This document shows, in pieces, positions 1 through 57,144 of a stretch of 57,144 nt of DNA. A program made the translations under genes and the position numbers. The DNA lies in assembly GCF_003003775.1 (NCBI RefSeq), contig NZ_PVWJ01000014.1:1-57144 (forward strand), in the 5' to 3' direction. This DNA is from Merismopedia glauca CCAP 1448/3. Lineage in GTDB: Bacteria > Cyanobacteriota > Cyanobacteriia > Cyanobacteriales > CCAP-1448. The notes below the pieces were generated by a model that worked only from the letters and a program-made list of their open reading frames with translations, was not told where the DNA came from and ran no database searches. Positions within the stretch are counted from its first letter, which is position 1; each line of letters begins with the position of its first letter.

Positions 1-746
1 CGTTGAAAAATTTAACATTGGCAGGGATTCTTCCTAAATAATCACAACCCTTACTAACTGTTGCTTGTACCATTGCGTAAGAATGTAAACCTCTATCCCA
101 CATCAACAACATTGCTGATGTTACCGAGCGCAATAGTTTTAGGGATCTGACTCGTTCTCCCATCTTATACGGGCACATTAAGGCATCGAAAATTAGATGT
201 GTTCCTGCTTCTACTAAAATAACTAGTCTAACTTTGGGAAATGCGGCTCGTGTACCTTCGGCGACTACCGGGACGACCAAAAACCCTGGCATTTTCATCG
301 CTATCTGGTATATCTAGACAGGTTCCATCAATCACTACAATTCGTAATCCATTTAAAAAAGCTCCTACTGTTTCCTGAGTTGCCATCGGTTGTACCAACT
401 GATGAAACAACTGTCTCATTACTCCTGCTCCCAATCGCTGTCTGGCTTGAGTGATCGCTGATTTACATGGAATACGCCAATATTTACCAACTTTTACCCA
501 TGCCTCTGAAAGACCATCAATGAGATTTTTCAGTACATCTCGCATTGAATCTCTTGACCATAGGCTCATTGCTATGATTAAGCAAACTACCAGTTGTGCT
601 GGTAAAGAGCGATGACGTTCCTCTTTCACTTGGGATTTAGCTATCGCCTGTTCGATTGAATGCGCTGGGATAGCTATTTCTATGGCTCTGAATATCTTAG
701 TACCTTTGAGCTTGGGCGACACTAATGAGAAGTCTTTGAGATACAC
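1..746 (-). pseudogene. IS4-family transposase, frameshifted, cut by window edge
   Basis: The first 163 or so codons (from 746 down to about 258) read as the N-terminal IS4 transposase domain, ending in a DDE-type first catalytic segment (VVIDGTCLDIPDSDENARVF). The frame then closes at 228. Reading one base further on from about 257 restores a long open frame to position 1, containing LVILVEAGTHLIFDALM and the second acidic segment LLMWDRGLHSY, both typical of IS4 transposases. A single extra base near 257 therefore splits the gene. The C-terminal catalytic Glu region and the far IS end lie outside the window. Family is clear; whether the shift is real decay, programmed frameshifting or a sequencing error is not decidable here. 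Confidence 0.85.
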
Positions 747-799
747 TCTACTTGATTGCCATTTTGGGAAACAACACCTAGTTTATAAGACTTTGAAGC

Positions 800-885
800 T
801 TAACTGAACCGTATTGCACCATAAGCTGGCGGTTGAAACCGCAGCTACACAAACTTTCGTCCGCCTGCGCGGACTAAAAAATAAA
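800..885. repeat. Interspersed cyanobacterial palindromic repeat
   Basis: Two small palindromes in tandem: GCGGTTGAAACCGC followed by GTCCGCCTGCGCGGAC. This pair recurs in many cyanobacterial genomes between genes. It lies between the transposase remnant and murQ. No coding potential is seen. Confidence 0.5.
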
Positions 886-939
886 GGGTATTTTAAAACC
901 AGATTTAGTATCAGTTAGTTAAGTGCAAGTTTTCGCCCC

Positions 940-1857
940 CTACCGCAATCCACTTGCGCCGATCGCTTGACGCAAATTCCCTTGGTGTGTGGCTAACAGT
1001 TCCTCGCCAACTTCTTTAGCTACTCCAGTCCAATGCATCAACAGGGCTAATTTCACCTTTTTATCGCTGCGATCGAGTAAATCTGCGGCTGATTCGCGAC
1101 TGAGATCCGTTAAATCTTTGATAATACGTAAAGCGCGATCGCGAAGCTTAGTATTAGTTACGGCGACATCTACCATCCGATTGCCGTAAACTTTCCCCAA
1201 TTTCACCATTACGCCTGTAGAAATGATATTCAAAGCCATTTTAGTCACAGTTCCAGCTTTGAGGCGAGTGGAACCAGCCACAATTTCTGGCCCTACCAAG
1301 AGGCGAATATCGATATCTACATCGACGCTGACTTGGGTTTCGGGAACGCAAGCCATCATGATAGCTAAAGCGCCACGGGATTTGGCTGCTTGTAATGCTC
1401 CCCAGACATAGGGTGTAGTTCCTCCAGCCGTAATCCCAACCACTACATCAGAAGAGTTAACTAAAGCAGACGCGATCGCACTTGCCCCATCTTCTAATCT
1501 ATCTTCCAATGCTTCGGAACTTTTGAGCAAGGCTGGAGCGCCACCAGCGAGAATTCCTTGTACCAATTCTGGATCGGTACAGAAAGTTGGGGGACACTCG
1601 GCGGCATCTAACACTCCCAATCTACCACTAGTTCCTGCCCCCACATAGAATAAACGTCCGCCTTGGCGCAACCTTTCCGCAGTGCGATCGACTGTCTCGG
1701 CTAATTGAGTTCGCGCCCCAGCTATAGCCTTGAGAGTTTGGGCATCCTCTTGATTAAATAAGTCTACTAATTCTAATGCCGTCAAACTGTCTAAATTTTG
1801 ACTATTAGGATTATTTTGTTCTGTAAGTAAATGCCCGCGTTCTGGGAAGCTATTCAT
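940..1857 (-). CDS. murQ: N-acetylmuramic acid 6-phosphate etherase MurQ
   Basis: Cleaves the D-lactyl ether of MurNAc-6-phosphate to give GlcNAc-6-phosphate and lactate in cytoplasmic peptidoglycan recycling. The 305-residue length is usual. The N-terminus carries the family signature ERGHLLTEQNNPNSQNLD. The SIS sugar-phosphate fold starts at about residue 60 with YVGAGTSGRLG (71-81). The catalytic acid is expected at Glu87 (in DAAECPPTF) and the second conserved Glu at 115 (SSEALEDR). The gene stands alone: no PTS transporter or anmK is adjacent, consistent with recycling of the cell's own wall. Assignment is firm. Confidence 0.95.
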   Translation of the reverse strand: MNSFPERGHLLTEQNNPNSQNLDSLTALELVDLFNQEDAQTLKAIAGARTQLAETVDRTAERLRQGGRLFYVGAGTSGRLGVLDAAECPPTFCTDPELVQGILAGGAPALLKSSEALEDRLEDGASAIASALVNSSDVVVGITAGGTTPYVWGALQAAKSRGALAIMMACVPETQVSVDVDIDIRLLVGPEIVAGSTRLKAGTVTKMALNIISTGVMVKLGKVYGNRMVDVAVTNTKLRDRALRIIKDLTDLSRESAADLLDRSDKKVKLALLMHWTGVAKEVGEELLATHQGNLRQAIGASGLR

Positions 1858-1979
1858 TTGAGATTGGTTCGGTGTTGGGTGTTGATTCTAAAAAAAAAGA
1901 GAAAATTGACACGTTAGCGACTCAATCGTCCGCTTAGCTACCGTTAGAAATCCTAAGTGCCATGAAGATGCTAGGTAAT

Positions 1980-2360
1980 TTACAACAATCCTTCTAGACG
2001 ACGGCGAATTTTTTCTAGTTCTAGATCTGCTAAAGACGACTCTGGTTCAGAAGTAGGAGGTTGAGTAGTCTCTTTATCCCAATCTTGCGCCTCTAGATTA
2101 GCTTCCGGGGGAACCGCTAGCATTCCATCTTCAATTAATTCAGCATCGTAGTCAGCACTTTGGCAAAAATCTTCAATTTCTTCCGCATCAATCTCTTCAA
2201 CCGTCGGAACGGGAAAATCCTGCGCTTCTAGCATCAAAGCATAACGTTCGGCATCATCTGACGATACAAACATTAATACCGTATTGCGATCGCCTATCTT
2301 AATGGTATGAATCCCTTCATTTTCCGTTCTCGCATTATACAAAAGTACAAAAACCCGCAT
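1980..2360 (-). CDS. DUF3110 domain protein
   Basis: A 126-residue protein of the cyanobacterial/plastid DUF3110 family, function unknown. The conserved part is residues 1-75 (MRVFVLLYNARTENEGIHTI, then VLMFVSSDDAERYALMLEAQ), predicted as a small alpha/beta fold. The tail is acidic and ends with a helical segment ADLELEKIRRRLEGLL. No signal peptide or membrane segment. It lies 122 bp upstream of murQ on the same strand, but the pairing is not known to be functional. Confidence 0.85.
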   Translation of the reverse strand: MRVFVLLYNARTENEGIHTIKIGDRNTVLMFVSSDDAERYALMLEAQDFPVPTVEEIDAEEIEDFCQSADYDAELIEDGMLAVPPEANLEAQDWDKETTQPPTSEPESSLADLELEKIRRRLEGLL

Positions 2361-2483
2361 GATTCTAACTACCCCTGTGAATATAGTTTTTTATTTTTAT
2401 CCGATTGTATTCTCCTACGTTAGTGTGCGAAAGAGGGTATTAAGAGAGATGGGGAAGAGGGGGAGATATATAGATAGATCCTA

Positions 2484-2509
2484 ACTTCTGACTTCTGACT
2501 TCTGACTTC
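2484..2509. repeat. Heptamer tandem repeat (ACTTCTG)
   Basis: About 3.7 perfect copies of ACTTCTG immediately downstream of the dipeptidase gene. Heptameric short tandem repeats (STRR) are a known feature of cyanobacterial intergenic DNA. Confidence 0.8.
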
Positions 2510-2510
2510 A

Positions 2511-3230
2511 TTAAAATACTCTACCGTAACGAGCGATCGCTTCTTGGTGCGGATCGGCTTGTAATTCTAACCATGCCCACATTTGATCTCCAAAGCAAAA
2601 ATGCCACCATTCGTTTGGATGCTGACGAAATCCTGCGGCAAACATCACTTCTTTGAGTAATTCTCGATACTGATTATATTGGCGTTCTTTGGCTACTTTA
2701 GAAGTAGCAAAGTAGTTTGGATGAGATTTAGCCGAAATTTCATCTATTTCTCCTCCCATATCCACAATTTGACCCATTTCATCAACTAATGTGACATCTA
2801 CGGCTGCGCCTGTACTGTGTGGGGGAGGAGTTTCGCGATCGATACAAGGTGGTGCCCAAAATTGATAAACTTGTTCCCAAAGAGAGATTTCTTGATTTTC
2901 AGAGAGATTATCTGCGTTCAATCCCCTTGTGCTTAAGAGTTGATTGAAGGTGTAATCTACCATAAACTGCTGAACTTCTACCGGACGATAAGCGTCAAAG
3001 ATCTGAATTTGCCATTTAGGAAAGACTTTTTGTAATGAAGTTTGGGCATCCCATAAGCGGGCGATCGCGCTTTGCCTGAGATAATAGGGTGATAGATTGC
3101 CGTAGGGCGCGCCTAATTGTGTATATGGGTGTGGGGAGGCTATAGCAAAACTATCCATATCTATGGCTACTAGAGGTTCCCCACAATCAATAATCGGGAT
3201 TTGCTGATAAGGTTTTTTCAGTGGCATCAT
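2511..3230 (-). CDS. M15D D-alanyl-D-alanine dipeptidase (VanX/DdpX-like)
   Basis: A zinc dipeptidase that would hydrolyse D-Ala-D-Ala. The zinc-site motif SxHxxGxAxD appears as PHSTGAAVDVTL, giving His138 and Asp145 as ligands. The ExxWH motif is NEWWHFCFG with Glu207 as general base and His210 as third ligand. The substrate-gripping Arg region FDAYRPVEVQ is at 78-87. No signal peptide, so probably cytoplasmic. There is no vanHA or transporter beside it, so a role in D-Ala-D-Ala turnover rather than vancomycin resistance is more likely. Confidence 0.88.
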   Translation of the reverse strand: MMPLKKPYQQIPIIDCGEPLVAIDMDSFAIASPHPYTQLGAPYGNLSPYYLRQSAIARLWDAQTSLQKVFPKWQIQIFDAYRPVEVQQFMVDYTFNQLLSTRGLNADNLSENQEISLWEQVYQFWAPPCIDRETPPPHSTGAAVDVTLVDEMGQIVDMGGEIDEISAKSHPNYFATSKVAKERQYNQYRELLKEVMFAAGFRQHPNEWWHFCFGDQMWAWLELQADPHQEAIARYGRVF

Positions 3231-3282
3231 TTTAAATAGGATAGGACTGACGCAAATTGAGAAATTTTACACCATATGTACG

Positions 3283-3544
3283 GTAGGGTGGGCATTCATT
3301 GGTGTCAATTTAATGGTAAAAGCCTTGCTCCGCCGTGAACTCAAGTTCACGGCTCATAGCTCAAGTCCACTCAAGTGGACTAAAACCTCTCTGTAGTCCT
3401 CTATCACTGCGTGACGCTACGCGAACAGAGGACTTTGGCTATGAGACAGGGGTTTTCAACCCCTGGCGGTTGTAGCTCAAAACCAGGGTGCAGCAATTAT
3501 TCAATCCTTAAGTTGATACCGATGGTGGTCAATGCTCACCCTAC
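3283..3544. repeat. Composite repeat region with 14-bp inverted ends
   Basis: Fills the gap between the dipeptidase and yidD genes. Left end GTAGGGTGGGCATT and right end AATGCTCACCCTAC are inverted copies with one mismatch. Between them are several smaller palindromes, including GTGAACTTGAGTTCAC-like and CCACTCAAGTGG-like arms, plus GGGGTTTTCAACCCC. No gene is supported here. It looks like a palindrome of the GTAGGGTG family with other repeats nested in its loop. Confidence 0.55.
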
Positions 3545-3551
3545 TTTAACC

Positions 3552-3785
3552 TCAATGTTGACAATCAGTACCTTTTTCGGGAACGGGATCGTAGCCTCCA
3601 GGGGTGAAAGGATGACACCGCAAGATGCGCCGCAAGGCTAGCCAACTACCTTTAATTGCTCCAAATCTCTCGATCGCTTCAATGGCATACTGAGAACAGG
3701 TAGGCTGAAATCGACAGGTTGGGGGAAACATGGGGGAAATAGCCAGCCGATAAAACCTAATTAACACCAACAATAATATCTTCAT
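3552..3785 (-). CDS. yidD: Membrane protein insertion efficiency factor YidD
   Basis: A 77-residue YidD protein, thought to assist YidC/Sec-dependent membrane insertion. It shows the family core [20 protein letters not shown] with the conserved cysteines, then [12 protein letters not shown] and [13 protein letters not shown]. The N-terminal hydrophobic or amphipathic stretch [15 protein letters not shown] would associate with the membrane. The ATG at 3785 is preferred over a TTG at 3797. It is divergent from the phytol kinase gene with only about 26 bp between starts, so the two promoters must overlap the opposite gene or lie within it. Confidence 0.95.
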
Positions 3786-3811
3786 AAATTTGAGCAAAAA
3801 AGCGTTTTTTG

Positions 3812-4501
3812 ATGGACTTTATACCTATTCCCGATGTCTGGATACACGTCTGTTTAGTTGCAGCTTATTTAGCTATCATTGTTCTAGTTGCAGAATTGTC
3901 CCACCTTTATCATCTCCTGAACCCAGAAAAGGTGAGGAAAGTGGTGCATATTGGTACGGGTAATGCCATTTTATTAGCTTGGTGGCTAGATTTGCCGGCT
4001 TGGGTAGCGATCGCAGCTTCGGCTATTGCGAGTATTATTGCTCTAATTTCCTATAAATTCCCCATTCTACCTGGTGTGAATAGTGTCGGTCGTCAAAGTT
4101 TCGGCACCTTCTTCTATGGTGTTAGTATTGGCGTGCTAGTAGCTTGGTTTTGGAATTTAAACAAACCTGAATACGCCGCGATCGGGATTTTAGTCATGGC
4201 ATGGGGGGATGGGTTTGCAGCCCTTATCGGGCAAGCATTTGGGACACATCCCTATACAATCGGTGGGATGAAAAAAAGCTGGGAAGGTTCCCTGACGATG
4301 GTAGTAATTAGTTATGCGATCGCCAGCAGCATTCTATGGGCAATTCAAGGTAATATCTGGCAAACTTGGCTCGTAGCTTTAGCAGTAGCCTTAGTTGCTA
4401 CAGCATTAGAAGCTTTCTCTCGCTGGGGAATTGATAATTTAACCGTTCCACTAGCCAGCGCTGGAGTTTGTTGGTGGCTGAATCAAATTTGGTTGAGTTA
4501 A
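3812..4501 (+). CDS. Phytol kinase / polyprenol-type lipid kinase (VTE5-like)
   Basis: An integral membrane lipid kinase of the dolichol/phytol kinase superfamily, 229 residues with about six hydrophobic helices. The family motif [13 protein letters not shown] is near residue 38, followed by a conserved [13 protein letters not shown] and [16 protein letters not shown], then [12 protein letters not shown]. In cyanobacteria this family (VTE5 type) phosphorylates phytol released from chlorophyll for tocopherol salvage. ATG at 3812 is used; a TTG lies one codon upstream. It ends with a 4-bp convergent overlap with the Uma2-like gene. Substrate is inferred from family only. Confidence 0.85.
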
Positions 4502-5091
4502 TCCGTAAATCTTGCCACCTCTAGCGTAAATCCAGGTAATACGGCTTCCCCAGAGAGTTGTGTCGGCAATGCTAGCACCTCTTTTTCTTGCCCTTGGCGA
4601 TAGATTTCTACCTGTTGGTTTTGAGGATCGAACAACCAAGCGAGTCGCACCCCACTATCTTGATATTCCTGCATTTTGGCTTGCAGAGTTGGCAGATCGT
4701 CAGTGCGAGAGCGTAATTCAATGATAAAATCGGGAGCGATCGGCGGGAATTTCTGGCGTTGTTCGGGAGTTAAAGCTTCCCAGCGAGATAATTCCACCCA
4801 AGCTGCATCAGGCGATCGATTTCCTCCACCTGGTAGCTTAAAAATAGTGGAGGAACTAAAAACTTTCCCCAATCCAGTTTGGCGGTTCCAAATCCCCAGA
4901 TCGATTCCCAATTCCATTTCTCGATTACCGCTATATCCACCAACAGGTGACATAAAAATTAAAACTCCTGCTGCATTGCGTTCAATGTTGAGATCTGGAT
5001 TGTTGATACAGAGTTGATAGAACTGCTCGTCAGTCAAATGAACGTGCTTGAGATCCACCATCAAAGGTAGTGTGAGAGTTGTCATAATCAT
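4498..5091 (-). CDS. Uma2/DUF820 family protein (PD-(D/E)XK fold)
   Basis: A member of the Uma2 (DUF820) family, which is greatly expanded in cyanobacteria. It has the restriction-endonuclease-like fold but no proven activity for most members. Hallmarks seen: LTDEQFYQLCINNPDLNIER, SPVGGYSGNREMELG, SPDAAWVELSRWEAL (catalytic Asp region), PPIAPDFIIELRSRTDDL (ExK-type position reads ELR), then GVRLAWLFDPQNQQVEIYR. The start is ambiguous among TTG 5094, ATG 5091 and ATG 5085; none has an obvious ribosome site. Confidence 0.85.
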   Translation of the reverse strand: MIMTTLTLPLMVDLKHVHLTDEQFYQLCINNPDLNIERNAAGVLIFMSPVGGYSGNREMELGIDLGIWNRQTGLGKVFSSSTIFKLPGGGNRSPDAAWVELSRWEALTPEQRQKFPPIAPDFIIELRSRTDDLPTLQAKMQEYQDSGVRLAWLFDPQNQQVEIYRQGQEKEVLALPTQLSGEAVLPGFTLEVARFTD

Positions 5092-5176
5092 CAATTGCGA
5101 TTGTGCGCGATCGCTGCCTTATCTTTTAGTTTATACACTCTGCTGCGATCGCTCAATTGAATCTAAGATGGAAGAG

Positions 5177-5277
5177 GAGAGGCTGAAGACTAGTTAAAGA
5201 AGGGTGATGGTTGGGAACAATCAGCTTACTATATTAAGTAATTAGACCATTGCGAAGCTGGTCGTCTTCAGTCTCTC
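5177..5277 (+). promoter_or_regulatory. Long inverted repeat in leader of methyltransferase gene
   Basis: GAGAGGCTGAAGAC (5177-5190) and GTCTTCAGTCTCTC (5264-5277) pair over 14 bp with one mismatch, enclosing about 73 nt that contain a further CTTACTATATTAAG hairpin. The structure ends 26 nt before the ATG at 5304, just upstream of the GAGGAAT ribosome site. It could be a structured 5' leader (regulatory RNA) or a small palindromic repeat. I do not recognise a known riboswitch class. Confidence 0.4.
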
Positions 5278-5303
5278 ACCTGATGTAATAGAGGAATAAC
5301 ATT

Positions 5304-6353
5304 ATGGACGAGAATAAGCTAAATTCTTTGGTCGGACAATTCCTTCAAGACCTAGGCGGAGCATTTAGCGTGCCTCTTGTGCAAATTGGGGAGCATCTTG
5401 GACTCTATGAAGCCCTCAATGATGCCGGTCCTAGCACAGTAACGGAGATCGCCCAATCGACGGGTGTTGCCGAACGCTACATGAGAGAATGGCTCAGTGC
5501 TCAGGCTGCCTCAAAATATATTTCCTACGATGCGGACACAGAGAAGTTCTGGATGACTCCCGAACAAGCATTTTTGCTAGCCGATCGAGATAGTCCGTTT
5601 TACCTAGCTCCGGCCTTTGGGGCTGCTGCCACGTTCCAGCAAAACGAACCGCAGGTGCGCGAAGTATTCAAGACTGGAGCTGGAATTCCTTGGGGAGAAC
5701 AAACCCAATGCCTGTCCTGCGCTGTTGCAAGGTTCTTTCGCCCTGGCTATCAGAACAATTTAGTTCAGTCGTGGCTGCCTGCCCTGAACGGTATGGTGGA
5801 AAAACTAGAGCAGGGAGCGAGAGTTGCTGATGTTGGTTGCGGGCACGGAATTACCACCGCAATTATGGCTCAGGCATTTCCCAACTCGGAATTTGTCGGA
5901 TTTGATTTTCACCAGCCCTCAATTGACGCAGCGCGGGATCATGTAGCAGCTCACAGCCTGACCAATGTAAGATTTGAGGTTAGTCTAGCCAAGGAACTCC
6001 CTGGTCATTATGACTTGGTAACAATTTTCGACTGCCTGCATGACATGGGCGATCCGGTTGGAGCGATGAAGCACGTCCGCGAATTGCTCGACGAGAATGG
6101 CGCGTGCATGATTGTCGAGCCTATGGCAGGAGATCGCTTGGCGGACAACCTCAATCCGGTCAGTCGGCTGTACTATTCTGCGTCAACAATGGTCTGCGTC
6201 CCGACTTCATTGGCTCAGGAAAACGGTGCTGCCCTCGGAGCCCAAGCAGGAGAAAAACGTCTCAGGGAAGCAATTGTGGATGGCGCTGGTTTTAGCCACC
6301 TCAACCGCGTTGCAGAAACCCCATTTAACCTCGTTCTTGAAGCGCGCCCCTGA
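5304..6353 (+). CDS. SAM-dependent methyltransferase with N-terminal winged helix (Rv2258c-like)
   Basis: A 349-residue class I methyltransferase. Residues 1-95 form a winged-helix dimerisation domain like that of Rv2258c-type and O-methyltransferase families (VQIGEHLGLYEALNDAGPST, then STGVAERYMREWLSAQAA). The SAM-binding glycine motif is VADVGCGHGITT (174-185), followed by FVGFDFHQPSIDAARDH and the post-motif DLVTIFDCLHDMGDP. A good ribosome site (GAGGAAT) precedes ATG 5304. Composition looks somewhat more GC-rich than the neighbouring genes and no pathway partners flank it, which would fit lateral transfer. Substrate is unknown: small molecule or secondary metabolite is the family trend. 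Confidence 0.8.
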   Translation: MDENKLNSLVGQFLQDLGGAFSVPLVQIGEHLGLYEALNDAGPSTVTEIAQSTGVAERYMREWLSAQAASKYISYDADTEKFWMTPEQAFLLADRDSPFYLAPAFGAAATFQQNEPQVREVFKTGAGIPWGEQTQCLSCAVARFFRPGYQNNLVQSWLPALNGMVEKLEQGARVADVGCGHGITTAIMAQAFPNSEFVGFDFHQPSIDAARDHVAAHSLTNVRFEVSLAKELPGHYDLVTIFDCLHDMGDPVGAMKHVRELLDENGACMIVEPMAGDRLADNLNPVSRLYYSASTMVCVPTSLAQENGAALGAQAGEKRLREAIVDGAGFSHLNRVAETPFNLVLEARP

Positions 6354-6640
6354 TGGAGCCTGTTTCCCGCCAGAGCTAAATACGCAATGTTGTTGTGTCT
6401 CAGTTGCTGCCTAACAGGCCGTTCCGTTGTACCGCTCAGATTGTCGGTGAGGGCATAGCTTGGAAATAGTTGATTAGGGCGATCGGGTTGAGGCACGAAA
6501 CCCAACATTGATAAATACAAGCCTGACAGACAAATTGTCGAACATTAATTGATGTAGCTAGATTTGTCTGAGCGGTATGTATCTAGGTATATTGGGAAGG
6601 AGCGGGCGTTTCGTGACTTCGCCACATAGATGAGCCATCA

Positions 6641-8689
6641 ATGAGTATTCCTACTTCTATCTTGGCAGACTTACTCAGTGCCATTCCCGAAATCAGAACC
6701 CAACTTTACTTCAAATCTTCCCTCACAGCGCTGTCTCACGCTATGGAAGATCAGGTTTTAGCAGGTTCCGAACCGCCTCTAGTTATTGCTAGTTTCCAAA
6801 GGGAAAGGTTTTATCGGCAAGAAGCTCACCGTTATCGGCGGATTGCTGACAAAACTAGACAAGTATATATCTTAGCGGCTCCAGAAACGGAATTTAAAAA
6901 CTGTTCGCAGGAGTATGAAACAGTCGCTTTTGAACCAGAAGATGGACTAGCTCAAGAATGGCACTTAGTAGTAATTAGTCCTAGTTATTGTTGCGGCTTG
7001 ATCTGTCGCGAAAAAATAGTTGAAGACAAAACCGAAGCAAAAGTAACGTGTAGGCAAAACACGCCAACTAAAGTGGCTCAACCAATAGCAGCAATGGATA
7101 CCTCCCGCAGATTTGAAGGTATTTGGACATTTGAGCGCCCCATTGTTTCTTTAGCCGCAGAACTTTTACTGAAACAGATTTTAGTTTATAGACCGGAATT
7201 GAGTGATAAAGTGCGACAAGCATTTAATCTTTATCAAATAAAACCAGAAATCAAGCCTAGCAAAGTTATTACGCCTAGAAATGAAGGATTTACTAACTAC
7301 GAAGCTTTTGTGCAAAGGCTAGTTACCTACCTCCAAGCAGGACAGTATAAACTCCTCAAAGCCTATCGTTCTATTGCCGATCGCGAGCAAAAAGAAAGGT
7401 TAGTTAACTCAATCACTACCGCCATTAGACGTTCTCTCGATCCAGAGGAAATTTTGCAAGCAGCAGTAGAACAACTGGGAATAGCTGTGGCTGCTAGTAG
7501 ATGTCTAATTTATCGTTGTCAAGCTACAGATAGAGAAACTGAGATTATTCATGAATTCTGTGCCACTTATCCGAAAAAGCGGGGCAAAATTCCATCTATT
7601 CAAGGCAAAATCTGGTCTTTTGGCAATAATCCTTTGTTCGAGAAAGTAGCTCAAACTCTAGAACCAGTTTGCGTCAATGATGCAGCTACAGATGAATTGC
7701 TGATCGATCGCCCAGATGTCCAAAGTTTAGTCGAAAAATATAAAATTCGCTCTTGGCTGATGGTTCCAGTCGTTTACAAAGACCAACTCTTGGGAATCGT
7801 CGAAATCCACCATTGTGGGGAAAGTGAACCTCAGTGGCAAGAAAATGAGGTAGGGTTAGTCGAAGCGATCGCGGCTCAAATTGCTGTAGCCTTACTCCAA
7901 GCCCAAGCTTACACCAATTTAGAAAATCTCAACCAACAATTAGAGGCTTTAGATCGAACCCGTTCCAATTTAGTCGCGATTACAGGTCATGAATTACGCA
8001 CTCCTCTGTCAACGATTCAAGTATGCTTAGAAAGTCTCGCCAGCGAACCAGATATGTCTCTTGAGTTGCGTCAGGTGATGCTAAACACGGCATTGCAAGA
8101 CGGGGAACGGATGCGGAAGCTGATTCAAGATTTTTTGACTCTATCCCGTCTCGAAGGCGGTCAAGTAGACTGGCATCCTGAAACCTTATCTTTGAAAGAA
8201 TGCGTCGAGTTAGCAATTAGCGGTCTGCGCGCCAGGAACCTAGAAACCAAAATTCCGAAAATTATCGTTAATCTACCTCCTAAACTCTTGGTTCGTGCTG
8301 ATGGTGAATGGCTTGTGGAAGTCTTGGCAAAGCTGATGGATAATGCTTGCAAATTCACTACCCCACAAGGACAAGTAATTGTGACTGCGATCGCCGACGA
8401 TCCCTCTATGGTAGAAGTGACAATTACCGATACCGGTCGTGGCATTACCCCAGAAAGCCTAGAAACAGTATTTGACCTATTTTATCAAGAAGAAGGCGCT
8501 CTACGACGGACTACAGGCGGAACAGGCTTGGGTTTAGCCATTTGTCGGCAAATCGTCAATAACTGGGGCGGCAAAATCTGGGCCCAATCGGCAGGAAAAA
8601 ACCAAGGCAGCCAATTCCATTTTACCGTTCCCTTAGTTTCCAGTCATCCCAGCCGAACTCTAGAAAATAAACTACAGCGATCGCCATAA
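6641..8689 (+). CDS. DICT-GAF sensor histidine kinase
   Basis: A soluble hybrid-free sensor kinase of 682 residues. Residues about 10-195 resemble the DICT sensory domain common in cyanobacterial two-component proteins. Residues about 255-415 are a GAF domain (SLDPEEILQAAVEQLG ... SWLMVPVVYKDQLLGIVEIH). The HisKA helix carries the phospho-acceptor His450 in ITGHELRTPLSTIQ. The HATPase_c domain shows the N box DNACKFTTP, G1 box DTGRGI and G2 box GGTGLGLAI. There is no membrane segment, so it senses a cytoplasmic signal. No response regulator is adjacent; the LuxR-type regulator at 37078 is distant and the pairing is unknown. Confidence 0.9.
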   Translation: MSIPTSILADLLSAIPEIRTQLYFKSSLTALSHAMEDQVLAGSEPPLVIASFQRERFYRQEAHRYRRIADKTRQVYILAAPETEFKNCSQEYETVAFEPEDGLAQEWHLVVISPSYCCGLICREKIVEDKTEAKVTCRQNTPTKVAQPIAAMDTSRRFEGIWTFERPIVSLAAELLLKQILVYRPELSDKVRQAFNLYQIKPEIKPSKVITPRNEGFTNYEAFVQRLVTYLQAGQYKLLKAYRSIADREQKERLVNSITTAIRRSLDPEEILQAAVEQLGIAVAASRCLIYRCQATDRETEIIHEFCATYPKKRGKIPSIQGKIWSFGNNPLFEKVAQTLEPVCVNDAATDELLIDRPDVQSLVEKYKIRSWLMVPVVYKDQLLGIVEIHHCGESEPQWQENEVGLVEAIAAQIAVALLQAQAYTNLENLNQQLEALDRTRSNLVAITGHELRTPLSTIQVCLESLASEPDMSLELRQVMLNTALQDGERMRKLIQDFLTLSRLEGGQVDWHPETLSLKECVELAISGLRARNLETKIPKIIVNLPPKLLVRADGEWLVEVLAKLMDNACKFTTPQGQVIVTAIADDPSMVEVTITDTGRGITPESLETVFDLFYQEEGALRRTTGGTGLGLAICRQIVNNWGGKIWAQSAGKNQGSQFHFTVPLVSSHPSRTLENKLQRSP

Positions 8690-8700
8690 TCTTGGGCACG

Positions 8701-8770
8701 GGGCATAGGGCATAGGGCATTGATTTGATTATCCTCCCCCTGCTCCTCTGCTCCTCTGCTCCTCTGCTCC
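8701..8770. repeat. Short tandem repeats (GGGCATA heptamer and TGCTCCTC octamer)
   Basis: Three near-perfect copies of GGGCATA/T at 8701-8721, then 3.7 copies of the octamer TGCTCCTC at 8741-8770, in the convergent gap between the histidine kinase and the beta-helix gene. Confidence 0.75.
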
Positions 8771-8779
8771 CCCGCTCCC

Positions 8780-10780
8780 CTACGGTGTAACTCCTGAATA
8801 TAAAGGCATTACAGAACCATATACATCTCTCCCTAAAACATTGGTTCTCAGTAAACTTTTTGTATTCCCCTGTTTAGTTTCTTGGATGTGAATATTATGA
8901 TTTCTCGTGAAAGACTGGAAAGCACTCACCGCATAAATCAGCGACACATTTGAATTTTGATTGATAAATGCTGGTGCAGAATTAGGTACATCTTTAGTAG
9001 GGTAAATTAGTCCACCTAAAAGTTCTGTAGAGCCACCATTACGAGTTTCAATCACTGTTGGAGAACCTAAGCTAGTGGTATTATTTTCGGTTTTCAAGCC
9101 TAAAATCCACAATTTGGCTCCATTATTCCGAATTTTCCAGTCATTAATTTCTGGATTGAGTTGTCTAGCCCAGACTTTTTGAGTACTGCTAAACTCAAAC
9201 TTAGAACCCCAAATATCTTCTAAAAATAGTTTACCTGCCCCAGAAATACCTCGATAAGACCTACTTCCCCCTAATCGGAGATCTTCTAAAACTAAAGTTC
9301 TACGAGTCGCTTGTTCAATCCCAATCGCTCCAGCATTATCCCCAATACCTCCACCTGTATCTAAACCGTTGATAATGACGGTATCTGGGTTACCATTGCC
9401 AATCCGTAAAAATGGTTGAGGTGCTTGAGAATTGCTAAAGAACACGTTGTCGTAAGATTCTAAACGAGCGTAGAGTCCAAGTATTTTTTTGATATTACCT
9501 CTGAGAATCAGAGTTTTATTAATTCGGTAATAACCAGTTGGGAAATATAGGGTTGTTTTCCCAGAATTAATCGATGAATCAATTGCTTTTTGAATTGCAG
9601 TAGTGTCATTAGAACCATCACTAGGTGTAGCTCCAAAATCAGCCACATTCACCCAGTTTTCAAGGTTATTATCGTGGAAAACTGGGGCTTCTTCTATTGG
9701 CAATTTGAGCGATCGCCCAGTGGAATTAAATAAACTTAATGCCTGTGCTGATACGTATTCAGTAATACTAGTTCCAGGAATTATTTGCCCTCTATTTTTA
9801 ACTACAGCTTGATAACCAGTAGTTTTCACATTCCGCAAATAAACGTTTCCCGCATAATTATCAATCGCTACATTTTCGGGACTACCACCATTTAACTTAG
9901 CATCAATTAATACAGTTAAATTTCGCGTATCTCTCGAATAAGCTTGGGTAGTATTTTCATGCTTAATTACTGGAACGCGATTGTTGCTAGTTAACCCGTG
10001 AATGCTCAATATATTCCACATATTGCGGATACCAGCAACTTTCTGATTTTCTAAAGTAATATTTTCTAAAGTGATAGAATATTCAGGACTTACCGTATCA
10101 ATACCCAAATTAAAACCAACGATCTTCACATTTTTAATTAAACAAGGTCCTGGCCATCCCCTAGACATACTTAAACCAACTGTTCCACTACCATCTCCAG
10201 AGCGAATGGTGACGTTTCTTAAGGCACCAAGATTATTTGCATGATAATCTATACCTACTGCACCTGCATTTCCTTTGCCAGTATCTACGGTTAAATCAAA
10301 TATATAATTGCGATGAGAGCGTCCACCACCACCATTTGGAAATCCTCCTATCCCTGCGGTGTAAATTACTGCTTTAGGATTTTGTGGATCTTGATATCCG
10401 GTCGCTTTATCTTTTAATTTAATAATCGATGTATTTGGATTTTCACCTTGGAAAGCCAAAAAGTTTTCCCAGTTGCCTGAGTTATTTTTCCAGACTAAAG
10501 TATCACTAACTAAATAAGTCCCTTTAGGAAAGTAAATGACTTTCTTGCCACTTTTATAACCTAAGTTATCTCTAATTGCCTGTAATATTGCTTGAGTATC
10601 ATCAGTTATACCATCTCCTTTAGCTCCATAGGCAGTTTTAATATTAACGATGTTAGAAATATTGGGGAACTTTTTATCTAGTGAAACTGGCTGTGTTGCA
10701 GCTAAGACAGGTATGGTTCCGTTAAATATTGTAGGAATTAATCCCAGACATAGTAATAATTTAAATGGCTTTTTCAACAT
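8780..10780 (-). CDS. Secreted twin pectate-lyase-like beta-helix protein (GH55-like)
   Basis: A 666-residue exported protein. The first 27 residues are a signal peptide (basic MLKKPFKLLLCLG, hydrophobic core, cleavage after VLAA). Two pectate-lyase-3 style right-handed beta-helix repeats follow, each opened by the signature for this family: IKTAYGAKGDGITDDTQAIL (about 48-67) and NVADFGATPSDGSNDTTAI (about 378-396). This twin-helix layout is that of GH55 exo-beta-1,3-glucanases and related polysaccharide or phage tailspike-like proteins. I could not identify catalytic residues, so the activity is only inferred as polysaccharide binding or cleavage at the cell surface. Confidence 0.75.
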   Translation of the reverse strand: MLKKPFKLLLCLGLIPTIFNGTIPVLAATQPVSLDKKFPNISNIVNIKTAYGAKGDGITDDTQAILQAIRDNLGYKSGKKVIYFPKGTYLVSDTLVWKNNSGNWENFLAFQGENPNTSIIKLKDKATGYQDPQNPKAVIYTAGIGGFPNGGGGRSHRNYIFDLTVDTGKGNAGAVGIDYHANNLGALRNVTIRSGDGSGTVGLSMSRGWPGPCLIKNVKIVGFNLGIDTVSPEYSITLENITLENQKVAGIRNMWNILSIHGLTSNNRVPVIKHENTTQAYSRDTRNLTVLIDAKLNGGSPENVAIDNYAGNVYLRNVKTTGYQAVVKNRGQIIPGTSITEYVSAQALSLFNSTGRSLKLPIEEAPVFHDNNLENWVNVADFGATPSDGSNDTTAIQKAIDSSINSGKTTLYFPTGYYRINKTLILRGNIKKILGLYARLESYDNVFFSNSQAPQPFLRIGNGNPDTVIINGLDTGGGIGDNAGAIGIEQATRRTLVLEDLRLGGSRSYRGISGAGKLFLEDIWGSKFEFSSTQKVWARQLNPEINDWKIRNNGAKLWILGLKTENNTTSLGSPTVIETRNGGSTELLGGLIYPTKDVPNSAPAFINQNSNVSLIYAVSAFQSFTRNHNIHIQETKQGNTKSLLRTNVLGRDVYGSVMPLYSGVTP

Positions 10781-11056
10781 AAAATAAAGTATTTTCTCAG
10801 ATTATCCCTAGATTAATCATATGTTTGCAGCTATACCAGGGAAGTTTCACCTATCCTAGTGAGTATTTTGTGGACAATAATATGTGGATTTACTTAAGCA
10901 GGAATTCGGAATTATACGATCTGATGTTGAATATCAAAAGCAGTAATGAGGTTTGAAGCGTCGATAATTACTGAAAAATCAGATATAGGCAATAACAATT
11001 TGAGGATAAGTAGAACGGCGTAATTAAACTGTGTGGGCTGGGCGGGTTTTGGATAC

Positions 11057-11085
11057 GTAGAGACAAGGGTATATCGCGTCTCTAC
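11057..11085. repeat. Palindromic interspersed repeat, GTAGAGACG family (degenerate)
   Basis: Begins GTAGAGAC and ends CGTCTCTAC with a 29-nt total length, the same architecture as the perfect copies at 27273 and 33908; the centre is degenerate. Confidence 0.6.
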
Positions 11086-11106
11086 TGTTACACCGTATGA
11101 ATCTAA

Positions 11107-11165
11107 AGAGAGGGCGGGTTGATTTGATATCGATAGCTTCGGCTGAATTGGCTAGCAAAACCCGC
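11107..11165 (+). repeat. Dispersed repeat with GGGCGGGTT ... AACCCGC ends, copy A
   Basis: Shares GAGAGGGCGGGTT, TTTGATATCGAT and GCNAAACCCGC with the inverted copy at 14812-14876. Each copy has inverted ends (GGGCGGGTT / AAACCCGC). Confidence 0.55.
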
Positions 11166-11388
11166 ACGGTTGCTAGAAGTCTGCCGTGCAACGCCAGACT
11201 CGTAACCTCCCCTACAATCTGTTTGTGTTTAATCGTGCCCACTTACTTAACTATCGCTGTTGACTCAGCTTGCTCTTGTCAAAGTACAAATAGCGAACTA
11301 CCTGGGCTAGACAAATAGAGAACTATAGCGACATATTGCTAAACTAAACAGGAAAATCCTTTTCTAGCGCTCAATTATTTAATTCCTA

Positions 11389-12024
11389 ATGGCTCAACTG
11401 TCTAAAGATTTGCATCGCTACTTTATCGAAACCCCACCTGGCGATCGCGTTACTCTATCTGATGTACTAGTCTTAGCAGGCGAACGCACCTTCGGCTTTC
11501 TATTTGTCTTATTAGCCCTTCCTTCTGCCTTACCAATCCCTGCTGCTGGATATTCTACCCCTTTTGGGATTGTGATGCTGTTACTAGCAGTTCAGCTAAT
11601 ATTAGGCTCTCAAAGCCCTTGGTTACCCGCTAAAATGATGAAATATCCCATCGCTCTAACTCGCGTTCAGGGGATTGTCAAAGCTGGGATTCCTTGGATG
11701 CAACGCATCGAGAAACTATCCAAACCCCGTTTGAGAGGTATTTGTACTACTAGAATTGGTAGAGGGATTTTGGGATTAGCGATCGCTTTGATGGCAATTT
11801 CAATGATGATTCCGATTCCAGGCACTAATACCCTCCCAGCTATGGGCATTTTCGTGATTGGTTTTGGTTTATTAGAAGATGACGGAGCAATTAGTTTGGG
11901 AGGATTAGTTCTTTGTTTAATGGGAGCTACTTTGACTATCTCCATACTCTACGCCTTATCTGTAGGCGGAACGAGTCTTTATGACTGGCTTAAAGCAACA
12001 TTGAAACAGGTGCTGGGAGGTTGA
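11389..12024 (+). CDS. ExoD-like exopolysaccharide synthesis membrane protein
   Basis: A 211-residue polytopic inner-membrane protein of the ExoD family (linked in rhizobia to exopolysaccharide production). The conserved N-terminus VTLSDVLVLAGERTFGFLFV is followed by LPSALPIPAAGYSTPFGIVM, a family hallmark, and later IPGTNTLPAMGIFVIGFGLL. Four hydrophobic helices are visible. The biochemical role is unknown even in the family. It precedes the 56-residue membrane protein by 111 bp on the same strand. Confidence 0.85.
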   Translation: MAQLSKDLHRYFIETPPGDRVTLSDVLVLAGERTFGFLFVLLALPSALPIPAAGYSTPFGIVMLLLAVQLILGSQSPWLPAKMMKYPIALTRVQGIVKAGIPWMQRIEKLSKPRLRGICTTRIGRGILGLAIALMAISMMIPIPGTNTLPAMGIFVIGFGLLEDDGAISLGGLVLCLMGATLTISILYALSVGGTSLYDWLKATLKQVLGG

Positions 12025-12135
12025 ACCTAAGCGATCGCTTCTCTTAAATGCGGGATAAGCGATCGATAAGAGTGGTCAAAGTGACCTTCTGAGCAGTAAC
12101 TTAGATCTAACAGCTAAATTTGCGTTGGGCTAACT

Positions 12136-12306
12136 ATGGGGATTTTTCGTCAATATATTGCGCCTTTGCTGATCGTTTTAGTGTTTCTAGTCGCACTTTT
12201 AGCAGTCAGTGCCCGGATCTTTTTACCCTCAGATATGGCAGCACCAGCACCTGTTGGGTGGGTATTACCCCACCCGACAACAAATTATGCGCCTGAACTA
12301 GATTGA
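12136..12306 (+). CDS. Small single-pass membrane protein (56 aa)
   Basis: Starts ATG at 12136 and encodes a basic N-terminus [12 protein letters not shown], a strong transmembrane helix ([19 protein letters not shown]) and a short tail beginning [11 protein letters not shown] recall similar short proteins in other cyanobacteria but no function. The last 15 or so codons run through a perfect hairpin (12252-12277), so the tail after APAPV looks like repeat-derived sequence. The 3' end overlaps the convergent end of glgB by 22 bp. No strong ribosome site is visible, so confidence is moderate. Confidence 0.6.
12252..12277. terminator. Hairpin between convergent genes
   Basis: GTTGGGTGGG and CCCACCCGAC pair over 10 bp (one G-U) around a 6-nt loop. 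It lies between the small membrane gene and the end of glgB, a position suited to a bidirectional terminator, but neither side has a clear U tract, and it may be an interspersed repeat instead. Confidence 0.45.
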
Positions 12307-14594
12307 CCCTCTAAAGCCGCTTGAGTTACTTTACGATCTAGCTTGAGTACCAACACAGCTAAAGGAGGCAAACATAAATCGATAGAGTAAGCCTGATTTT
12401 GACAAGCCCAGTCATCAGTCCACTTACCACCTAAGTTACCCATATTGCTGCCACCATACTCACGGGCATCGCTATTGAATAGTTCTTGATAAAAACCCTT
12501 TTCTGGAATGCCGACTCGGTAGTGACTGTGGGGTTGAGGGGTGAAATTGCAAACCACAATCAGAAAATCTTGAGGATTATCACTGCGGCGAATAAAAGCC
12601 ACGACACTGTGGCGATTATCGCTACAATCAATCCAGTCAAACCCTTGGGGGTCGTAATCTTGAACGTATAGAGCTGGTTCGCTGCGGTACAAGTGATTGA
12701 GTTCGCTCATCATTTGCTTTAAACCAGCATGGGGACTGTACTGTAGTAACTGCCATTCTAAATCTCCCCAAACATTCCACTCACTCCATTGTCCGAATTC
12801 CATACTCATAAATAGAGTTTTTTTGCCGGGGTGAGTAAACATATAAGAAAATAAACAACGGGCATTAGCAAACTTTTGCCATTCATCCCCTGGCATTTTC
12901 CCAATCATGTTACTCTTGCCATGCACTACCTCATCGTGAGATAGTGCTAGCATGAAATTTTCGGTGTGGTGATACCAAATACTGAAGGTAATGTTATTTT
13001 GATGGAATTGGCGGAACCAAGGGTCCATATGGAAGTAATCGAGCATATCGTGCATCCAACCCATATTCCACTTCAGGTTGAAGCCTAACCCGCCTACATA
13101 TGTCGGCCATGATACCATTGGCCAAGCAGTAGATTCTTCAGCAATGGATAACACCCCAGGAAAATAGCCAAAGATAATATTGTTTGTCTGACGGAGAAAT
13201 TCTACAGCTTCGAGATTTTCGCGACCACCATACTGATTGGTTACCCATTCTCCATCTTTGCGGAAATAATCTAGATAGAGCATAGAAGCCACAGCATCTA
13301 CTCTAATTCCATCAATATGGTATTTATCAAACCAAAACAGCGCATTAGCGACTAAAAAGTTCCGAACTTCATTGCGCCCGTAGTTAAAGACTAAAGTACC
13401 CCACTCCTTATGTTCGCCCTTGCGAGGATCGGCGTGTTCGTACAGGTGAGTGCCATCAAAAAAGGCTAAACCGTGACCATCTTTGGGGAAATGACCGGGA
13501 ACCCAATCTACAAGTACCCCAATCCCGTTGGCGTGGCATTGGTCTACAAAATACATGAAATCTTCAGGAGTACCGAAGCGGGAAGTAGGGGCATAATAAC
13601 CCGTGACTTGATAACCCCAAGAACCATCAAATGGATGTTCGGCGACGGGTAAGACTTCAATATGAGTAAAACCTAGTTCTTTAACATAAGGAATTAACTT
13701 CGCTGCTAACTCGCGGTAGGTAAGGAAACGCGCCCCTGGTTTGTAGTCAGATACCATGACAGAGGTTCCGGTTTCGCCATTTTCTAATAAAGGTGGTTCC
13801 GCAGTGGAACCATGCATCCAAGAACCTAAGTGACATTCATAAACCGAAACTGGTTGTTTGAGTGGATCTCTATGGCGGCGAGTTTCCATCCACTCTGAGT
13901 CGTTCCAAGTATATTTATGGAGATCTGTGACTATAGAAGCTGTTTTTGGTCTAATTTCCTGTTGGAAACCATAGGGATCGCTTTTTTCATAGATATGCCC
14001 TTGATGGTTTTTAATTTCGTATTTGTAATGTTCTCCCACTCCTATTTCGGGGATGAACATTTCCCAAATTCCATTAGCCCGCCGACGCATTTGGTGTTTG
14101 CGACCATCCCAGAGGTTAAAGTCGCCTAAAAGAGAGACGTTACGGGCATTAGGTGCCCAAACAGCAAAATAAACCCCTTTAACACCTTCTAGTTCGATCG
14201 CATGAGCGCCTAGTTTTTCATATATCCGGTGGTGGTTACCTTCAGCAAATAAATGAATGTCATAATCAGATAATCCAGGAGAACTGAAAGCATATGGATC
14301 ATAGGTCACTCGTTCGTGACCGTTTTCTTGAATTCTCAGTTGATAATTTGGTAGTTCGACTAGTTCAATTTGACATTCAAAAAAATGTGGGTTGTGGACT
14401 GAGTGCATAGGATACTCAGTTCTAAGTTCTGGACAAACTACCGAGGCTTTTTCCGCGTTCGGAAGGTAGGCACGCACTGCCCAGATGATTTTGCCATTTT
14501 CTTCCATGCTATGGGGACCAAGTACTTGAAATGGGTCTTCATGTTGGTTCCTAGCAATGCGATCGATCTGGTCTGGGGCAATGGTGATGGACAT
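12285..14594 (-). CDS. glgB: 1,4-alpha-glucan branching enzyme GlgB
   Basis: Introduces alpha-1,6 branches into glycogen. At 769 residues it has the full layout: N1 domain, CBM48 domain ([20 protein letters not shown], near 145), GH13 barrel and C-terminal beta domain. Catalytic residues visible: nucleophile Asp433 in [15 protein letters not shown], acid/base Glu486 in [10 protein letters not shown], and the transition-state Asp near 554 in [10 protein letters not shown]. The 53-residue spacing of the first two matches the E. coli enzyme. It stands apart from other glycogen genes. Confidence 0.97.
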
Positions 14595-15036
14595 AGACTG
14601 TACTTAATCCTGGAGATTGACGATTAAATTTTTCTAAAAGCTGGGAAACTTTCCGAGATTTATCTTTATATTTATATACACTTTGTCATGTTTGGGTAGC
14701 GATCGCCACTAGGTTACCCCAACTTTTGCCAACCTATCTTCCCTTATCTACCATACATAGCAATCGTTTGAGCATTTTTTAGAAATTTGCTCTTTCGCAT
14801 TTGAAGTTTGTAGGGGCGGGTTTAGCAGATCGATGTTGATTTGATAAATCGATATCAAACAAAACCCGCCCTCTCCCTAGTAAGCAGGTAGGCAAAATTA
14901 ATTATATAAGTCAAATCCGCGCATGGGGCACGGGGCATAGGAGTGAAAAATATACAATTAATTCTGCTCAGGTACTTATCAATGTTGATTTGACAGATCG
15001 ATCAAAACCCCCCAGATCGAAATTCTACCAACAAGC
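14595..15036. other. 442-bp intergenic region with dispersed repeats, no gene
   Basis: Lies between divergent... same-strand glgB and frp. Contains the inverted GGGCGGGTT repeat (14812-14876), a GGGGCA-type short repeat near 14925, and a partial third copy (TTGATTTGACAGATCGATCAAAACCCCCC region near 14985-15015). No credible open frame is present. The promoter of glgB should lie just above 14594, but I see no convincing -10/-35 pair. Confidence 0.5.
14812..14876 (-). repeat. Dispersed repeat with GGGCGGGTT ends, copy B
   Basis: Inverted relative copy of 11107-11165. Reads (minus strand) GAGAGGGCGGGTTTTG, then TTTGATATCGAT, and ends GCTAAACCCGCC. Confidence 0.55.
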
Positions 15037-15369
15037 TCACATCATTGCTATAGAAGCTATTTTGGCGAGTTTTTCTCGATCTAGACCATCTAATTCTGAT
15101 AAATCGAGCCACTTTTCTTGAACCAATCTGGCAAAGACGAACAGCAAAACTGGATATCTATAATCGTACTTACCATCAATATCATGCCTTCTAGAACTCA
15201 AGAAATCATGCAAACGCCAAGTATCATCAAGAGTGGCGATCGCACCCGTGTATTGGCGGATTTCCTCAATTAGAGCCGTGGTTTCTCGTTGATAGGCTTT
15301 GTCGAAAGCTACTTGAGCTATTTTTTCTTCAGTTTCAGACCATTTAATCTCAGTCACGGGTGTTCTCAA
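15037..15369 (-). CDS. frp: Fluorescence recovery protein FRP
   Basis: FRP binds the C-terminal domain of activated OCP and speeds its return to the orange, non-quenching state. The 110-residue sequence follows the Synechocystis protein closely: KAYQRE near residue 25, then WRLHDFLSSRRHDIDGKYDY and LLFVFARLVQEKWLDLSELD, ending GLDREKLAKIASIAMM. It is all-helical as expected. The start shown is TTG (15369); GTG at 15357 is an alternative that keeps the conserved Trp region. It is third in the ocp-crtW-frp run, 79 bp after crtW. Confidence 0.93.
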   Translation of the reverse strand: MRTPVTEIKWSETEEKIAQVAFDKAYQRETTALIEEIRQYTGAIATLDDTWRLHDFLSSRRHDIDGKYDYRYPVLLFVFARLVQEKWLDLSELDGLDREKLAKIASIAMM

Positions 15370-15448
15370 ACCTAAAATTTATTTATTAGACCTATGTGCA
15401 AAAGTATTTGAGGAATCGATCCTTCTTCCCTCTTCCCTCTTCCTTCTC

Positions 15449-16243
15449 TCAACTAATTGCCCGATTCCTGTGGAAATAACGAATTGCAGGTAGTCGATAC
15501 CAGGGAGTTTGAGGGTACTCATGATGTTCCCAATGGTAGCCAAAGTGATAACAGGTTAAAAATGACCAGAAAACTGGATATTGGCTACTTTGAGCGTGAT
15601 GAACATTGGTAGAGCTAGAGCGATTTCCGCGATGGGGTAAATAAGTACCAAATACAAACAATTGAAGAGAACTGAGAAATAGAGGCACAATCCAAAATAG
15701 GAGAAAATTGGCGAGATTAATCGCAAATATTTGATTTAATGCCCCAAAAATTAGTCCCCAATTCGTCAAAAATACTACCAGTTGCCGAAGTGGTAAATAT
15801 TCCCTCATAAACTTGAAATACCAAAAAATCGGATAATTATTGGTTCCATTATGGAAATCTGGATCGCCAATTTGTGCGGGGTAGCGATGGTGTTTCCAGT
15901 GTTTGCTGCGACATTCTTCGTAAGGAAAGAAAGCATAAAGCCAGATGGCTAAGCGTCCGATCGCATCATTAACCGATCTATGCTGTGGTATTAAGCTGAG
16001 GTGAATGGCATCATGAGCTATAACGAAAAGTCCAGTATGCAAAAAGCTGCGCCCCATAACCGCCCAAAATACCCAAAATAAGGATGTTTCTGACAGCAGT
16101 AGAGGTAACAACAGCACTAAGCTACTAACCCAAAAAAACACAATTGCGATCGCTATACTTAAACCAATCGAACTATCGCCTACCAATATCTTTGATTCGA
16201 GATGAGTTAAACATTCAGCCATAACAGCAGTTAAACTTGGCAA
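15449..16243 (-). CDS. crtW: Beta-carotene ketolase CrtW
   Basis: A membrane di-iron oxygenase that adds 4-keto groups to beta-carotene, giving echinenone or canthaxanthin. The 264-residue protein has the histidine clusters of the CrtW/fatty-acid hydroxylase superfamily: HDAIH (77-81), HWKHH (115-119) and HWEHH (237-241), plus DPDFH near 128 and the CrtW-typical tail YHWEHHEYPQTPWYRLP. Four hydrophobic helices are seen. It sits 55 bp downstream of ocp and upstream of frp. Since OCP needs a ketocarotenoid, the context says it supplies the OCP chromophore. Confidence 0.93.
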   Translation of the reverse strand: MPSLTAVMAECLTHLESKILVGDSSIGLSIAIAIVFFWVSSLVLLLPLLLSETSLFWVFWAVMGRSFLHTGLFVIAHDAIHLSLIPQHRSVNDAIGRLAIWLYAFFPYEECRSKHWKHHRYPAQIGDPDFHNGTNNYPIFWYFKFMREYLPLRQLVVFLTNWGLIFGALNQIFAINLANFLLFWIVPLFLSSLQLFVFGTYLPHRGNRSSSTNVHHAQSSQYPVFWSFLTCYHFGYHWEHHEYPQTPWYRLPAIRYFHRNRAIS

Positions 16244-16298
16244 GAGTGACTGATGATTAGCTATTAGCTAACCATCAGTTTCCAGTCATCGGATTAAT

Positions 16299-17258
16299 CT
16301 AGCGAGCCAAATTTAACAACTCTTTGGGAGATGCGAGTAAGTCAATCGCCACAAAGAAGATTTTATTTTCAGGATTGAGCAAGAATCTCCAAGACATATT
16401 CATCCCGACACCACCACCAAACCAAGGGGTTTGTACTTTACCTGTGACTTTGATTTGAGTGTAACCGTCTTGTGCTGGTTCAGAAACCCCGCGTTCTGGT
16501 ATTAACTTGAGGTTTTGGCATTCTTCATTAAAAAAGCGCATGACAGCTTCTTTACCCACAATTGGTCTTTGGAATGGGGGTTGCAGAGCGCCGTCGGGAG
16601 TAAATAGATTAATCAAGGCATTAAAGTCGTTGGCGTTCATGTCGTTCATGTATTCCAAGACTGTAGGATTGCTAACGCCTTCAATCGTAACTTGAGTCCG
16701 TGTGGCAACTTCTTTCGGAGCTACAACTGGTTCAGACACTCTGGTATAAGCACCCATTTTACTGGGATCGTATCCCATATCAACTACAGAGTTGCGTAAA
16801 ACGGTGATTTGCTGACCCGATTCTAACCCTTGGATGGCTTGCAATACGGCTTTAGCATTAGCAGAAAGTTGATAACCTGCTGGAATCGGAGCTACTGCAC
16901 CTTCTTCCATCCATTGTCCTAAGCGATACCAAAAACCTAGTTTAATATTGGCAGACCAAGTGCCATAGGTGCGGCAAATTGGTGTATCTTCGCGGTTGGC
17001 TAAATCGCACATGACTTGGGTTTGTTCTGCAAAACCCATTTGCTTGATTTGGCTCAGAGTTCCTTCAGCAAATTGCATACTAGCAGCGCCTGGAGCCGCA
17101 ATGGTAATGGTTTTACCCATTTCTAAGTAAGCAAACCAAATTAAGGCAAGTTGATCTTCGGCGCTGAGTTGAGTAAACCTGGCGATTGTAGCTGGTACTG
17201 CATCAGCAGATAGAGTGTTGGGAAATATCCCACGAGCAGACTCTACAGTAAATGACAT
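16299..17258 (-). CDS. ocp: Orange carotenoid protein OCP
   Basis: A blue-light photoreceptor that binds a 4-ketocarotenoid and, once activated, docks on the phycobilisome core and dissipates energy. The 319-residue sequence is collinear with Synechocystis OCP: N-terminal helical domain (FTVESARGIFPNTL ... GFWYRLGQWMEEGAVAPIPA), interdomain linker near 165-195, and NTF2-like C-terminal domain with ALQPPFQRPIVGKE and VQTPWFGGGVGMNMSWRFL (carotenoid-contacting Trp). It most resembles the OCP1 clade, consistent with the nearby frp. ATG 17258 has a GGAGAG ribosome site; an ATG 36 bp upstream would add non-homologous residues. Confidence 0.96.
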   Translation of the reverse strand: MSFTVESARGIFPNTLSADAVPATIARFTQLSAEDQLALIWFAYLEMGKTITIAAPGAASMQFAEGTLSQIKQMGFAEQTQVMCDLANREDTPICRTYGTWSANIKLGFWYRLGQWMEEGAVAPIPAGYQLSANAKAVLQAIQGLESGQQITVLRNSVVDMGYDPSKMGAYTRVSEPVVAPKEVATRTQVTIEGVSNPTVLEYMNDMNANDFNALINLFTPDGALQPPFQRPIVGKEAVMRFFNEECQNLKLIPERGVSEPAQDGYTQIKVTGKVQTPWFGGGVGMNMSWRFLLNPENKIFFVAIDLLASPKELLNLAR

Positions 17259-17648
17259 GATGAAACTCTCCGCAGAAAAAGATCTTAAATTCACTCAATT
17301 AGAAAAAGAGCGAAGCATTACCTAGCCGCATCACCCTCACCAATGGCAAGAGAAAGTAACATAACTCAAACCAACAGCCAGAGAAACGTCACTGCTTTTG
17401 TTAGTAATTGAGCGATGTAGATGTTACTTTTCTTTACATTGCAGGATGGATGAGCGCCACTATGTTAATTAATGTAACATAATTCCTGTATTTTATTAAG
17501 TATTGTAAACATTATTAATTAAACAGGAAATTACACCTTGACAAAATTATCAAGTATGGGTTTCGATGCTTTTAATTGGCGATCACGAGGGAATTAACTA
17601 TGTGAAAATCAAAAATAGACAAGATGCTTTGAGAAAGTTGATGATGAC
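17259..17648. other. 390-bp AT-rich divergent promoter region (ocp and lipoprotein gene)
   Basis: No gene is seen. It is AT-rich with several TTAATTAA- and TGTAACAT-like stretches around 17460-17525. A TTGACA occurs at 17538 on the plus strand without a good -10 partner. The ocp promoter must lie here on the minus strand, but I cannot fix it. Confidence 0.5.
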
Positions 17649-18419
17649 ATGGAAACGAAAATAGGGACGGCATTAGCTTTAATCTTGCTCTTGTGTGGTT
17701 GTGAAGACTTAGATAGCCAACGTTCGGGGGTAAGGGTGCAAATATCTCCGACAGTTCAACCTGTACCCGTACCCAGTCAACAACCCACTAGTACTCCTCA
17801 AACTCGCGATCTCAAAATCCAGGTCACAGTAGATAGTGCTGCGGACTTAAAAGTGGTAGCTGGGACTAATGTACAAGCAGGACAGGTGATTAGCGATCGC
17901 TATTCAGTCAAGCAGAAACTCGCCACCCAACGTCAATTACTCGCTGTTAAATTGCAAGAAATTCAACAAAGCGATCGCACTGCGGTTACCACCCCTCAAT
18001 TAGAACAAGCCAAACTAGAGGTGAAAGCCGCAGAGTTAGATCTCAAGGAGTTTACAGCTTCTAGGCGTTGGACTTCGACTGCTTATGAACAATTTCCCGC
18101 TTTAACGGAAGCAGAAGCCAAAAAAGGTCGAGAACTAGAAGAACGCTATCAACAAGCTAAAAATCGCCTTAAAGAACTCAACTCTAACTTTAAAACTGCA
18201 CTGGCTCAAGATACACAACAGAAAAACTTGATAACTAAAGAAATTAAAACTATAGATCGACAAATCAACCAAGTTGGCTTAGTACGTTCTCCTTATTCTG
18301 GAACAATTAAGGAAATTAAATTGATTGGACTACCAGGTAAGGAACTAACCGCAGAGATTACAATTGCAGTTCCTGATCGACCCAAACAGTTGAAAAAAAC
18401 ACCTGCGAATACTGTTTGA
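17649..18419 (+). CDS. HlyD-like periplasmic adaptor lipoprotein
   Basis: A 256-residue protein with a lipoprotein signal: hydrophobic TALALILLLCGC with the lipidated Cys at 18. After a Pro/Gln/Thr-rich linker (30-52), a lipoyl-like half (LKVVAGTNVQAGQVISDRYS) leads into a coiled-coil hairpin rich in Gln, Lys and Glu (about 88-210) and a returning half (VGLVRSPYSGTIKEIKLIGL). That order is that of membrane-fusion proteins of the HlyD type. The protein is short, with no beta-barrel tail evident and no transporter gene beside it, so its partner is unknown. Confidence 0.65.
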   Translation: METKIGTALALILLLCGCEDLDSQRSGVRVQISPTVQPVPVPSQQPTSTPQTRDLKIQVTVDSAADLKVVAGTNVQAGQVISDRYSVKQKLATQRQLLAVKLQEIQQSDRTAVTTPQLEQAKLEVKAAELDLKEFTASRRWTSTAYEQFPALTEAEAKKGRELEERYQQAKNRLKELNSNFKTALAQDTQQKNLITKEIKTIDRQINQVGLVRSPYSGTIKEIKLIGLPGKELTAEITIAVPDRPKQLKKTPANTV

Positions 18420-18475
18420 TGGGCAAAAAAAACCAAAAGCGTAACCATAGAAGTATTACGCCCGAAAAACACCAG

Positions 18476-18539
18476 GCATTGCTCATTTGAAGTATGAATT
18501 GTTGATTGTTGATTGGGTTTTCTTTCACCCCGATCTCTC
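18476..18539 (+). repeat. Dispersed direct repeat, copy 1
   Basis: Matches 57011-57067 along its length: begins GCATTGCTCATTTGAAGTAT and ends with a TTTTCTTTC.CCC and ATCTCTC segment. This copy has one extra GTTGATT heptamer. Confidence 0.75.
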
Positions 18540-18599
18540 ACTATTCCGAATTGGGGTGTCAACCTAGTTCATACCTTGATTCAGCAACGCCAAACACCA

Positions 18600-18625
18600 G
18601 TAGGGTACGTCTAGACGCACCCTAC
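18600..18625. repeat. Palindrome of the GTAGGGTG family
   Basis: Arms GTAGGGT and ACCCTAC around a central ACGTCTAGACG. It lies in the convergent gap before the cyclophilin gene and might act as a terminator. Confidence 0.6.
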
Positions 18626-18657
18626 TATAGATGTAAAGCACCAAGCGATCGCTTTAA

Positions 18658-19758
18658 CTATGCAGCTTGAGGTGCAACCAAATTTTCAGCACCAGAGACT
18701 ACTTTAGCTGACTCAATCTTGTCTCCTTGTCTGAGTTGTTGGAGAACTTCTTTCCCCTCCACTAGATAGCCAAAGACTGAATAGCGTCCATCTAATAGAT
18801 TACGACCTGCGGGAGTTAGTTCTGGTTCAAACAAGAAGAAGAAGAATTGCGAAGAACCGCCATCAGGTTCTCCCTCTGGACGAGCCATTGCGAGAGTTCC
18901 ATAAGCAGAGAAAGGTAATACTGGTTGTTCTGTATAGCGACCAGCATCTTCGAGAGTAATGCCGTACATAGGCTCTTTATCGCCTTTAACCAAGACTTCT
19001 AGGGGAACGTTCCTATATTTCTTGGTTTTAGGGTCAATAAACCCAGCTTCTGGCCCTGGTGGATCGCCGACTTGCAACACGTAGGATTCTTCAGAACGGG
19101 TGAATTCTAAACCGTTATAGAAACCCCGTTGTACCAAATCGACAAAGTTACCTGCCGTGACAGGCGCGCTGTATCCATCCACAATGACGGTGATGTCACC
19201 TTTACTAGTTTTGATGTCAATAGTAGCCCGTCCTTTCAGTTGAGCCAAATTGCTATATTTAGCTGGAACTTTAAAGGGAAAACCATTAACCATTAACTCT
19301 TGGAGTTCACCAATTTGAGCTAATAACTGACTGCGTTCTGTCAAAATGCTGTCTTTATTTTTAGTTTCTACAGCTTCCCGCAATTTGGCAATCTCAGCAT
19401 TAAGCCGATCGATAATGGCTTGAGCTTGGGGTTTTCGGGCATCTGGGACACTTTCGAGGATTTTTTCAGTGCGATCGCGCAAAATCAACGAGGCTTTACT
19501 TACATCAGAGGCGATCGGACTCCAGCGCTTACCCCGCAGTTGGTTGGTAATATCTTCTAAGCTAGATTGGATCTCCCGCACGGGTTGATTATCAATCGGT
19601 AGAGCATACCTCAACAAAGCTCTACCATCAGTGATGGCATTACCAGCAGGTAAAGCAGCAGAAAGAGTTACTGAGATGCTCATCAACAAGGCTACCAGTA
19701 ACCCCGTTCTCAAGCATCGTTGGGAGATATTTACAAGAAAACGGCTCGAAAATTTCAT
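18658..19758 (-). CDS. Thylakoid-lumen type cyclophilin peptidyl-prolyl isomerase (TLP40/CYP38-like)
   Basis: A 366-residue exported protein. A signal peptide follows MKFSSRFLVNISQRCLRTGL (hydrophobic LLVALLMSISVTLSAALPAG). Residues about 50-175 are a helical bundle (QSSLEDITNQLRGKRW ... LLAQIGELQELM) and the rest is a cyclophilin domain (TSKGDITVIVDGYSAPVTAG, GFYNGLEFTRSEESYVLQVG, PDGGSSQFFFFLFE). This two-part layout matches plant TLP40/CYP38 and its cyanobacterial relatives, which help photosystem II assembly. ATG 19758 is chosen because 27 upstream codons look non-coding. The catalytic Arg position reads FTRSEESYVLQ; activity may be weak as in CYP38. Confidence 0.88.
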   Translation of the reverse strand: MKFSSRFLVNISQRCLRTGLLVALLMSISVTLSAALPAGNAITDGRALLRYALPIDNQPVREIQSSLEDITNQLRGKRWSPIASDVSKASLILRDRTEKILESVPDARKPQAQAIIDRLNAEIAKLREAVETKNKDSILTERSQLLAQIGELQELMVNGFPFKVPAKYSNLAQLKGRATIDIKTSKGDITVIVDGYSAPVTAGNFVDLVQRGFYNGLEFTRSEESYVLQVGDPPGPEAGFIDPKTKKYRNVPLEVLVKGDKEPMYGITLEDAGRYTEQPVLPFSAYGTLAMARPEGEPDGGSSQFFFFLFEPELTPAGRNLLDGRYSVFGYLVEGKEVLQQLRQGDKIESAKVVSGAENLVAPQAA

Positions 19759-20220
19759 AAAATTTATCTTTTGATAGCTGAGAAGCAATTTCGCTGGCGC
19801 TGCGTGCTGCACAATTGCGTCGCGGCTTCTCCAGAGCATTATCTTTGAGCTTAACTTGGCTCAAAAACACTACCCTTCATCTTCCCATAGCCGTGGACTT
19901 TGATTGTCACGAGATATCGGTGAAGTAGATCGGGGCGATCGCCCTATATTTAGAGTAGGGTGGGCAATGTCTACCCTACTCTAAGTAGTTAAACAAAATT
20001 ATTTGTATATGTATATTTTGTTTTCCCGATTCCCAATTCCCAATTCCCAATCGAGTTTAGATGAGGAATTGGAACTTATGCCTAAGACTAGGAACATCTG
20101 CTGAAGGAACTGTTAAAATGACGTACTGCGTCTTCCTAAATTAAGTCCTAGGGATGCTTAGCTGGCAGAGCGATCGCCAGCGCTTATACTTTATAGCTTA
20201 CACACATCCACCTGCCAATC
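19759..20220. other. 462-bp divergent intergenic region
   Basis: Divergent promoters for the cyclophilin gene and serA should be here. It carries a GTAGGGTG-family palindrome (19952-19982) and a TTCCCAATTCCCAATTCCCAATC heptamer run near 20029-20050. No gene and no firm promoter are seen. Confidence 0.5.
19952..19982. repeat. Palindrome of the GTAGGGTG family
   Basis: Arms AGAGTAGGGT and ACCCTACTCT with an 11-nt loop containing GGGCAATGT. Confidence 0.65.
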
Positions 20221-21801
20221 ATGTCTAAGGTTCTTGTTTGCGATCCAGTCGATCAAGCTGGGATAGAGATTCTTTCTCAAGTTGCCCAAGTAGATGTAAA
20301 TACTGGTTTACCTCCAGCAGAATTGATTCGCATCATTCCCGAATACGATGCGATGATGATTCGCTCAGAAACACGAGTGACAAAAGAAATTATTGAAGCT
20401 GCAACTCAATTGAAAATTATTGGGCGCGCAGGTGTTGGAGTCGATAACGTAGATGTCCCCGCAGCCACTCGCAAAGGAATTGTAGTGGTTAACTCTCCAG
20501 AAGGCAATACAATTGCGGCGGCGGAACACGCTTTAGCGATGATGTTGTCTCTATCTCGCTATATTCCTGAAGCTAATCAGTCCGTAAAAAATAGCCAGTG
20601 GAATCGTAAAGAATATATTGGTGCCGAAGTTTATAAAAAGACTCTAGGGGTTGTAGGATTAGGGAAAATAGGCTCCCATGTAGCTACAGTTGCTAAAGCA
20701 CTGGGAATGAAGATTCTCGCTTACGATCCTTTTATTTCTGCTGAAAGAGCCGAACAATTGGGTTGTAAGCTAGTCGATCTAGATTGGCTATTCAGGGAAG
20801 CTGACTATATCACTCTCCACATTCCCAAAACTCCAGAAACGGCTAATTTAATCAACGCTGAAGCCTTGGCGAAGATGAAACCGACTGTGCGGATTGTTAA
20901 CTGCGCTCGTGGTGGAATTATTGACGAAGATGCTTTGGCTGAAGCCGTGAAAGCAGGTAAAATTGGCGGTGCGGCTCTAGATGTATTTGCCAAGGAACCA
21001 TTGGGAGAATCCAATTTACGCGCTTTGGGTAAAGAAGTAATTTTGACACCCCACTTAGGTGCTTCCACCGCAGAAGCTCAAGTCAATGTGGCTATAGATG
21101 TAGCAGAACAAATTCGCGATGTGCTTTTGGGTTTACCTGCTCGTTCAGCCGTAAATATCCCTGGTTTGTATCCAGATGCTTTGGAAAAACTTAAGCCTTA
21201 TCTGCAACTAGCTGAAACCATTGGTAATATGGTTGGTCAATTAGCAGGAGGAAGAATAGATTATCTAAATATTCGCCTGCAAGGAGATTTGGCTGAAATA
21301 GATGGTAAACCGATCTTAATTGCCTCTCTGAAAGGTTTGCTATCTCAAGCTTTGCGAGAAAGAGTTAACTATGTTAACGCTAGTATCGAAGCCAAAGAAA
21401 GAGGTATTCATGTGGTAGAGACTAGAGATGCTACTATGCGCGATTATTCTGGCTCTTTGCACCTCTTAGCTAAAGGTTCTTTAGGAGAACACTCAGTTAC
21501 TGGCGCTTTACTAGGAGATCAGGAAATCCGCATTACCAGCATTGATGATTTCCCTGTGAACGTCGCCCCAACCCAGCATATGTTGTTTACCTTACACCGA
21601 GATATGCCAGGGATTATTGGCAAAATAGGCTCTTTGTTGGGTAGCTTTAATGTCAATATTGCCAGTATGCAAGTTGGTAGAAAGATCGTGCGGGGAGATG
21701 CGGTGATGGTTATTAGTTTAGATGACCCGCTTCCAGAGGGAATTTTAAATGAAATTACTAAAGTACCTGGAATTACTAATGCTTACACCGTTTCTCTGTA
21801 A
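20221..21801 (+). CDS. serA: D-3-phosphoglycerate dehydrogenase SerA
   Basis: First step of phosphorylated serine synthesis: oxidises 3-phosphoglycerate with NAD. At 526 residues it is the long form with substrate-binding and NAD domains, an intervening ASB domain and a C-terminal ACT domain. The NAD loop is GLGKIG (146-151). The active-site Arg is in VNCARGGIIDE, the Glu in VFAKEPLGE and the His in LTPHLGASTAEAQ. The ACT domain is TLHRDMPGIIGKIGSLLG onwards, expected to bind serine for feedback control. Start is ATG in good agreement with family members. Confidence 0.97.
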   Translation: MSKVLVCDPVDQAGIEILSQVAQVDVNTGLPPAELIRIIPEYDAMMIRSETRVTKEIIEAATQLKIIGRAGVGVDNVDVPAATRKGIVVVNSPEGNTIAAAEHALAMMLSLSRYIPEANQSVKNSQWNRKEYIGAEVYKKTLGVVGLGKIGSHVATVAKALGMKILAYDPFISAERAEQLGCKLVDLDWLFREADYITLHIPKTPETANLINAEALAKMKPTVRIVNCARGGIIDEDALAEAVKAGKIGGAALDVFAKEPLGESNLRALGKEVILTPHLGASTAEAQVNVAIDVAEQIRDVLLGLPARSAVNIPGLYPDALEKLKPYLQLAETIGNMVGQLAGGRIDYLNIRLQGDLAEIDGKPILIASLKGLLSQALRERVNYVNASIEAKERGIHVVETRDATMRDYSGSLHLLAKGSLGEHSVTGALLGDQEIRITSIDDFPVNVAPTQHMLFTLHRDMPGIIGKIGSLLGSFNVNIASMQVGRKIVRGDAVMVISLDDPLPEGILNEITKVPGITNAYTVSL

Positions 21802-21898
21802 TCTAGTTTCGTCTAAACCATTTTAGATTTGATGTTGAAGGTTAATTGGCGCGATCGCTAATTAATCTTTCACAACCCCCGATAATAAACAATTGAGC

Positions 21899-22813
21899 AT
21901 GAATAACAGTTGGTGGGAAATAGAAATCTCTTGCGATCTAGGTCTAGAAGAGCTAATATTTTGGCGACTAGAACAGTTTGGCTGCCGTGGCACAGCCACA
22001 GAAAGTCAAACCTTGAGCTTGTCGAAGGCTCAGGGCGTTTCTGGCAAAATTAAAACATATGTGCCAGTAGAGCAAGTAGAGCTATCAGATCTGACAGCTT
22101 TATCTGAAAAATTGCGCCAAGATGCTTTGTTAGCAGAATTCTCACCACCTTCCATCTGTTGGCAAATTGTCTATGAAGAAGATTGGGCAAGTAGTTGGAA
22201 GGAATACTGGCAACCGCAGGAAATAGGCTCAAAATTGGTTATTTATCCAGCTTGGTTACCTGTTCCAGCAAATATAGAACGCCAAGTACTCCGCCTCGAT
22301 CCAGGGATGGCTTTTGGAACTGGAACTCACCAAACAACTCAGTTGTGTTTAGAAGCTTTAGAAAGGCACTTGAAAGATGCGGAATCAGATCTCATTATTG
22401 CCGATCTAGGCTGTGGTTCTGGCATTTTGGGCATTTATGCCATTATTTTGGGCGCAGATCGGGTTTATGCTGTAGATACCGATCCCTTAGCGGTTTCCGC
22501 AACTCAGACTAACCGCCATCTAAACCAAATCGATCCTGTCCGCTTACTAGTAGAAACAGGTAGTATTGAAAAACTTCAGGAGATACTCCCAAAACCGGTT
22601 GATGGCTTTGTTTGCAATATTTTGGCGGAAGTAATCATTGAGTTGATTCCTCATTTTGAGGCAATAACTAAACCTACTGCTTGGGGTAGTTTGAGTGGAA
22701 TTATTCTAGATCAAGTGCCAGCAGTAACGGAAGTCCTAGAACGCTATGGTTGGAAGGTAGTAAATACTTCTTATCGTCAGGATTGGTGTTGCTTAGATAT
22801 TCAGCGTCAATAA
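21899..22813 (+). CDS. prmA: Ribosomal protein L11 methyltransferase PrmA
   Basis: Trimethylates lysines and the N-terminus of ribosomal protein L11. N-terminal substrate domain (WWEIEISCDLGLEELIFWRL) precedes the class I fold with IADLGCGSGILGI, and the PrmA signature DPGMAFGTGTHQTTQLCLEAL. ATG 21899 is used; a TTG sits two codons upstream. Odd feature: codons about 38-46 (LSLSKAQG) are encoded by a palindromic interspersed repeat (22011-22034) placed in frame in a loop between GTATES and GKIKTYVP. It follows serA by about 100 bp but may have its own promoter. Confidence 0.93.
   Translation: MNNSWWEIEISCDLGLEELIFWRLEQFGCRGTATESQTLSLSKAQGVSGKIKTYVPVEQVELSDLTALSEKLRQDALLAEFSPPSICWQIVYEEDWASSWKEYWQPQEIGSKLVIYPAWLPVPANIERQVLRLDPGMAFGTGTHQTTQLCLEALERHLKDAESDLIIADLGCGSGILGIYAIILGADRVYAVDTDPLAVSATQTNRHLNQIDPVRLLVETGSIEKLQEILPKPVDGFVCNILAEVIIELIPHFEAITKPTAWGSLSGIILDQVPAVTEVLERYGWKVVNTSYRQDWCCLDIQRQ
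22011..22034. repeat. Palindromic repeat in frame inside prmA
   Basis: CCTTGAGC and GCTCAGG-type arms flank TTGTCGAAG, the form of the common cyanobacterial element seen elsewhere between genes. Here it is read as part of the protein. Confidence 0.65.
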
Positions 22814-22972
22814 CCTAGTTACAATTAATTATCAGGAGCTTCGATTGAATAGATCTAAGCGGCTATGTATTTTAGCTAAATGTTAATTTGCAATAGTGCA
22901 TGAAATCAGTAAGTCAATCGTAACCAATAACATTCACAATAACTCGATCGCTAATTCACTTAGGAAGAAAGT

Positions 22973-23878
22973 ATGAATTGGAACTATGGATTAAGAGGGA
23001 TGGTTACGCCAGTCGCGATCGCCAGTGTTATTAGCATACAAACAAATGTGGCAGTCGCGTTAACTGGAGAAGAAGTTAATAATATCGCTAGAGAATTCAC
23101 AGTGTTGATTCAGGGTAAAGATGGGCATGGTTCTGGGTTTATCGTGTCTCAAAATGCCAAGACTTACTATGTAGTGACAGTTCAGCACGTAGTCGCAAAA
23201 TCCGGTAAGTATGCGGTAATTACGGCTGATAAACAAGCTCATGAGGTGGAAGGCGATCAGATTAAAGTCCTCCCAGGGGTAGACTTAGCTGTGATGCAGT
23301 TTGATAGCGATAAGACTTATCAAGTTGCTAAATTAGCTAATTCTGATACTCTTAGTGAAGGTAAGCCAATTTTTATTTCTGGTTGGCCTAAAGCTGGTGG
23401 CACAGGACAACTGGTACGGCAATTTACTGATGGTAGAATCTCTGGCTTTTTAGACAAACCTCTGCATGGCTACAAGGTCAGCTATACTAATGTCACTCGC
23501 AAGGGGATGAGTGGCGCTCCTGTGGTCGATGCTGCTGGACGAGTAGTAGCAGTTCATGGCATGGGAGATTCTGAAGATGCCAGGGTTTTAGAAAGTTCTG
23601 GCTTGTCAGCAGAAGTAGCTGATAAGATTGCCTCTTTAATTAAGCCTGGTTTTAACTATGGGATTCCCATTAAGACTTTTTTAAGTTTAGCGCCCCAAGA
23701 AGGATTGTATTTAAGTCTACAGGTAGAAAACACTCCGGCACCAGAATTAGGTGCGCCCTATGTGGCTAATGCTCAACCTGATGAAAAGGACAAAATCGAA
23801 AACATTAATGAGGTATTAGATACCGTAGATAAAGGTGTAGAAACGATAGATAGAGTCCGTAATATCTTTCGTTTTTAG
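22973..23878 (+). CDS. Exported trypsin-like serine protease
   Basis: A 301-residue S1-type protease with an N-terminal signal (RGMVTPVAIASVISIQTNVAVA). The triad can be placed at His72 (VTVQHVVAK), Asp104 (PGVDLAVMQF) and Ser180 (RKGMSGAPVVD). The serine box reads GMSGAP rather than GNSGGP, as in many cyanobacterial relatives. No PDZ domain; the tail (about 255-301) is acidic with a helical IENINEVLDTVDKGVETIDR. Ribosome site AGGAAGAAAG precedes ATG 22973. Likely periplasmic or lumenal quality control; target unknown. Its end overlaps cpcF by 4 bp, convergently. Confidence 0.85.
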   Translation: MNWNYGLRGMVTPVAIASVISIQTNVAVALTGEEVNNIAREFTVLIQGKDGHGSGFIVSQNAKTYYVVTVQHVVAKSGKYAVITADKQAHEVEGDQIKVLPGVDLAVMQFDSDKTYQVAKLANSDTLSEGKPIFISGWPKAGGTGQLVRQFTDGRISGFLDKPLHGYKVSYTNVTRKGMSGAPVVDAAGRVVAVHGMGDSEDARVLESSGLSAEVADKIASLIKPGFNYGIPIKTFLSLAPQEGLYLSLQVENTPAPELGAPYVANAQPDEKDKIENINEVLDTVDKGVETIDRVRNIFRF

Positions 23879-24522
23879 GTGAGTTGAGATAGTTGCTGAA
23901 TACCGGATTGCGATCGCACTTTCACGGCTATCTCTGTCTCTTCTTCCTGAATCTGTCTTAATTTCTCCATTACTTGCCACGCTAATTCGGGTTGTGACTG
24001 CTTAAAAACCATACCCAAAGCTTCTAACCCAGAAACAGCCGCATATCTAACAACCCATTCTGGATCTTGACAGACTTGGATTAATGTCTTTAAAACTTGC
24101 TTTTGAGATTCTAAAACCTCTTGTGAAGCCATTTTATCCCATAAAACAGTTCCTAATCCCCTAGCCGCGCCACGCCTGACGCTCAAAGCGAAATCCTCAG
24201 TCGCAGCTTCGAGCAAGATGTTTAAAGCACGCGGATCTCCTATCCCTGCTAAAGCCCTAATAGCCCAAGCTCTAGCACCATAATTATAGCCGTCTAGTTC
24301 TTGAAGTAATGGCTCAACGGCTGGTTCTCCAATGGCGATTAAACCATCAACTGCGGCTACGGCTGCACCTGGGTTGTTGTAAGCTAAAACTTTAATTAAA
24401 GTGTCGGTAGCGGCGATCGTGGCATTATCTGCTAAATCTCTGACAGCATCTACCATTCTGGTAGCATTATCTGCTCTTTCTATCTTATCAATCAATTTTT
24501 GGGTATTAGCGTCAATCGACAT
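23875..24522 (-). CDS. cpcF: Phycocyanobilin lyase subunit CpcF
   Basis: One half of the CpcE/CpcF heterodimer that attaches phycocyanobilin to Cys84 of CpcA. The 215-residue protein is built of HEAT-like repeats (NPGAAVAAVDGLIAIGEPAV, GARAWAIRALAGIGDPRAL, SVRRGAARGLGTVLWDKMA, EWVVRYAAVSGLEALG). This is the usual size. It is separated from cpcE by a restriction-modification pair (24556-26172). It therefore either depends on read-through across those genes or on a promoter of its own. PecF is an alternative name, but the operon context supports CpcF. Confidence 0.88.
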   Translation of the reverse strand: MSIDANTQKLIDKIERADNATRMVDAVRDLADNATIAATDTLIKVLAYNNPGAAVAAVDGLIAIGEPAVEPLLQELDGYNYGARAWAIRALAGIGDPRALNILLEAATEDFALSVRRGAARGLGTVLWDKMASQEVLESQKQVLKTLIQVCQDPEWVVRYAAVSGLEALGMVFKQSQPELAWQVMEKLRQIQEEETEIAVKVRSQSGIQQLSQLT

Positions 24523-24555
24523 GAGTAAACGTTTTCCTTATGAGCAAGCAATAGA

Positions 24556-25384
24556 TTAAATCCCAAGATCGTGACAAAGTTCTTCTACAGACTTCATCGG
24601 TTTAAATTTCTTCTGAGTTTTCATATAAGTCCACCAATCGATTTTGTCGAAGTCGAAATTTTGTACCGTGGTTATGTCCGGTTCTAGCATCGAAATCAAC
24701 TAGCACAAAACCTTCATCTAAACCCTTTAAAAAACCGTCAAAACTAAATCGGCTTAACTTGAAGATTTTCTGATAATGATAAAACTCAATTCCATTTTCT
24801 TTTTTAACTTTTGCTTGAACATAAAAACAATTATGCAATTTTGTTCCAGCTTTAGCAGCTAGATCTGCAAAACCCCAATATGGTTGAGGATTAAGTTCGC
24901 CAAGCCCTATGCGATTTTCAACGGATTTGAGCCAAGCAAGATGCTTAATTGAAACAAGTTGATAATTAAAATTAACTAAAATTTTTTTTTCACTTTCACT
25001 TATTACAATTTTAAAGCCTCTATCACTTGGCGTAACTCCATTAATTGTTTGGCGAAAACTCATTTCTGTTTCTGGGTATTTCAAACCAGCCTGTTGATGC
25101 CGCCAGCCATATTTAAGAAGTAGTATGGATGGCACAAATTTTAATGCTTGAGGGGACGGTTCAAGATGAAAAAGCGTTGTCAGTGACTTTGTATTCAGCC
25201 GTTGCGTTTTTAATTCCCACTCAGCTGCATTGGGCATTGGTAAATTGTTTTCTTCTATACCTAGTAACTCTTCAAGAGTATTACCGATTCCGCCATGATT
25301 TCCATGACGAGCATTTTGAACAAAACCCAAATCGCGAATATTTATAAGTGCCTCAATAAGGGTTTCTTTAGTATAGATTTTCAT
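24556..25384 (-). CDS. MvaI/BcnI-family type II restriction endonuclease, possible C-terminal frameshift
   Basis: The N-terminus has the MvaI/BcnI family core GGIGNTLEELLGIEENN (31-47) and the nuclease motif PNAAEWELKTQR, with Glu57 and Lys59 as the ExK pair; the preceding position that is often Asp reads Asn52. A second hallmark, ARTGHNHGTKFRL, is near the end. The open frame as read stops at 24602. Skipping one base in the TTTT run at 24642-24645 (plus strand) instead continues to a stop at 24556 and yields a protein-like tail containing IDWWTYMKTQKKFKPMK. Relatives cut CCWGG or CCSGG-like sites; specificity here is inferred. The start overlaps the methylase stop by 4 bp (ATGA), implying coupled translation. 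Confidence 0.8.
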
Positions 25385-26172
25385 TGATTTTCCAAGTTAA
25401 AAAGAGATCCTTGAATTACTGAATTAATCGAACTTACGAGAGTTTCATGAATCCGAGATTGTGCAACTTCGCAGTATTGAGGAGAAATATCAATGCCAAT
25501 ATAATTTCTACCAAGTTTTTTAGCCGCAACTGCTGTTGTACCAGATCCAGAGAATGGATCGAGTATAATTTGTGCAGTTGTTGATTCAATACATCGTAAA
25601 GGTAAAGCTAGTGGAAATGGAGCAGGATGTTTATTTTTCATTTCTTGCGGGAAATCCCAAACATCACCATAAGCATTTTTTTGAGGTGCAAGTTTAAATT
25701 TTGGCTTAGCGATCAAATAAATAACTTCGTAAGTTGGAACAAAGTATCCAGGATTAAAATTAAATCCACCTGCCCGTCTCCAGATAATTATTTGTCGAAC
25801 TGGAAAACCGTTTAATATATCAGCGCGATCTTGTATGAGTCCGCCCTGAACGCGCCATTTGTGGTTATAGAAAATTGCTCCATCATCTTTCAAAAGACGC
25901 ATAGCTTCAGTTAAACAATTTCTCTGCCACTCAACATATTCTAAATGTGGCATTTGATCGCTATGATCGGGATAACCATTTTGAAGCGGATTATTTGCCC
26001 AACGACCAGTTTTTGTTCCAGATTTCATGCCATTTCCAGTGGAATTTTTGAGATTATATGGTGGAGAAGTGACAATCAAATCTACACTAGCATTAGGTAT
26101 TTGTCGCATTATTTCGAGACAATCACCACAAAGAATTTTGTCAACAAAATCTTCAGGGTATTTCAAGAGCAT
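25381..26172 (-). CDS. Beta-class type II DNA methyltransferase (N4-cytosine or N6-adenine)
   Basis: A 263-residue modification enzyme. Motif order is IV first (VTSPPYN, 34-40) and I late (ILDPFSGSGTTAVAA, near 203), which defines the beta group. The catalytic SPPY form is common in N4-cytosine enzymes, matching the partner nuclease family whose relatives pair with such methylases. A small variable region lies between (GRWANNPLQNGYPDHSDQM). It overlaps the nuclease gene by 4 bp and starts 140 bp after cpcE. The gap holds TTTACA and TTATTA boxes 17 bp apart that could be its own promoter. Confidence 0.88.
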   Translation of the reverse strand: MLLKYPEDFVDKILCGDCLEIMRQIPNASVDLIVTSPPYNLKNSTGNGMKSGTKTGRWANNPLQNGYPDHSDQMPHLEYVEWQRNCLTEAMRLLKDDGAIFYNHKWRVQGGLIQDRADILNGFPVRQIIIWRRAGGFNFNPGYFVPTYEVIYLIAKPKFKLAPQKNAYGDVWDFPQEMKNKHPAPFPLALPLRCIESTTAQIILDPFSGSGTTAVAAKKLGRNYIGIDISPQYCEVAQSRIHETLVSSINSVIQGSLFNLENQ

Positions 26173-26312
26173 GATAGTTATTACACGAAGAAAATGCTAA
26201 TAATAAAAAAATAACATACCATTTGTAAACTTTAGATTAGCGATCAAAGTACAGAACCCTTTGATTTTCTTCATTAGATTTTAGTAGACTAAAGAGCTAA
26301 TTAAGTAGATCT
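26173..26312 (-). promoter_or_regulatory. Candidate promoter of the R-M genes
   Basis: On the minus strand TTTACA is followed after 17 nt by TTATTA, then an AT-rich stretch leading to the methylase ATG. The spacing suits a sigma-70 promoter, but the boxes are weak and unproven. Confidence 0.3.
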
Positions 26313-27140
26313 TTACAGAAGACTATCCATTAGTTCTAAGACATGAATCACTTCACTAGATAAAGACTTGTCTGCTGTCTTCTGGACCTGATGCTCTAAA
26401 ATCCCTTTCAAAGCAATCAGCTTCAGGCTATTTTCTGCTAGGGTTTGAGCGATCGCATCAGCCGCATTTAGATATCCCACTGCACCTAAATCTGACAATG
26501 CTGCACGTCTCAGTTGCAGTTTATCCCCTTCCAAAGCCTGAATCAAGCGATCGCCATACATCGGTTTTTCTGTCAGTTGGTACATGGCTCGTGCGGTGGC
26601 ATACTGGATCAAGTCTTGGGGATGCTCTAAAAATGGTTCGATTAGAGGAATTGCTTCTTTAGCTTGTAAGCTTCCCAAAGCCTCAATTACCGCGTCGTAA
26701 GGCTGAGCTAAAGTAGGAGAACCAGGAATCGGCATCGCTGCGGCTAAACCACCTGCTAGTAACGGGGTTAAATGGGGAATAGCTACCGGATCTTGCAACT
26801 TTCCTAAAGCTTCTGCTGCTGTTTCCCGCACGTAGAAATCTTCGCACTTCAAGCACTCAATTAACTTAGGTACAGCTTGAACGTCGCCTAACTTACCTAA
26901 AGCTCTAGCAGCATTTCTTCTTAAAGGATAACCCCCATCGGGAGTGCGATCGCCTTCATCACTCAAACCTGCAATTAAAGCTGAAATTGCCTCTGGTTGT
27001 CGTACCCGAAATCTCCCCAACCACCAAGCTGCATAATACCGACTTCCCCGATCTTCTCCGTTTAAATCGGCGATCGCTTCTTCTATAGTTAAACTTTTAT
27101 TAGGAATTCCTGTGTCTTCGGATAAGTCATCTATTCCCAT
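26313..27140 (-). CDS. cpcE: Phycocyanobilin lyase subunit CpcE
   Basis: Partner of CpcF in chromophore attachment to CpcA Cys84. 275 residues of HEAT-like repeats with the CpcE signature RYYAAWWLGRFRV followed by PLRRNAARALGKLGDVQAVP and DFYVRETAAEALGKLQDPV. The start is ATG 27140 behind a strong GGAGG site 7 nt upstream; longer forms lack homology. It is the fourth gene of the cpc operon. The gap to cpcC holds a perfect 29-nt palindrome (27273-27301). Confidence 0.92.
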   Translation of the reverse strand: MGIDDLSEDTGIPNKSLTIEEAIADLNGEDRGSRYYAAWWLGRFRVRQPEAISALIAGLSDEGDRTPDGGYPLRRNAARALGKLGDVQAVPKLIECLKCEDFYVRETAAEALGKLQDPVAIPHLTPLLAGGLAAAMPIPGSPTLAQPYDAVIEALGSLQAKEAIPLIEPFLEHPQDLIQYATARAMYQLTEKPMYGDRLIQALEGDKLQLRRAALSDLGAVGYLNAADAIAQTLAENSLKLIALKGILEHQVQKTADKSLSSEVIHVLELMDSLL

Positions 27141-27272
27141 AAATTTCCTCCAAAAAGATTGGTCGATAAAGCAGATATTTACTACTTTACCGACCAATCA
27201 ATGATTTTACTCGTAACAGCAGCCATCAAGTTTGAGATATTTGTATGCCAAACTTTTGGCTTCTGTACAGAG

Positions 27273-27301
27273 GTAGAGACGTAGCAGTGCTACGTCTCTA
27301 C
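27273..27301. repeat. Perfect 29-nt palindrome, GTAGAGACG family
   Basis: 14-bp arms GTAGAGACGTAGCA / TGCTACGTCTCTAC around one base. It starts 8 nt past the cpcC stop and could attenuate transcription into cpcE. Confidence 0.85.
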
Positions 27302-27308
27302 AAGTGTT

Positions 27309-28172
27309 CTAAATAGGTGTCACGCTGGCAATTCTACCGCCTTGGCGTTGAATTTTCTGCATTTGATCGGATAGTTGGTCGTAAGGCACGATGAAGTCTT
27401 GATTAACCCGTCTAACCTTGGGATAACGAGGTAAACTAGCTCCAGCAACTTCGACGCGATACAAGCGATGCTCAGATCCAAACATCGCGCTACCGCCAAA
27501 ACCACTCTTAGGAGTCACCCCTTGAGCCGATGCGAGATAACCAGCACCATTACCTCCAGGAGCAATTACACTAGAAGCAGCATTGCGTCCTAGTTCTGAT
27601 GCTAAACGAGTGCTTTTACCAGCGACTCCAGTGCGATCGCTACTGGCATAACCGCGATAAAGTTGGAACATCCGGGTGAAACCAACGGTTTTTTGCCCTC
27701 TTTGAGTACTAAAACCCCGATAGAAGGGAACCGTGTTGTCACCGAAATTATTAATATATTCTTCAGAGTTAGTGTATGAGTCGATATCAGCATCAAAACC
27801 TTGATTTTGATAGCGATCGAGATGTTCAATTACCTCAGATTCATCGTAAGGCGCTCTACCTAACAAATGCTTGGAATTAAGCTCAATTACTCTGGTTTGG
27901 AAATTATTGTACAGAAACTTTTGCTTGTATAATTCTGACTTAGCCACTAAAGTGACAAAATCCCTGACTGTGATGTTGCCATTACGTAATAAGGATTCTG
28001 CGCTCACCAGTCTTTCTGATGCCATTACGTAGTCATTACCTAGTAATTGGCGGTATACTGCATTGATGACCTGATTGGCATCACTCTGGCTAAAATTAGG
28101 GCGTAATTCTACAGGTGATGTATCGCTAAAAGCTGATGTACCTAGTCTTGATGCAGCAGTAGTAATAGCCAC
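27309..28172 (-). CDS. cpcC: Phycobilisome rod linker CpcC (phycocyanin-associated)
   Basis: A 287-residue rod linker that joins phycocyanin hexamers. Residues about 18-150 are the PBS linker domain ([20 protein letters not shown] ... [36 protein letters not shown]). The C-terminal 55 residues are a CpcD-like capping domain ([20 protein letters not shown]). Start is GTG at 28172 with an AAGGAGA site 8 nt upstream. No second cpcC or separate cpcD follows before cpcE. Confidence 0.95.
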
Positions 28173-28724
28173 GTTCTTTGTCTCCTTGTAATCTTGACTA
28201 ACTCAATGAGATTTCAACTTTGACTAATGTGGTTGCATTGATATCTGCACTAATGCCAATTGCCTAGTTTTTGAGGCTGGGAATTGGGCTAACGGGAAAA
28301 ACTTGATTCAATATATAGACGTTGCTAAATCTTGGGCAGAAGTCAGTTGGCTATAGTCAAAATTACTTGTCTCAAGAATTCTAGCTTCCTAGAATATCTT
28401 AGCTGTATTGACGACGGCTGTATACTCACCAATCTGTTCCAAGTAACTTTTACATTCAGCAAAGCCGATATCAATACCAATCTAGTCAGTTTGGTACAGC
28501 AGTTATTCAACAGGCAAATATCAAAAACTTTTTATCTTGGTTGATGCGAGAACCTACGATAGCCTAACTATCGATCCTTCTACCTGAAATTCGCTGTTAG
28601 CCAGTTTTCTGTCGTCAGCGATCGCGTTCTGCTCTCACTCATGAAATGAAAATGCCCGGTAAAGTCAACAACCACTAGCCACTTACTGGTAGCTGCTCAC
28701 CTCACCGGGCCGACTTAGCTATTT
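28173..28724. other. 552-bp cpcA-cpcC spacer
   Basis: A long spacer inside the operon. It holds a large hairpin just after cpcA (28654-28710) and otherwise no convincing gene. Such spacers usually allow far more cpcBA than cpcC transcript. Confidence 0.6.
28654..28710 (-). terminator. cpcA downstream stem-loop (attenuator)
   Basis: GCCCGGT and ACCGGGC close a 57-nt structure containing an inner CTACCA/TGGCTAG-type hairpin. On the minus strand it ends in CATTTTCATTTC. Its position 14 nt after the cpcA stop suggests partial termination or 3'-end protection of the cpcBA mRNA. Confidence 0.6.
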
Positions 28725-29213
28725 CTAGCTTAAAGCGTTGATGGCATAATCGATGTAGGAGTTAGCTTCTGTAGCAGAGTCTCCGCTCAAACCGTGGTTG
28801 GCTTTGACATACTTCAGAGCTTCTACATACCAGCTAGGAGATAATTCAAAGGTACTGTTGATTTCATCAAGACCAGCTAGCAAGTACTCATCTAAAGGAC
28901 CTGTACCACCAGCTACCAAGCAGTAGCTAACCATGCGGACATAATATCCGATGTCACGAGCGCACTTGGCTTTACCAGTAGAGGTAGATGCATAGTTGTT
29001 ACCTTGCATCTGGGTGGTGTATGGGAACTTTTGGTATACAGCATTAGCTGCACCATCGGCTAAGCTTTGAGCTTTACTAGACAAAGCTTTAGCTGCTTCT
29101 AAACTAGCGGTAGCTTGGCGTAAACGACCAAATGCTACTTGAAGTTCAGCGCTGCTGAGGAAGCGACCTTGAGCATCTGCTGCTGCTACAGCTTCGGTTA
29201 GAGGTGTTTTCAT
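28725..29213 (-). CDS. cpcA: C-phycocyanin alpha subunit CpcA
   Basis: The light-harvesting alpha subunit, 162 residues as usual. The bilin-binding Cys84 is in [16 protein letters not shown]. The globin-like fold is evident throughout ([20 protein letters not shown]; ending [11 protein letters not shown]). Start ATG 29213 has a GGGAGA site. It follows cpcB by 166 bp, and CpcE/CpcF encoded downstream would attach its chromophore. Confidence 0.98.
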
Positions 29214-29379
29214 TTTGAAGTATCTCCCAAAAATGTTTTGTCAAGTTTTCAACCGTCGAACAGATAGGTAGGATGGTAAGTTTTGAAGTTTTTGGCTTCT
29301 AATTTTCCCTTGCTCTTTAGGAATGCTGGGCATCCCCTTCAGGCAAAAACCTACAAATCTTGAAAGCGTCAAATTCTGC

Positions 29380-29898
29380 TTAACCTACAGCAGAAGCAGC
29401 GCGGTCGAAGTAACCAGCGATTTCAGACATTAAAGCACTGCAATCACCTTGGGTGATACCGTTACGGTCGTTAGCGATCGCAATGGCGGCATCCTTCATT
29501 TTTTGCACGCCTACTGCTACTGAGCCACCAGGAACTCCTAGAGCTAAGTAGGTTTCGCGCAAACCGTTTAAGCAGCGATCTTCTAATACACTGGCATCTC
29601 CAGCGAAGATAGCATAGGTAACGTAGCGCAAGATGATTTCCATATCGCGCAAGCAAGCAGCCATGCGACGGTTGGTGTAAGCGTTACCACCAGGAGCAAT
29701 TAGTTGAGACTGCTCGGCAAACAAGGCGCGAGCGGCGTTAGCAACGATAGCAGAAGCACTACCAGTGATGCGGTTGACGGCATCAATGCGTTTGCTACCA
29801 TCTTTGACGAGGGCTTGTAAAGCATCGATTTGGGAATTGGAGAGATAATCACCACGAGCGTCAGCTTGAGCAACTACCTTGGTAAAGGCGTCTAACAT
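29380..29898 (-). CDS. cpcB: C-phycocyanin beta subunit CpcB
   Basis: First gene of the operon, 172 residues. It has Cys82 ([12 protein letters not shown]) and Cys153 ([12 protein letters not shown]) for two bilins, and Asn72 in [10 protein letters not shown], the residue methylated in beta phycobiliproteins. A clear AGGAGA site precedes the ATG. The absence of phycoerythrin or phycoerythrocyanin signatures in the flanks points to plain PC rods at this locus. Confidence 0.98.
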
Positions 29899-30098
29899 TT
29901 GAAATTCTCCTAAACTTTTAACCTTGTCCAGTTCAGTGCCGCAATTTCACCGCGAACTCGTGCTACAGCACGAGCTACGATTGGAGCAGAGAAAACATTC
30001 TTAACTTAATTCCACACCCTGACTCTTAACCTCAAATCCATTAAAAAACAGAGCTTTAAATCAGCCCGATCTCAGTCAATTCGAGGAATGTTAGAAAA

Positions 30099-30115
30099 CT
30101 TAACAGATTGTTAAG
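30099..30115. promoter_or_regulatory. Palindromic candidate operator upstream of cpcB
   Basis: CTTAACA and TGTTAAG form a perfect 7-bp inverted repeat around GAT, about 200 nt above the cpcB start. It resembles a dimeric transcription factor site, but I cannot name the regulator. Confidence 0.35.
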
Positions 30116-30335
30116 AATCTAGAAACGTTTATAAAATCAGTGCCTGGTATAAATTTTGTTTGTTTTAACCTTTCCTTTTTTCTTTTATACAATGCCCAAG
30201 GACATTTTGTTTATTAAAATTTATTAAGCCAATCAGTGTCATAAATGTTACATAAGTACATAATTAGTATTGGCTGTTGGTTATTCCTCCTTACTCCTGT
30301 ATAGACGCGATATATCGCGTCTCTCCTGACTCCTG

Positions 30336-30593
30336 ATACCAATTCACCTTGAAAATGCGACAAATTCTGGTAGGGGCGCAATGCTTTGCGCCCCTACGGA
30401 GGGTTAATATGTAGCAAGTATTTAGTAGAACTCTTGCAAAAGTGAAAAAAGAATAGTTTCTAGGAATGAAAGCGTCAAAAGTTGTACCGATTCCCAACTC
30501 CCGACTCCCAAGGTAGGCGATGCCGGAACCACTTCCGGCATTTTAGCCTACCGCGATTCCCCGACTTCTGCAAGAAGTCTAGTGAATTGGTAT
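30336..30593. mobile_element. MITE-like element with 12-bp terminal inverted repeats
   Basis: Ends ATACCAATTCAC and GTGAATTGGTAT are perfect inverted copies 258 bp apart, each flanked outside by GACTCC, a possible target duplication. Inside are two strong palindromes, GTAGGGGCGCAA ... TTGCGCCCCTAC and AGGTAGGCGATGCCGG-type arms. No open frame of note. It would be non-autonomous. Confidence 0.5.
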
Positions 30594-30601
30594 GACTCCG
30601 A

Positions 30602-32098
30602 TTAGTCATCGCCTAGCCATTTTCCAGGATTTTCTGCGGCTTTAGGTGGGCTTTTAGGTGATATTTGCCGAATGTTGGGCGGTTGAATCAGTTCTAACTG
30701 GCGAAAGTCTTCGATTTGTGGTTTTACCTGGGTTAATCCGCGTCGTCTGTCGGATGTGCCTTCTTCAACTGTATCTTCGGCAATGATTTCGTAGAGAATC
30801 GCTTGTTTATGTTCATTTTGACCTCTTCGTAAAACTCTGCCTAACCTTTGGACGTATTCTCGGCGAGAACCAGTACCAGAAAGAATAATGGCAATGCGCG
30901 CTTCTGGAACGTCTACGCCTTCATTTAAGACATGGGATGCAATCAGGGTTTTATATTCACCAGATTTGAATCTAGTTAAGATTTCATGGCGTTCTTTAAT
31001 GGGAGTTTGATGAGTAATTGCCGGAATTAATAGCGCTTGAGAAACTTTATAAACTGTGGCATTATCAGCCGTGAAAATAATGATAGATTCGGGATAGTGC
31101 TGAGATAATAAATTAATTAAAAGCCTGAGTTTACCATCAGTAATCAAAGCAATTTCTCTAGCTTGTCTGTGAGCTAACATAGCGCGACGACCAGCCACAG
31201 ATCTAGCACTAGCTTGGACGAACATTTGCCAGCCTTGCATACTTCCTAATGAGATATTTTGGGTTCTTAAAAACTCATTTCTCTCTTGAATTAATCGCTG
31301 ATAAATCTCTCGTTCTTGAGTTGATAACTTAACTTTAATTTGAACGATTTTATGATGCGCTAAAGCTGTACCTGCAAGTTCTTCAGCCGTTTTTTGATAA
31401 ACAATAGAGCCGACTAACGCAGTCAAATCTCGATCGCGTCCGTCAGAACGTTCTATAGTCGCCGTCAAACCCAATCTATAAGGAGCGATCGCATACTCTG
31501 CAATGGGGCGATAAAAATCAGTTGGGAGGTGGTGACATTCATCGCAAATCAGAAAAGCATATTGGTTTCCCAGACTTTCAGCATTTATCGCCGCGCTATC
31601 ATAGGTAGCAACTAAAATAGGAGTGCGATCGCGAGAACCTCCACCTAATAAACCAATTTCCACATCAGGAAATGCAGCCAATAATTGAGCATACCACTGA
31701 TGCATCAAATCTAGGGTAGGAACTACAATTAGAGTGCTGCGAGGAGTAGCCTGCATCGCCATTTGCGCCAAATAGGTCTTTCCGGCGGCGGTAGGTAAGA
31801 CGACTACTCCCTGTCGTCCGGCTTGTTTCCAAGCCTGTAGAGCCTCAGTTTGATGCAAATAAGGCTTCATTTCGACACTACTAGCTAGTTGTAGCGCCGT
31901 AAAATCTTTGGCATCATCAGTAAAGTCAATTCCGTGGGCTTGCAAGCCTTCGACTAGGGTGCGATAGTGAATAGCTGGGATGCGAAACTTTTCAATGCGA
32001 TCGTCCCAAGTCGCATATTCTACCCAAAACTTACCCCTAGGGGGTGGATGTAAGATTAATGTCCCGCGATCGAAACTCAGTCTCGGTTTGCGCCCCAT
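30602..32098 (-). CDS. XPB/Rad25-like SF2 DNA helicase
   Basis: A 498-residue superfamily 2 helicase. Walker A is PTAAGKT (102-108), Walker B DECHH (186-190), motif III LTATIERSDGRD and motif VI QRLGRVLRRG near 440. The N-terminal 60-70 residues resemble the damage-recognition-like domain of XPB. Family members in archaea and bacteria act in DNA repair, often with a Bax1/DUF790 nuclease, which is not adjacent here. The C-terminus abuts the MITE-like element (stop at 30602, element end at 30593). Confidence 0.88.
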   Translation of the reverse strand: MGRKPRLSFDRGTLILHPPPRGKFWVEYATWDDRIEKFRIPAIHYRTLVEGLQAHGIDFTDDAKDFTALQLASSVEMKPYLHQTEALQAWKQAGRQGVVVLPTAAGKTYLAQMAMQATPRSTLIVVPTLDLMHQWYAQLLAAFPDVEIGLLGGGSRDRTPILVATYDSAAINAESLGNQYAFLICDECHHLPTDFYRPIAEYAIAPYRLGLTATIERSDGRDRDLTALVGSIVYQKTAEELAGTALAHHKIVQIKVKLSTQEREIYQRLIQERNEFLRTQNISLGSMQGWQMFVQASARSVAGRRAMLAHRQAREIALITDGKLRLLINLLSQHYPESIIIFTADNATVYKVSQALLIPAITHQTPIKERHEILTRFKSGEYKTLIASHVLNEGVDVPEARIAIILSGTGSRREYVQRLGRVLRRGQNEHKQAILYEIIAEDTVEEGTSDRRRGLTQVKPQIEDFRQLELIQPPNIRQISPKSPPKAAENPGKWLGDD

Positions 32099-32111
32099 TT
32101 AGGAAAATATC

Positions 32112-32555
32112 TTAAGAAAATATCGATTCCCGCGAACTTTCATCAATTGGCCAATCGGGATTTTCGCCACCTATAGCCAGTTTTTCAATGGTGACATATT
32201 CGGTGCTAAGTTGTTTCAAGGCATTAATCAAAACATCGAGGGCTAGAGCATCACTAGTTCCTAAATCGAACCAGCATCGTCCCCAATCACCTTCATACTG
32301 AAATTCTCCCATGTTGTGCATCAAAGACATCATGGCGCGATCGCCAGTTTCGCGATCGTATTCCATGTAGCTAATATCAACTCCCGTTTCTTGAACTTGA
32401 AGGTTTTCAGCATTAAAACCACCTAGTTTTCCCAAGAAAAACCAAGAATCAAAAACTTCTTCTACATACTGTTTTTCTCCTCTTGAGGGAACATTGGTAA
32501 ACTTTACCCAAATCCACAAATCGAAAGGATTAAATTCTCGAAATTCTACCTGCAT
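32112..32555 (-). CDS. DUF3531 family protein
   Basis: A 147-residue protein conserved in cyanobacteria and plastid-bearing eukaryotes, function unknown. It contains VEFREFNPFDLWIWVKFTN, then VFDSWFFLGKLGGFNAENLQ and DWGRCWFDLGTSDALALDVL. ATG 32555 is preferred because the 34 upstream codons translate interspersed repeat DNA (TTCGGAGTTTGGAATTCGG region). It follows the helicase start by only 13 bp on the same strand, so co-transcription with it is likely. Confidence 0.85.
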   Translation of the reverse strand: MQVEFREFNPFDLWIWVKFTNVPSRGEKQYVEEVFDSWFFLGKLGGFNAENLQVQETGVDISYMEYDRETGDRAMMSLMHNMGEFQYEGDWGRCWFDLGTSDALALDVLINALKQLSTEYVTIEKLAIGGENPDWPIDESSRESIFS

Positions 32556-32722
32556 AAAAATTAGATAATCTGAGTTTGGAGTTCGGAGTTTGGAATTCGG
32601 AGTTTCTCCTACGGAGACGCTGCGGGAACAGAATTCGGAATAGCCCCAAAGGAGCAACTCGCTTCAACTAAATGGTAGCAGAATTGTTGGATGGTAATTT
32701 TTTTCTTCTTCCTTCTTCCCTC

Positions 32723-32743
32723 TTCCCTATTCCCTATTCCCTA
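32723..32743. repeat. Heptamer tandem repeat (TTCCCTA)
   Basis: Three perfect TTCCCTA copies in a CT-rich stretch (32700-32758) that abuts the TPR gene stop. Confidence 0.7.
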
Positions 32744-32754
32744 TTCCTTTTTCC

Positions 32755-33729
32755 CTAATTAATAGCAGGCAACTTAGCTGGTCCCCACAATCCAGGTTGT
32801 TGTTTGATAGAAGCTTTGAGATTGCGACAATTTGGCTGGGTGTTATCTAACTTAGCTTGATTTTCACACTTTTCATAAGCAATATCGCCCACTATTGTTT
32901 TGGGAAGTTGGGTAGATTTTTGTAATGCGATGTCGAAGTTGCTATTAGCTTCCAGCAAGAATTTAGAGTTTTTTTTCTGCTTCCCTAAACGGACTTGAAT
33001 TTGAGCTTTTAAGTAATATAATTCAGGGTTGCTGGGAGTACTTTTTATGGCTCGATTTACATATTCAAGTGCCTTAGAATGCTGTTTTAAATCTCGATAT
33101 CCTAAAGCGATACCGCGTTCGGCAAGATAACGAGGCTTAGCATAATTATCTAGGCGTTCAATCGCTGCACCTGGATCGGAAAAGGGCAAATTGAGAGCTA
33201 AAAACAAATCCATATAGCCTTTAATTAAGCTCAATTCTGGATCTTGAGGGCTGATTTTTTCAGCTTCATCTATGTTGTCAAAAACCAATTCTAACTTGCT
33301 GATGACTGCCAACGATCCTTGTTTTTTTAAAGTTTCAGTGCTAGCCAGCAAATGACCGATACTGGTATATATTTTGGCTCTCAAAGGGTCTTCATCAGAT
33401 AATTTATCTGCTGTTTCTAAGGTCTTTTTGGCATAGTCTTTAACGCCTTCACGATCTTCGTTAAGATAGGCAAAAGCAGCCAGCAAAGTATAAACTAAAG
33501 GTTCATTCGGTTCTTGCTCTTTAGCTAATTCTAATTGTCGTTGACCTTCTGGGTAATTACCTTCAGCAAAAATTGCGGTGAATGCGGCTTCAGTATGTTC
33601 GCCGATTTGATGAGGATTTCGAGAGCGAAAAAAGTCACCTGCTATAGTGGGACCTATCCACAGACCTAATGCGACTACAGAGGCGATCGCAGTTATATGC
33701 AACCCTACTTTGTCACGAATCTTATTCAT
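32755..33729 (-). CDS. TPR protein, membrane-anchored or exported (Sll0314-like)
   Basis: A 324-residue protein with an N-terminal hydrophobic segment (HITAIASVVALGLWIGPTIA) that serves as signal or anchor, then tetratricopeptide repeats over about 45-280 (for example EGQRQLELAKEQEPNEPLVY, ALEYVNRAIKSTPSNPELYY). Two Cys near the end (CENQ, NCRN) might form a disulfide. I recall relatives of Sll0314 in other cyanobacteria; function unknown. ATG 33729 has a GGAGAG site. Confidence 0.75.
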   Translation of the reverse strand: MNKIRDKVGLHITAIASVVALGLWIGPTIAGDFFRSRNPHQIGEHTEAAFTAIFAEGNYPEGQRQLELAKEQEPNEPLVYTLLAAFAYLNEDREGVKDYAKKTLETADKLSDEDPLRAKIYTSIGHLLASTETLKKQGSLAVISKLELVFDNIDEAEKISPQDPELSLIKGYMDLFLALNLPFSDPGAAIERLDNYAKPRYLAERGIALGYRDLKQHSKALEYVNRAIKSTPSNPELYYLKAQIQVRLGKQKKNSKFLLEANSNFDIALQKSTQLPKTIVGDIAYEKCENQAKLDNTQPNCRNLKASIKQQPGLWGPAKLPAIN

Positions 33730-33907
33730 TGTCTGCTTCTCTCCTCTCACCAGCGAGCCGACTTAAATGTTTTGACGATGAACAGATCTAGAAAGTTCCT
33801 GAAACTAATTTAAGTGTGGCAAAATAATCATTGAATCAGCATAATTGCGGATTTTAACTCACATAAATTTACATTGTGTTCAGAAAAGGCTCCATCAAAA
33901 TCCAAAC

Positions 33908-33936
33908 GTAGAGACGTTGCATTGCAACGTCTCTAC
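33908..33936. repeat. Perfect 29-nt palindrome, GTAGAGACG family
   Basis: 14-bp arms GTAGAGACGTTGCA / TGCAACGTCTCTAC around one T; same architecture as 27273-27301 with compensating inner changes. Confidence 0.85.
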
Positions 33937-33989
33937 ACCCCAATGTGTAACCCAAGCAAATGAAAATGGTATTACTAAAGATAAAGATA

Positions 33990-34017
33990 AAAAAAGCAGG
34001 ATAAATGCTATCCTGCT
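33990..34017 (-). terminator. Rho-independent terminator of groL
   Basis: On the minus strand AGCAGGATA and TATCCTGCT form a 9-bp stem around a 5-nt loop, followed by a run of T. It sits 26 nt after the groL stop. Confidence 0.88.
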
Positions 34018-34042
34018 GTCATATTTAACTAAGTATTAGTGA

Positions 34043-35701
<1,659 letters not shown>

Positions 35702-35723
35702 CTAATGGTTAGACTTAAAATAA

Positions 35724-36035
35724 TTAGGCCACTATGGCGAGGATGTCTTTTTCAGACAATAAAACGTATTCTTCTGTACCTAGTTTGATGTCTGTGCCAG
35801 CATACTTAGAGTAGAGAACTTTATCGCCAATTTTTACTTCCATATCTTGACGAGCGCCATCATCGCCACGCTTCCCAGGACCGACTTGAACTACTTCTCC
35901 TACCTGTGGTTTTTCTTTAGCGGTGTCTGGGAGCAAAATTCCGCCTGCGGTTTTTTCTTCACTGGCGCTCACTTTGACAAAAACGCGATCGCCTAAAGGT
36001 TTAACTGTAGATACACTTAGGGATACTGCTGCCAT
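35724..36035 (-). CDS. groS: 10 kDa co-chaperonin GroES
   Basis: 103-residue lid of the GroEL chamber. It contains [20 protein letters not shown] with the mobile-loop region ([20 protein letters not shown]) and ends [17 protein letters not shown] 36035 is set by a GGAGAAG site 7 nt upstream; an ATG 15 bp earlier lacks one. It is the first gene of the operon, 46 bp before groL. Confidence 0.97.
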
Positions 36036-36068
36036 CTGAATCTTCTCCAACTACTGTTTGAAAGTCTC

Positions 36069-36095
36069 TTAGCACTCTTGACTTCTGAGTGCTAA
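36069..36095. promoter_or_regulatory. CIRCE element (HrcA operator)
   Basis: TTAGCACTC - nine bases - GAGTGCTAA, a perfect match to the CIRCE consensus, 34 nt upstream of the groES ATG. HrcA repressor binds this site and releases it on heat stress. Confidence 0.97.
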
Positions 36096-36134
36096 TCTAG
36101 CGAACAATTGCACAGAAACGCAACAAGGGTTACA

Positions 36135-36150
36135 GTACGGGTTACCGAAC
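36135..36150 (-). promoter_or_regulatory. K-box-like element upstream of groESL
   Basis: On the minus strand GTTCGGTAACCCGTAC matches the pattern GTTCGG-NNAN-CCNNAC described for cyanobacterial groESL promoters, located about 40 bp upstream of CIRCE. It is linked to light and heat response in model strains. Confidence 0.7.
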
Positions 36151-36239
36151 TGAAGACGGGAGATGGGCATTGGGCATTGGGTGGCAGGCGGTGAGAAGGG
36201 CTATAGTTTTAGTGGTGAATTAGATTTGAGGTGAAGGTG

Positions 36240-36737
36240 ATGAGCGATCGCGCAGAGCAGATCTGCCTAGAAGAGAATCAGATGCTGGAAACAAGACCAG
36301 AATCAGACGATTTAGCTCTAGCTGTGGAGAAATTGGCTCTTCCCTCTATAAGCCGACACATTTTCATTTGTGCAGATCAAACTTTACCTGTGTGCTGTTC
36401 TAAAGAGAGTAGTTTGGAAGCGTGGAACTATCTCAAAAAACGCTTACAGCAACTCAAATTAGATAAACCCACCCCAGAAGTTTCTCAATCTATATTTCGC
36501 ACCAAAGCTAACTGTTTGCGAGTTTGCGTCAAAGGACCCATTTTAGTTGTCTATCCAGATGGAGTTTGGTATCACAGCGCGACTCCACCCGTCATCGAAC
36601 GTATTATCCAAGAGCATTTGCTAGGCGATCGAGTAGTCACAGAATATGCTTTTTTAACTCATCCACTACCCGCAGCCGCAAATTTAACCCCTAAATCTGA
36701 TGTAGACATCATACCAAGTGTTGAATTACTTGGTTAG
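36240..36737 (+). CDS. Thioredoxin-like [2Fe-2S] ferredoxin domain protein
   Basis: A 165-residue protein with the thioredoxin-like ferredoxin fold. The four cluster Cys are in [14 protein letters not shown] and [20 protein letters not shown], the spacing typical of this family. After the second pair comes [20 protein letters not shown], also conserved. A GAGGTG site precedes ATG 36240 (GTG 36231 is an alternative). The gene is divergent from groES. The electron partner is unknown. Confidence 0.85.
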
Positions 36738-37077
36738 TCAGTTTTTGGCAGCAAAATTCCAGAAAATAATAATTTCAAGCTGCGTGCAATTAATTAATTA
36801 ATTTCCCTGAAGCTCAGTATCTGCGTTAAAATTTCTGTAAAGATCTTTCTTCGCTTTGCCTATGCAACTTCAGCTATGGTGATATTTATTACTAATTTTT
36901 AGAGAATGCGATCGCAATATTTAGCATTTTGAGCGCACGAATGACTACAGCAAGACAATAGCTATGCTAAATTGTTCTCTAGAGGCATTAAATCCCTTAA
37001 AACTTATATAAATTAGTCGCCAAGCAAATTTTAGAGTCAATCTGCCTTGACAAATCTGCCTTGACCAAAGTAGCCAT
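36738..37077. other. 340-bp intergenic region
   Basis: No gene. It carries AT-rich DNA and, just before the response-regulator ATG, two tandem 14-nt copies of AATCTGCCTTGAC(A/C) at 37039-37066, each containing a TTGAC that resembles a -35 box. Confidence 0.5.
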
Positions 37078-37725
37078 ATGAAAGACAACGGTAATAAAGA
37101 CACAAATAAACTACTATTAATCGACGATGATCCTAACTTGATCTTACTAGTTAAGGATTATTTAGAGTTTCAAGGCTTTGAAGTTATAACTGCCGAAAAC
37201 GGTCGAGAAGCTCTAGATATTTTACAACAAGAACATCCTGACTTAATTATTTGTGATGTCATGATGCCAGAAATGGATGGTCACGCTTTTGTGGAAGAAA
37301 TCCGCAAAGATCCCCATCAAAGTTGGATTCCAGTTATTTTTCTGTCAGCGAGAGGTCAAAGCGCAGACCGAGTTAGAGGTCTAAATACTGGCGCTGATGT
37401 CTATATGGTAAAGCCTTTTGAACCTGAAGAATTAGTGGCTCAAGTCGAGTCTTCTTTGAAGCAAGCTTCTCGCTTGATGTCACATCGCAGCAAAACTACG
37501 AAAAGCACCTCTAAAATCAATGTTCCTTCATCTGTAGAATTAACGCCCACAGAAACGAGAGTAGTTCTATTATTGGCTGAAGGACTGGGAAATCGACAAA
37601 TTGCAGAAGCAATGAATGTCAGTCAGCGCACGATTGAAAGTCATGTTTCTAATATGTTAGGCAAAACTGGATTACACAATCGGACTGAACTTGCTCGTTG
37701 GGCAATGGAAACTAATTTGGCTTAA
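37078..37725 (+). CDS. NarL/LuxR-type response regulator (Ycf29-like)
   Basis: Two-component response regulator of 215 residues. REC domain (10-125) has acidic DD at 16-18, phospho-acceptor Asp60 in IICDVMMPEMDG, and Lys112 in YMVKPFEPEE. A Ser/Lys/Thr linker leads to a LuxR-type HTH (about 152-212: LTPTETRVVLLLAEGLGNRQ and VSQRTIESHVSNMLGK). The layout is that of the plastid Ycf29/cyanobacterial family. The cognate kinase is not adjacent. It may share a transcript with the downstream membrane gene (57 bp gap). Confidence 0.9.
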   Translation: MKDNGNKDTNKLLLIDDDPNLILLVKDYLEFQGFEVITAENGREALDILQQEHPDLIICDVMMPEMDGHAFVEEIRKDPHQSWIPVIFLSARGQSADRVRGLNTGADVYMVKPFEPEELVAQVESSLKQASRLMSHRSKTTKSTSKINVPSSVELTPTETRVVLLLAEGLGNRQIAEAMNVSQRTIESHVSNMLGKTGLHNRTELARWAMETNLA

Positions 37726-37782
37726 ACTTTTGAGGAACTGCTTAGACTAATCCCATGACTGCCATACCAGATAGTTGAACCT

Positions 37783-38397
37783 ATGATTGCACCTACTCCA
37801 AACTACTTTCAAGGGTGGAAAATAGTGGGTTTGTTGGGATTGGCGATCGCTTTGATGGTTGCTATAATTATTGCCGTTCAAGGTTGGGATGAAGCAGGCA
37901 TTAGAGTTGCTATTCGCGCCACCGCTAGAACCTCTTGTCTTCTCTTTTTATTAGCATTTATTGCCTCAGCTTTGAGAAAGTTTTGGGTTAATAAATATAG
38001 TCTTTGGTTAGTCAGAAATCGGCGCTATTTAGGTTTATCTTTTGCCTTTTCTCATGCCGTTCATGCTGTCACAATTATTAGTTTATTAATTATTACTTCT
38101 GGTCGAGAGTTTAACTATGTAGCCTATAATTTTGGCGGACATTTAGGCTATATATTTATTATTGCTATGACAGCAACATCTTTTAATCAGACTTGCGCTT
38201 GGTTAGGGGAAAGAGGCTGGCATATTTTGCATGGAGTGGGAATGTACTATCTCTGGCTGGCATTTATGGTCACCTTCAGCGATAGTCTAGCTATATCCCC
38301 AATTTATGTCATATTTGTCAGTTTATTAAGTGTAGCAATGGGATTGCGGTTACTAGCTTTGACAAAACCTCGTCAAAGTAATAGACCTCTTGCATAA
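37783..38397 (+). CDS. YedZ/ferric-reductase-like haem membrane protein
   Basis: 204 residues with six hydrophobic helices, fitting the ferric-reductase-like/YedZ transmembrane family. Candidate haem ligands are His in FAFSHAVHAVTIISL and in RGWHILHGVGMYYLWL. No FAD/NAD domain is fused. It lies downstream of the response regulator. Substrate and partner are unknown; MsrPQ-like or electron-transfer roles are possible. Confidence 0.72.
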   Translation: MIAPTPNYFQGWKIVGLLGLAIALMVAIIIAVQGWDEAGIRVAIRATARTSCLLFLLAFIASALRKFWVNKYSLWLVRNRRYLGLSFAFSHAVHAVTIISLLIITSGREFNYVAYNFGGHLGYIFIIAMTATSFNQTCAWLGERGWHILHGVGMYYLWLAFMVTFSDSLAISPIYVIFVSLLSVAMGLRLLALTKPRQSNRPLA

Positions 38398-38682
38398 GTC
38401 CGATATTTCTGGCGTATCGGGAATCGGGAGTCGGGATATGCGCTGCGCGCAGCCTGCGGCTACGGGAATCGTTTCCAGCACTAAGGAGTTCGATTTCTCT
38501 GATTAATTAAAAAGTGTCTCAAACCCTTAGCATGAAACAATATTGCTTGAGTTTTGCAAGAGGTCTAATGTTTAGATCCAAATTTAAAGGTTAGTGATAT
38601 CTCAGTTGTGAGAATATAGTTATGACAAAATATTGTCAACTAAACTAGTCTCAACTCCAAGCTGGAGAGATGCTAAATCCCT

Positions 38683-39921
38683 GTGGAGTTGTGGGAATTT
38701 GCTAGGGGTGCGAAAGTGGGAAAAAGAGAACTGTTACTCAACGCGCAAGGACTTGATGCTGAGGAATTGTCTTGGCCTTTTTGGTTCGTTGCTCCCCTGT
38801 ACCCCTATGGTAAACGACGAACCCTGCGTCATGAAATAGTTAAAGACACGATCTGGACATTCGATCAAATCCAAGGGATTTTGTATGTAGTTGTGCCCAT
38901 TCGGATGACAGTAGTTAAACTAGAAGCAGGAGGTCTATTAGTCTATGCTCCTATTGCCCCAACTCCAGAATGTATCCGTCTGGTCAAAGAGTTAGAAGCT
39001 GAACACGGTGAGGTAAAATATATTATCCTCCCTACCGTATCTGGGATTGAGCATAAAGTATTTGTTGGTCCTTTTGCTAGACGTTTTCCCCAAGCTTTAG
39101 TGTTTGTGGCTCCCAACCAGTGGAGTTTTCCCATCAATCTGCCTTTGAGTTGGTTGGGTTTACCTATGAAACGGACGCAGATCCTGCCTCAAGATAGCAC
39201 TCAAACCCCTTTTGGTAATGAGTTTGCTTATGAAATTTTAGGACCAATCGATTTAAGATTAGGTAAGTTTGAGGAAGTAGCCTTATTTCATAAGCGATCG
39301 CGCACCCTCTTCCTCACAGATACAGTAATTTCTGTTCCCGAAACCCCACCAGAGATTATTCAACTCGATCCCTATCCCCTATTATTCCATGCTAGAAATA
39401 GTGCTAAAGAGCCAATAGTAGATAATTCATGGAATCGCCTTCAAGGCTGGCAAAGGATCGTCTTATTTTCCCTTTATTTTCGCCCTAGTGTCTTAGAAAC
39501 ACCTAAATGGAGAGAAACATTTCGCCAAGCCATAAGTTCTCCCGAACGCTCTCAAAAAGCTTTTTGGGGGCTATATCCTTTTCAATGGTGTTTTAATTGG
39601 AAAACCTCATTTGATGCTGTTAGAGGGCAAGGAAGACCATTTGTCGCCCCTATTTTACAAATAGCCATACTGAATCGAGAACCCCAAAAGACTTTAGCTT
39701 GGTGCGATCGCGTTGCTAGTTGGGATTTTACCCAGATCGTTCCTTGTCACTTTCAATCTCCGATTTCTGCTACTCCACAGCAGTTTCGTCAAGCTTTCTC
39801 CTTTTTAGAAAAACAATCCGTGGCTGATTCCTTACCAGAAGCAGACTTAGAATTAATTCGACAAATAGCTACTAATCTCAATAAAACAGGGATTATTCCT
39901 CCAGCTAAAGAGAAAGTGTAG
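38683..39921 (+). CDS. DUF4336 domain protein
   Basis: 412 residues of the DUF4336 family, seen in cyanobacteria, algae and plants. The N-terminal motif [20 protein letters not shown] is followed by [20 protein letters not shown] and a beta-lactamase-fold-like block [20 protein letters not shown] with [11 protein letters not shown]. Metal ligands of the full metallo-beta-lactamase set are not all evident. The start is GTG 38683; the region upstream is in another frame. Function unknown. Confidence 0.8.
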
Positions 39922-39965
39922 CCCCAGAAAATGAAAATGGTATAACTTTGAAGAGCAAAATTGAG

Positions 39966-41930
39966 ATGATATCAGCACCTTATGGTTTTTGGAAGTCACC
40001 TATCACCTCCGATCTAATTGTTTCGGAAACCATTGGTTTGGGTTCAATCGCGATTGATAGAGATGATATTTACTGGATCGAAATGCGTCCAGCAGAAGCA
40101 GGGAGAAATGTCATTGTTAAACGCACCCCTTCGACTGCTTCGACTGAGATCAGGGAAGTCCTTGATGGCAAAATTGAAGATGTAACTCCTTCTCCTTTTA
40201 ATGTGCGAACTCGCGTTCATGAATACGGTGGAGGTGCGTATACGGTAGCTGAAGGGAAGATTTATTTTACTAACTTTGCAGATCAACGCCTCTACATTCA
40301 AACCCCAAATTCAGAACCCCAACCCTTAACCCCAGAATCATCGGGAAAGCTACGCTATGCAGATCTAGTAGTAGATGCTGCTAGAAATCGTCTGATTTGC
40401 ATTCGTGAAGACCATAGAGGCGAGGGAGAAGCAGTTAACACTCTCGTTAGTATTAATTTGGAAGGTGAGTCAGAAGGGCAAATTTTAGCCAGTGGGTGCG
40501 ACTTTTATGCTTCACCCAATCTGAATCCAGATTGTACTCAACTAGCTTGGATTACCTGGAATCATCCCAATCTCCCTTGGGATGGAACCCAACTTTGGAT
40601 AGCAAAAATCGATCCAGATGGAAGTTTAGGAGAACCTCAACTAGTTGCGGGAGGGGTTGACGAATCGATATTTCAACCCCAATGGTCGCCAGATGGGGTA
40701 TTGTATTTTGTCTCAGATAAATCTGGTTGGTGGAATCTTTATCGATTCAACGCTACTGGAGAAATCGAACCCCTCTACCCAATGGAAGCAGAATTTGGAC
40801 TCCCTCAATGGGTTTTTGGGATGTCTACCTATGGGTTTGCTAGTGGAAATCGGATAATTTGCAGCTATACACAGCAAGGTGCTTGGAATTTAGCCAGTCT
40901 CGATTTGACGAGTAAGCAGTTACAGAGAATCGAGGTTCCCTACACAGATATTTCTGGAATCAAAGTTAGTGGTAATTCTGTAGCTTTTGGTGGTGCTTCA
41001 CCTAGCCAATTGACTTCTTTAGTTAGTTTAGATATACAGACTGGAAACATCTCTATTTTGCAGAAATCCAGTCAAATAGATCTACATCCAGGTTATATAT
41101 CGGTTCCAGAAGCGATCGCCTTTCCTACAGAAAACAATCTCACTGCCTATGCATTCTACTATCCTCCTACAAATAAAGACTACACCGCACCAGCAGGAGA
41201 AAAACCACCATTACTAGTCAAAAGCCACGGGGGACCTACGGCAGCAACTTCTAGTAGACTGAGTTTAACCATTCAATACTGGACGAGTCGCGGTTTTGCT
41301 TTCCTAGATGTGAATTATGGTGGTAGCACAGGCTATGGAAGGGAATATCACCAAAGATTAGATGGAAAGTGGGGCATCGTCGATGTAGATGATTGTACCA
41401 ACGGGGCAAAATATCTAGCTAGTCAAGATAAAGTAGATCCCAATCGCCTAGCTATAGCTGGAGGCAGTGCAGGAGGTTACACTACATTATGCGCCCTCAC
41501 CTTCCGCGATACCTTTAAAGCTGGAGCTAGTTACTATGGGGTGAGCGATTTAGAAGCTTTAGCTAAAGATACCCATAAATTTGAAGCGCGGTATTTAGAT
41601 AGATTAGTCGCACCATACCCAGAGAGAAAGGATATATACCAAGAGCGATCGCCCATCTATTTTACCGATTCTCTCGCCTGTCCGGTCATCTTTTTCCAAG
41701 GATTGGAAGATAAAGTCGTCCCTCCCAACCAAGCGGAAATGATGGTAGAGGCGTTGAAAGCCAAAGGTTTACCCGTCGCTTACGTTCCTTTTGAAGGAGA
41801 ACAACACGGGTTTCGTCGCGCTGAAAATATTAAACGCGCCCTAGATGGAGAATTATACTTCTACTCGCGAGTTTTTGGGTTTACTCCAGCCGAAGAGATT
41901 GAACCTGTGGAGATTGATAATTTGGGGTAG
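39966..41930 (+). CDS. S9 family (prolyl oligopeptidase-type) peptidase
   Basis: A cytosolic-looking serine peptidase of 654 residues: an N-terminal beta-propeller with repeated [20 protein letters not shown]-type blades, then an alpha/beta hydrolase domain from about 400. The catalytic Ser501 lies in [10 protein letters not shown], the Asp in [11 protein letters not shown] and the His in [11 protein letters not shown]. Family members act as dipeptidyl- or acylaminoacyl-peptidases. ATG 39966 matches homologous starts; a TTG lies 18 bp upstream. A palindromic repeat inserted in frame near codon 55 encodes [10 protein letters not shown]. Confidence 0.92.
40127..40155. repeat. Palindromic repeat in frame inside S9 peptidase gene
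   Basis: CCCTTCGACTG and CAGTCGAAG-like arms followed by a TCAGGG end, resembling the interspersed element found in prmA at 22011. Confidence 0.5.
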
Positions 41931-42008
41931 GAGTACTTGCCAGATATCATTTAGTAAGCGTCATTGTGTAAAGATAGTTATAAGAATAGCAAGTAAAAAT
42001 TTTCAATC

Positions 42009-43112
42009 ATGCCTTTACAAGAAGAGATTGACACAACAAGATCGGACATTAGAACAGATAGCTATTCAATGTCTATCGGTGAGTGGATCAGCCTTTATGA
42101 GAATGCTGAAATCGATATTCATCCAGATTTTCAAAGGTTTTTTCGCTGGTCAGATCATCAAAAATCAGCTTTCATAGAATCAATTCTTTTAGGTATACCA
42201 ATTCCACCAATTTTTGTGAGCCAGAGAAATGATGGTATTTGGGATGTTATTGATGGTCTACAGAGACTATCAACTATATATGAATTTGTGGGTATTGCTC
42301 AGGCTGATACTCAAGAGCAAACTTTTTTGACTTTGCAAAAAACTACTTATTTACCTTCTTTAGAAGGTAAAAAATGGGACGATCCAAACGATAAAAACAA
42401 TTCTTTAACTCAGGCACAGCGCTTATTAATCAAGCGAGCAAAAATCGCAGTTAATATTGTTGAAAAAGAAAGCGATCCAATGATTAAGTACGAGCTATTT
42501 CAACGACTTAATACAGGAGGTTCAATTGCTACGCAGCAAGAAGTAAGAAACTGCATTCTTTTAATGTTAGATAAAGATTTATATAAATTAATGCGTTCCC
42601 TTGCGGATCGTGAGTCATTTAAAAACTGTATCGCTTTGAGTGATAGACTTTATGAAGAACAGTATGACATGGAATTAGTACTGCGGTTTATTCTTCTATT
42701 TGATAAGGATGATAGTAGTATTCAAACTTTAGGTGGAGACGTAAGCGTTTTTTTAACAGATAGAATGCGTGACATGGCTCTTAAAAAACATTGGGATGGC
42801 AGTCATATAGAAAGAGCATTTGAGGTAACATTTAATATGCTTAATGAAGCCATGGGGGATAATAGCTTCAAGCGATATAAATCAGATAATGATAGATTCC
42901 TTGGAGGATTTTTATTATCTGCATATGAGGTAGTAGCACTAGGAATTGGATACAACTATCAAAATCCACCTCCAACAGATCAAATAGATGAGCGTATTAA
43001 AAAAATTTGGTCAGATCCAACTTATCAAAAATGGTCAGGAGCAGGAGTAAATGGAGCAAGACGCTTACCTTATCTTATTCCGCTTGGTAGAAAGGTCTTT
43101 TCACCTTTATGA
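42009..43112 (+). CDS. DUF262 (GmrS-like) domain protein
   Basis: 367 residues. The N-terminal part is a DUF262/ParB-like domain: DIHPDFQRFFRWSDHQKSAF (35-54), LLGIPIPPIFV (60-70), then IDGLQRLSTIYEF (81-93), the variant of the family's DGQQR motif. GmrS-type domains bind or hydrolyse nucleotides in the GmrSD restriction system. No HNH (DUF1524) nuclease domain is present. Instead a HEPN protein follows with a 4-bp ATGA overlap. This pairing suggests a two-gene defence or toxin-antitoxin module. Confidence 0.88.
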   Translation: MPLQEEIDTTRSDIRTDSYSMSIGEWISLYENAEIDIHPDFQRFFRWSDHQKSAFIESILLGIPIPPIFVSQRNDGIWDVIDGLQRLSTIYEFVGIAQADTQEQTFLTLQKTTYLPSLEGKKWDDPNDKNNSLTQAQRLLIKRAKIAVNIVEKESDPMIKYELFQRLNTGGSIATQQEVRNCILLMLDKDLYKLMRSLADRESFKNCIALSDRLYEEQYDMELVLRFILLFDKDDSSIQTLGGDVSVFLTDRMRDMALKKHWDGSHIERAFEVTFNMLNEAMGDNSFKRYKSDNDRFLGGFLLSAYEVVALGIGYNYQNPPPTDQIDERIKKIWSDPTYQKWSGAGVNGARRLPYLIPLGRKVFSPL

Positions 43113-43759
43113 GCCTCCGAACTGCTGAACAATTAAGCAATAAGCTCTCTGCCGATCTTGCTTGGCGAAAGAAAGAACTTTCAGAAATTAAATCTTTAGT
43201 AGAAGCGAAAACTATTTCTGACCAAAGGCACAAACTATTACTGAGGAGTGGAATATGTATTCTGTATTCCCATTGGGAAGGTTTTGTTAAATTAGCAGCA
43301 AACTCATATCTAGAATATGTTAGGTCAAAAAAGCTTTCTTATAATCAGCTTTCCAGTAATTTTTTAGCTTTGGCAATGAAAGAAAAACTTAATGAGGCAA
43401 AAGAGACAAATAAACCATCGTTATATATACCTGTTTGTAACTTCTTTCTATCTCAATTAAATCAAAAATGTTTCTTACCTAAAGAGGCAATATCTACTGC
43501 ATCAAATCTCTCTTCTGAAATTTTGAGAGAAATAACTGATATTCTGGGAATAGACTTTTCACTCTACTCTACTAAGTCTGTACTAATCGATATTAAACTG
43601 TTAAAAGCAAGAAACGAAATTGCACATGGTAATTATTTAATCTTAGATAGAGATGAATATATAGAATTACATCTAGAAGTTATAGGTATGCTTGATACAT
43701 TTCGTAACCAAATAGAAAATGCTGCTATTCAGGAAAAGTTTAAGCATATATCACCTTAA
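43109..43759 (+). CDS. HEPN-family RNase-like toxin (MAE_28990/RiboL-PSP type)
   Basis: 216-residue all-helical protein. It has YSHWEGFVKLAANSYLEYVR near 50-70 and the HEPN catalytic Rx4H motif RNEIAHG (Arg168, His173), the pattern for metal-independent RNase activity. ATG is the second base overlap of the DUF262 stop (ATGA), so translation is coupled. Related HEPN proteins cleave RNA in abortive-infection systems. The DUF262 partner may control it. Activity is inferred from motif only. Confidence 0.82.
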   Translation: MSLRTAEQLSNKLSADLAWRKKELSEIKSLVEAKTISDQRHKLLLRSGICILYSHWEGFVKLAANSYLEYVRSKKLSYNQLSSNFLALAMKEKLNEAKETNKPSLYIPVCNFFLSQLNQKCFLPKEAISTASNLSSEILREITDILGIDFSLYSTKSVLIDIKLLKARNEIAHGNYLILDRDEYIELHLEVIGMLDTFRNQIENAAIQEKFKHISP

Positions 43760-43859
43760 TTAAGGTATTTTTTGGTTCATAAACTACTCTAGAAATGCGA
43801 TCGCCCTTATCAAATCGTGCATACTAGACGGTAGACACCTCTAGCTATCAGAGCTATCT

Positions 43860-43931
43860 ATGTTGCTACAAGAACTGAAGGAGCAGGTTTTCAAGCTATC
43901 ACCAAGCGATCGCCTAGCTTTAGTCAGTTAA
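43860..43931 (+). pseudogene. Antitoxin N-terminal remnant
   Basis: Reads MLLQELKEQVFKLSPSDRLA and then stops at 23 codons. It matches the N-terminus of the addiction-module antitoxin family that usually continues for about 70 residues. The coding sequence breaks off before hicB, consistent with a deletion or a displaced TA pair. Confidence 0.55.
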
Positions 43932-43973
43932 ACTATAGCTATAACTTCAGGATCGATCGCTTCAAGAACTAGT

Positions 43974-44180
43974 ATGAAATTTAATGTAACTGTTGACCGC
44001 GATGAAGACGGTATATGGATTGTAGAATGTCCTAGTATCCCTGGTTGTGTTAGTCAAGGTCAAACTAAAGACGAAGCGCTAGAAAATATCAAAGATGCAA
44101 TCGCAGCTTGTCTCCAAGTCCGCGCTGAGAGAGGTTTACCCCTTACCGTGGAAACTCATCAAGTAGAAGTTGTGGCGTAG
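43974..44180 (+). CDS. hicB: HicB-like antitoxin
   Basis: 68 residues of the HicB antitoxin family, which inhibits HicA and often represses its own operon. It shows VTVDRDEDGIWIVECPSIPG followed by SQGQTKDEALENIKDAIAAC. There is no DNA-binding extension, so autoregulation would need another part. It precedes hicA by 2 bp, an arrangement (antitoxin first) known for this family. Confidence 0.88.
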   Translation: MKFNVTVDRDEDGIWIVECPSIPGCVSQGQTKDEALENIKDAIAACLQVRAERGLPLTVETHQVEVVA

Positions 44181-44182
44181 TT

Positions 44183-44407
44183 ATGACATCTGGTCTTCCT
44201 GTGCTTAGCGGACGTAAGGTAGTTCGTATTTTGGAAAAGTTTGGTTGGCAAGTTGTACGCCAGAGTTCAAGTCATATCATTATGGTTAAGGAAGGTGAAG
44301 CAGTCACGCTATCTGTTCCTGACCACTATGAAGTTGCGAAAGGGACTCTGCGTAGTCTCATTCGTTCCGCTGGGCTTACAGTGGAACAGTTTGTGTCTGC
44401 CATTTGA
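44183..44407 (+). CDS. hicA: HicA toxin (mRNA interferase)
   Basis: 74-residue double-stranded RNA binding-like toxin. The catalytic His31 sits in VVRQSSSHIIMV, the family GSHxx pattern; LSVPDHYEVAKGTLRSLIRS completes the fold. It blocks translation by cleaving mRNA when not held by HicB. Full length, no defects seen. Confidence 0.9.
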   Translation: MTSGLPVLSGRKVVRILEKFGWQVVRQSSSHIIMVKEGEAVTLSVPDHYEVAKGTLRSLIRSAGLTVEQFVSAI

Positions 44408-44498
44408 TAGTGTACTAGTACAAGCAAAGCAGAGCGATCGCTCTTCGTTTTTGAGCTACTCTAGAAGAGTGATTATGGAACACCTTAAGGAAAGGACT

Positions 44499-44708
44499 AT
44501 GTTAGATGAAATGACCCTGGAACGACGTTTAGTGACTCTTGAACAGAAAGTTTCCCAGATCCAACAAAAGATTGAGAGTAAAGACACATCTGAAAACTGG
44601 TTGCACAAAATGATTGGCTCAATCTCCGATGAAGCAGCTTTTACTGAAGCTTTGGAATATGGGCGTATTTTCCGCCAAGCTGATAAGCCTATTGATGAAG
44701 CTAGCTAA
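44499..44708 (+). CDS. Coiled-coil antitoxin of the PIN pair
   Basis: 69 residues: a heptad-like MTLERRLVTLEQKVSQIQQK coiled coil, then ENWLHKMIGSISDEAAFTEA and an acidic tail. I recall such proteins preceding PIN toxins in cyanobacteria. ATG 44499 has AAGGAAAGG just ahead; ATG 44475 is the longer alternative. It ends 5 bp before the PIN gene. Role as antitoxin is inferred from position. Confidence 0.7.
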   Translation: MLDEMTLERRLVTLEQKVSQIQQKIESKDTSENWLHKMIGSISDEAAFTEALEYGRIFRQADKPIDEAS

Positions 44709-44713
44709 CAATC

Positions 44714-45142
44714 GTGAAATATCTGCTCGACACAGACCACATCAGTTTTCTACAGCGACGCTCAAGTACAGAATTCACTCGTTTAATGACTCGGATGAGT
44801 CAATACTCCCCAGCAGATTTTGGTTTATCTATTGTAAGTTTCCACGAGCAGGTTCTTGGCGCTCACAATTTCATTAATCGCGCTCGAACAAATACAGACT
44901 TGATTGGCGGATATACTCTGTTGCGCGAAACCCTTCAGGGCTTTGCATCGGCTCCCGTTTTACCGTTTGATGATGAAGCGAGCGGCATTTTTGATGAGTT
45001 ACGAGAGCAAAAAGTTAGAGTGTCTACAATGGATTTGAGAATAGCAGCGATCGCCAGATCTCGTAACTTGGTGCTGTTGACCCGAAACGTTAGTGACTTC
45101 AGCAAAGTTCCCAGTTTAGTAACAGAAGATTGGACGGTGTAG
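44714..45142 (+). CDS. VapC-like PIN-domain toxin
   Basis: 142-residue PIN ribonuclease. Acidic active-site residues visible are Asp6 (MKYLLDTDHISF), Glu45 (SIVSFHEQVLG), Asp107 (STMDLRIAAIA) and the late acidic position Asp128 (TRNVSDFSKVP). Start is GTG 44714. VapC-type enzymes usually cut tRNA or rRNA; target unknown here. Confidence 0.88.
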   Translation: MKYLLDTDHISFLQRRSSTEFTRLMTRMSQYSPADFGLSIVSFHEQVLGAHNFINRARTNTDLIGGYTLLRETLQGFASAPVLPFDDEASGIFDELREQKVRVSTMDLRIAAIARSRNLVLLTRNVSDFSKVPSLVTEDWTV

Positions 45143-45263
45143 AACATAAGACGCGCTAACAGAAACATTAGCTGGCTCTATATCGGTGGGAGCAGAAAAC
45201 CTGTTGTTTCCATGCGATCGCTTTTTGAACTGAGAGATTTTGGCAATGCGATCGCTGCACGAT

Positions 45264-45668
45264 CTAGGTATCTGGTAAACTGTTAAACATTTCCTCTACC
45301 AATTGATGTGCTTTAGAATCTAAGCGTTCCCAGTCAACATCATTATTTTCTGTATCAATTAAGGTAGTATCAACTTCCACAGCTAAACTGGCTGATTCAT
45401 CTCCAAGTAAGGGATTTAAAGGCGGATGAGAGTAATTACTAAAGCAAATTTGATAGCACAAATCCCACAAATCTACTGAAATTAACTTATCTTGACGCTG
45501 CAAACACAAACGATAACCTGGGATTGGTTCTTGAATTTCTTGGTAAGTCCCTTCCCAATCAGATTTTTCTAAGTTTTGGCGAATATGATCGATAATCCGA
45601 ATTAAAGCTGGTTGCATGAGAAATTCGGCTTGTTCCCATGCCAGAGAATCTTTTAGCAGAGGTTTCAT
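45264..45668 (-). CDS. Conserved hypothetical protein
   Basis: 134 residues, soluble, with KPLLKDSLAWEQAEFLMQPA at the start and PGYRLCLQRQDKLISVDLWD in the middle. I recall similar cyanobacterial hypotheticals but no function. TTG two codons upstream is an alternative to ATG 45668. It lies just above cysE on the same strand with 53 bp spacing. Confidence 0.6.
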   Translation of the reverse strand: MKPLLKDSLAWEQAEFLMQPALIRIIDHIRQNLEKSDWEGTYQEIQEPIPGYRLCLQRQDKLISVDLWDLCYQICFSNYSHPPLNPLLGDESASLAVEVDTTLIDTENNDVDWERLDSKAHQLVEEMFNSLPDT

Positions 45669-45721
45669 GGTCAAAAAGCATATTTTGACTATTTTACTCC
45701 ATCATTTTTGGGTTTAAATCC

Positions 45722-46477
45722 CTAAATTCCCGATCCATCTAAAAACTGCTGAATCACAGCATCAGAAATTTCGCAGTGAGGAGCAGATGATTCTAATTTG
45801 CGACAAATTTCGGCTTTTATTTGCCCAGCAGGCACCAGATAAGCTTGAGATTGAAGTTCTTGCACTTGTTGAGATAAGGTCTCGATTTTATCCAACAAAA
45901 TTCTAATCACTTCTGCTTCGGAATCTGGCAAGCTACCGTGTTCTAAAGGATTCACCTTCACGCCAGAGCGATAGACGATTCTACCTGGAATACCCACTAC
46001 AGTGCAATCAGAAGGTACATCTCGTAATACTACAGAACCAGCGCCAATCCGCACGTTATTCCCAATCTGGATATTACCTAAAACTTTAGCACCAGCCCCA
46101 ACTACTACATTTTCTCCGACTGTGGGGTGGCGTTTTCCTTGATCTTTACCGGTTCCCCCTAAAGTTACTCCTTGGTAAATTAGGGTATAGTCGCCAATAA
46201 TTGCCGTTTCTCCGATCACTACTCCCATACCGTGATCGATAAATATCCCTTTTCCAATAGTCGCACCTGGATGAATTTCTACACCTGTAAGGAATCTGGA
46301 GATGTAAGACATCAATCTAGGAATGAAAGGGATACCCATCCGGTTTAACCGATGAGCTACTCGGTGAAAGACTAGTGCTTGCAATCCTGGATAACAAAAT
46401 AACACCTCGAGCCAGTTGCGAGCGGCAGGATCGCGATCGAAGACGATCCGAAAATCAGCTAGCAGGGTAGATAGCAC
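45722..46477 (-). CDS. cysE: Serine O-acetyltransferase CysE
   Basis: Makes O-acetylserine, the cysteine precursor. 251 residues: helical N-terminus (ADFRIVFDRDPAARNWLEVL), left-handed hexapeptide beta-helix (GVEIHPGATIGKGIFIDHGM ... VTLGGTGKDQGKRHPT), with catalytic His in IDHGMGVVIGET and KRHPTVG. A C-terminal coiled extension (ILLDKIETLSQQVQELQSQ) is typical of the cyanobacterial/plant-like form. Start is GTG 46477. Confidence 0.95.
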   Translation of the reverse strand: MLSTLLADFRIVFDRDPAARNWLEVLFCYPGLQALVFHRVAHRLNRMGIPFIPRLMSYISRFLTGVEIHPGATIGKGIFIDHGMGVVIGETAIIGDYTLIYQGVTLGGTGKDQGKRHPTVGENVVVGAGAKVLGNIQIGNNVRIGAGSVVLRDVPSDCTVVGIPGRIVYRSGVKVNPLEHGSLPDSEAEVIRILLDKIETLSQQVQELQSQAYLVPAGQIKAEICRKLESSAPHCEISDAVIQQFLDGSGI

Positions 46478-46612
46478 GGGAGAGCCACCATTATTTTTGA
46501 GTAGGTCATTACTATATTAGCTGGTTTGACAAAAGTAAGGAAGAGGGAAGAGGGAAGAAGGAAGAAGGGATCGAGAATTTTGCCATATATCCGCTCTAAT
46601 AGAGTCAATTTT

Positions 46613-47605
46613 TTACCTGCGAGTTAGCTTTTTCCAAACTCTCTGGGCATTTAATTTCATAATTCTCATATTTGTCAGGTTAGCGATATTTCCTGCGGAG
46701 GATTGACTGAAATCGAAAAATTCATCTATCTCTGTCAAAATTAGGTTTAATCGAGCTAAGATATTTTCTTCTCGATACTCATTTAATAAGATTGCAGGCA
46801 TCTCAAATGCTGTGTTTTGATTGACAACTTCTAGAATCCGCTTAATGTCATATTCTTGAGAATATCCAGCTATTTTTTGACAATTAAATCCAGGATCTAA
46901 ATAATCAGAAAGTCCGCCGTTGATGCTAGAAAAAACATGACAACCACAAGCCATAGCTTCCATTGGTTGCAATCCAAATCCTTCAGAAACTCCTTGTTGT
47001 GCCCAATACTCGGCGGAATCATAGAGATAAACTTTGGTTCGATTAAAAAGTTGGGCAAGATCGGCAACAAAACCATCGACTACATAGACATTGCACTTCT
47101 GTTTTAAAGCTGGAATTAACTGTTTTATCAGATATTCAGAAGATTTACGAGTTTGGACTAAAACATCAATATCTCGGCTTAAGTTTAGGTTATAAAATTC
47201 AGGAGAAATTTGATTTGGCAAGTAATAAATTAAAGAGTTAGGCGACTTTTGCCCCCAATATCCCATTGTATTTTTACTAACAGTAATAATAGGAATATTA
47301 GCAGGTAAAGTGAAGCCGTAACCAGCACTGTGAGCATGATAAATTAGATGACATTGGCTGAGTTTTTGGGCGATTTTAGGAACATCAAATCCCCAGCCAA
47401 TTACAAAAGTTATTTGTTCTAGATTAAAGGGCGATCGCTCGATCAGATCGTCTAGAAATAGAGTATTATTTTCCCTTTGTTTGTAGGTGACTAATTCGGC
47501 TGAGCAAACCTTTTTAGCTAATTCAAAAGTTTTTAATTCTGCCCAAAGTCCACCACAGGCAAATTTACCACCCGTTCCAGGAACTAAGAAGTAAAGTTTT
47601 CGCAT
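46613..47605 (-). CDS. GT1/GT4-like glycosyltransferase
   Basis: 330 residues. N-terminus KLYFLVPGTGGKFACGGLWA and C-terminal donor-site block EGFGLQPMEAMACGCHVFSS, which gives the EGFGLxxxEAMxxG nucleotide-sugar motif of GT4-type enzymes. No membrane segment. Acceptor unknown. It may act with the nearby GT39 and GT2 enzymes in surface polysaccharide synthesis. Confidence 0.8.
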   Translation of the reverse strand: MRKLYFLVPGTGGKFACGGLWAELKTFELAKKVCSAELVTYKQRENNTLFLDDLIERSPFNLEQITFVIGWGFDVPKIAQKLSQCHLIYHAHSAGYGFTLPANIPIITVSKNTMGYWGQKSPNSLIYYLPNQISPEFYNLNLSRDIDVLVQTRKSSEYLIKQLIPALKQKCNVYVVDGFVADLAQLFNRTKVYLYDSAEYWAQQGVSEGFGLQPMEAMACGCHVFSSINGGLSDYLDPGFNCQKIAGYSQEYDIKRILEVVNQNTAFEMPAILLNEYREENILARLNLILTEIDEFFDFSQSSAGNIANLTNMRIMKLNAQRVWKKLTRR

Positions 47606-47805
47606 AAATAAATGACCTCAAAAGGAAGAAGGAATAGGGTTGGCGTAGCCTGCGCGCAGCGCATAGAAGGAAGAAGGAAGAAGGATATTTTTAAGAATCT
47701 CTGGGGGTAATTACGGCTAGATAAGTGCGGTTATTAGTAATACCTGAAACTGCTATAAAAGTGTAGTGTGGAATAGAGGACATAGTAATTATCCCCTACC
47801 AGATT

Positions 47806-48255
47806 ATGGCAGAACCAGAATCTTCTTTGACTCGTTCCTACTCTCAAGAAGAGATTCAGGAAATTTTGCAACTGGCGATCGCCAAACAAGCTGATGAACG
47901 AGACTTTTCCCCCCAACAGTTGCAGGAAATTGCCATCGAACTGGGGATATCGCCAGATGCTATAGCTCAAGCTGAGAAAACTTGGCTCACTCAAGGTATC
48001 ATAAATCGCCACCGCCAAGAGTTTGAACTTTACCGTCGCACTAAATGGCAAAAACAATTAGGAAACTTTGCCATTGTCAATCTCTTTTTAATTGCTCTTA
48101 ATATCTTGAATGCTGGCGAAATTTCCTGGTCGTTATACGTTTTACTGTTCTGGGGTCTGAAAATCGTTCGTCAAGCCTGGAATCAGTATAAAGCATCTCC
48201 AGAAGATGATCGGAAAGCTCTACAAAAGTGGTATCGTCAACAGCAATCCTGGTAA
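47806..48255 (+). CDS. 2TM domain protein
   Basis: 149 residues: a soluble N-terminal helical region (SYSQEEIQEILQLAIAKQAD, then LQEIAIELGISPDAIAQAEK), two closely spaced hydrophobic helices (FAIVNLFLIALNIL and SWSLYVLLFWGLKIV) and a short basic tail. This is the 2TM domain family, function unknown. Confidence 0.8.
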   Translation: MAEPESSLTRSYSQEEIQEILQLAIAKQADERDFSPQQLQEIAIELGISPDAIAQAEKTWLTQGIINRHRQEFELYRRTKWQKQLGNFAIVNLFLIALNILNAGEISWSLYVLLFWGLKIVRQAWNQYKASPEDDRKALQKWYRQQQSW

Positions 48256-48333
48256 AGATGTCTAGAGACTTTCTTCCTTCTATGCACTGCGCGCAGGCTA
48301 AACCTTTCATGTCGCGCAGCGAAAGCCTCTTCC

Positions 48334-50082
48334 CTATGAAGGATTAGAACAATGATATCGTTTAGCTTTAAAGCCAGGGAATTTAAACCTCACGGTGGGT
48401 TCCAGCACGCAATTATCCCCTACATTGATATCTAAAGATGGATAATCTACTACCCACACATCCAAAGGTTTAGGTATTTGATTCACAGTCTTATATAATA
48501 GTTTTTCAACTGAGATACAGTTTGTCTCTATCTCCAAGTTGCATTCAGGATGATTGAGCAAAAATTGATAGTTTTGAGCATCTTTTGGTAATTTTCTTTG
48601 GTTGATCTCCCAAGCAATACCCATCATTTTTGATGTCTGTATATGGGTATCATGAAAAATAGTTATTAATGCTGTTGGTTGAGATAACTCAGTAATTTTA
48701 TTGGCTACTAAATCTGGTCGATATGGTTTTTGAAAGCCAACTCCAGATATAACTACTAAAGAGCCTATTAACCCCATAATCCACAGAAATAATACCAATG
48801 AATTAGTGGATATTTTGAGCTTTTTAAAGATTTTGACTTCAGAGAGTTGGGGCAATTGAAAATATAAAGATAAACTTCCAGATATCAATACTATTAAAGG
48901 GGGAAAATAAACAAAGTTATAACGAATAGCACTCAGGATATCGGAGAATTTTGCGTAGGCTAAAACGAAAAAAATAGCCATGATAGTGAAAATCAAAGCA
49001 CCCAACCATTGAAATTCTGGTACTGCCTGGTTTTTAGATTTAGCAACCGCCCAAGCTTTCCAAACACTATAAACAGTTAAAATTAATAATCCCAACATCA
49101 AAATGGCTGAGATAACAATCGTGGCGATATTCTGACTTTCTATTGGTAGTAGAAATAGCATGGTTGCCCAAGCTACAGGCAATTGTCCAATGGGTTCAAT
49201 TAACTTGATAAAATTATTATTATCTCCATAAATCCATTGAATTAAATGTTTATCATGAAAATTGTGCCATACTACTAACCAGATCGAGCAACCAAAGAGA
49301 CTCATAAAACCTACTGTATAAAGTTTGAGCCAATTATTTAGTTTGACTTGAGTTTTATGCCTATCTTTTCTGAATTTTAAACCTACAAAAACCACGAATT
49401 CTGCGGCTAAAGTAATAATTACAAAATAGTGAGTAGCGACACCTAAACAATTAGCGACAATCCAATTGAATAATAAATTTAATGGTAATTTGCGATCGCT
49501 AACTAAGTATCTAATAGCTACAATAAAACAAGATACAGATGCAATTACCCACAATATAGCTAAAGTATAATGACGGGCATCTTGAGATAGAGCCACACCA
49601 AATGGAGAAACTGCCATCAAGGCAGCGCTAATTTGGGCTACTATCAGAGATCTAAATGTTAGCCAACCCAAACCAAAGATAGCCGGAATTGCCAATATTC
49701 CAAAAAGCACACTAAGGGATCTAGCTCCCCATAATGATACTAATCCAGATTCAGAGGGAAATAATTTGAACCACCAATGGTTCAGCATAAAGTACAGTGG
49801 AGGATGAGTACTTTCTGTGAATAGATTGTAGATAGTATTTTTAACGGTTGAATCTGGATTCGGTACTAATGGTTGTAACAATGTATCGGGAGTAAGGATC
49901 TGGTTGAGGGGAACAGTTTTGAAACTATTTCCTAAGCTAAATACTATGGTAGAAAACTCATCAGACCAAATTGTTTTTTGAGTCAGATTAGTGAAACGTA
50001 AAACAGTACCGATGGCGATCGAGATCGATAGCAAAAAAATCTGAAGCCAGTGGGTACTAATTACAGATTTTACAGATTTCAA
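48334..50082 (-). CDS. GT39/ArnT-like integral membrane glycosyltransferase
   Basis: 582 residues, at least ten hydrophobic helices. The conserved acidic start FTNLTQKTIWSDEFSTIVFS gives the DE pair used in polyprenyl-phosphate-sugar transferases, and FTESTHPPLYFMLNHWW is the second family hallmark. It would transfer sugar from a lipid carrier to an exported acceptor. Acceptor unknown. Confidence 0.83.
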   Translation of the reverse strand: MKSVKSVISTHWLQIFLLSISIAIGTVLRFTNLTQKTIWSDEFSTIVFSLGNSFKTVPLNQILTPDTLLQPLVPNPDSTVKNTIYNLFTESTHPPLYFMLNHWWFKLFPSESGLVSLWGARSLSVLFGILAIPAIFGLGWLTFRSLIVAQISAALMAVSPFGVALSQDARHYTLAILWVIASVSCFIVAIRYLVSDRKLPLNLLFNWIVANCLGVATHYFVIITLAAEFVVFVGLKFRKDRHKTQVKLNNWLKLYTVGFMSLFGCSIWLVVWHNFHDKHLIQWIYGDNNNFIKLIEPIGQLPVAWATMLFLLPIESQNIATIVISAILMLGLLILTVYSVWKAWAVAKSKNQAVPEFQWLGALIFTIMAIFFVLAYAKFSDILSAIRYNFVYFPPLIVLISGSLSLYFQLPQLSEVKIFKKLKISTNSLVLFLWIMGLIGSLVVISGVGFQKPYRPDLVANKITELSQPTALITIFHDTHIQTSKMMGIAWEINQRKLPKDAQNYQFLLNHPECNLEIETNCISVEKLLYKTVNQIPKPLDVWVVDYPSLDINVGDNCVLEPTVRFKFPGFKAKRYHCSNPS

Positions 50083-50108
50083 GTGATTTAGCCTTTATTC
50101 CTCAAAGG

Positions 50109-51389
50109 TTACGGATTGGTTGGTGATGGCTGATTATTTGGTGTCGGTGTAGGTTGACTCGATGGTTGGGTTTCTCGTTGTTTGAGAGCCGTTTCTAACC
50201 TTTGGCGGTTATCAATTGCTGCTTGGTAATCTGGCTTAATTTCTAGGGCTTTATTATACGCTGCTAAAGCATCTGAGTATTTTTCCGAGGTTTCCAAAAC
50301 GCTACCTTTATTATTCCACGCTTCCGCAAAATCGGGTTTGTATTCTATTGCTTTATCATAAGCTTGTAGAGCTTCTCGATCTTGTTTAGACTTAGCATGA
50401 ACTACACCTAAATTATGCCAACCTTCTGCATAGTTAGGTCTAATTTCTACCACCTGTTTATAAGCTGCGATCGCTTCAGGATATCGTTGCAGTTTTTCTA
50501 GTAGCACTCCCTTATTATACCAAGCTTCTAGATAGTAAGATCTGAGTTCCGTCGCTTTGTTGTAAGCATTGAGAGCCGCATTATCCTGCTTTAGTTTGCC
50601 TAAAATATATCCCTGTTCGTACCAAGCTTCGGGATAGTCAGACTTGATTGAAATGGCTTTTTGATAAGCTTTTAAAGCTTCTTCATTTCGTTGTAAATTT
50701 CTTAAACTTGAACCTTTGGCATACCAAGCATCAGCAAAGTTGTTCTTGTAACTAATCGCTTTATCGTAAGCAGCTACCGCTTCTGAGTAACGTTTTAATT
50801 CATCTAAAGCAAACCCTTTGGCATACCAAATATCTGGGTTTTTAGCTTGATATTGAATGGCTCGATCGTAAGATTTTAAAGCTTCGGCGTAGCGTTGCAA
50901 TTGTAGTAATTGTCTGCCACGATTGTACCAAATAGCGCTACTATTAGGTTGTAATTTCACAGCTTTATCGTAGGATTTGAAGGCTTCTTCATACTTTTGG
51001 AGTTTCTCTTCACAAATCCCTTTACCCACCCAAGCGGCTACATATTTTTGATTGAGAATAACGGCTCGATCGAAAGCTGCGATCGCTTCGGTACATTTTC
51101 CAGCTTTACTTAAACTAACTCCCTGCTCGTACAATTTGGCTGCATTTGGTTTGCGAGAAGCTTGAGCTAATCGATCGGAGGCTTCCTTTTCAACTACCCT
51201 CAGGGGAACAGATAAACCTGGTAAAATTGAGTAAGTGACACTTGTGCTGAGGAAAAATGCGATCGCGAAGCTGCTCCTCTGGAAGATTGCCCCTCGCAGC
51301 CAAGGAGATAAAATAGAGTGGGAATAATTATTTCTAGCTTTAGGGAAACTGCTAGATTCAGTAGGCATAAGCTTAAACTTGGGGTTCAT
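50109..51389 (-). CDS. Exported or anchored TPR repeat protein
   Basis: 426 residues. Hydrophobic segment FAIAFFLSTSVTYSILPGLS (about 38-57) is a signal or anchor. About nine TPR units follow (A-x-x-x-Y-x-x-A pattern, for example EAFKSYDKAVKLQPNSSAIW and ALKAYQKAISIKSDYPEAWY). The C-terminus is Gln/Pro/Thr/Asn-rich. Likely a periplasmic assembly or scaffolding factor. Ribosome site GGAGAC supports ATG 51389. It sits 27 bp upstream of the GT39 gene on the same strand. Confidence 0.82.
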   Translation of the reverse strand: MNPKFKLMPTESSSFPKARNNYSHSILSPWLRGAIFQRSSFAIAFFLSTSVTYSILPGLSVPLRVVEKEASDRLAQASRKPNAAKLYEQGVSLSKAGKCTEAIAAFDRAVILNQKYVAAWVGKGICEEKLQKYEEAFKSYDKAVKLQPNSSAIWYNRGRQLLQLQRYAEALKSYDRAIQYQAKNPDIWYAKGFALDELKRYSEAVAAYDKAISYKNNFADAWYAKGSSLRNLQRNEEALKAYQKAISIKSDYPEAWYEQGYILGKLKQDNAALNAYNKATELRSYYLEAWYNKGVLLEKLQRYPEAIAAYKQVVEIRPNYAEGWHNLGVVHAKSKQDREALQAYDKAIEYKPDFAEAWNNKGSVLETSEKYSDALAAYNKALEIKPDYQAAIDNRQRLETALKQRETQPSSQPTPTPNNQPSPTNP

Positions 51390-51658
51390 GACTACCTATG
51401 TCTCCTTGACAATAAAACATCATCTTCTACCGTTGCTTTTGAGGGAGGTTGCCGCTTAGCAGAAGGGCAGATTTTTTCACCCAAAGCTTGGATTTTACCA
51501 TAAATTTAGCGACTGAATTGACTTTTTGTTGCCTTCATCAATAATTACTATAGAAACAAATCAGGGTTGTTCATCATTTACGAGTTAGGGAACTAAATTG
51601 CGCTTTAATCAGTCTCAATACAATTAGGATTTGCCCACCACATTGAAAGTACTCTGGT

Positions 51659-52285
51659 ATGAATCACAAGTTACTGACTTTGAGTATTTCGAGTTTAACT
51701 ATTTTAAGTCTTGCGGCTATTTACCAGCCACCAGTTTTGGCTCAAAGAACGAGTTTTTATTGCGATACTACTAAGTCTCCTCCTACAACTTATATTAAGA
51801 GTCGGGGGAGGAGAAGCGCCGTCATCCGGTGGAATTTAGGAATTGGAAGAAGTTCTGCACTACAACGCTGTAAAATAGTCTCTCAAAGGTTCCAACGTCA
51901 ATATGATAGTGGGAACCTGCGCTTTTTCAAAACCGGATTTTTGAATGGATATCCTGTAGTTTGTGCGGCTAGAACTTCTGGCGATCGCTGCACCAATAGA
52001 ATGCTATTATTTACCCTAACTAGAGGTAGCAATCCTAATACTGTATTAGCCCAATTGTTTAATCTTAATTCTTTGGCTAGTAGCGCGGTAATTAATCAAA
52101 GCGGTGTCCCTCCAGTTTCTCCAGTTATTGCTCCGCAATCTTCTCGCGATCGTTCTCAAGGAGGTGAAAATAACACTCGTGAAGCAGATTTTGCTAATGA
52201 GAAAACCTATAGTTTTGACAACTATTTAAACAATCTTCCCAATGAAGAAGATCCCTCTGATGAACCTACTTTGGAAGGGAATTAG
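51659..52285 (+). CDS. COP23-domain protein
   Basis: 208 residues with a signal peptide (LLTLSISSLTILSLAAIYQPP, cut near VLAQ). Then the COP23 domain: TSFYCDTTKSPPTTYIKSRG with paired Cys, AVIRWNLGIG, KIVSQRFQRQYDSGNLRF and VVCAARTSGDRCTNRML. COP23 was named for a circadian-oscillating cyanobacterial protein. The C-terminus (from about 150) is disordered and acidic. Function unknown. Confidence 0.8.
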   Translation: MNHKLLTLSISSLTILSLAAIYQPPVLAQRTSFYCDTTKSPPTTYIKSRGRRSAVIRWNLGIGRSSALQRCKIVSQRFQRQYDSGNLRFFKTGFLNGYPVVCAARTSGDRCTNRMLLFTLTRGSNPNTVLAQLFNLNSLASSAVINQSGVPPVSPVIAPQSSRDRSQGGENNTREADFANEKTYSFDNYLNNLPNEEDPSDEPTLEGN

Positions 52286-52312
52286 GGCATTGGGCATTGG
52301 GCATTGGGCATT
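52285..52312. repeat. Heptamer tandem repeat (GGGCATT)
   Basis: Four perfect GGGCATT copies right after the COP23 gene stop, the clearest STRR in the window. Confidence 0.9.
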
Positions 52313-52340
52313 GGCTATTCCTCCTAACTGCTGACTTCGT

Positions 52341-53789
52341 TTACTTGTTTACTTTGGGAGCGAAACAAGTATCTAAGTTTTGAGGTTGGATGTCAAAAGT
52401 TTGCACCATTTTTTCAACTATTTTAACTAAATCATTGTATCTGTCTGCGGGTGCAATAAAAGTTAAGGTGTAAGCTTTGAAATCTTTGAGAGTGACAAAC
52501 TCTATAGTTCTCAAATTTTGCTCATCATCAACACTACTAAAATCGATCCGATAACCAGAAGTATTGGCTAAAGTTGTATCCCTTTCAGTAACTATCTGGA
52601 AGTTGCCTACTTCTTGTTTTAAGTTAGTTTTATAGTTATTCACATATTCTGTCAAAGAGACAGGATTAGCTGATAAATCTGTGGCTGAAATCACAATTTG
52701 TGGTGGATAACTGACAGATGTATTAGAGATAGCCACAAATTTTACAATTTCCCCAGTTAGGCGATTAAAAATTTCTTCTCTTCCCCAGGTTTCAGGATAA
52801 TCAATTTCCAAACCACAGGCTGTATTTTGATATTGAATTAAGTTAGGTAATGGGGGCTTTTGTAAATAATAAAATGCGATCGCCAAAGCCGCAGCTAAGC
52901 TGAAAGCTAAGCCACCAATGGCTGCAAATTTGCCGTAATCACCAGGTTTAAACTTAGGATGAGGATTGAGATCTCTAACAGCTTCTAAGGCTTCTTGAGC
53001 CGAAGGATAGCGATCGCTAAAGTTATAACTAGTCATTCGCTCTATAACTTTTAATAATTTCTGACTGACTTGAGTTTGAGCGAATAATAAAACTGATAAA
53101 CCTTGAGGATCTTTAGGTAATTGATTCGGGGGAATTCCAGTTAAAGCTTGAATAGCTAGCATTCCTACAGAATACACATCGCTAGCAAATTTAGGTTGTC
53201 CATTAGCTTGCTCTGGAGCCATAAAACCAGAGGTTCCAATCACAGTAGCTTCAGTATTTCCTAATTTTGTCGCACCTACACCTTGAATTTCTTTAACTGC
53301 ACCAAAATCAATTAAAAACAACTTTCCATCCGCTTTTCTCCTAATTAAATTACGTGGATTAATATCGCGATGAATAATGTTTTGTTGATGTACAAAAGCC
53401 AAAACTTCCAGGATTTCTGTTAAAAGTTTAGTTACCTGAGATTCATTGAGCTTTTTGCCAATAAACAACTCATCTTGACTCAAATTGTCACCATCAATAT
53501 AGTCTTGAACTAAAAAGAATTCCCCCATATCTTCAAAATGAGCTAACAATTTGGGAATTTGCTCGTGATGAAGTTTATATAAAGTTTTTGCTTCTCTTTC
53601 AAATAATCTTTGAGATACTTCTAAAACATAAGGATCTGGATTTAAAGGTTTTAGTTGTTTAACCACACATAAGGGTTGATCTGGTATATGCTCATCTCTA
53701 GCCGTATAAGTGACGCTAAAGCCACCACCACCGAGTTGCTTAATAATGTGATATCGTCCTTTCAGTTTGTTATTTATCATGGATAACAT
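52341..53789 (-). CDS. Membrane Ser/Thr protein kinase with PsbP/DUF1795-like C-terminal domain
   Basis: 482 residues. Kinase domain 10-270: glycine loop LGGGGFSVTY, Lys44, catalytic loop HRDINPRN (Asp142; the usual Lys after the HRDxK is Asn here), DFG at 161-163 and APE-like MAPEQANG. One transmembrane helix (FAAIGGLAFSLAAALAIAFYY) near 285. The outside part (about 315-475) has TACGLEIDYPETWG and VTERDTTLANTSGYRIDFSS, a PsbP-like fold. Probable sensor kinase of the envelope. A different start, ATG 53780, is possible. Confidence 0.85.
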   Translation of the reverse strand: MLSMINNKLKGRYHIIKQLGGGGFSVTYTARDEHIPDQPLCVVKQLKPLNPDPYVLEVSQRLFEREAKTLYKLHHEQIPKLLAHFEDMGEFFLVQDYIDGDNLSQDELFIGKKLNESQVTKLLTEILEVLAFVHQQNIIHRDINPRNLIRRKADGKLFLIDFGAVKEIQGVGATKLGNTEATVIGTSGFMAPEQANGQPKFASDVYSVGMLAIQALTGIPPNQLPKDPQGLSVLLFAQTQVSQKLLKVIERMTSYNFSDRYPSAQEALEAVRDLNPHPKFKPGDYGKFAAIGGLAFSLAAALAIAFYYLQKPPLPNLIQYQNTACGLEIDYPETWGREEIFNRLTGEIVKFVAISNTSVSYPPQIVISATDLSANPVSLTEYVNNYKTNLKQEVGNFQIVTERDTTLANTSGYRIDFSSVDDEQNLRTIEFVTLKDFKAYTLTFIAPADRYNDLVKIVEKMVQTFDIQPQNLDTCFAPKVNK

Positions 53790-53874
53790 TTAACAAGTAA
53801 TAAGTAATAATTAATAAGTAATGGTTAAGATTTTCTTGAGTCATTTCCCAGCGAACACCCAACAGAATTGAGAT

Positions 53875-55065
53875 ATGAAACTAAGTTTGTGTATGATCGT
53901 TAAAAATGAAGCTACTACTTTACCCAAATGCCTCAATAGTGTCAAAGGTGTAGTCGATGAGATGATAGTAGTCGATACTGGTTCTAGCGATCGCACTATC
54001 GATGTGGCTAGAAGTTTTGGGGCTTATGTATTTCCCTATCCGTGGGACAATGATTTTGCTAAGGCGCGCAACGAATCTCTGAAATACGTCAATGGCGATT
54101 GGGTATTGGTACTAGATGCAGACGAGGTTTTAGTTCCCGAAATTGTACCATCCTTACAACAAGCAATTCAAAGCGATCGCCATATCCTCATCAACTTGTT
54201 ACGTCAAGAAGTAGGTTCTAGCCAATCTCCCTACTCAATGGTTTCTAGACTATTTCGTCGCCACCAGGATGTCTATTTTTCTCGCCCCTATCATGCGATA
54301 GTAGATGATAGTATCGCCGAGTTGAGGCAAACACAACCGGACTGGCAAATTGGTTACTTACCCGATTTAGCCATGTTGCATTACGGTTATCAACCAGGAG
54401 AAATAGCTAGCAAAAATAAGCTAGCTAGAGCGCAAGCTGCTATGGAACAATTCATCGCTACTCATCCTCAAGATCCATATGTTTGTAGTAAATTGGGCGG
54501 TTTATACACCCAAGTTGGGAAAATAGATCGAGCCATAGATCTACTTCAACAAGGTTTACAAGCACCTCAACTCGATTCTACACTTTCTTACGAACTGCAC
54601 TATCATTTAGGTAATGCCTATATGCGCCAAGGTAATTTGGCATCAGCAATTGGGCATTATAAAGAAGCAATTAAACAGCCAATTTTACCGAAGTTAAAAT
54701 TAGATACTTACAATAACTTAGGTAATTTGCTGAAAGAATTGGGTAAATTAGATAGCGCCAAAAAAGCTTATGAAAATGCCTTAGAAATCGATCCCAAATT
54801 TGCTACAGCTTATCATAATTTGGGTTTAACTTTAAAAGCTATGGGCTTATTCGACCAAGCTATAGAAGCTTATCATCAAGCCTTAGAATTAAACCCTAAT
54901 AACCCAGAAACCCATCAAAACTTAGGGGTAGTTTTCATGAAACTTGGGAGAGTCCCTGAAAGTTTAGCTGCATTTAAATTTGCGATCGCTCTCCACGAAC
55001 AATCCCATCCTCAAGAAGCTCAAAGGCTGAGACAATCCTTAGCAGAAATGGGTTTTTCTGTTTAA
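53875..55065 (+). CDS. GT2 glycosyltransferase with TPR tail
   Basis: 396 residues. GT2 domain 1-180: LSLCMIVKNEATTLPKCLNS, then IVVDTGSSDRTID and WVLVLDADEVLVPE, where the DxD-type metal site is DAD. Residues about 210-395 are TPR units, the last ones AYENALEIDPKFATAYHNLG and AYHQALELNPNNPETHQNLG. Such fusions often glycosylate proteins or act on glycolipids. Target unknown. Start of the gene is divergent from the kinase. Confidence 0.88.
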   Translation: MKLSLCMIVKNEATTLPKCLNSVKGVVDEMIVVDTGSSDRTIDVARSFGAYVFPYPWDNDFAKARNESLKYVNGDWVLVLDADEVLVPEIVPSLQQAIQSDRHILINLLRQEVGSSQSPYSMVSRLFRRHQDVYFSRPYHAIVDDSIAELRQTQPDWQIGYLPDLAMLHYGYQPGEIASKNKLARAQAAMEQFIATHPQDPYVCSKLGGLYTQVGKIDRAIDLLQQGLQAPQLDSTLSYELHYHLGNAYMRQGNLASAIGHYKEAIKQPILPKLKLDTYNNLGNLLKELGKLDSAKKAYENALEIDPKFATAYHNLGLTLKAMGLFDQAIEAYHQALELNPNNPETHQNLGVVFMKLGRVPESLAAFKFAIALHEQSHPQEAQRLRQSLAEMGFSV

Positions 55066-55273
55066 TAAACCCTGTTAGCGAACTAATCCAGCACGTTGAA
55101 AAATGCTAAAGGACTTAACCATAATTTTAAAATAGAGAAAACGAGTAACGAGTAACGACTGAAGTAGATAGACCACCTCATGTCAATATACAAATAATTT
55201 TGCCTACCTACTTATCCCAGAGATTCAAAACTAATTTAAAATTGCTATAGGTATCCAGGGATTATCAAATCTC

Positions 55274-56992
55274 ATGTCCGATCCACCCTCAAGCCCCTAC
55301 AAAAGCAAATTATTCAACTTTCTCAACCGACAAACTATCCGAGTCAAAGAGCAAGTTAAACGCACCGTCAGACAAGCCAAAGTAGCGGCTACTTGGGGCG
55401 TGCAGGTAGTCATGTACCCAATTTACCTCATTTTTCAAACTACTAGATATACTAGCTATCGATTTCAACAAAGCGCTCAAGAAACTTGGAAACGCCTACA
55501 GCCAACCACAGAACCACAACATCCTCCAGAGTCAGACGCACCGATTCAGCAAATACTGGAAGCTATAGAGCAATTGCAGCTAGATGCAGCCCCAGTAGGA
55601 ATTGTACCAAGTATCGATTCAAAGTTGGCAATTCCCCAGCAGATAAGCCCAAAAGAGCTTAAAACTAGTGAAATAGTCGCACAAGAAGCAAAAACACCGT
55701 CAATAGCAGATATAGCTGTAAAATTAGGAAACAGAAGTATTTTCGGCATCGCTTCTGCCTTAGAAACGCGAACTTTAGTCTTAGTCACCTCAAAAAATGA
55801 GATCCTCGATATATTGACCCCAGAGCAACAAAACAAACTCATGCGGAGGATTATCTGGGAAATCGCAGTTTACAAGCATCAGTGGCGTTTATGGGCATCA
55901 TGGGGGAAAGAATTTAGTCCGAAGATCGCCTCCAGACAAAAAGCTCAGGTTTTACCCCCCATTCGCTGGTTTTGGCAAACAATGGCATGGTTACAAACCA
56001 GTCAACTGGCGATCGCGATCGATTTATTCCAAGAATCTAGCTTAATCAAAACTAATGCCCTGGAAAGCTCACCACCTCTAGTCTTACCACCTAGTATGGC
56101 TCAGATCCTCAAAGATCTAGAAATACCAGGTATGGCAGTAGTAGAACAACAGCTTACTTCCCTAGATTTAGCTATAGCCAAAGTCGAAACTTACCTATTA
56201 TCCCAACCATCCCCATCTAATTTAACCGTACCACTCCCCCCCAATCAGTCACAGATAGTTACAAACCCTAGTGACAACAAAATTGTACCGAGAGCCAGAA
56301 CAAATCAGCTTTCGAGGAAAAATAGTGATAAATTCCCTTTGCAAAGCCTAATATGGGCGGCAATTGATTACTTTTTTGGTTCCAATCAGTCTAGATCTGC
56401 TAAGTTGCGGTCTAACGCAACTACTTCACCTCAAAATCTCGATTTATCTCTTCCCCCAAACTACGAATTAGACGAAGTAGATCCGTGGTTGAGTTGGACA
56501 GATTTATTTCCTGAAACCCCTATCACTGAGTCACCCAATCCTCAACCCAAAACCAGTCATCTCTCACCATCCAAATCCCGTCCTCGTCCAAAACTCTCTG
56601 GAAAACCCAACCGCACCCCTCAATTATCGGGTAGATCGGATCTCCCTCCTCAATCTATCTGGAGTACGATTAAAAGCTTTTTCGGAATCGATGACTCCCA
56701 AAAACTACCTAAAAACCTGGCGACTGCTGGATCTGATCGAATTCAAGCGGAGGAGAATCCAGGAAATTTAGCTGCTGAATCTCAAAACTTGGGCGAATCA
56801 ATTGTCACTACATCAAGTTCACCCTCTCTAGAATACACGCCGAATTGGATTGAAACCGAAGCCACTCCTAGAGGGTATGTCAAACACCCATTGCAGAAAT
56901 TGTTAGAGTGGTTAGATCGAATCATGCTGTCGGTTGAAGAATTCTGCGAGAGAATTTATCAACAAGTGAAAAGATGGTTCACAATTAGATGA
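55274..56992 (+). CDS. Conserved hypothetical cyanobacterial protein
   Basis: 572 residues of unknown function. It begins with a basic amphipathic region (YKSKLFNFLNRQTIRVKEQV) and a hydrophobic patch WGVQVVMYPIYLIFQTTRY that may bind membrane. The middle holds EQQNKLMRRIIWEIAVYKHQ and Pro/Ser/Asn-rich linkers (about 300-350 and 385-460). The last 40 residues (LEWLDRIMLSVEEFCERIYQ) are helical. I do not recognise a domain. Confidence 0.6.
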   Translation: MSDPPSSPYKSKLFNFLNRQTIRVKEQVKRTVRQAKVAATWGVQVVMYPIYLIFQTTRYTSYRFQQSAQETWKRLQPTTEPQHPPESDAPIQQILEAIEQLQLDAAPVGIVPSIDSKLAIPQQISPKELKTSEIVAQEAKTPSIADIAVKLGNRSIFGIASALETRTLVLVTSKNEILDILTPEQQNKLMRRIIWEIAVYKHQWRLWASWGKEFSPKIASRQKAQVLPPIRWFWQTMAWLQTSQLAIAIDLFQESSLIKTNALESSPPLVLPPSMAQILKDLEIPGMAVVEQQLTSLDLAIAKVETYLLSQPSPSNLTVPLPPNQSQIVTNPSDNKIVPRARTNQLSRKNSDKFPLQSLIWAAIDYFFGSNQSRSAKLRSNATTSPQNLDLSLPPNYELDEVDPWLSWTDLFPETPITESPNPQPKTSHLSPSKSRPRPKLSGKPNRTPQLSGRSDLPPQSIWSTIKSFFGIDDSQKLPKNLATAGSDRIQAEENPGNLAAESQNLGESIVTTSSSPSLEYTPNWIETEATPRGYVKHPLQKLLEWLDRIMLSVEEFCERIYQQVKRWFTIR

Positions 56993-57010
56993 TTAATGGC
57001 ACTTAAATCG

Positions 57011-57067
57011 GCATTGCTGATTTGAAGTATGAATTGTTGATTGGGTTTTCTTTCGCCCTTATCTCTC
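57011..57067 (+). repeat. Dispersed direct repeat, copy 2
   Basis: Copy of 18476-18539 lacking one GTTGATT unit, starting GCATTGCTGATTTGAAGTAT, just after the hypothetical gene. Confidence 0.75.
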
Positions 57068-57144
57068 TAACCCTCTTCTGTCACTCTCCGAGAACTAGAA
57101 TGTAGAGATTAAGACAATAAATCTCTAAGATGGAGGCAGGGTAA

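Follow-up and report, generated by a model that had tools for sequence, protein, structure and literature searches.

Results

The prmA locus and its in-frame palindrome

The window (the whole stretch of DNA analysed, 57,144 nucleotides) carries on its forward strand a prmA gene, whose frame matches the TIGR00406 prmA profile with 250 bits (cut-off 183) and is also open from an alternative TTG start at 21893. Within this frame, the preliminary description had placed a palindrome at 22011-22034 (CCTTGAGCTTGTCGAAGGCTCAGG) encoding LSLSKAQG, and this was borne out, the peptide being specified by codons 22013-22036 and forming residues 39-46 of the protein. The features considered here are the following:

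21899-22813, forward strand: prmA, ribosomal protein L11 methyltransferase; 304 residues from the ATG at 21899, stop included
22011-22034, forward strand: palindrome as first noted; hairpin on the forward strand
22006-22029, forward strand: putative inserted 24-nt unit, TCAAA-CCTT-GAGCTTGTCGA-AGGC (leader, arm, loop, arm); absent from all aligned relatives; its removal leaves ESQGV
22015-22025, forward strand: constant loop GAGCTTGTCGA of the repeat family (TCGACARGCTCA, 25 genome copies; control, 0)
18552-18566, forward strand: empty minitransposon-like site found by a site-match search, filled by the 24-nt unit in five other copies

The forward-strand RNA of 22011-22034 is predicted to fold into a 10-bp hairpin of -15 kcal/mol (z -3.86), a value matched by none of 200 shuffles, while the reverse-strand RNA folds less well (z -1.58; 17 shuffles equal or better).

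Absence of the segment from PrmA relatives

PrmA was encoded in all 60 genomes searched (own genome plus 59). In a first alignment, comprising 29 relatives with loci out of the 59 relatives having PrmA, QTLSLSKA was missing from all 29 and corresponded to one eight-codon gap. It was also missing from all 80 sequences of a second alignment, comprising the best 80 of at least 272 confirmed PrmA relatives, where the gap introduced by the aligner fell at QTLSLSKA. The two sets overlap in part, and the second consists of cyanobacteria apart from one locus labelled as a Chloroflexaceae bin. Homologues with the same residues were sought in both sets, and none was found. A contig labelled as a Chloroflexaceae MAG (L135) encodes a PrmA 54% identical to the cyanobacterial one, and may come from a mixed bin.

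Removal of the 24 nt at 22006-22029 leaves GAA AGT CAG GGC GTT, which is translated as ESQGV, and at the same site relative L025 reads GAA AGT CAA GGA GTT, again ESQGV; an empty site would read GAAAGTCAGGGC or close to it. Since TCA is repeated, starts of the insert at 22006, 22007, 22008 and 22009 are equivalent and give one result. The best placing of the inserted 24 nt is 22006-22029; the boundaries first proposed are off by 2-5 nt, and the outer arm CTCAGG, then counted as repeat, is at least partly gene sequence. The nearest PrmA compared is only about 62% identical, and the insertion therefore carries no date.

In an AlphaFold2 model of PrmA (43 sequences; mean pLDDT 89.4), strands were predicted at residues 30-37 and 48-56, and the insert falls in a low-confidence beta-hairpin turn between them, residues 40-43 being the only segment of at least three residues with a pLDDT below 50. 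This turn is short, and its sequence varies among relatives. It is the position of the eight residues in the model that speaks for the earlier suggestion that a loop insertion is tolerated in PrmA, and the peptide probably needs no function there.

A dispersed family with a common loop

The segment had been termed an interspersed palindrome, a wording that holds for its loop but not for the exact motif. Within the own genome (5.2 Mb), CTTGAGCTTGTCGAAGGCTC with up to 3 mismatches had only two matches, prmA and one on C113 with 3 mismatches, and TTGAGCNTGTCGAAGG had one. TTGAGCTTGTCGAAGG, again with up to 3 mismatches, matched once in the window versus 0.69 in shuffles. Across the order, 7 of 388 genomes contained TTGAGCTTGTCGAAGG. 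The exact 23-mer gave no match in the genome contigs searched, a set that possibly leaves out the own genome. The genome searches with CTTGAGCTTGTCGAAGGCTC and TTGAGCNTGTCGAAGG had first suggested that there is no repeat at all, a reading overturned when shorter cores revealed the family. The loop 12-mer TCGACARGCTCA occurs in 25 copies in the own genome versus none for the reversed control, and in 49 copies versus 1 in the other compared genome of the family. The interspersed entity is thus a family with a common loop, and the exact prmA motif is not a genome repeat.

Of the 146 genomes compared across the phylum, 18 carry at least five copies of TTCGACARGCTCA (counted from the table), with no control above 2. 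The copy number of TTCGACARGCTCA was 92 in G209, 50 in G040 and 48 in G058, all genomes of the order, versus 21 in the own genome, and its spread is patchy, many relatives having zero copies. The exact 14-nt core TGAGCTTGYCGAAG is present in 13 copies in the own genome; with 2 mismatches, its matches are mostly background (107 versus 61 for the reversed core). Among the order's 388 genomes, a near-exact form, TTGAGCYTGTCGA(N)AGGCTCAG, was restricted to two, namely the own genome (three copies, prmA counted) and G001 (three copies). The window also holds another palindromic repeat, around GTAGAGACGT...ACGTCTCTAC, at 27268-27302 and 33903-33937, its two copies being 86% alike.

Structure of the unit and covariation of its arms

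The unit consists of a 5-nt leader, a 4-nt arm, the 11-nt loop GAGCYTGTCGA (with small variants) and a complementary 4-nt arm. The arms vary among copies yet pair (CACT/AGTG, TGCT/AGCA, TACT/AGTA, CCGT/ACGG). From 30 loci (L041-L070), 17 were used in an alignment (A2) and 16 in a covariance model, from which L065 was also left out. Omitted from both were (i) L042, which is the prmA copy and was excluded on purpose, and L057, (ii) L045, L049, L051 and L061, as near-identical minitransposon copies, (iii) L055, a copy of L054, and (iv) L058, L059, L063, L066, L068 and L070, as probable chance cores. Arm pairing amounted to 38 bp in the 17 copies versus 23.0 after reshuffling of partners (0 of 10,000 as high) and to 3.29 versus 1.66 bp in 49 G001 copies (0 of 5,000 as high), the minitransposon copies in these two tests not being independent. 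Paired positions reached 90.6% versus 70.2 in shuffles and the covariation score 0.496 versus 0.116 (0 of 500 each), while two of the five covariation measures were not significant, namely double-change pairs (3 versus 1.7; 62 of 500 shuffles) and pair types (6 versus 4.3; 50 of 500 shuffles).

The covariance model yielded 28 matches at E < 0.03 among the 150 of 2088 candidates that were scored, 16 of these being its own members. The prmA copy scored 18.2 bits (E 1.6); in the canonical register its arms fail to pair, its right arm reading AGGC where a nested unit has AAGG. This weak score speaks against membership by arms, and we put it down to probable decay after insertion.

A unit length of 24 nt in three contexts

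Copies of the repeat were also found nested within one another, and in 11 of 11 such cases, chosen by eye, excision of 24 nt restored a continuous host copy; six of the 11 have one inner unit in common, and L200 and L222 have common flanks. Ten of the nested insertions lie at TCGACARG^CTCA or a close variant, and one at GAGCTTG^TCGA. A second context is a minitransposon-like repeat, whose site TGGGGTGT N0-30 CAACCTA had 37 matches in the genome: 27 were empty, 5 held the unit in exactly 24 nt, and 5 contained unrelated stretches of 20-22 nt. A single event may account for all five filled copies. In the window, this minitransposon-like repeat lies at 18475-18595, devoid of the 24-nt unit, with a partial copy near 57010. 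Together with prmA, three contexts thus measure exactly 24 nt, the target being G^TCA in prmA and the minitransposon-like repeat and mostly ARG^CTCA in nested copies. The prmA 24-mer is identical to the nested G001 unit at 20 of 24 positions, and heptamer arrays (GAAGTCA) flank repeat copies.

The prmA copy may have arisen from a 25-nt form, shortened to 24 by a frame-restoring one-base deletion, a reading considered because the copies of the near-exact form outside prmA carry one extra A. The extra length in those copies is host sequence, however, and prmA is explained equally well by a pair of right-end substitutions on top of two leader differences.

Copies within other genes

The preliminary description spoke of an intergenic repeat, which proved too narrow, as other members also lie in frame within genes. 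The copies in prmA and leuS were compared with relatives, and those of L041, L044 and G001 were placed by domain only. In L041, a histidine kinase, the copy is at residue 499, within HATPase_c (462-594); in L044, it is also at residue 499, within an FGE-sulfatase domain (384-643). The L062 locus (L251; own genome, C31:25050) is leuS, encoding leucyl-tRNA synthetase (TIGR00396, 850 bits), and its stretch HAALRQAQEPLCAP was found in none of 19 aligned relatives. The site is a turn that is itself variable: the L270 sequence ends there, that of L266 departs from the others, and G001 carries a different, longer stretch. The insert in leuS, an essential gene, is compound, palindromic and in frame; a similar compound, GTAGGGGCGCAATCCT...GGAAC.GCTTTGCGCCC, occurs in the G001 adenylation-domain gene L214.

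In G001, a copy lies inside the domain of an ABC ATPase (L216), and others lie between domains, in the adenylation-domain protein L214 and in a CheA-like kinase (L242). A further one lies in the UDG frame L235 (C54:145389), in a weak intein match of 27.8 bits versus a cut-off of 35.8; this match holds a nested repeat pair. The translated peptides differ by reading direction, being LSLSK in prmA, STSS in L041 and L044, and LRQAQ in L062. Six units give 36 reading directions, of which 25 are free of stops in the codons wholly inside; the one running through TGAGC is closed in every unit.

Discussion

Overall, the prmA segment very probably represents one copy of a mobile 24-nt hairpin repeat, inserted without a frame shift. 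The earlier proposal that a dispersed palindrome had entered prmA in frame is supported, the segment being absent from every aligned relative in both sets and the family members being dispersed, nested and present in a minitransposon-like repeat. Since 24 nt make up eight whole codons, the unit would never shift the frame; because it is frame-neutral and most of its reading directions are open, insertions into loops would survive as eight-residue additions. We propose that a structured single strand, an RNA or DNA hairpin, might be copied and then inserted by trans-acting enzymes into targets such as G^TCA or ARG^CTCA. The prmA copy would have drifted after insertion, giving its present right arm.

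By its described features, the repeat appears to behave like the small dispersed repeats (SDRs) of cyanobacteria. The SDR units of Elhai 2008 reportedly measure about 21-27 nt; they are said to be palindromic with compensating changes in the arms, and to be found in tandemly repeated heptamers, in minitransposons and nested within one another, and movement via an RNA intermediate was reportedly proposed for them. The unit described here resembles them in (i) its length, 24 nt in all 11 nested copies, in 5 of 5 filled minitransposon sites and in prmA, (ii) its hairpin, backed by compensating changes with two of five covariation measures not significant, and (iii) its occurrence in GAAGTCA heptamer arrays, in a minitransposon-like repeat and in its own copies. 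Works citing Elhai 2008 (PMC3116915, PMC2884548, PMC4390886) give SDR lengths of 20-odd nt, and SDR5 is described there as inserting inside HIP1, whereas the target of the 24-nt unit would be G^TCA or ARG^CTCA.

A likeness also exists with the Rickettsia palindromic elements (RPEs; Ogata 2000/2002), which, as presented in PMC10969869 and PMC3733652, are in-frame palindromic repeats in unrelated genes, as here in prmA, leuS, and the HATPase_c and FGE domains. RPEs as described there are about 150 bp long and have a conserved peptide; in contrast, the 24-nt unit is read in differing directions. RPE-4 and RPE-6 are classed as CGTC repeats in PMC3733652. Among the papers surveyed, on RPE and REP and citing Elhai 2008, we found no description of the prmA insertion, and the motif strings had no match in the literature searched.

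REP elements of the GTAG and CGTC superfamilies are, according to PMC3733652, mostly intergenic palindromes of 20-40 bp, some lying wholly within ORFs, and are reported in cyanobacteria too; in these respects they may be compared with the 24-nt unit. That the prmA segment is a REP-type palindrome mobilised by a REP-associated tyrosine transposase (RAYT) would account for its size and hairpin, and the genome has five Y1_Tnp matches, two of them within frames 172 and 198 aa long. We nevertheless consider this unlikely, given that the loop motif is missing from all five of these loci (2.7-3.4 kb each) and that six units read by eye are without a GTAG or CGTC head. An ordinary lineage-specific indel in the prmA loop, resembling the repeat by chance, is less likely again: the short and variable turn, the weak score in the family model and the unpaired arms would fit it, but the insert contains the exact family 12-mer, with its 25 genome copies against none for the control, and has the exact unit length and 20 of 24 positions identical to a nested unit. 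Least probable of all is that the hairpin was retained for a function (prmA translation control, mRNA stability or an added PrmA contact), as, for all the strength of the forward-strand hairpin, the segment is missing from 29 of 29 relatives and from 80 of 80 (the best 80 of at least 272), no Rfam match occurs at 21700-23000 of the window, and the residues fall in the low-confidence turn.

Insertion of a mobile 24-nt hairpin repeat thus being the reading we prefer, one may ask whether its length is incidental. It is conceivable, though doubtful, that it is not, and that an eight-codon, frame-neutral, mostly open unit was selected to survive inside genes. The family would then act as a codon cassette from which conserved enzymes (PrmA, LeuS, kinases, FGE) repeatedly gain loop peptides, by way of a copied structured single strand devoid of transposon ends of its own.

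For annotators, the finding is a warning that a peptide such as LSLSK, STSSA or RQAQ within a conserved protein may come from a translated repeat. In this genome the unit is exact, one site exists 27 times empty and 5 times filled, copies nest within one another at a single position of the loop, and conserved genes are entered in frame; unit length and target preference are therefore testable across close strains. At 24 nt, such units would count among the smallest mobile DNA segments, and the prmA case would clearly exemplify a class of mobile DNA that is very small and still little understood.
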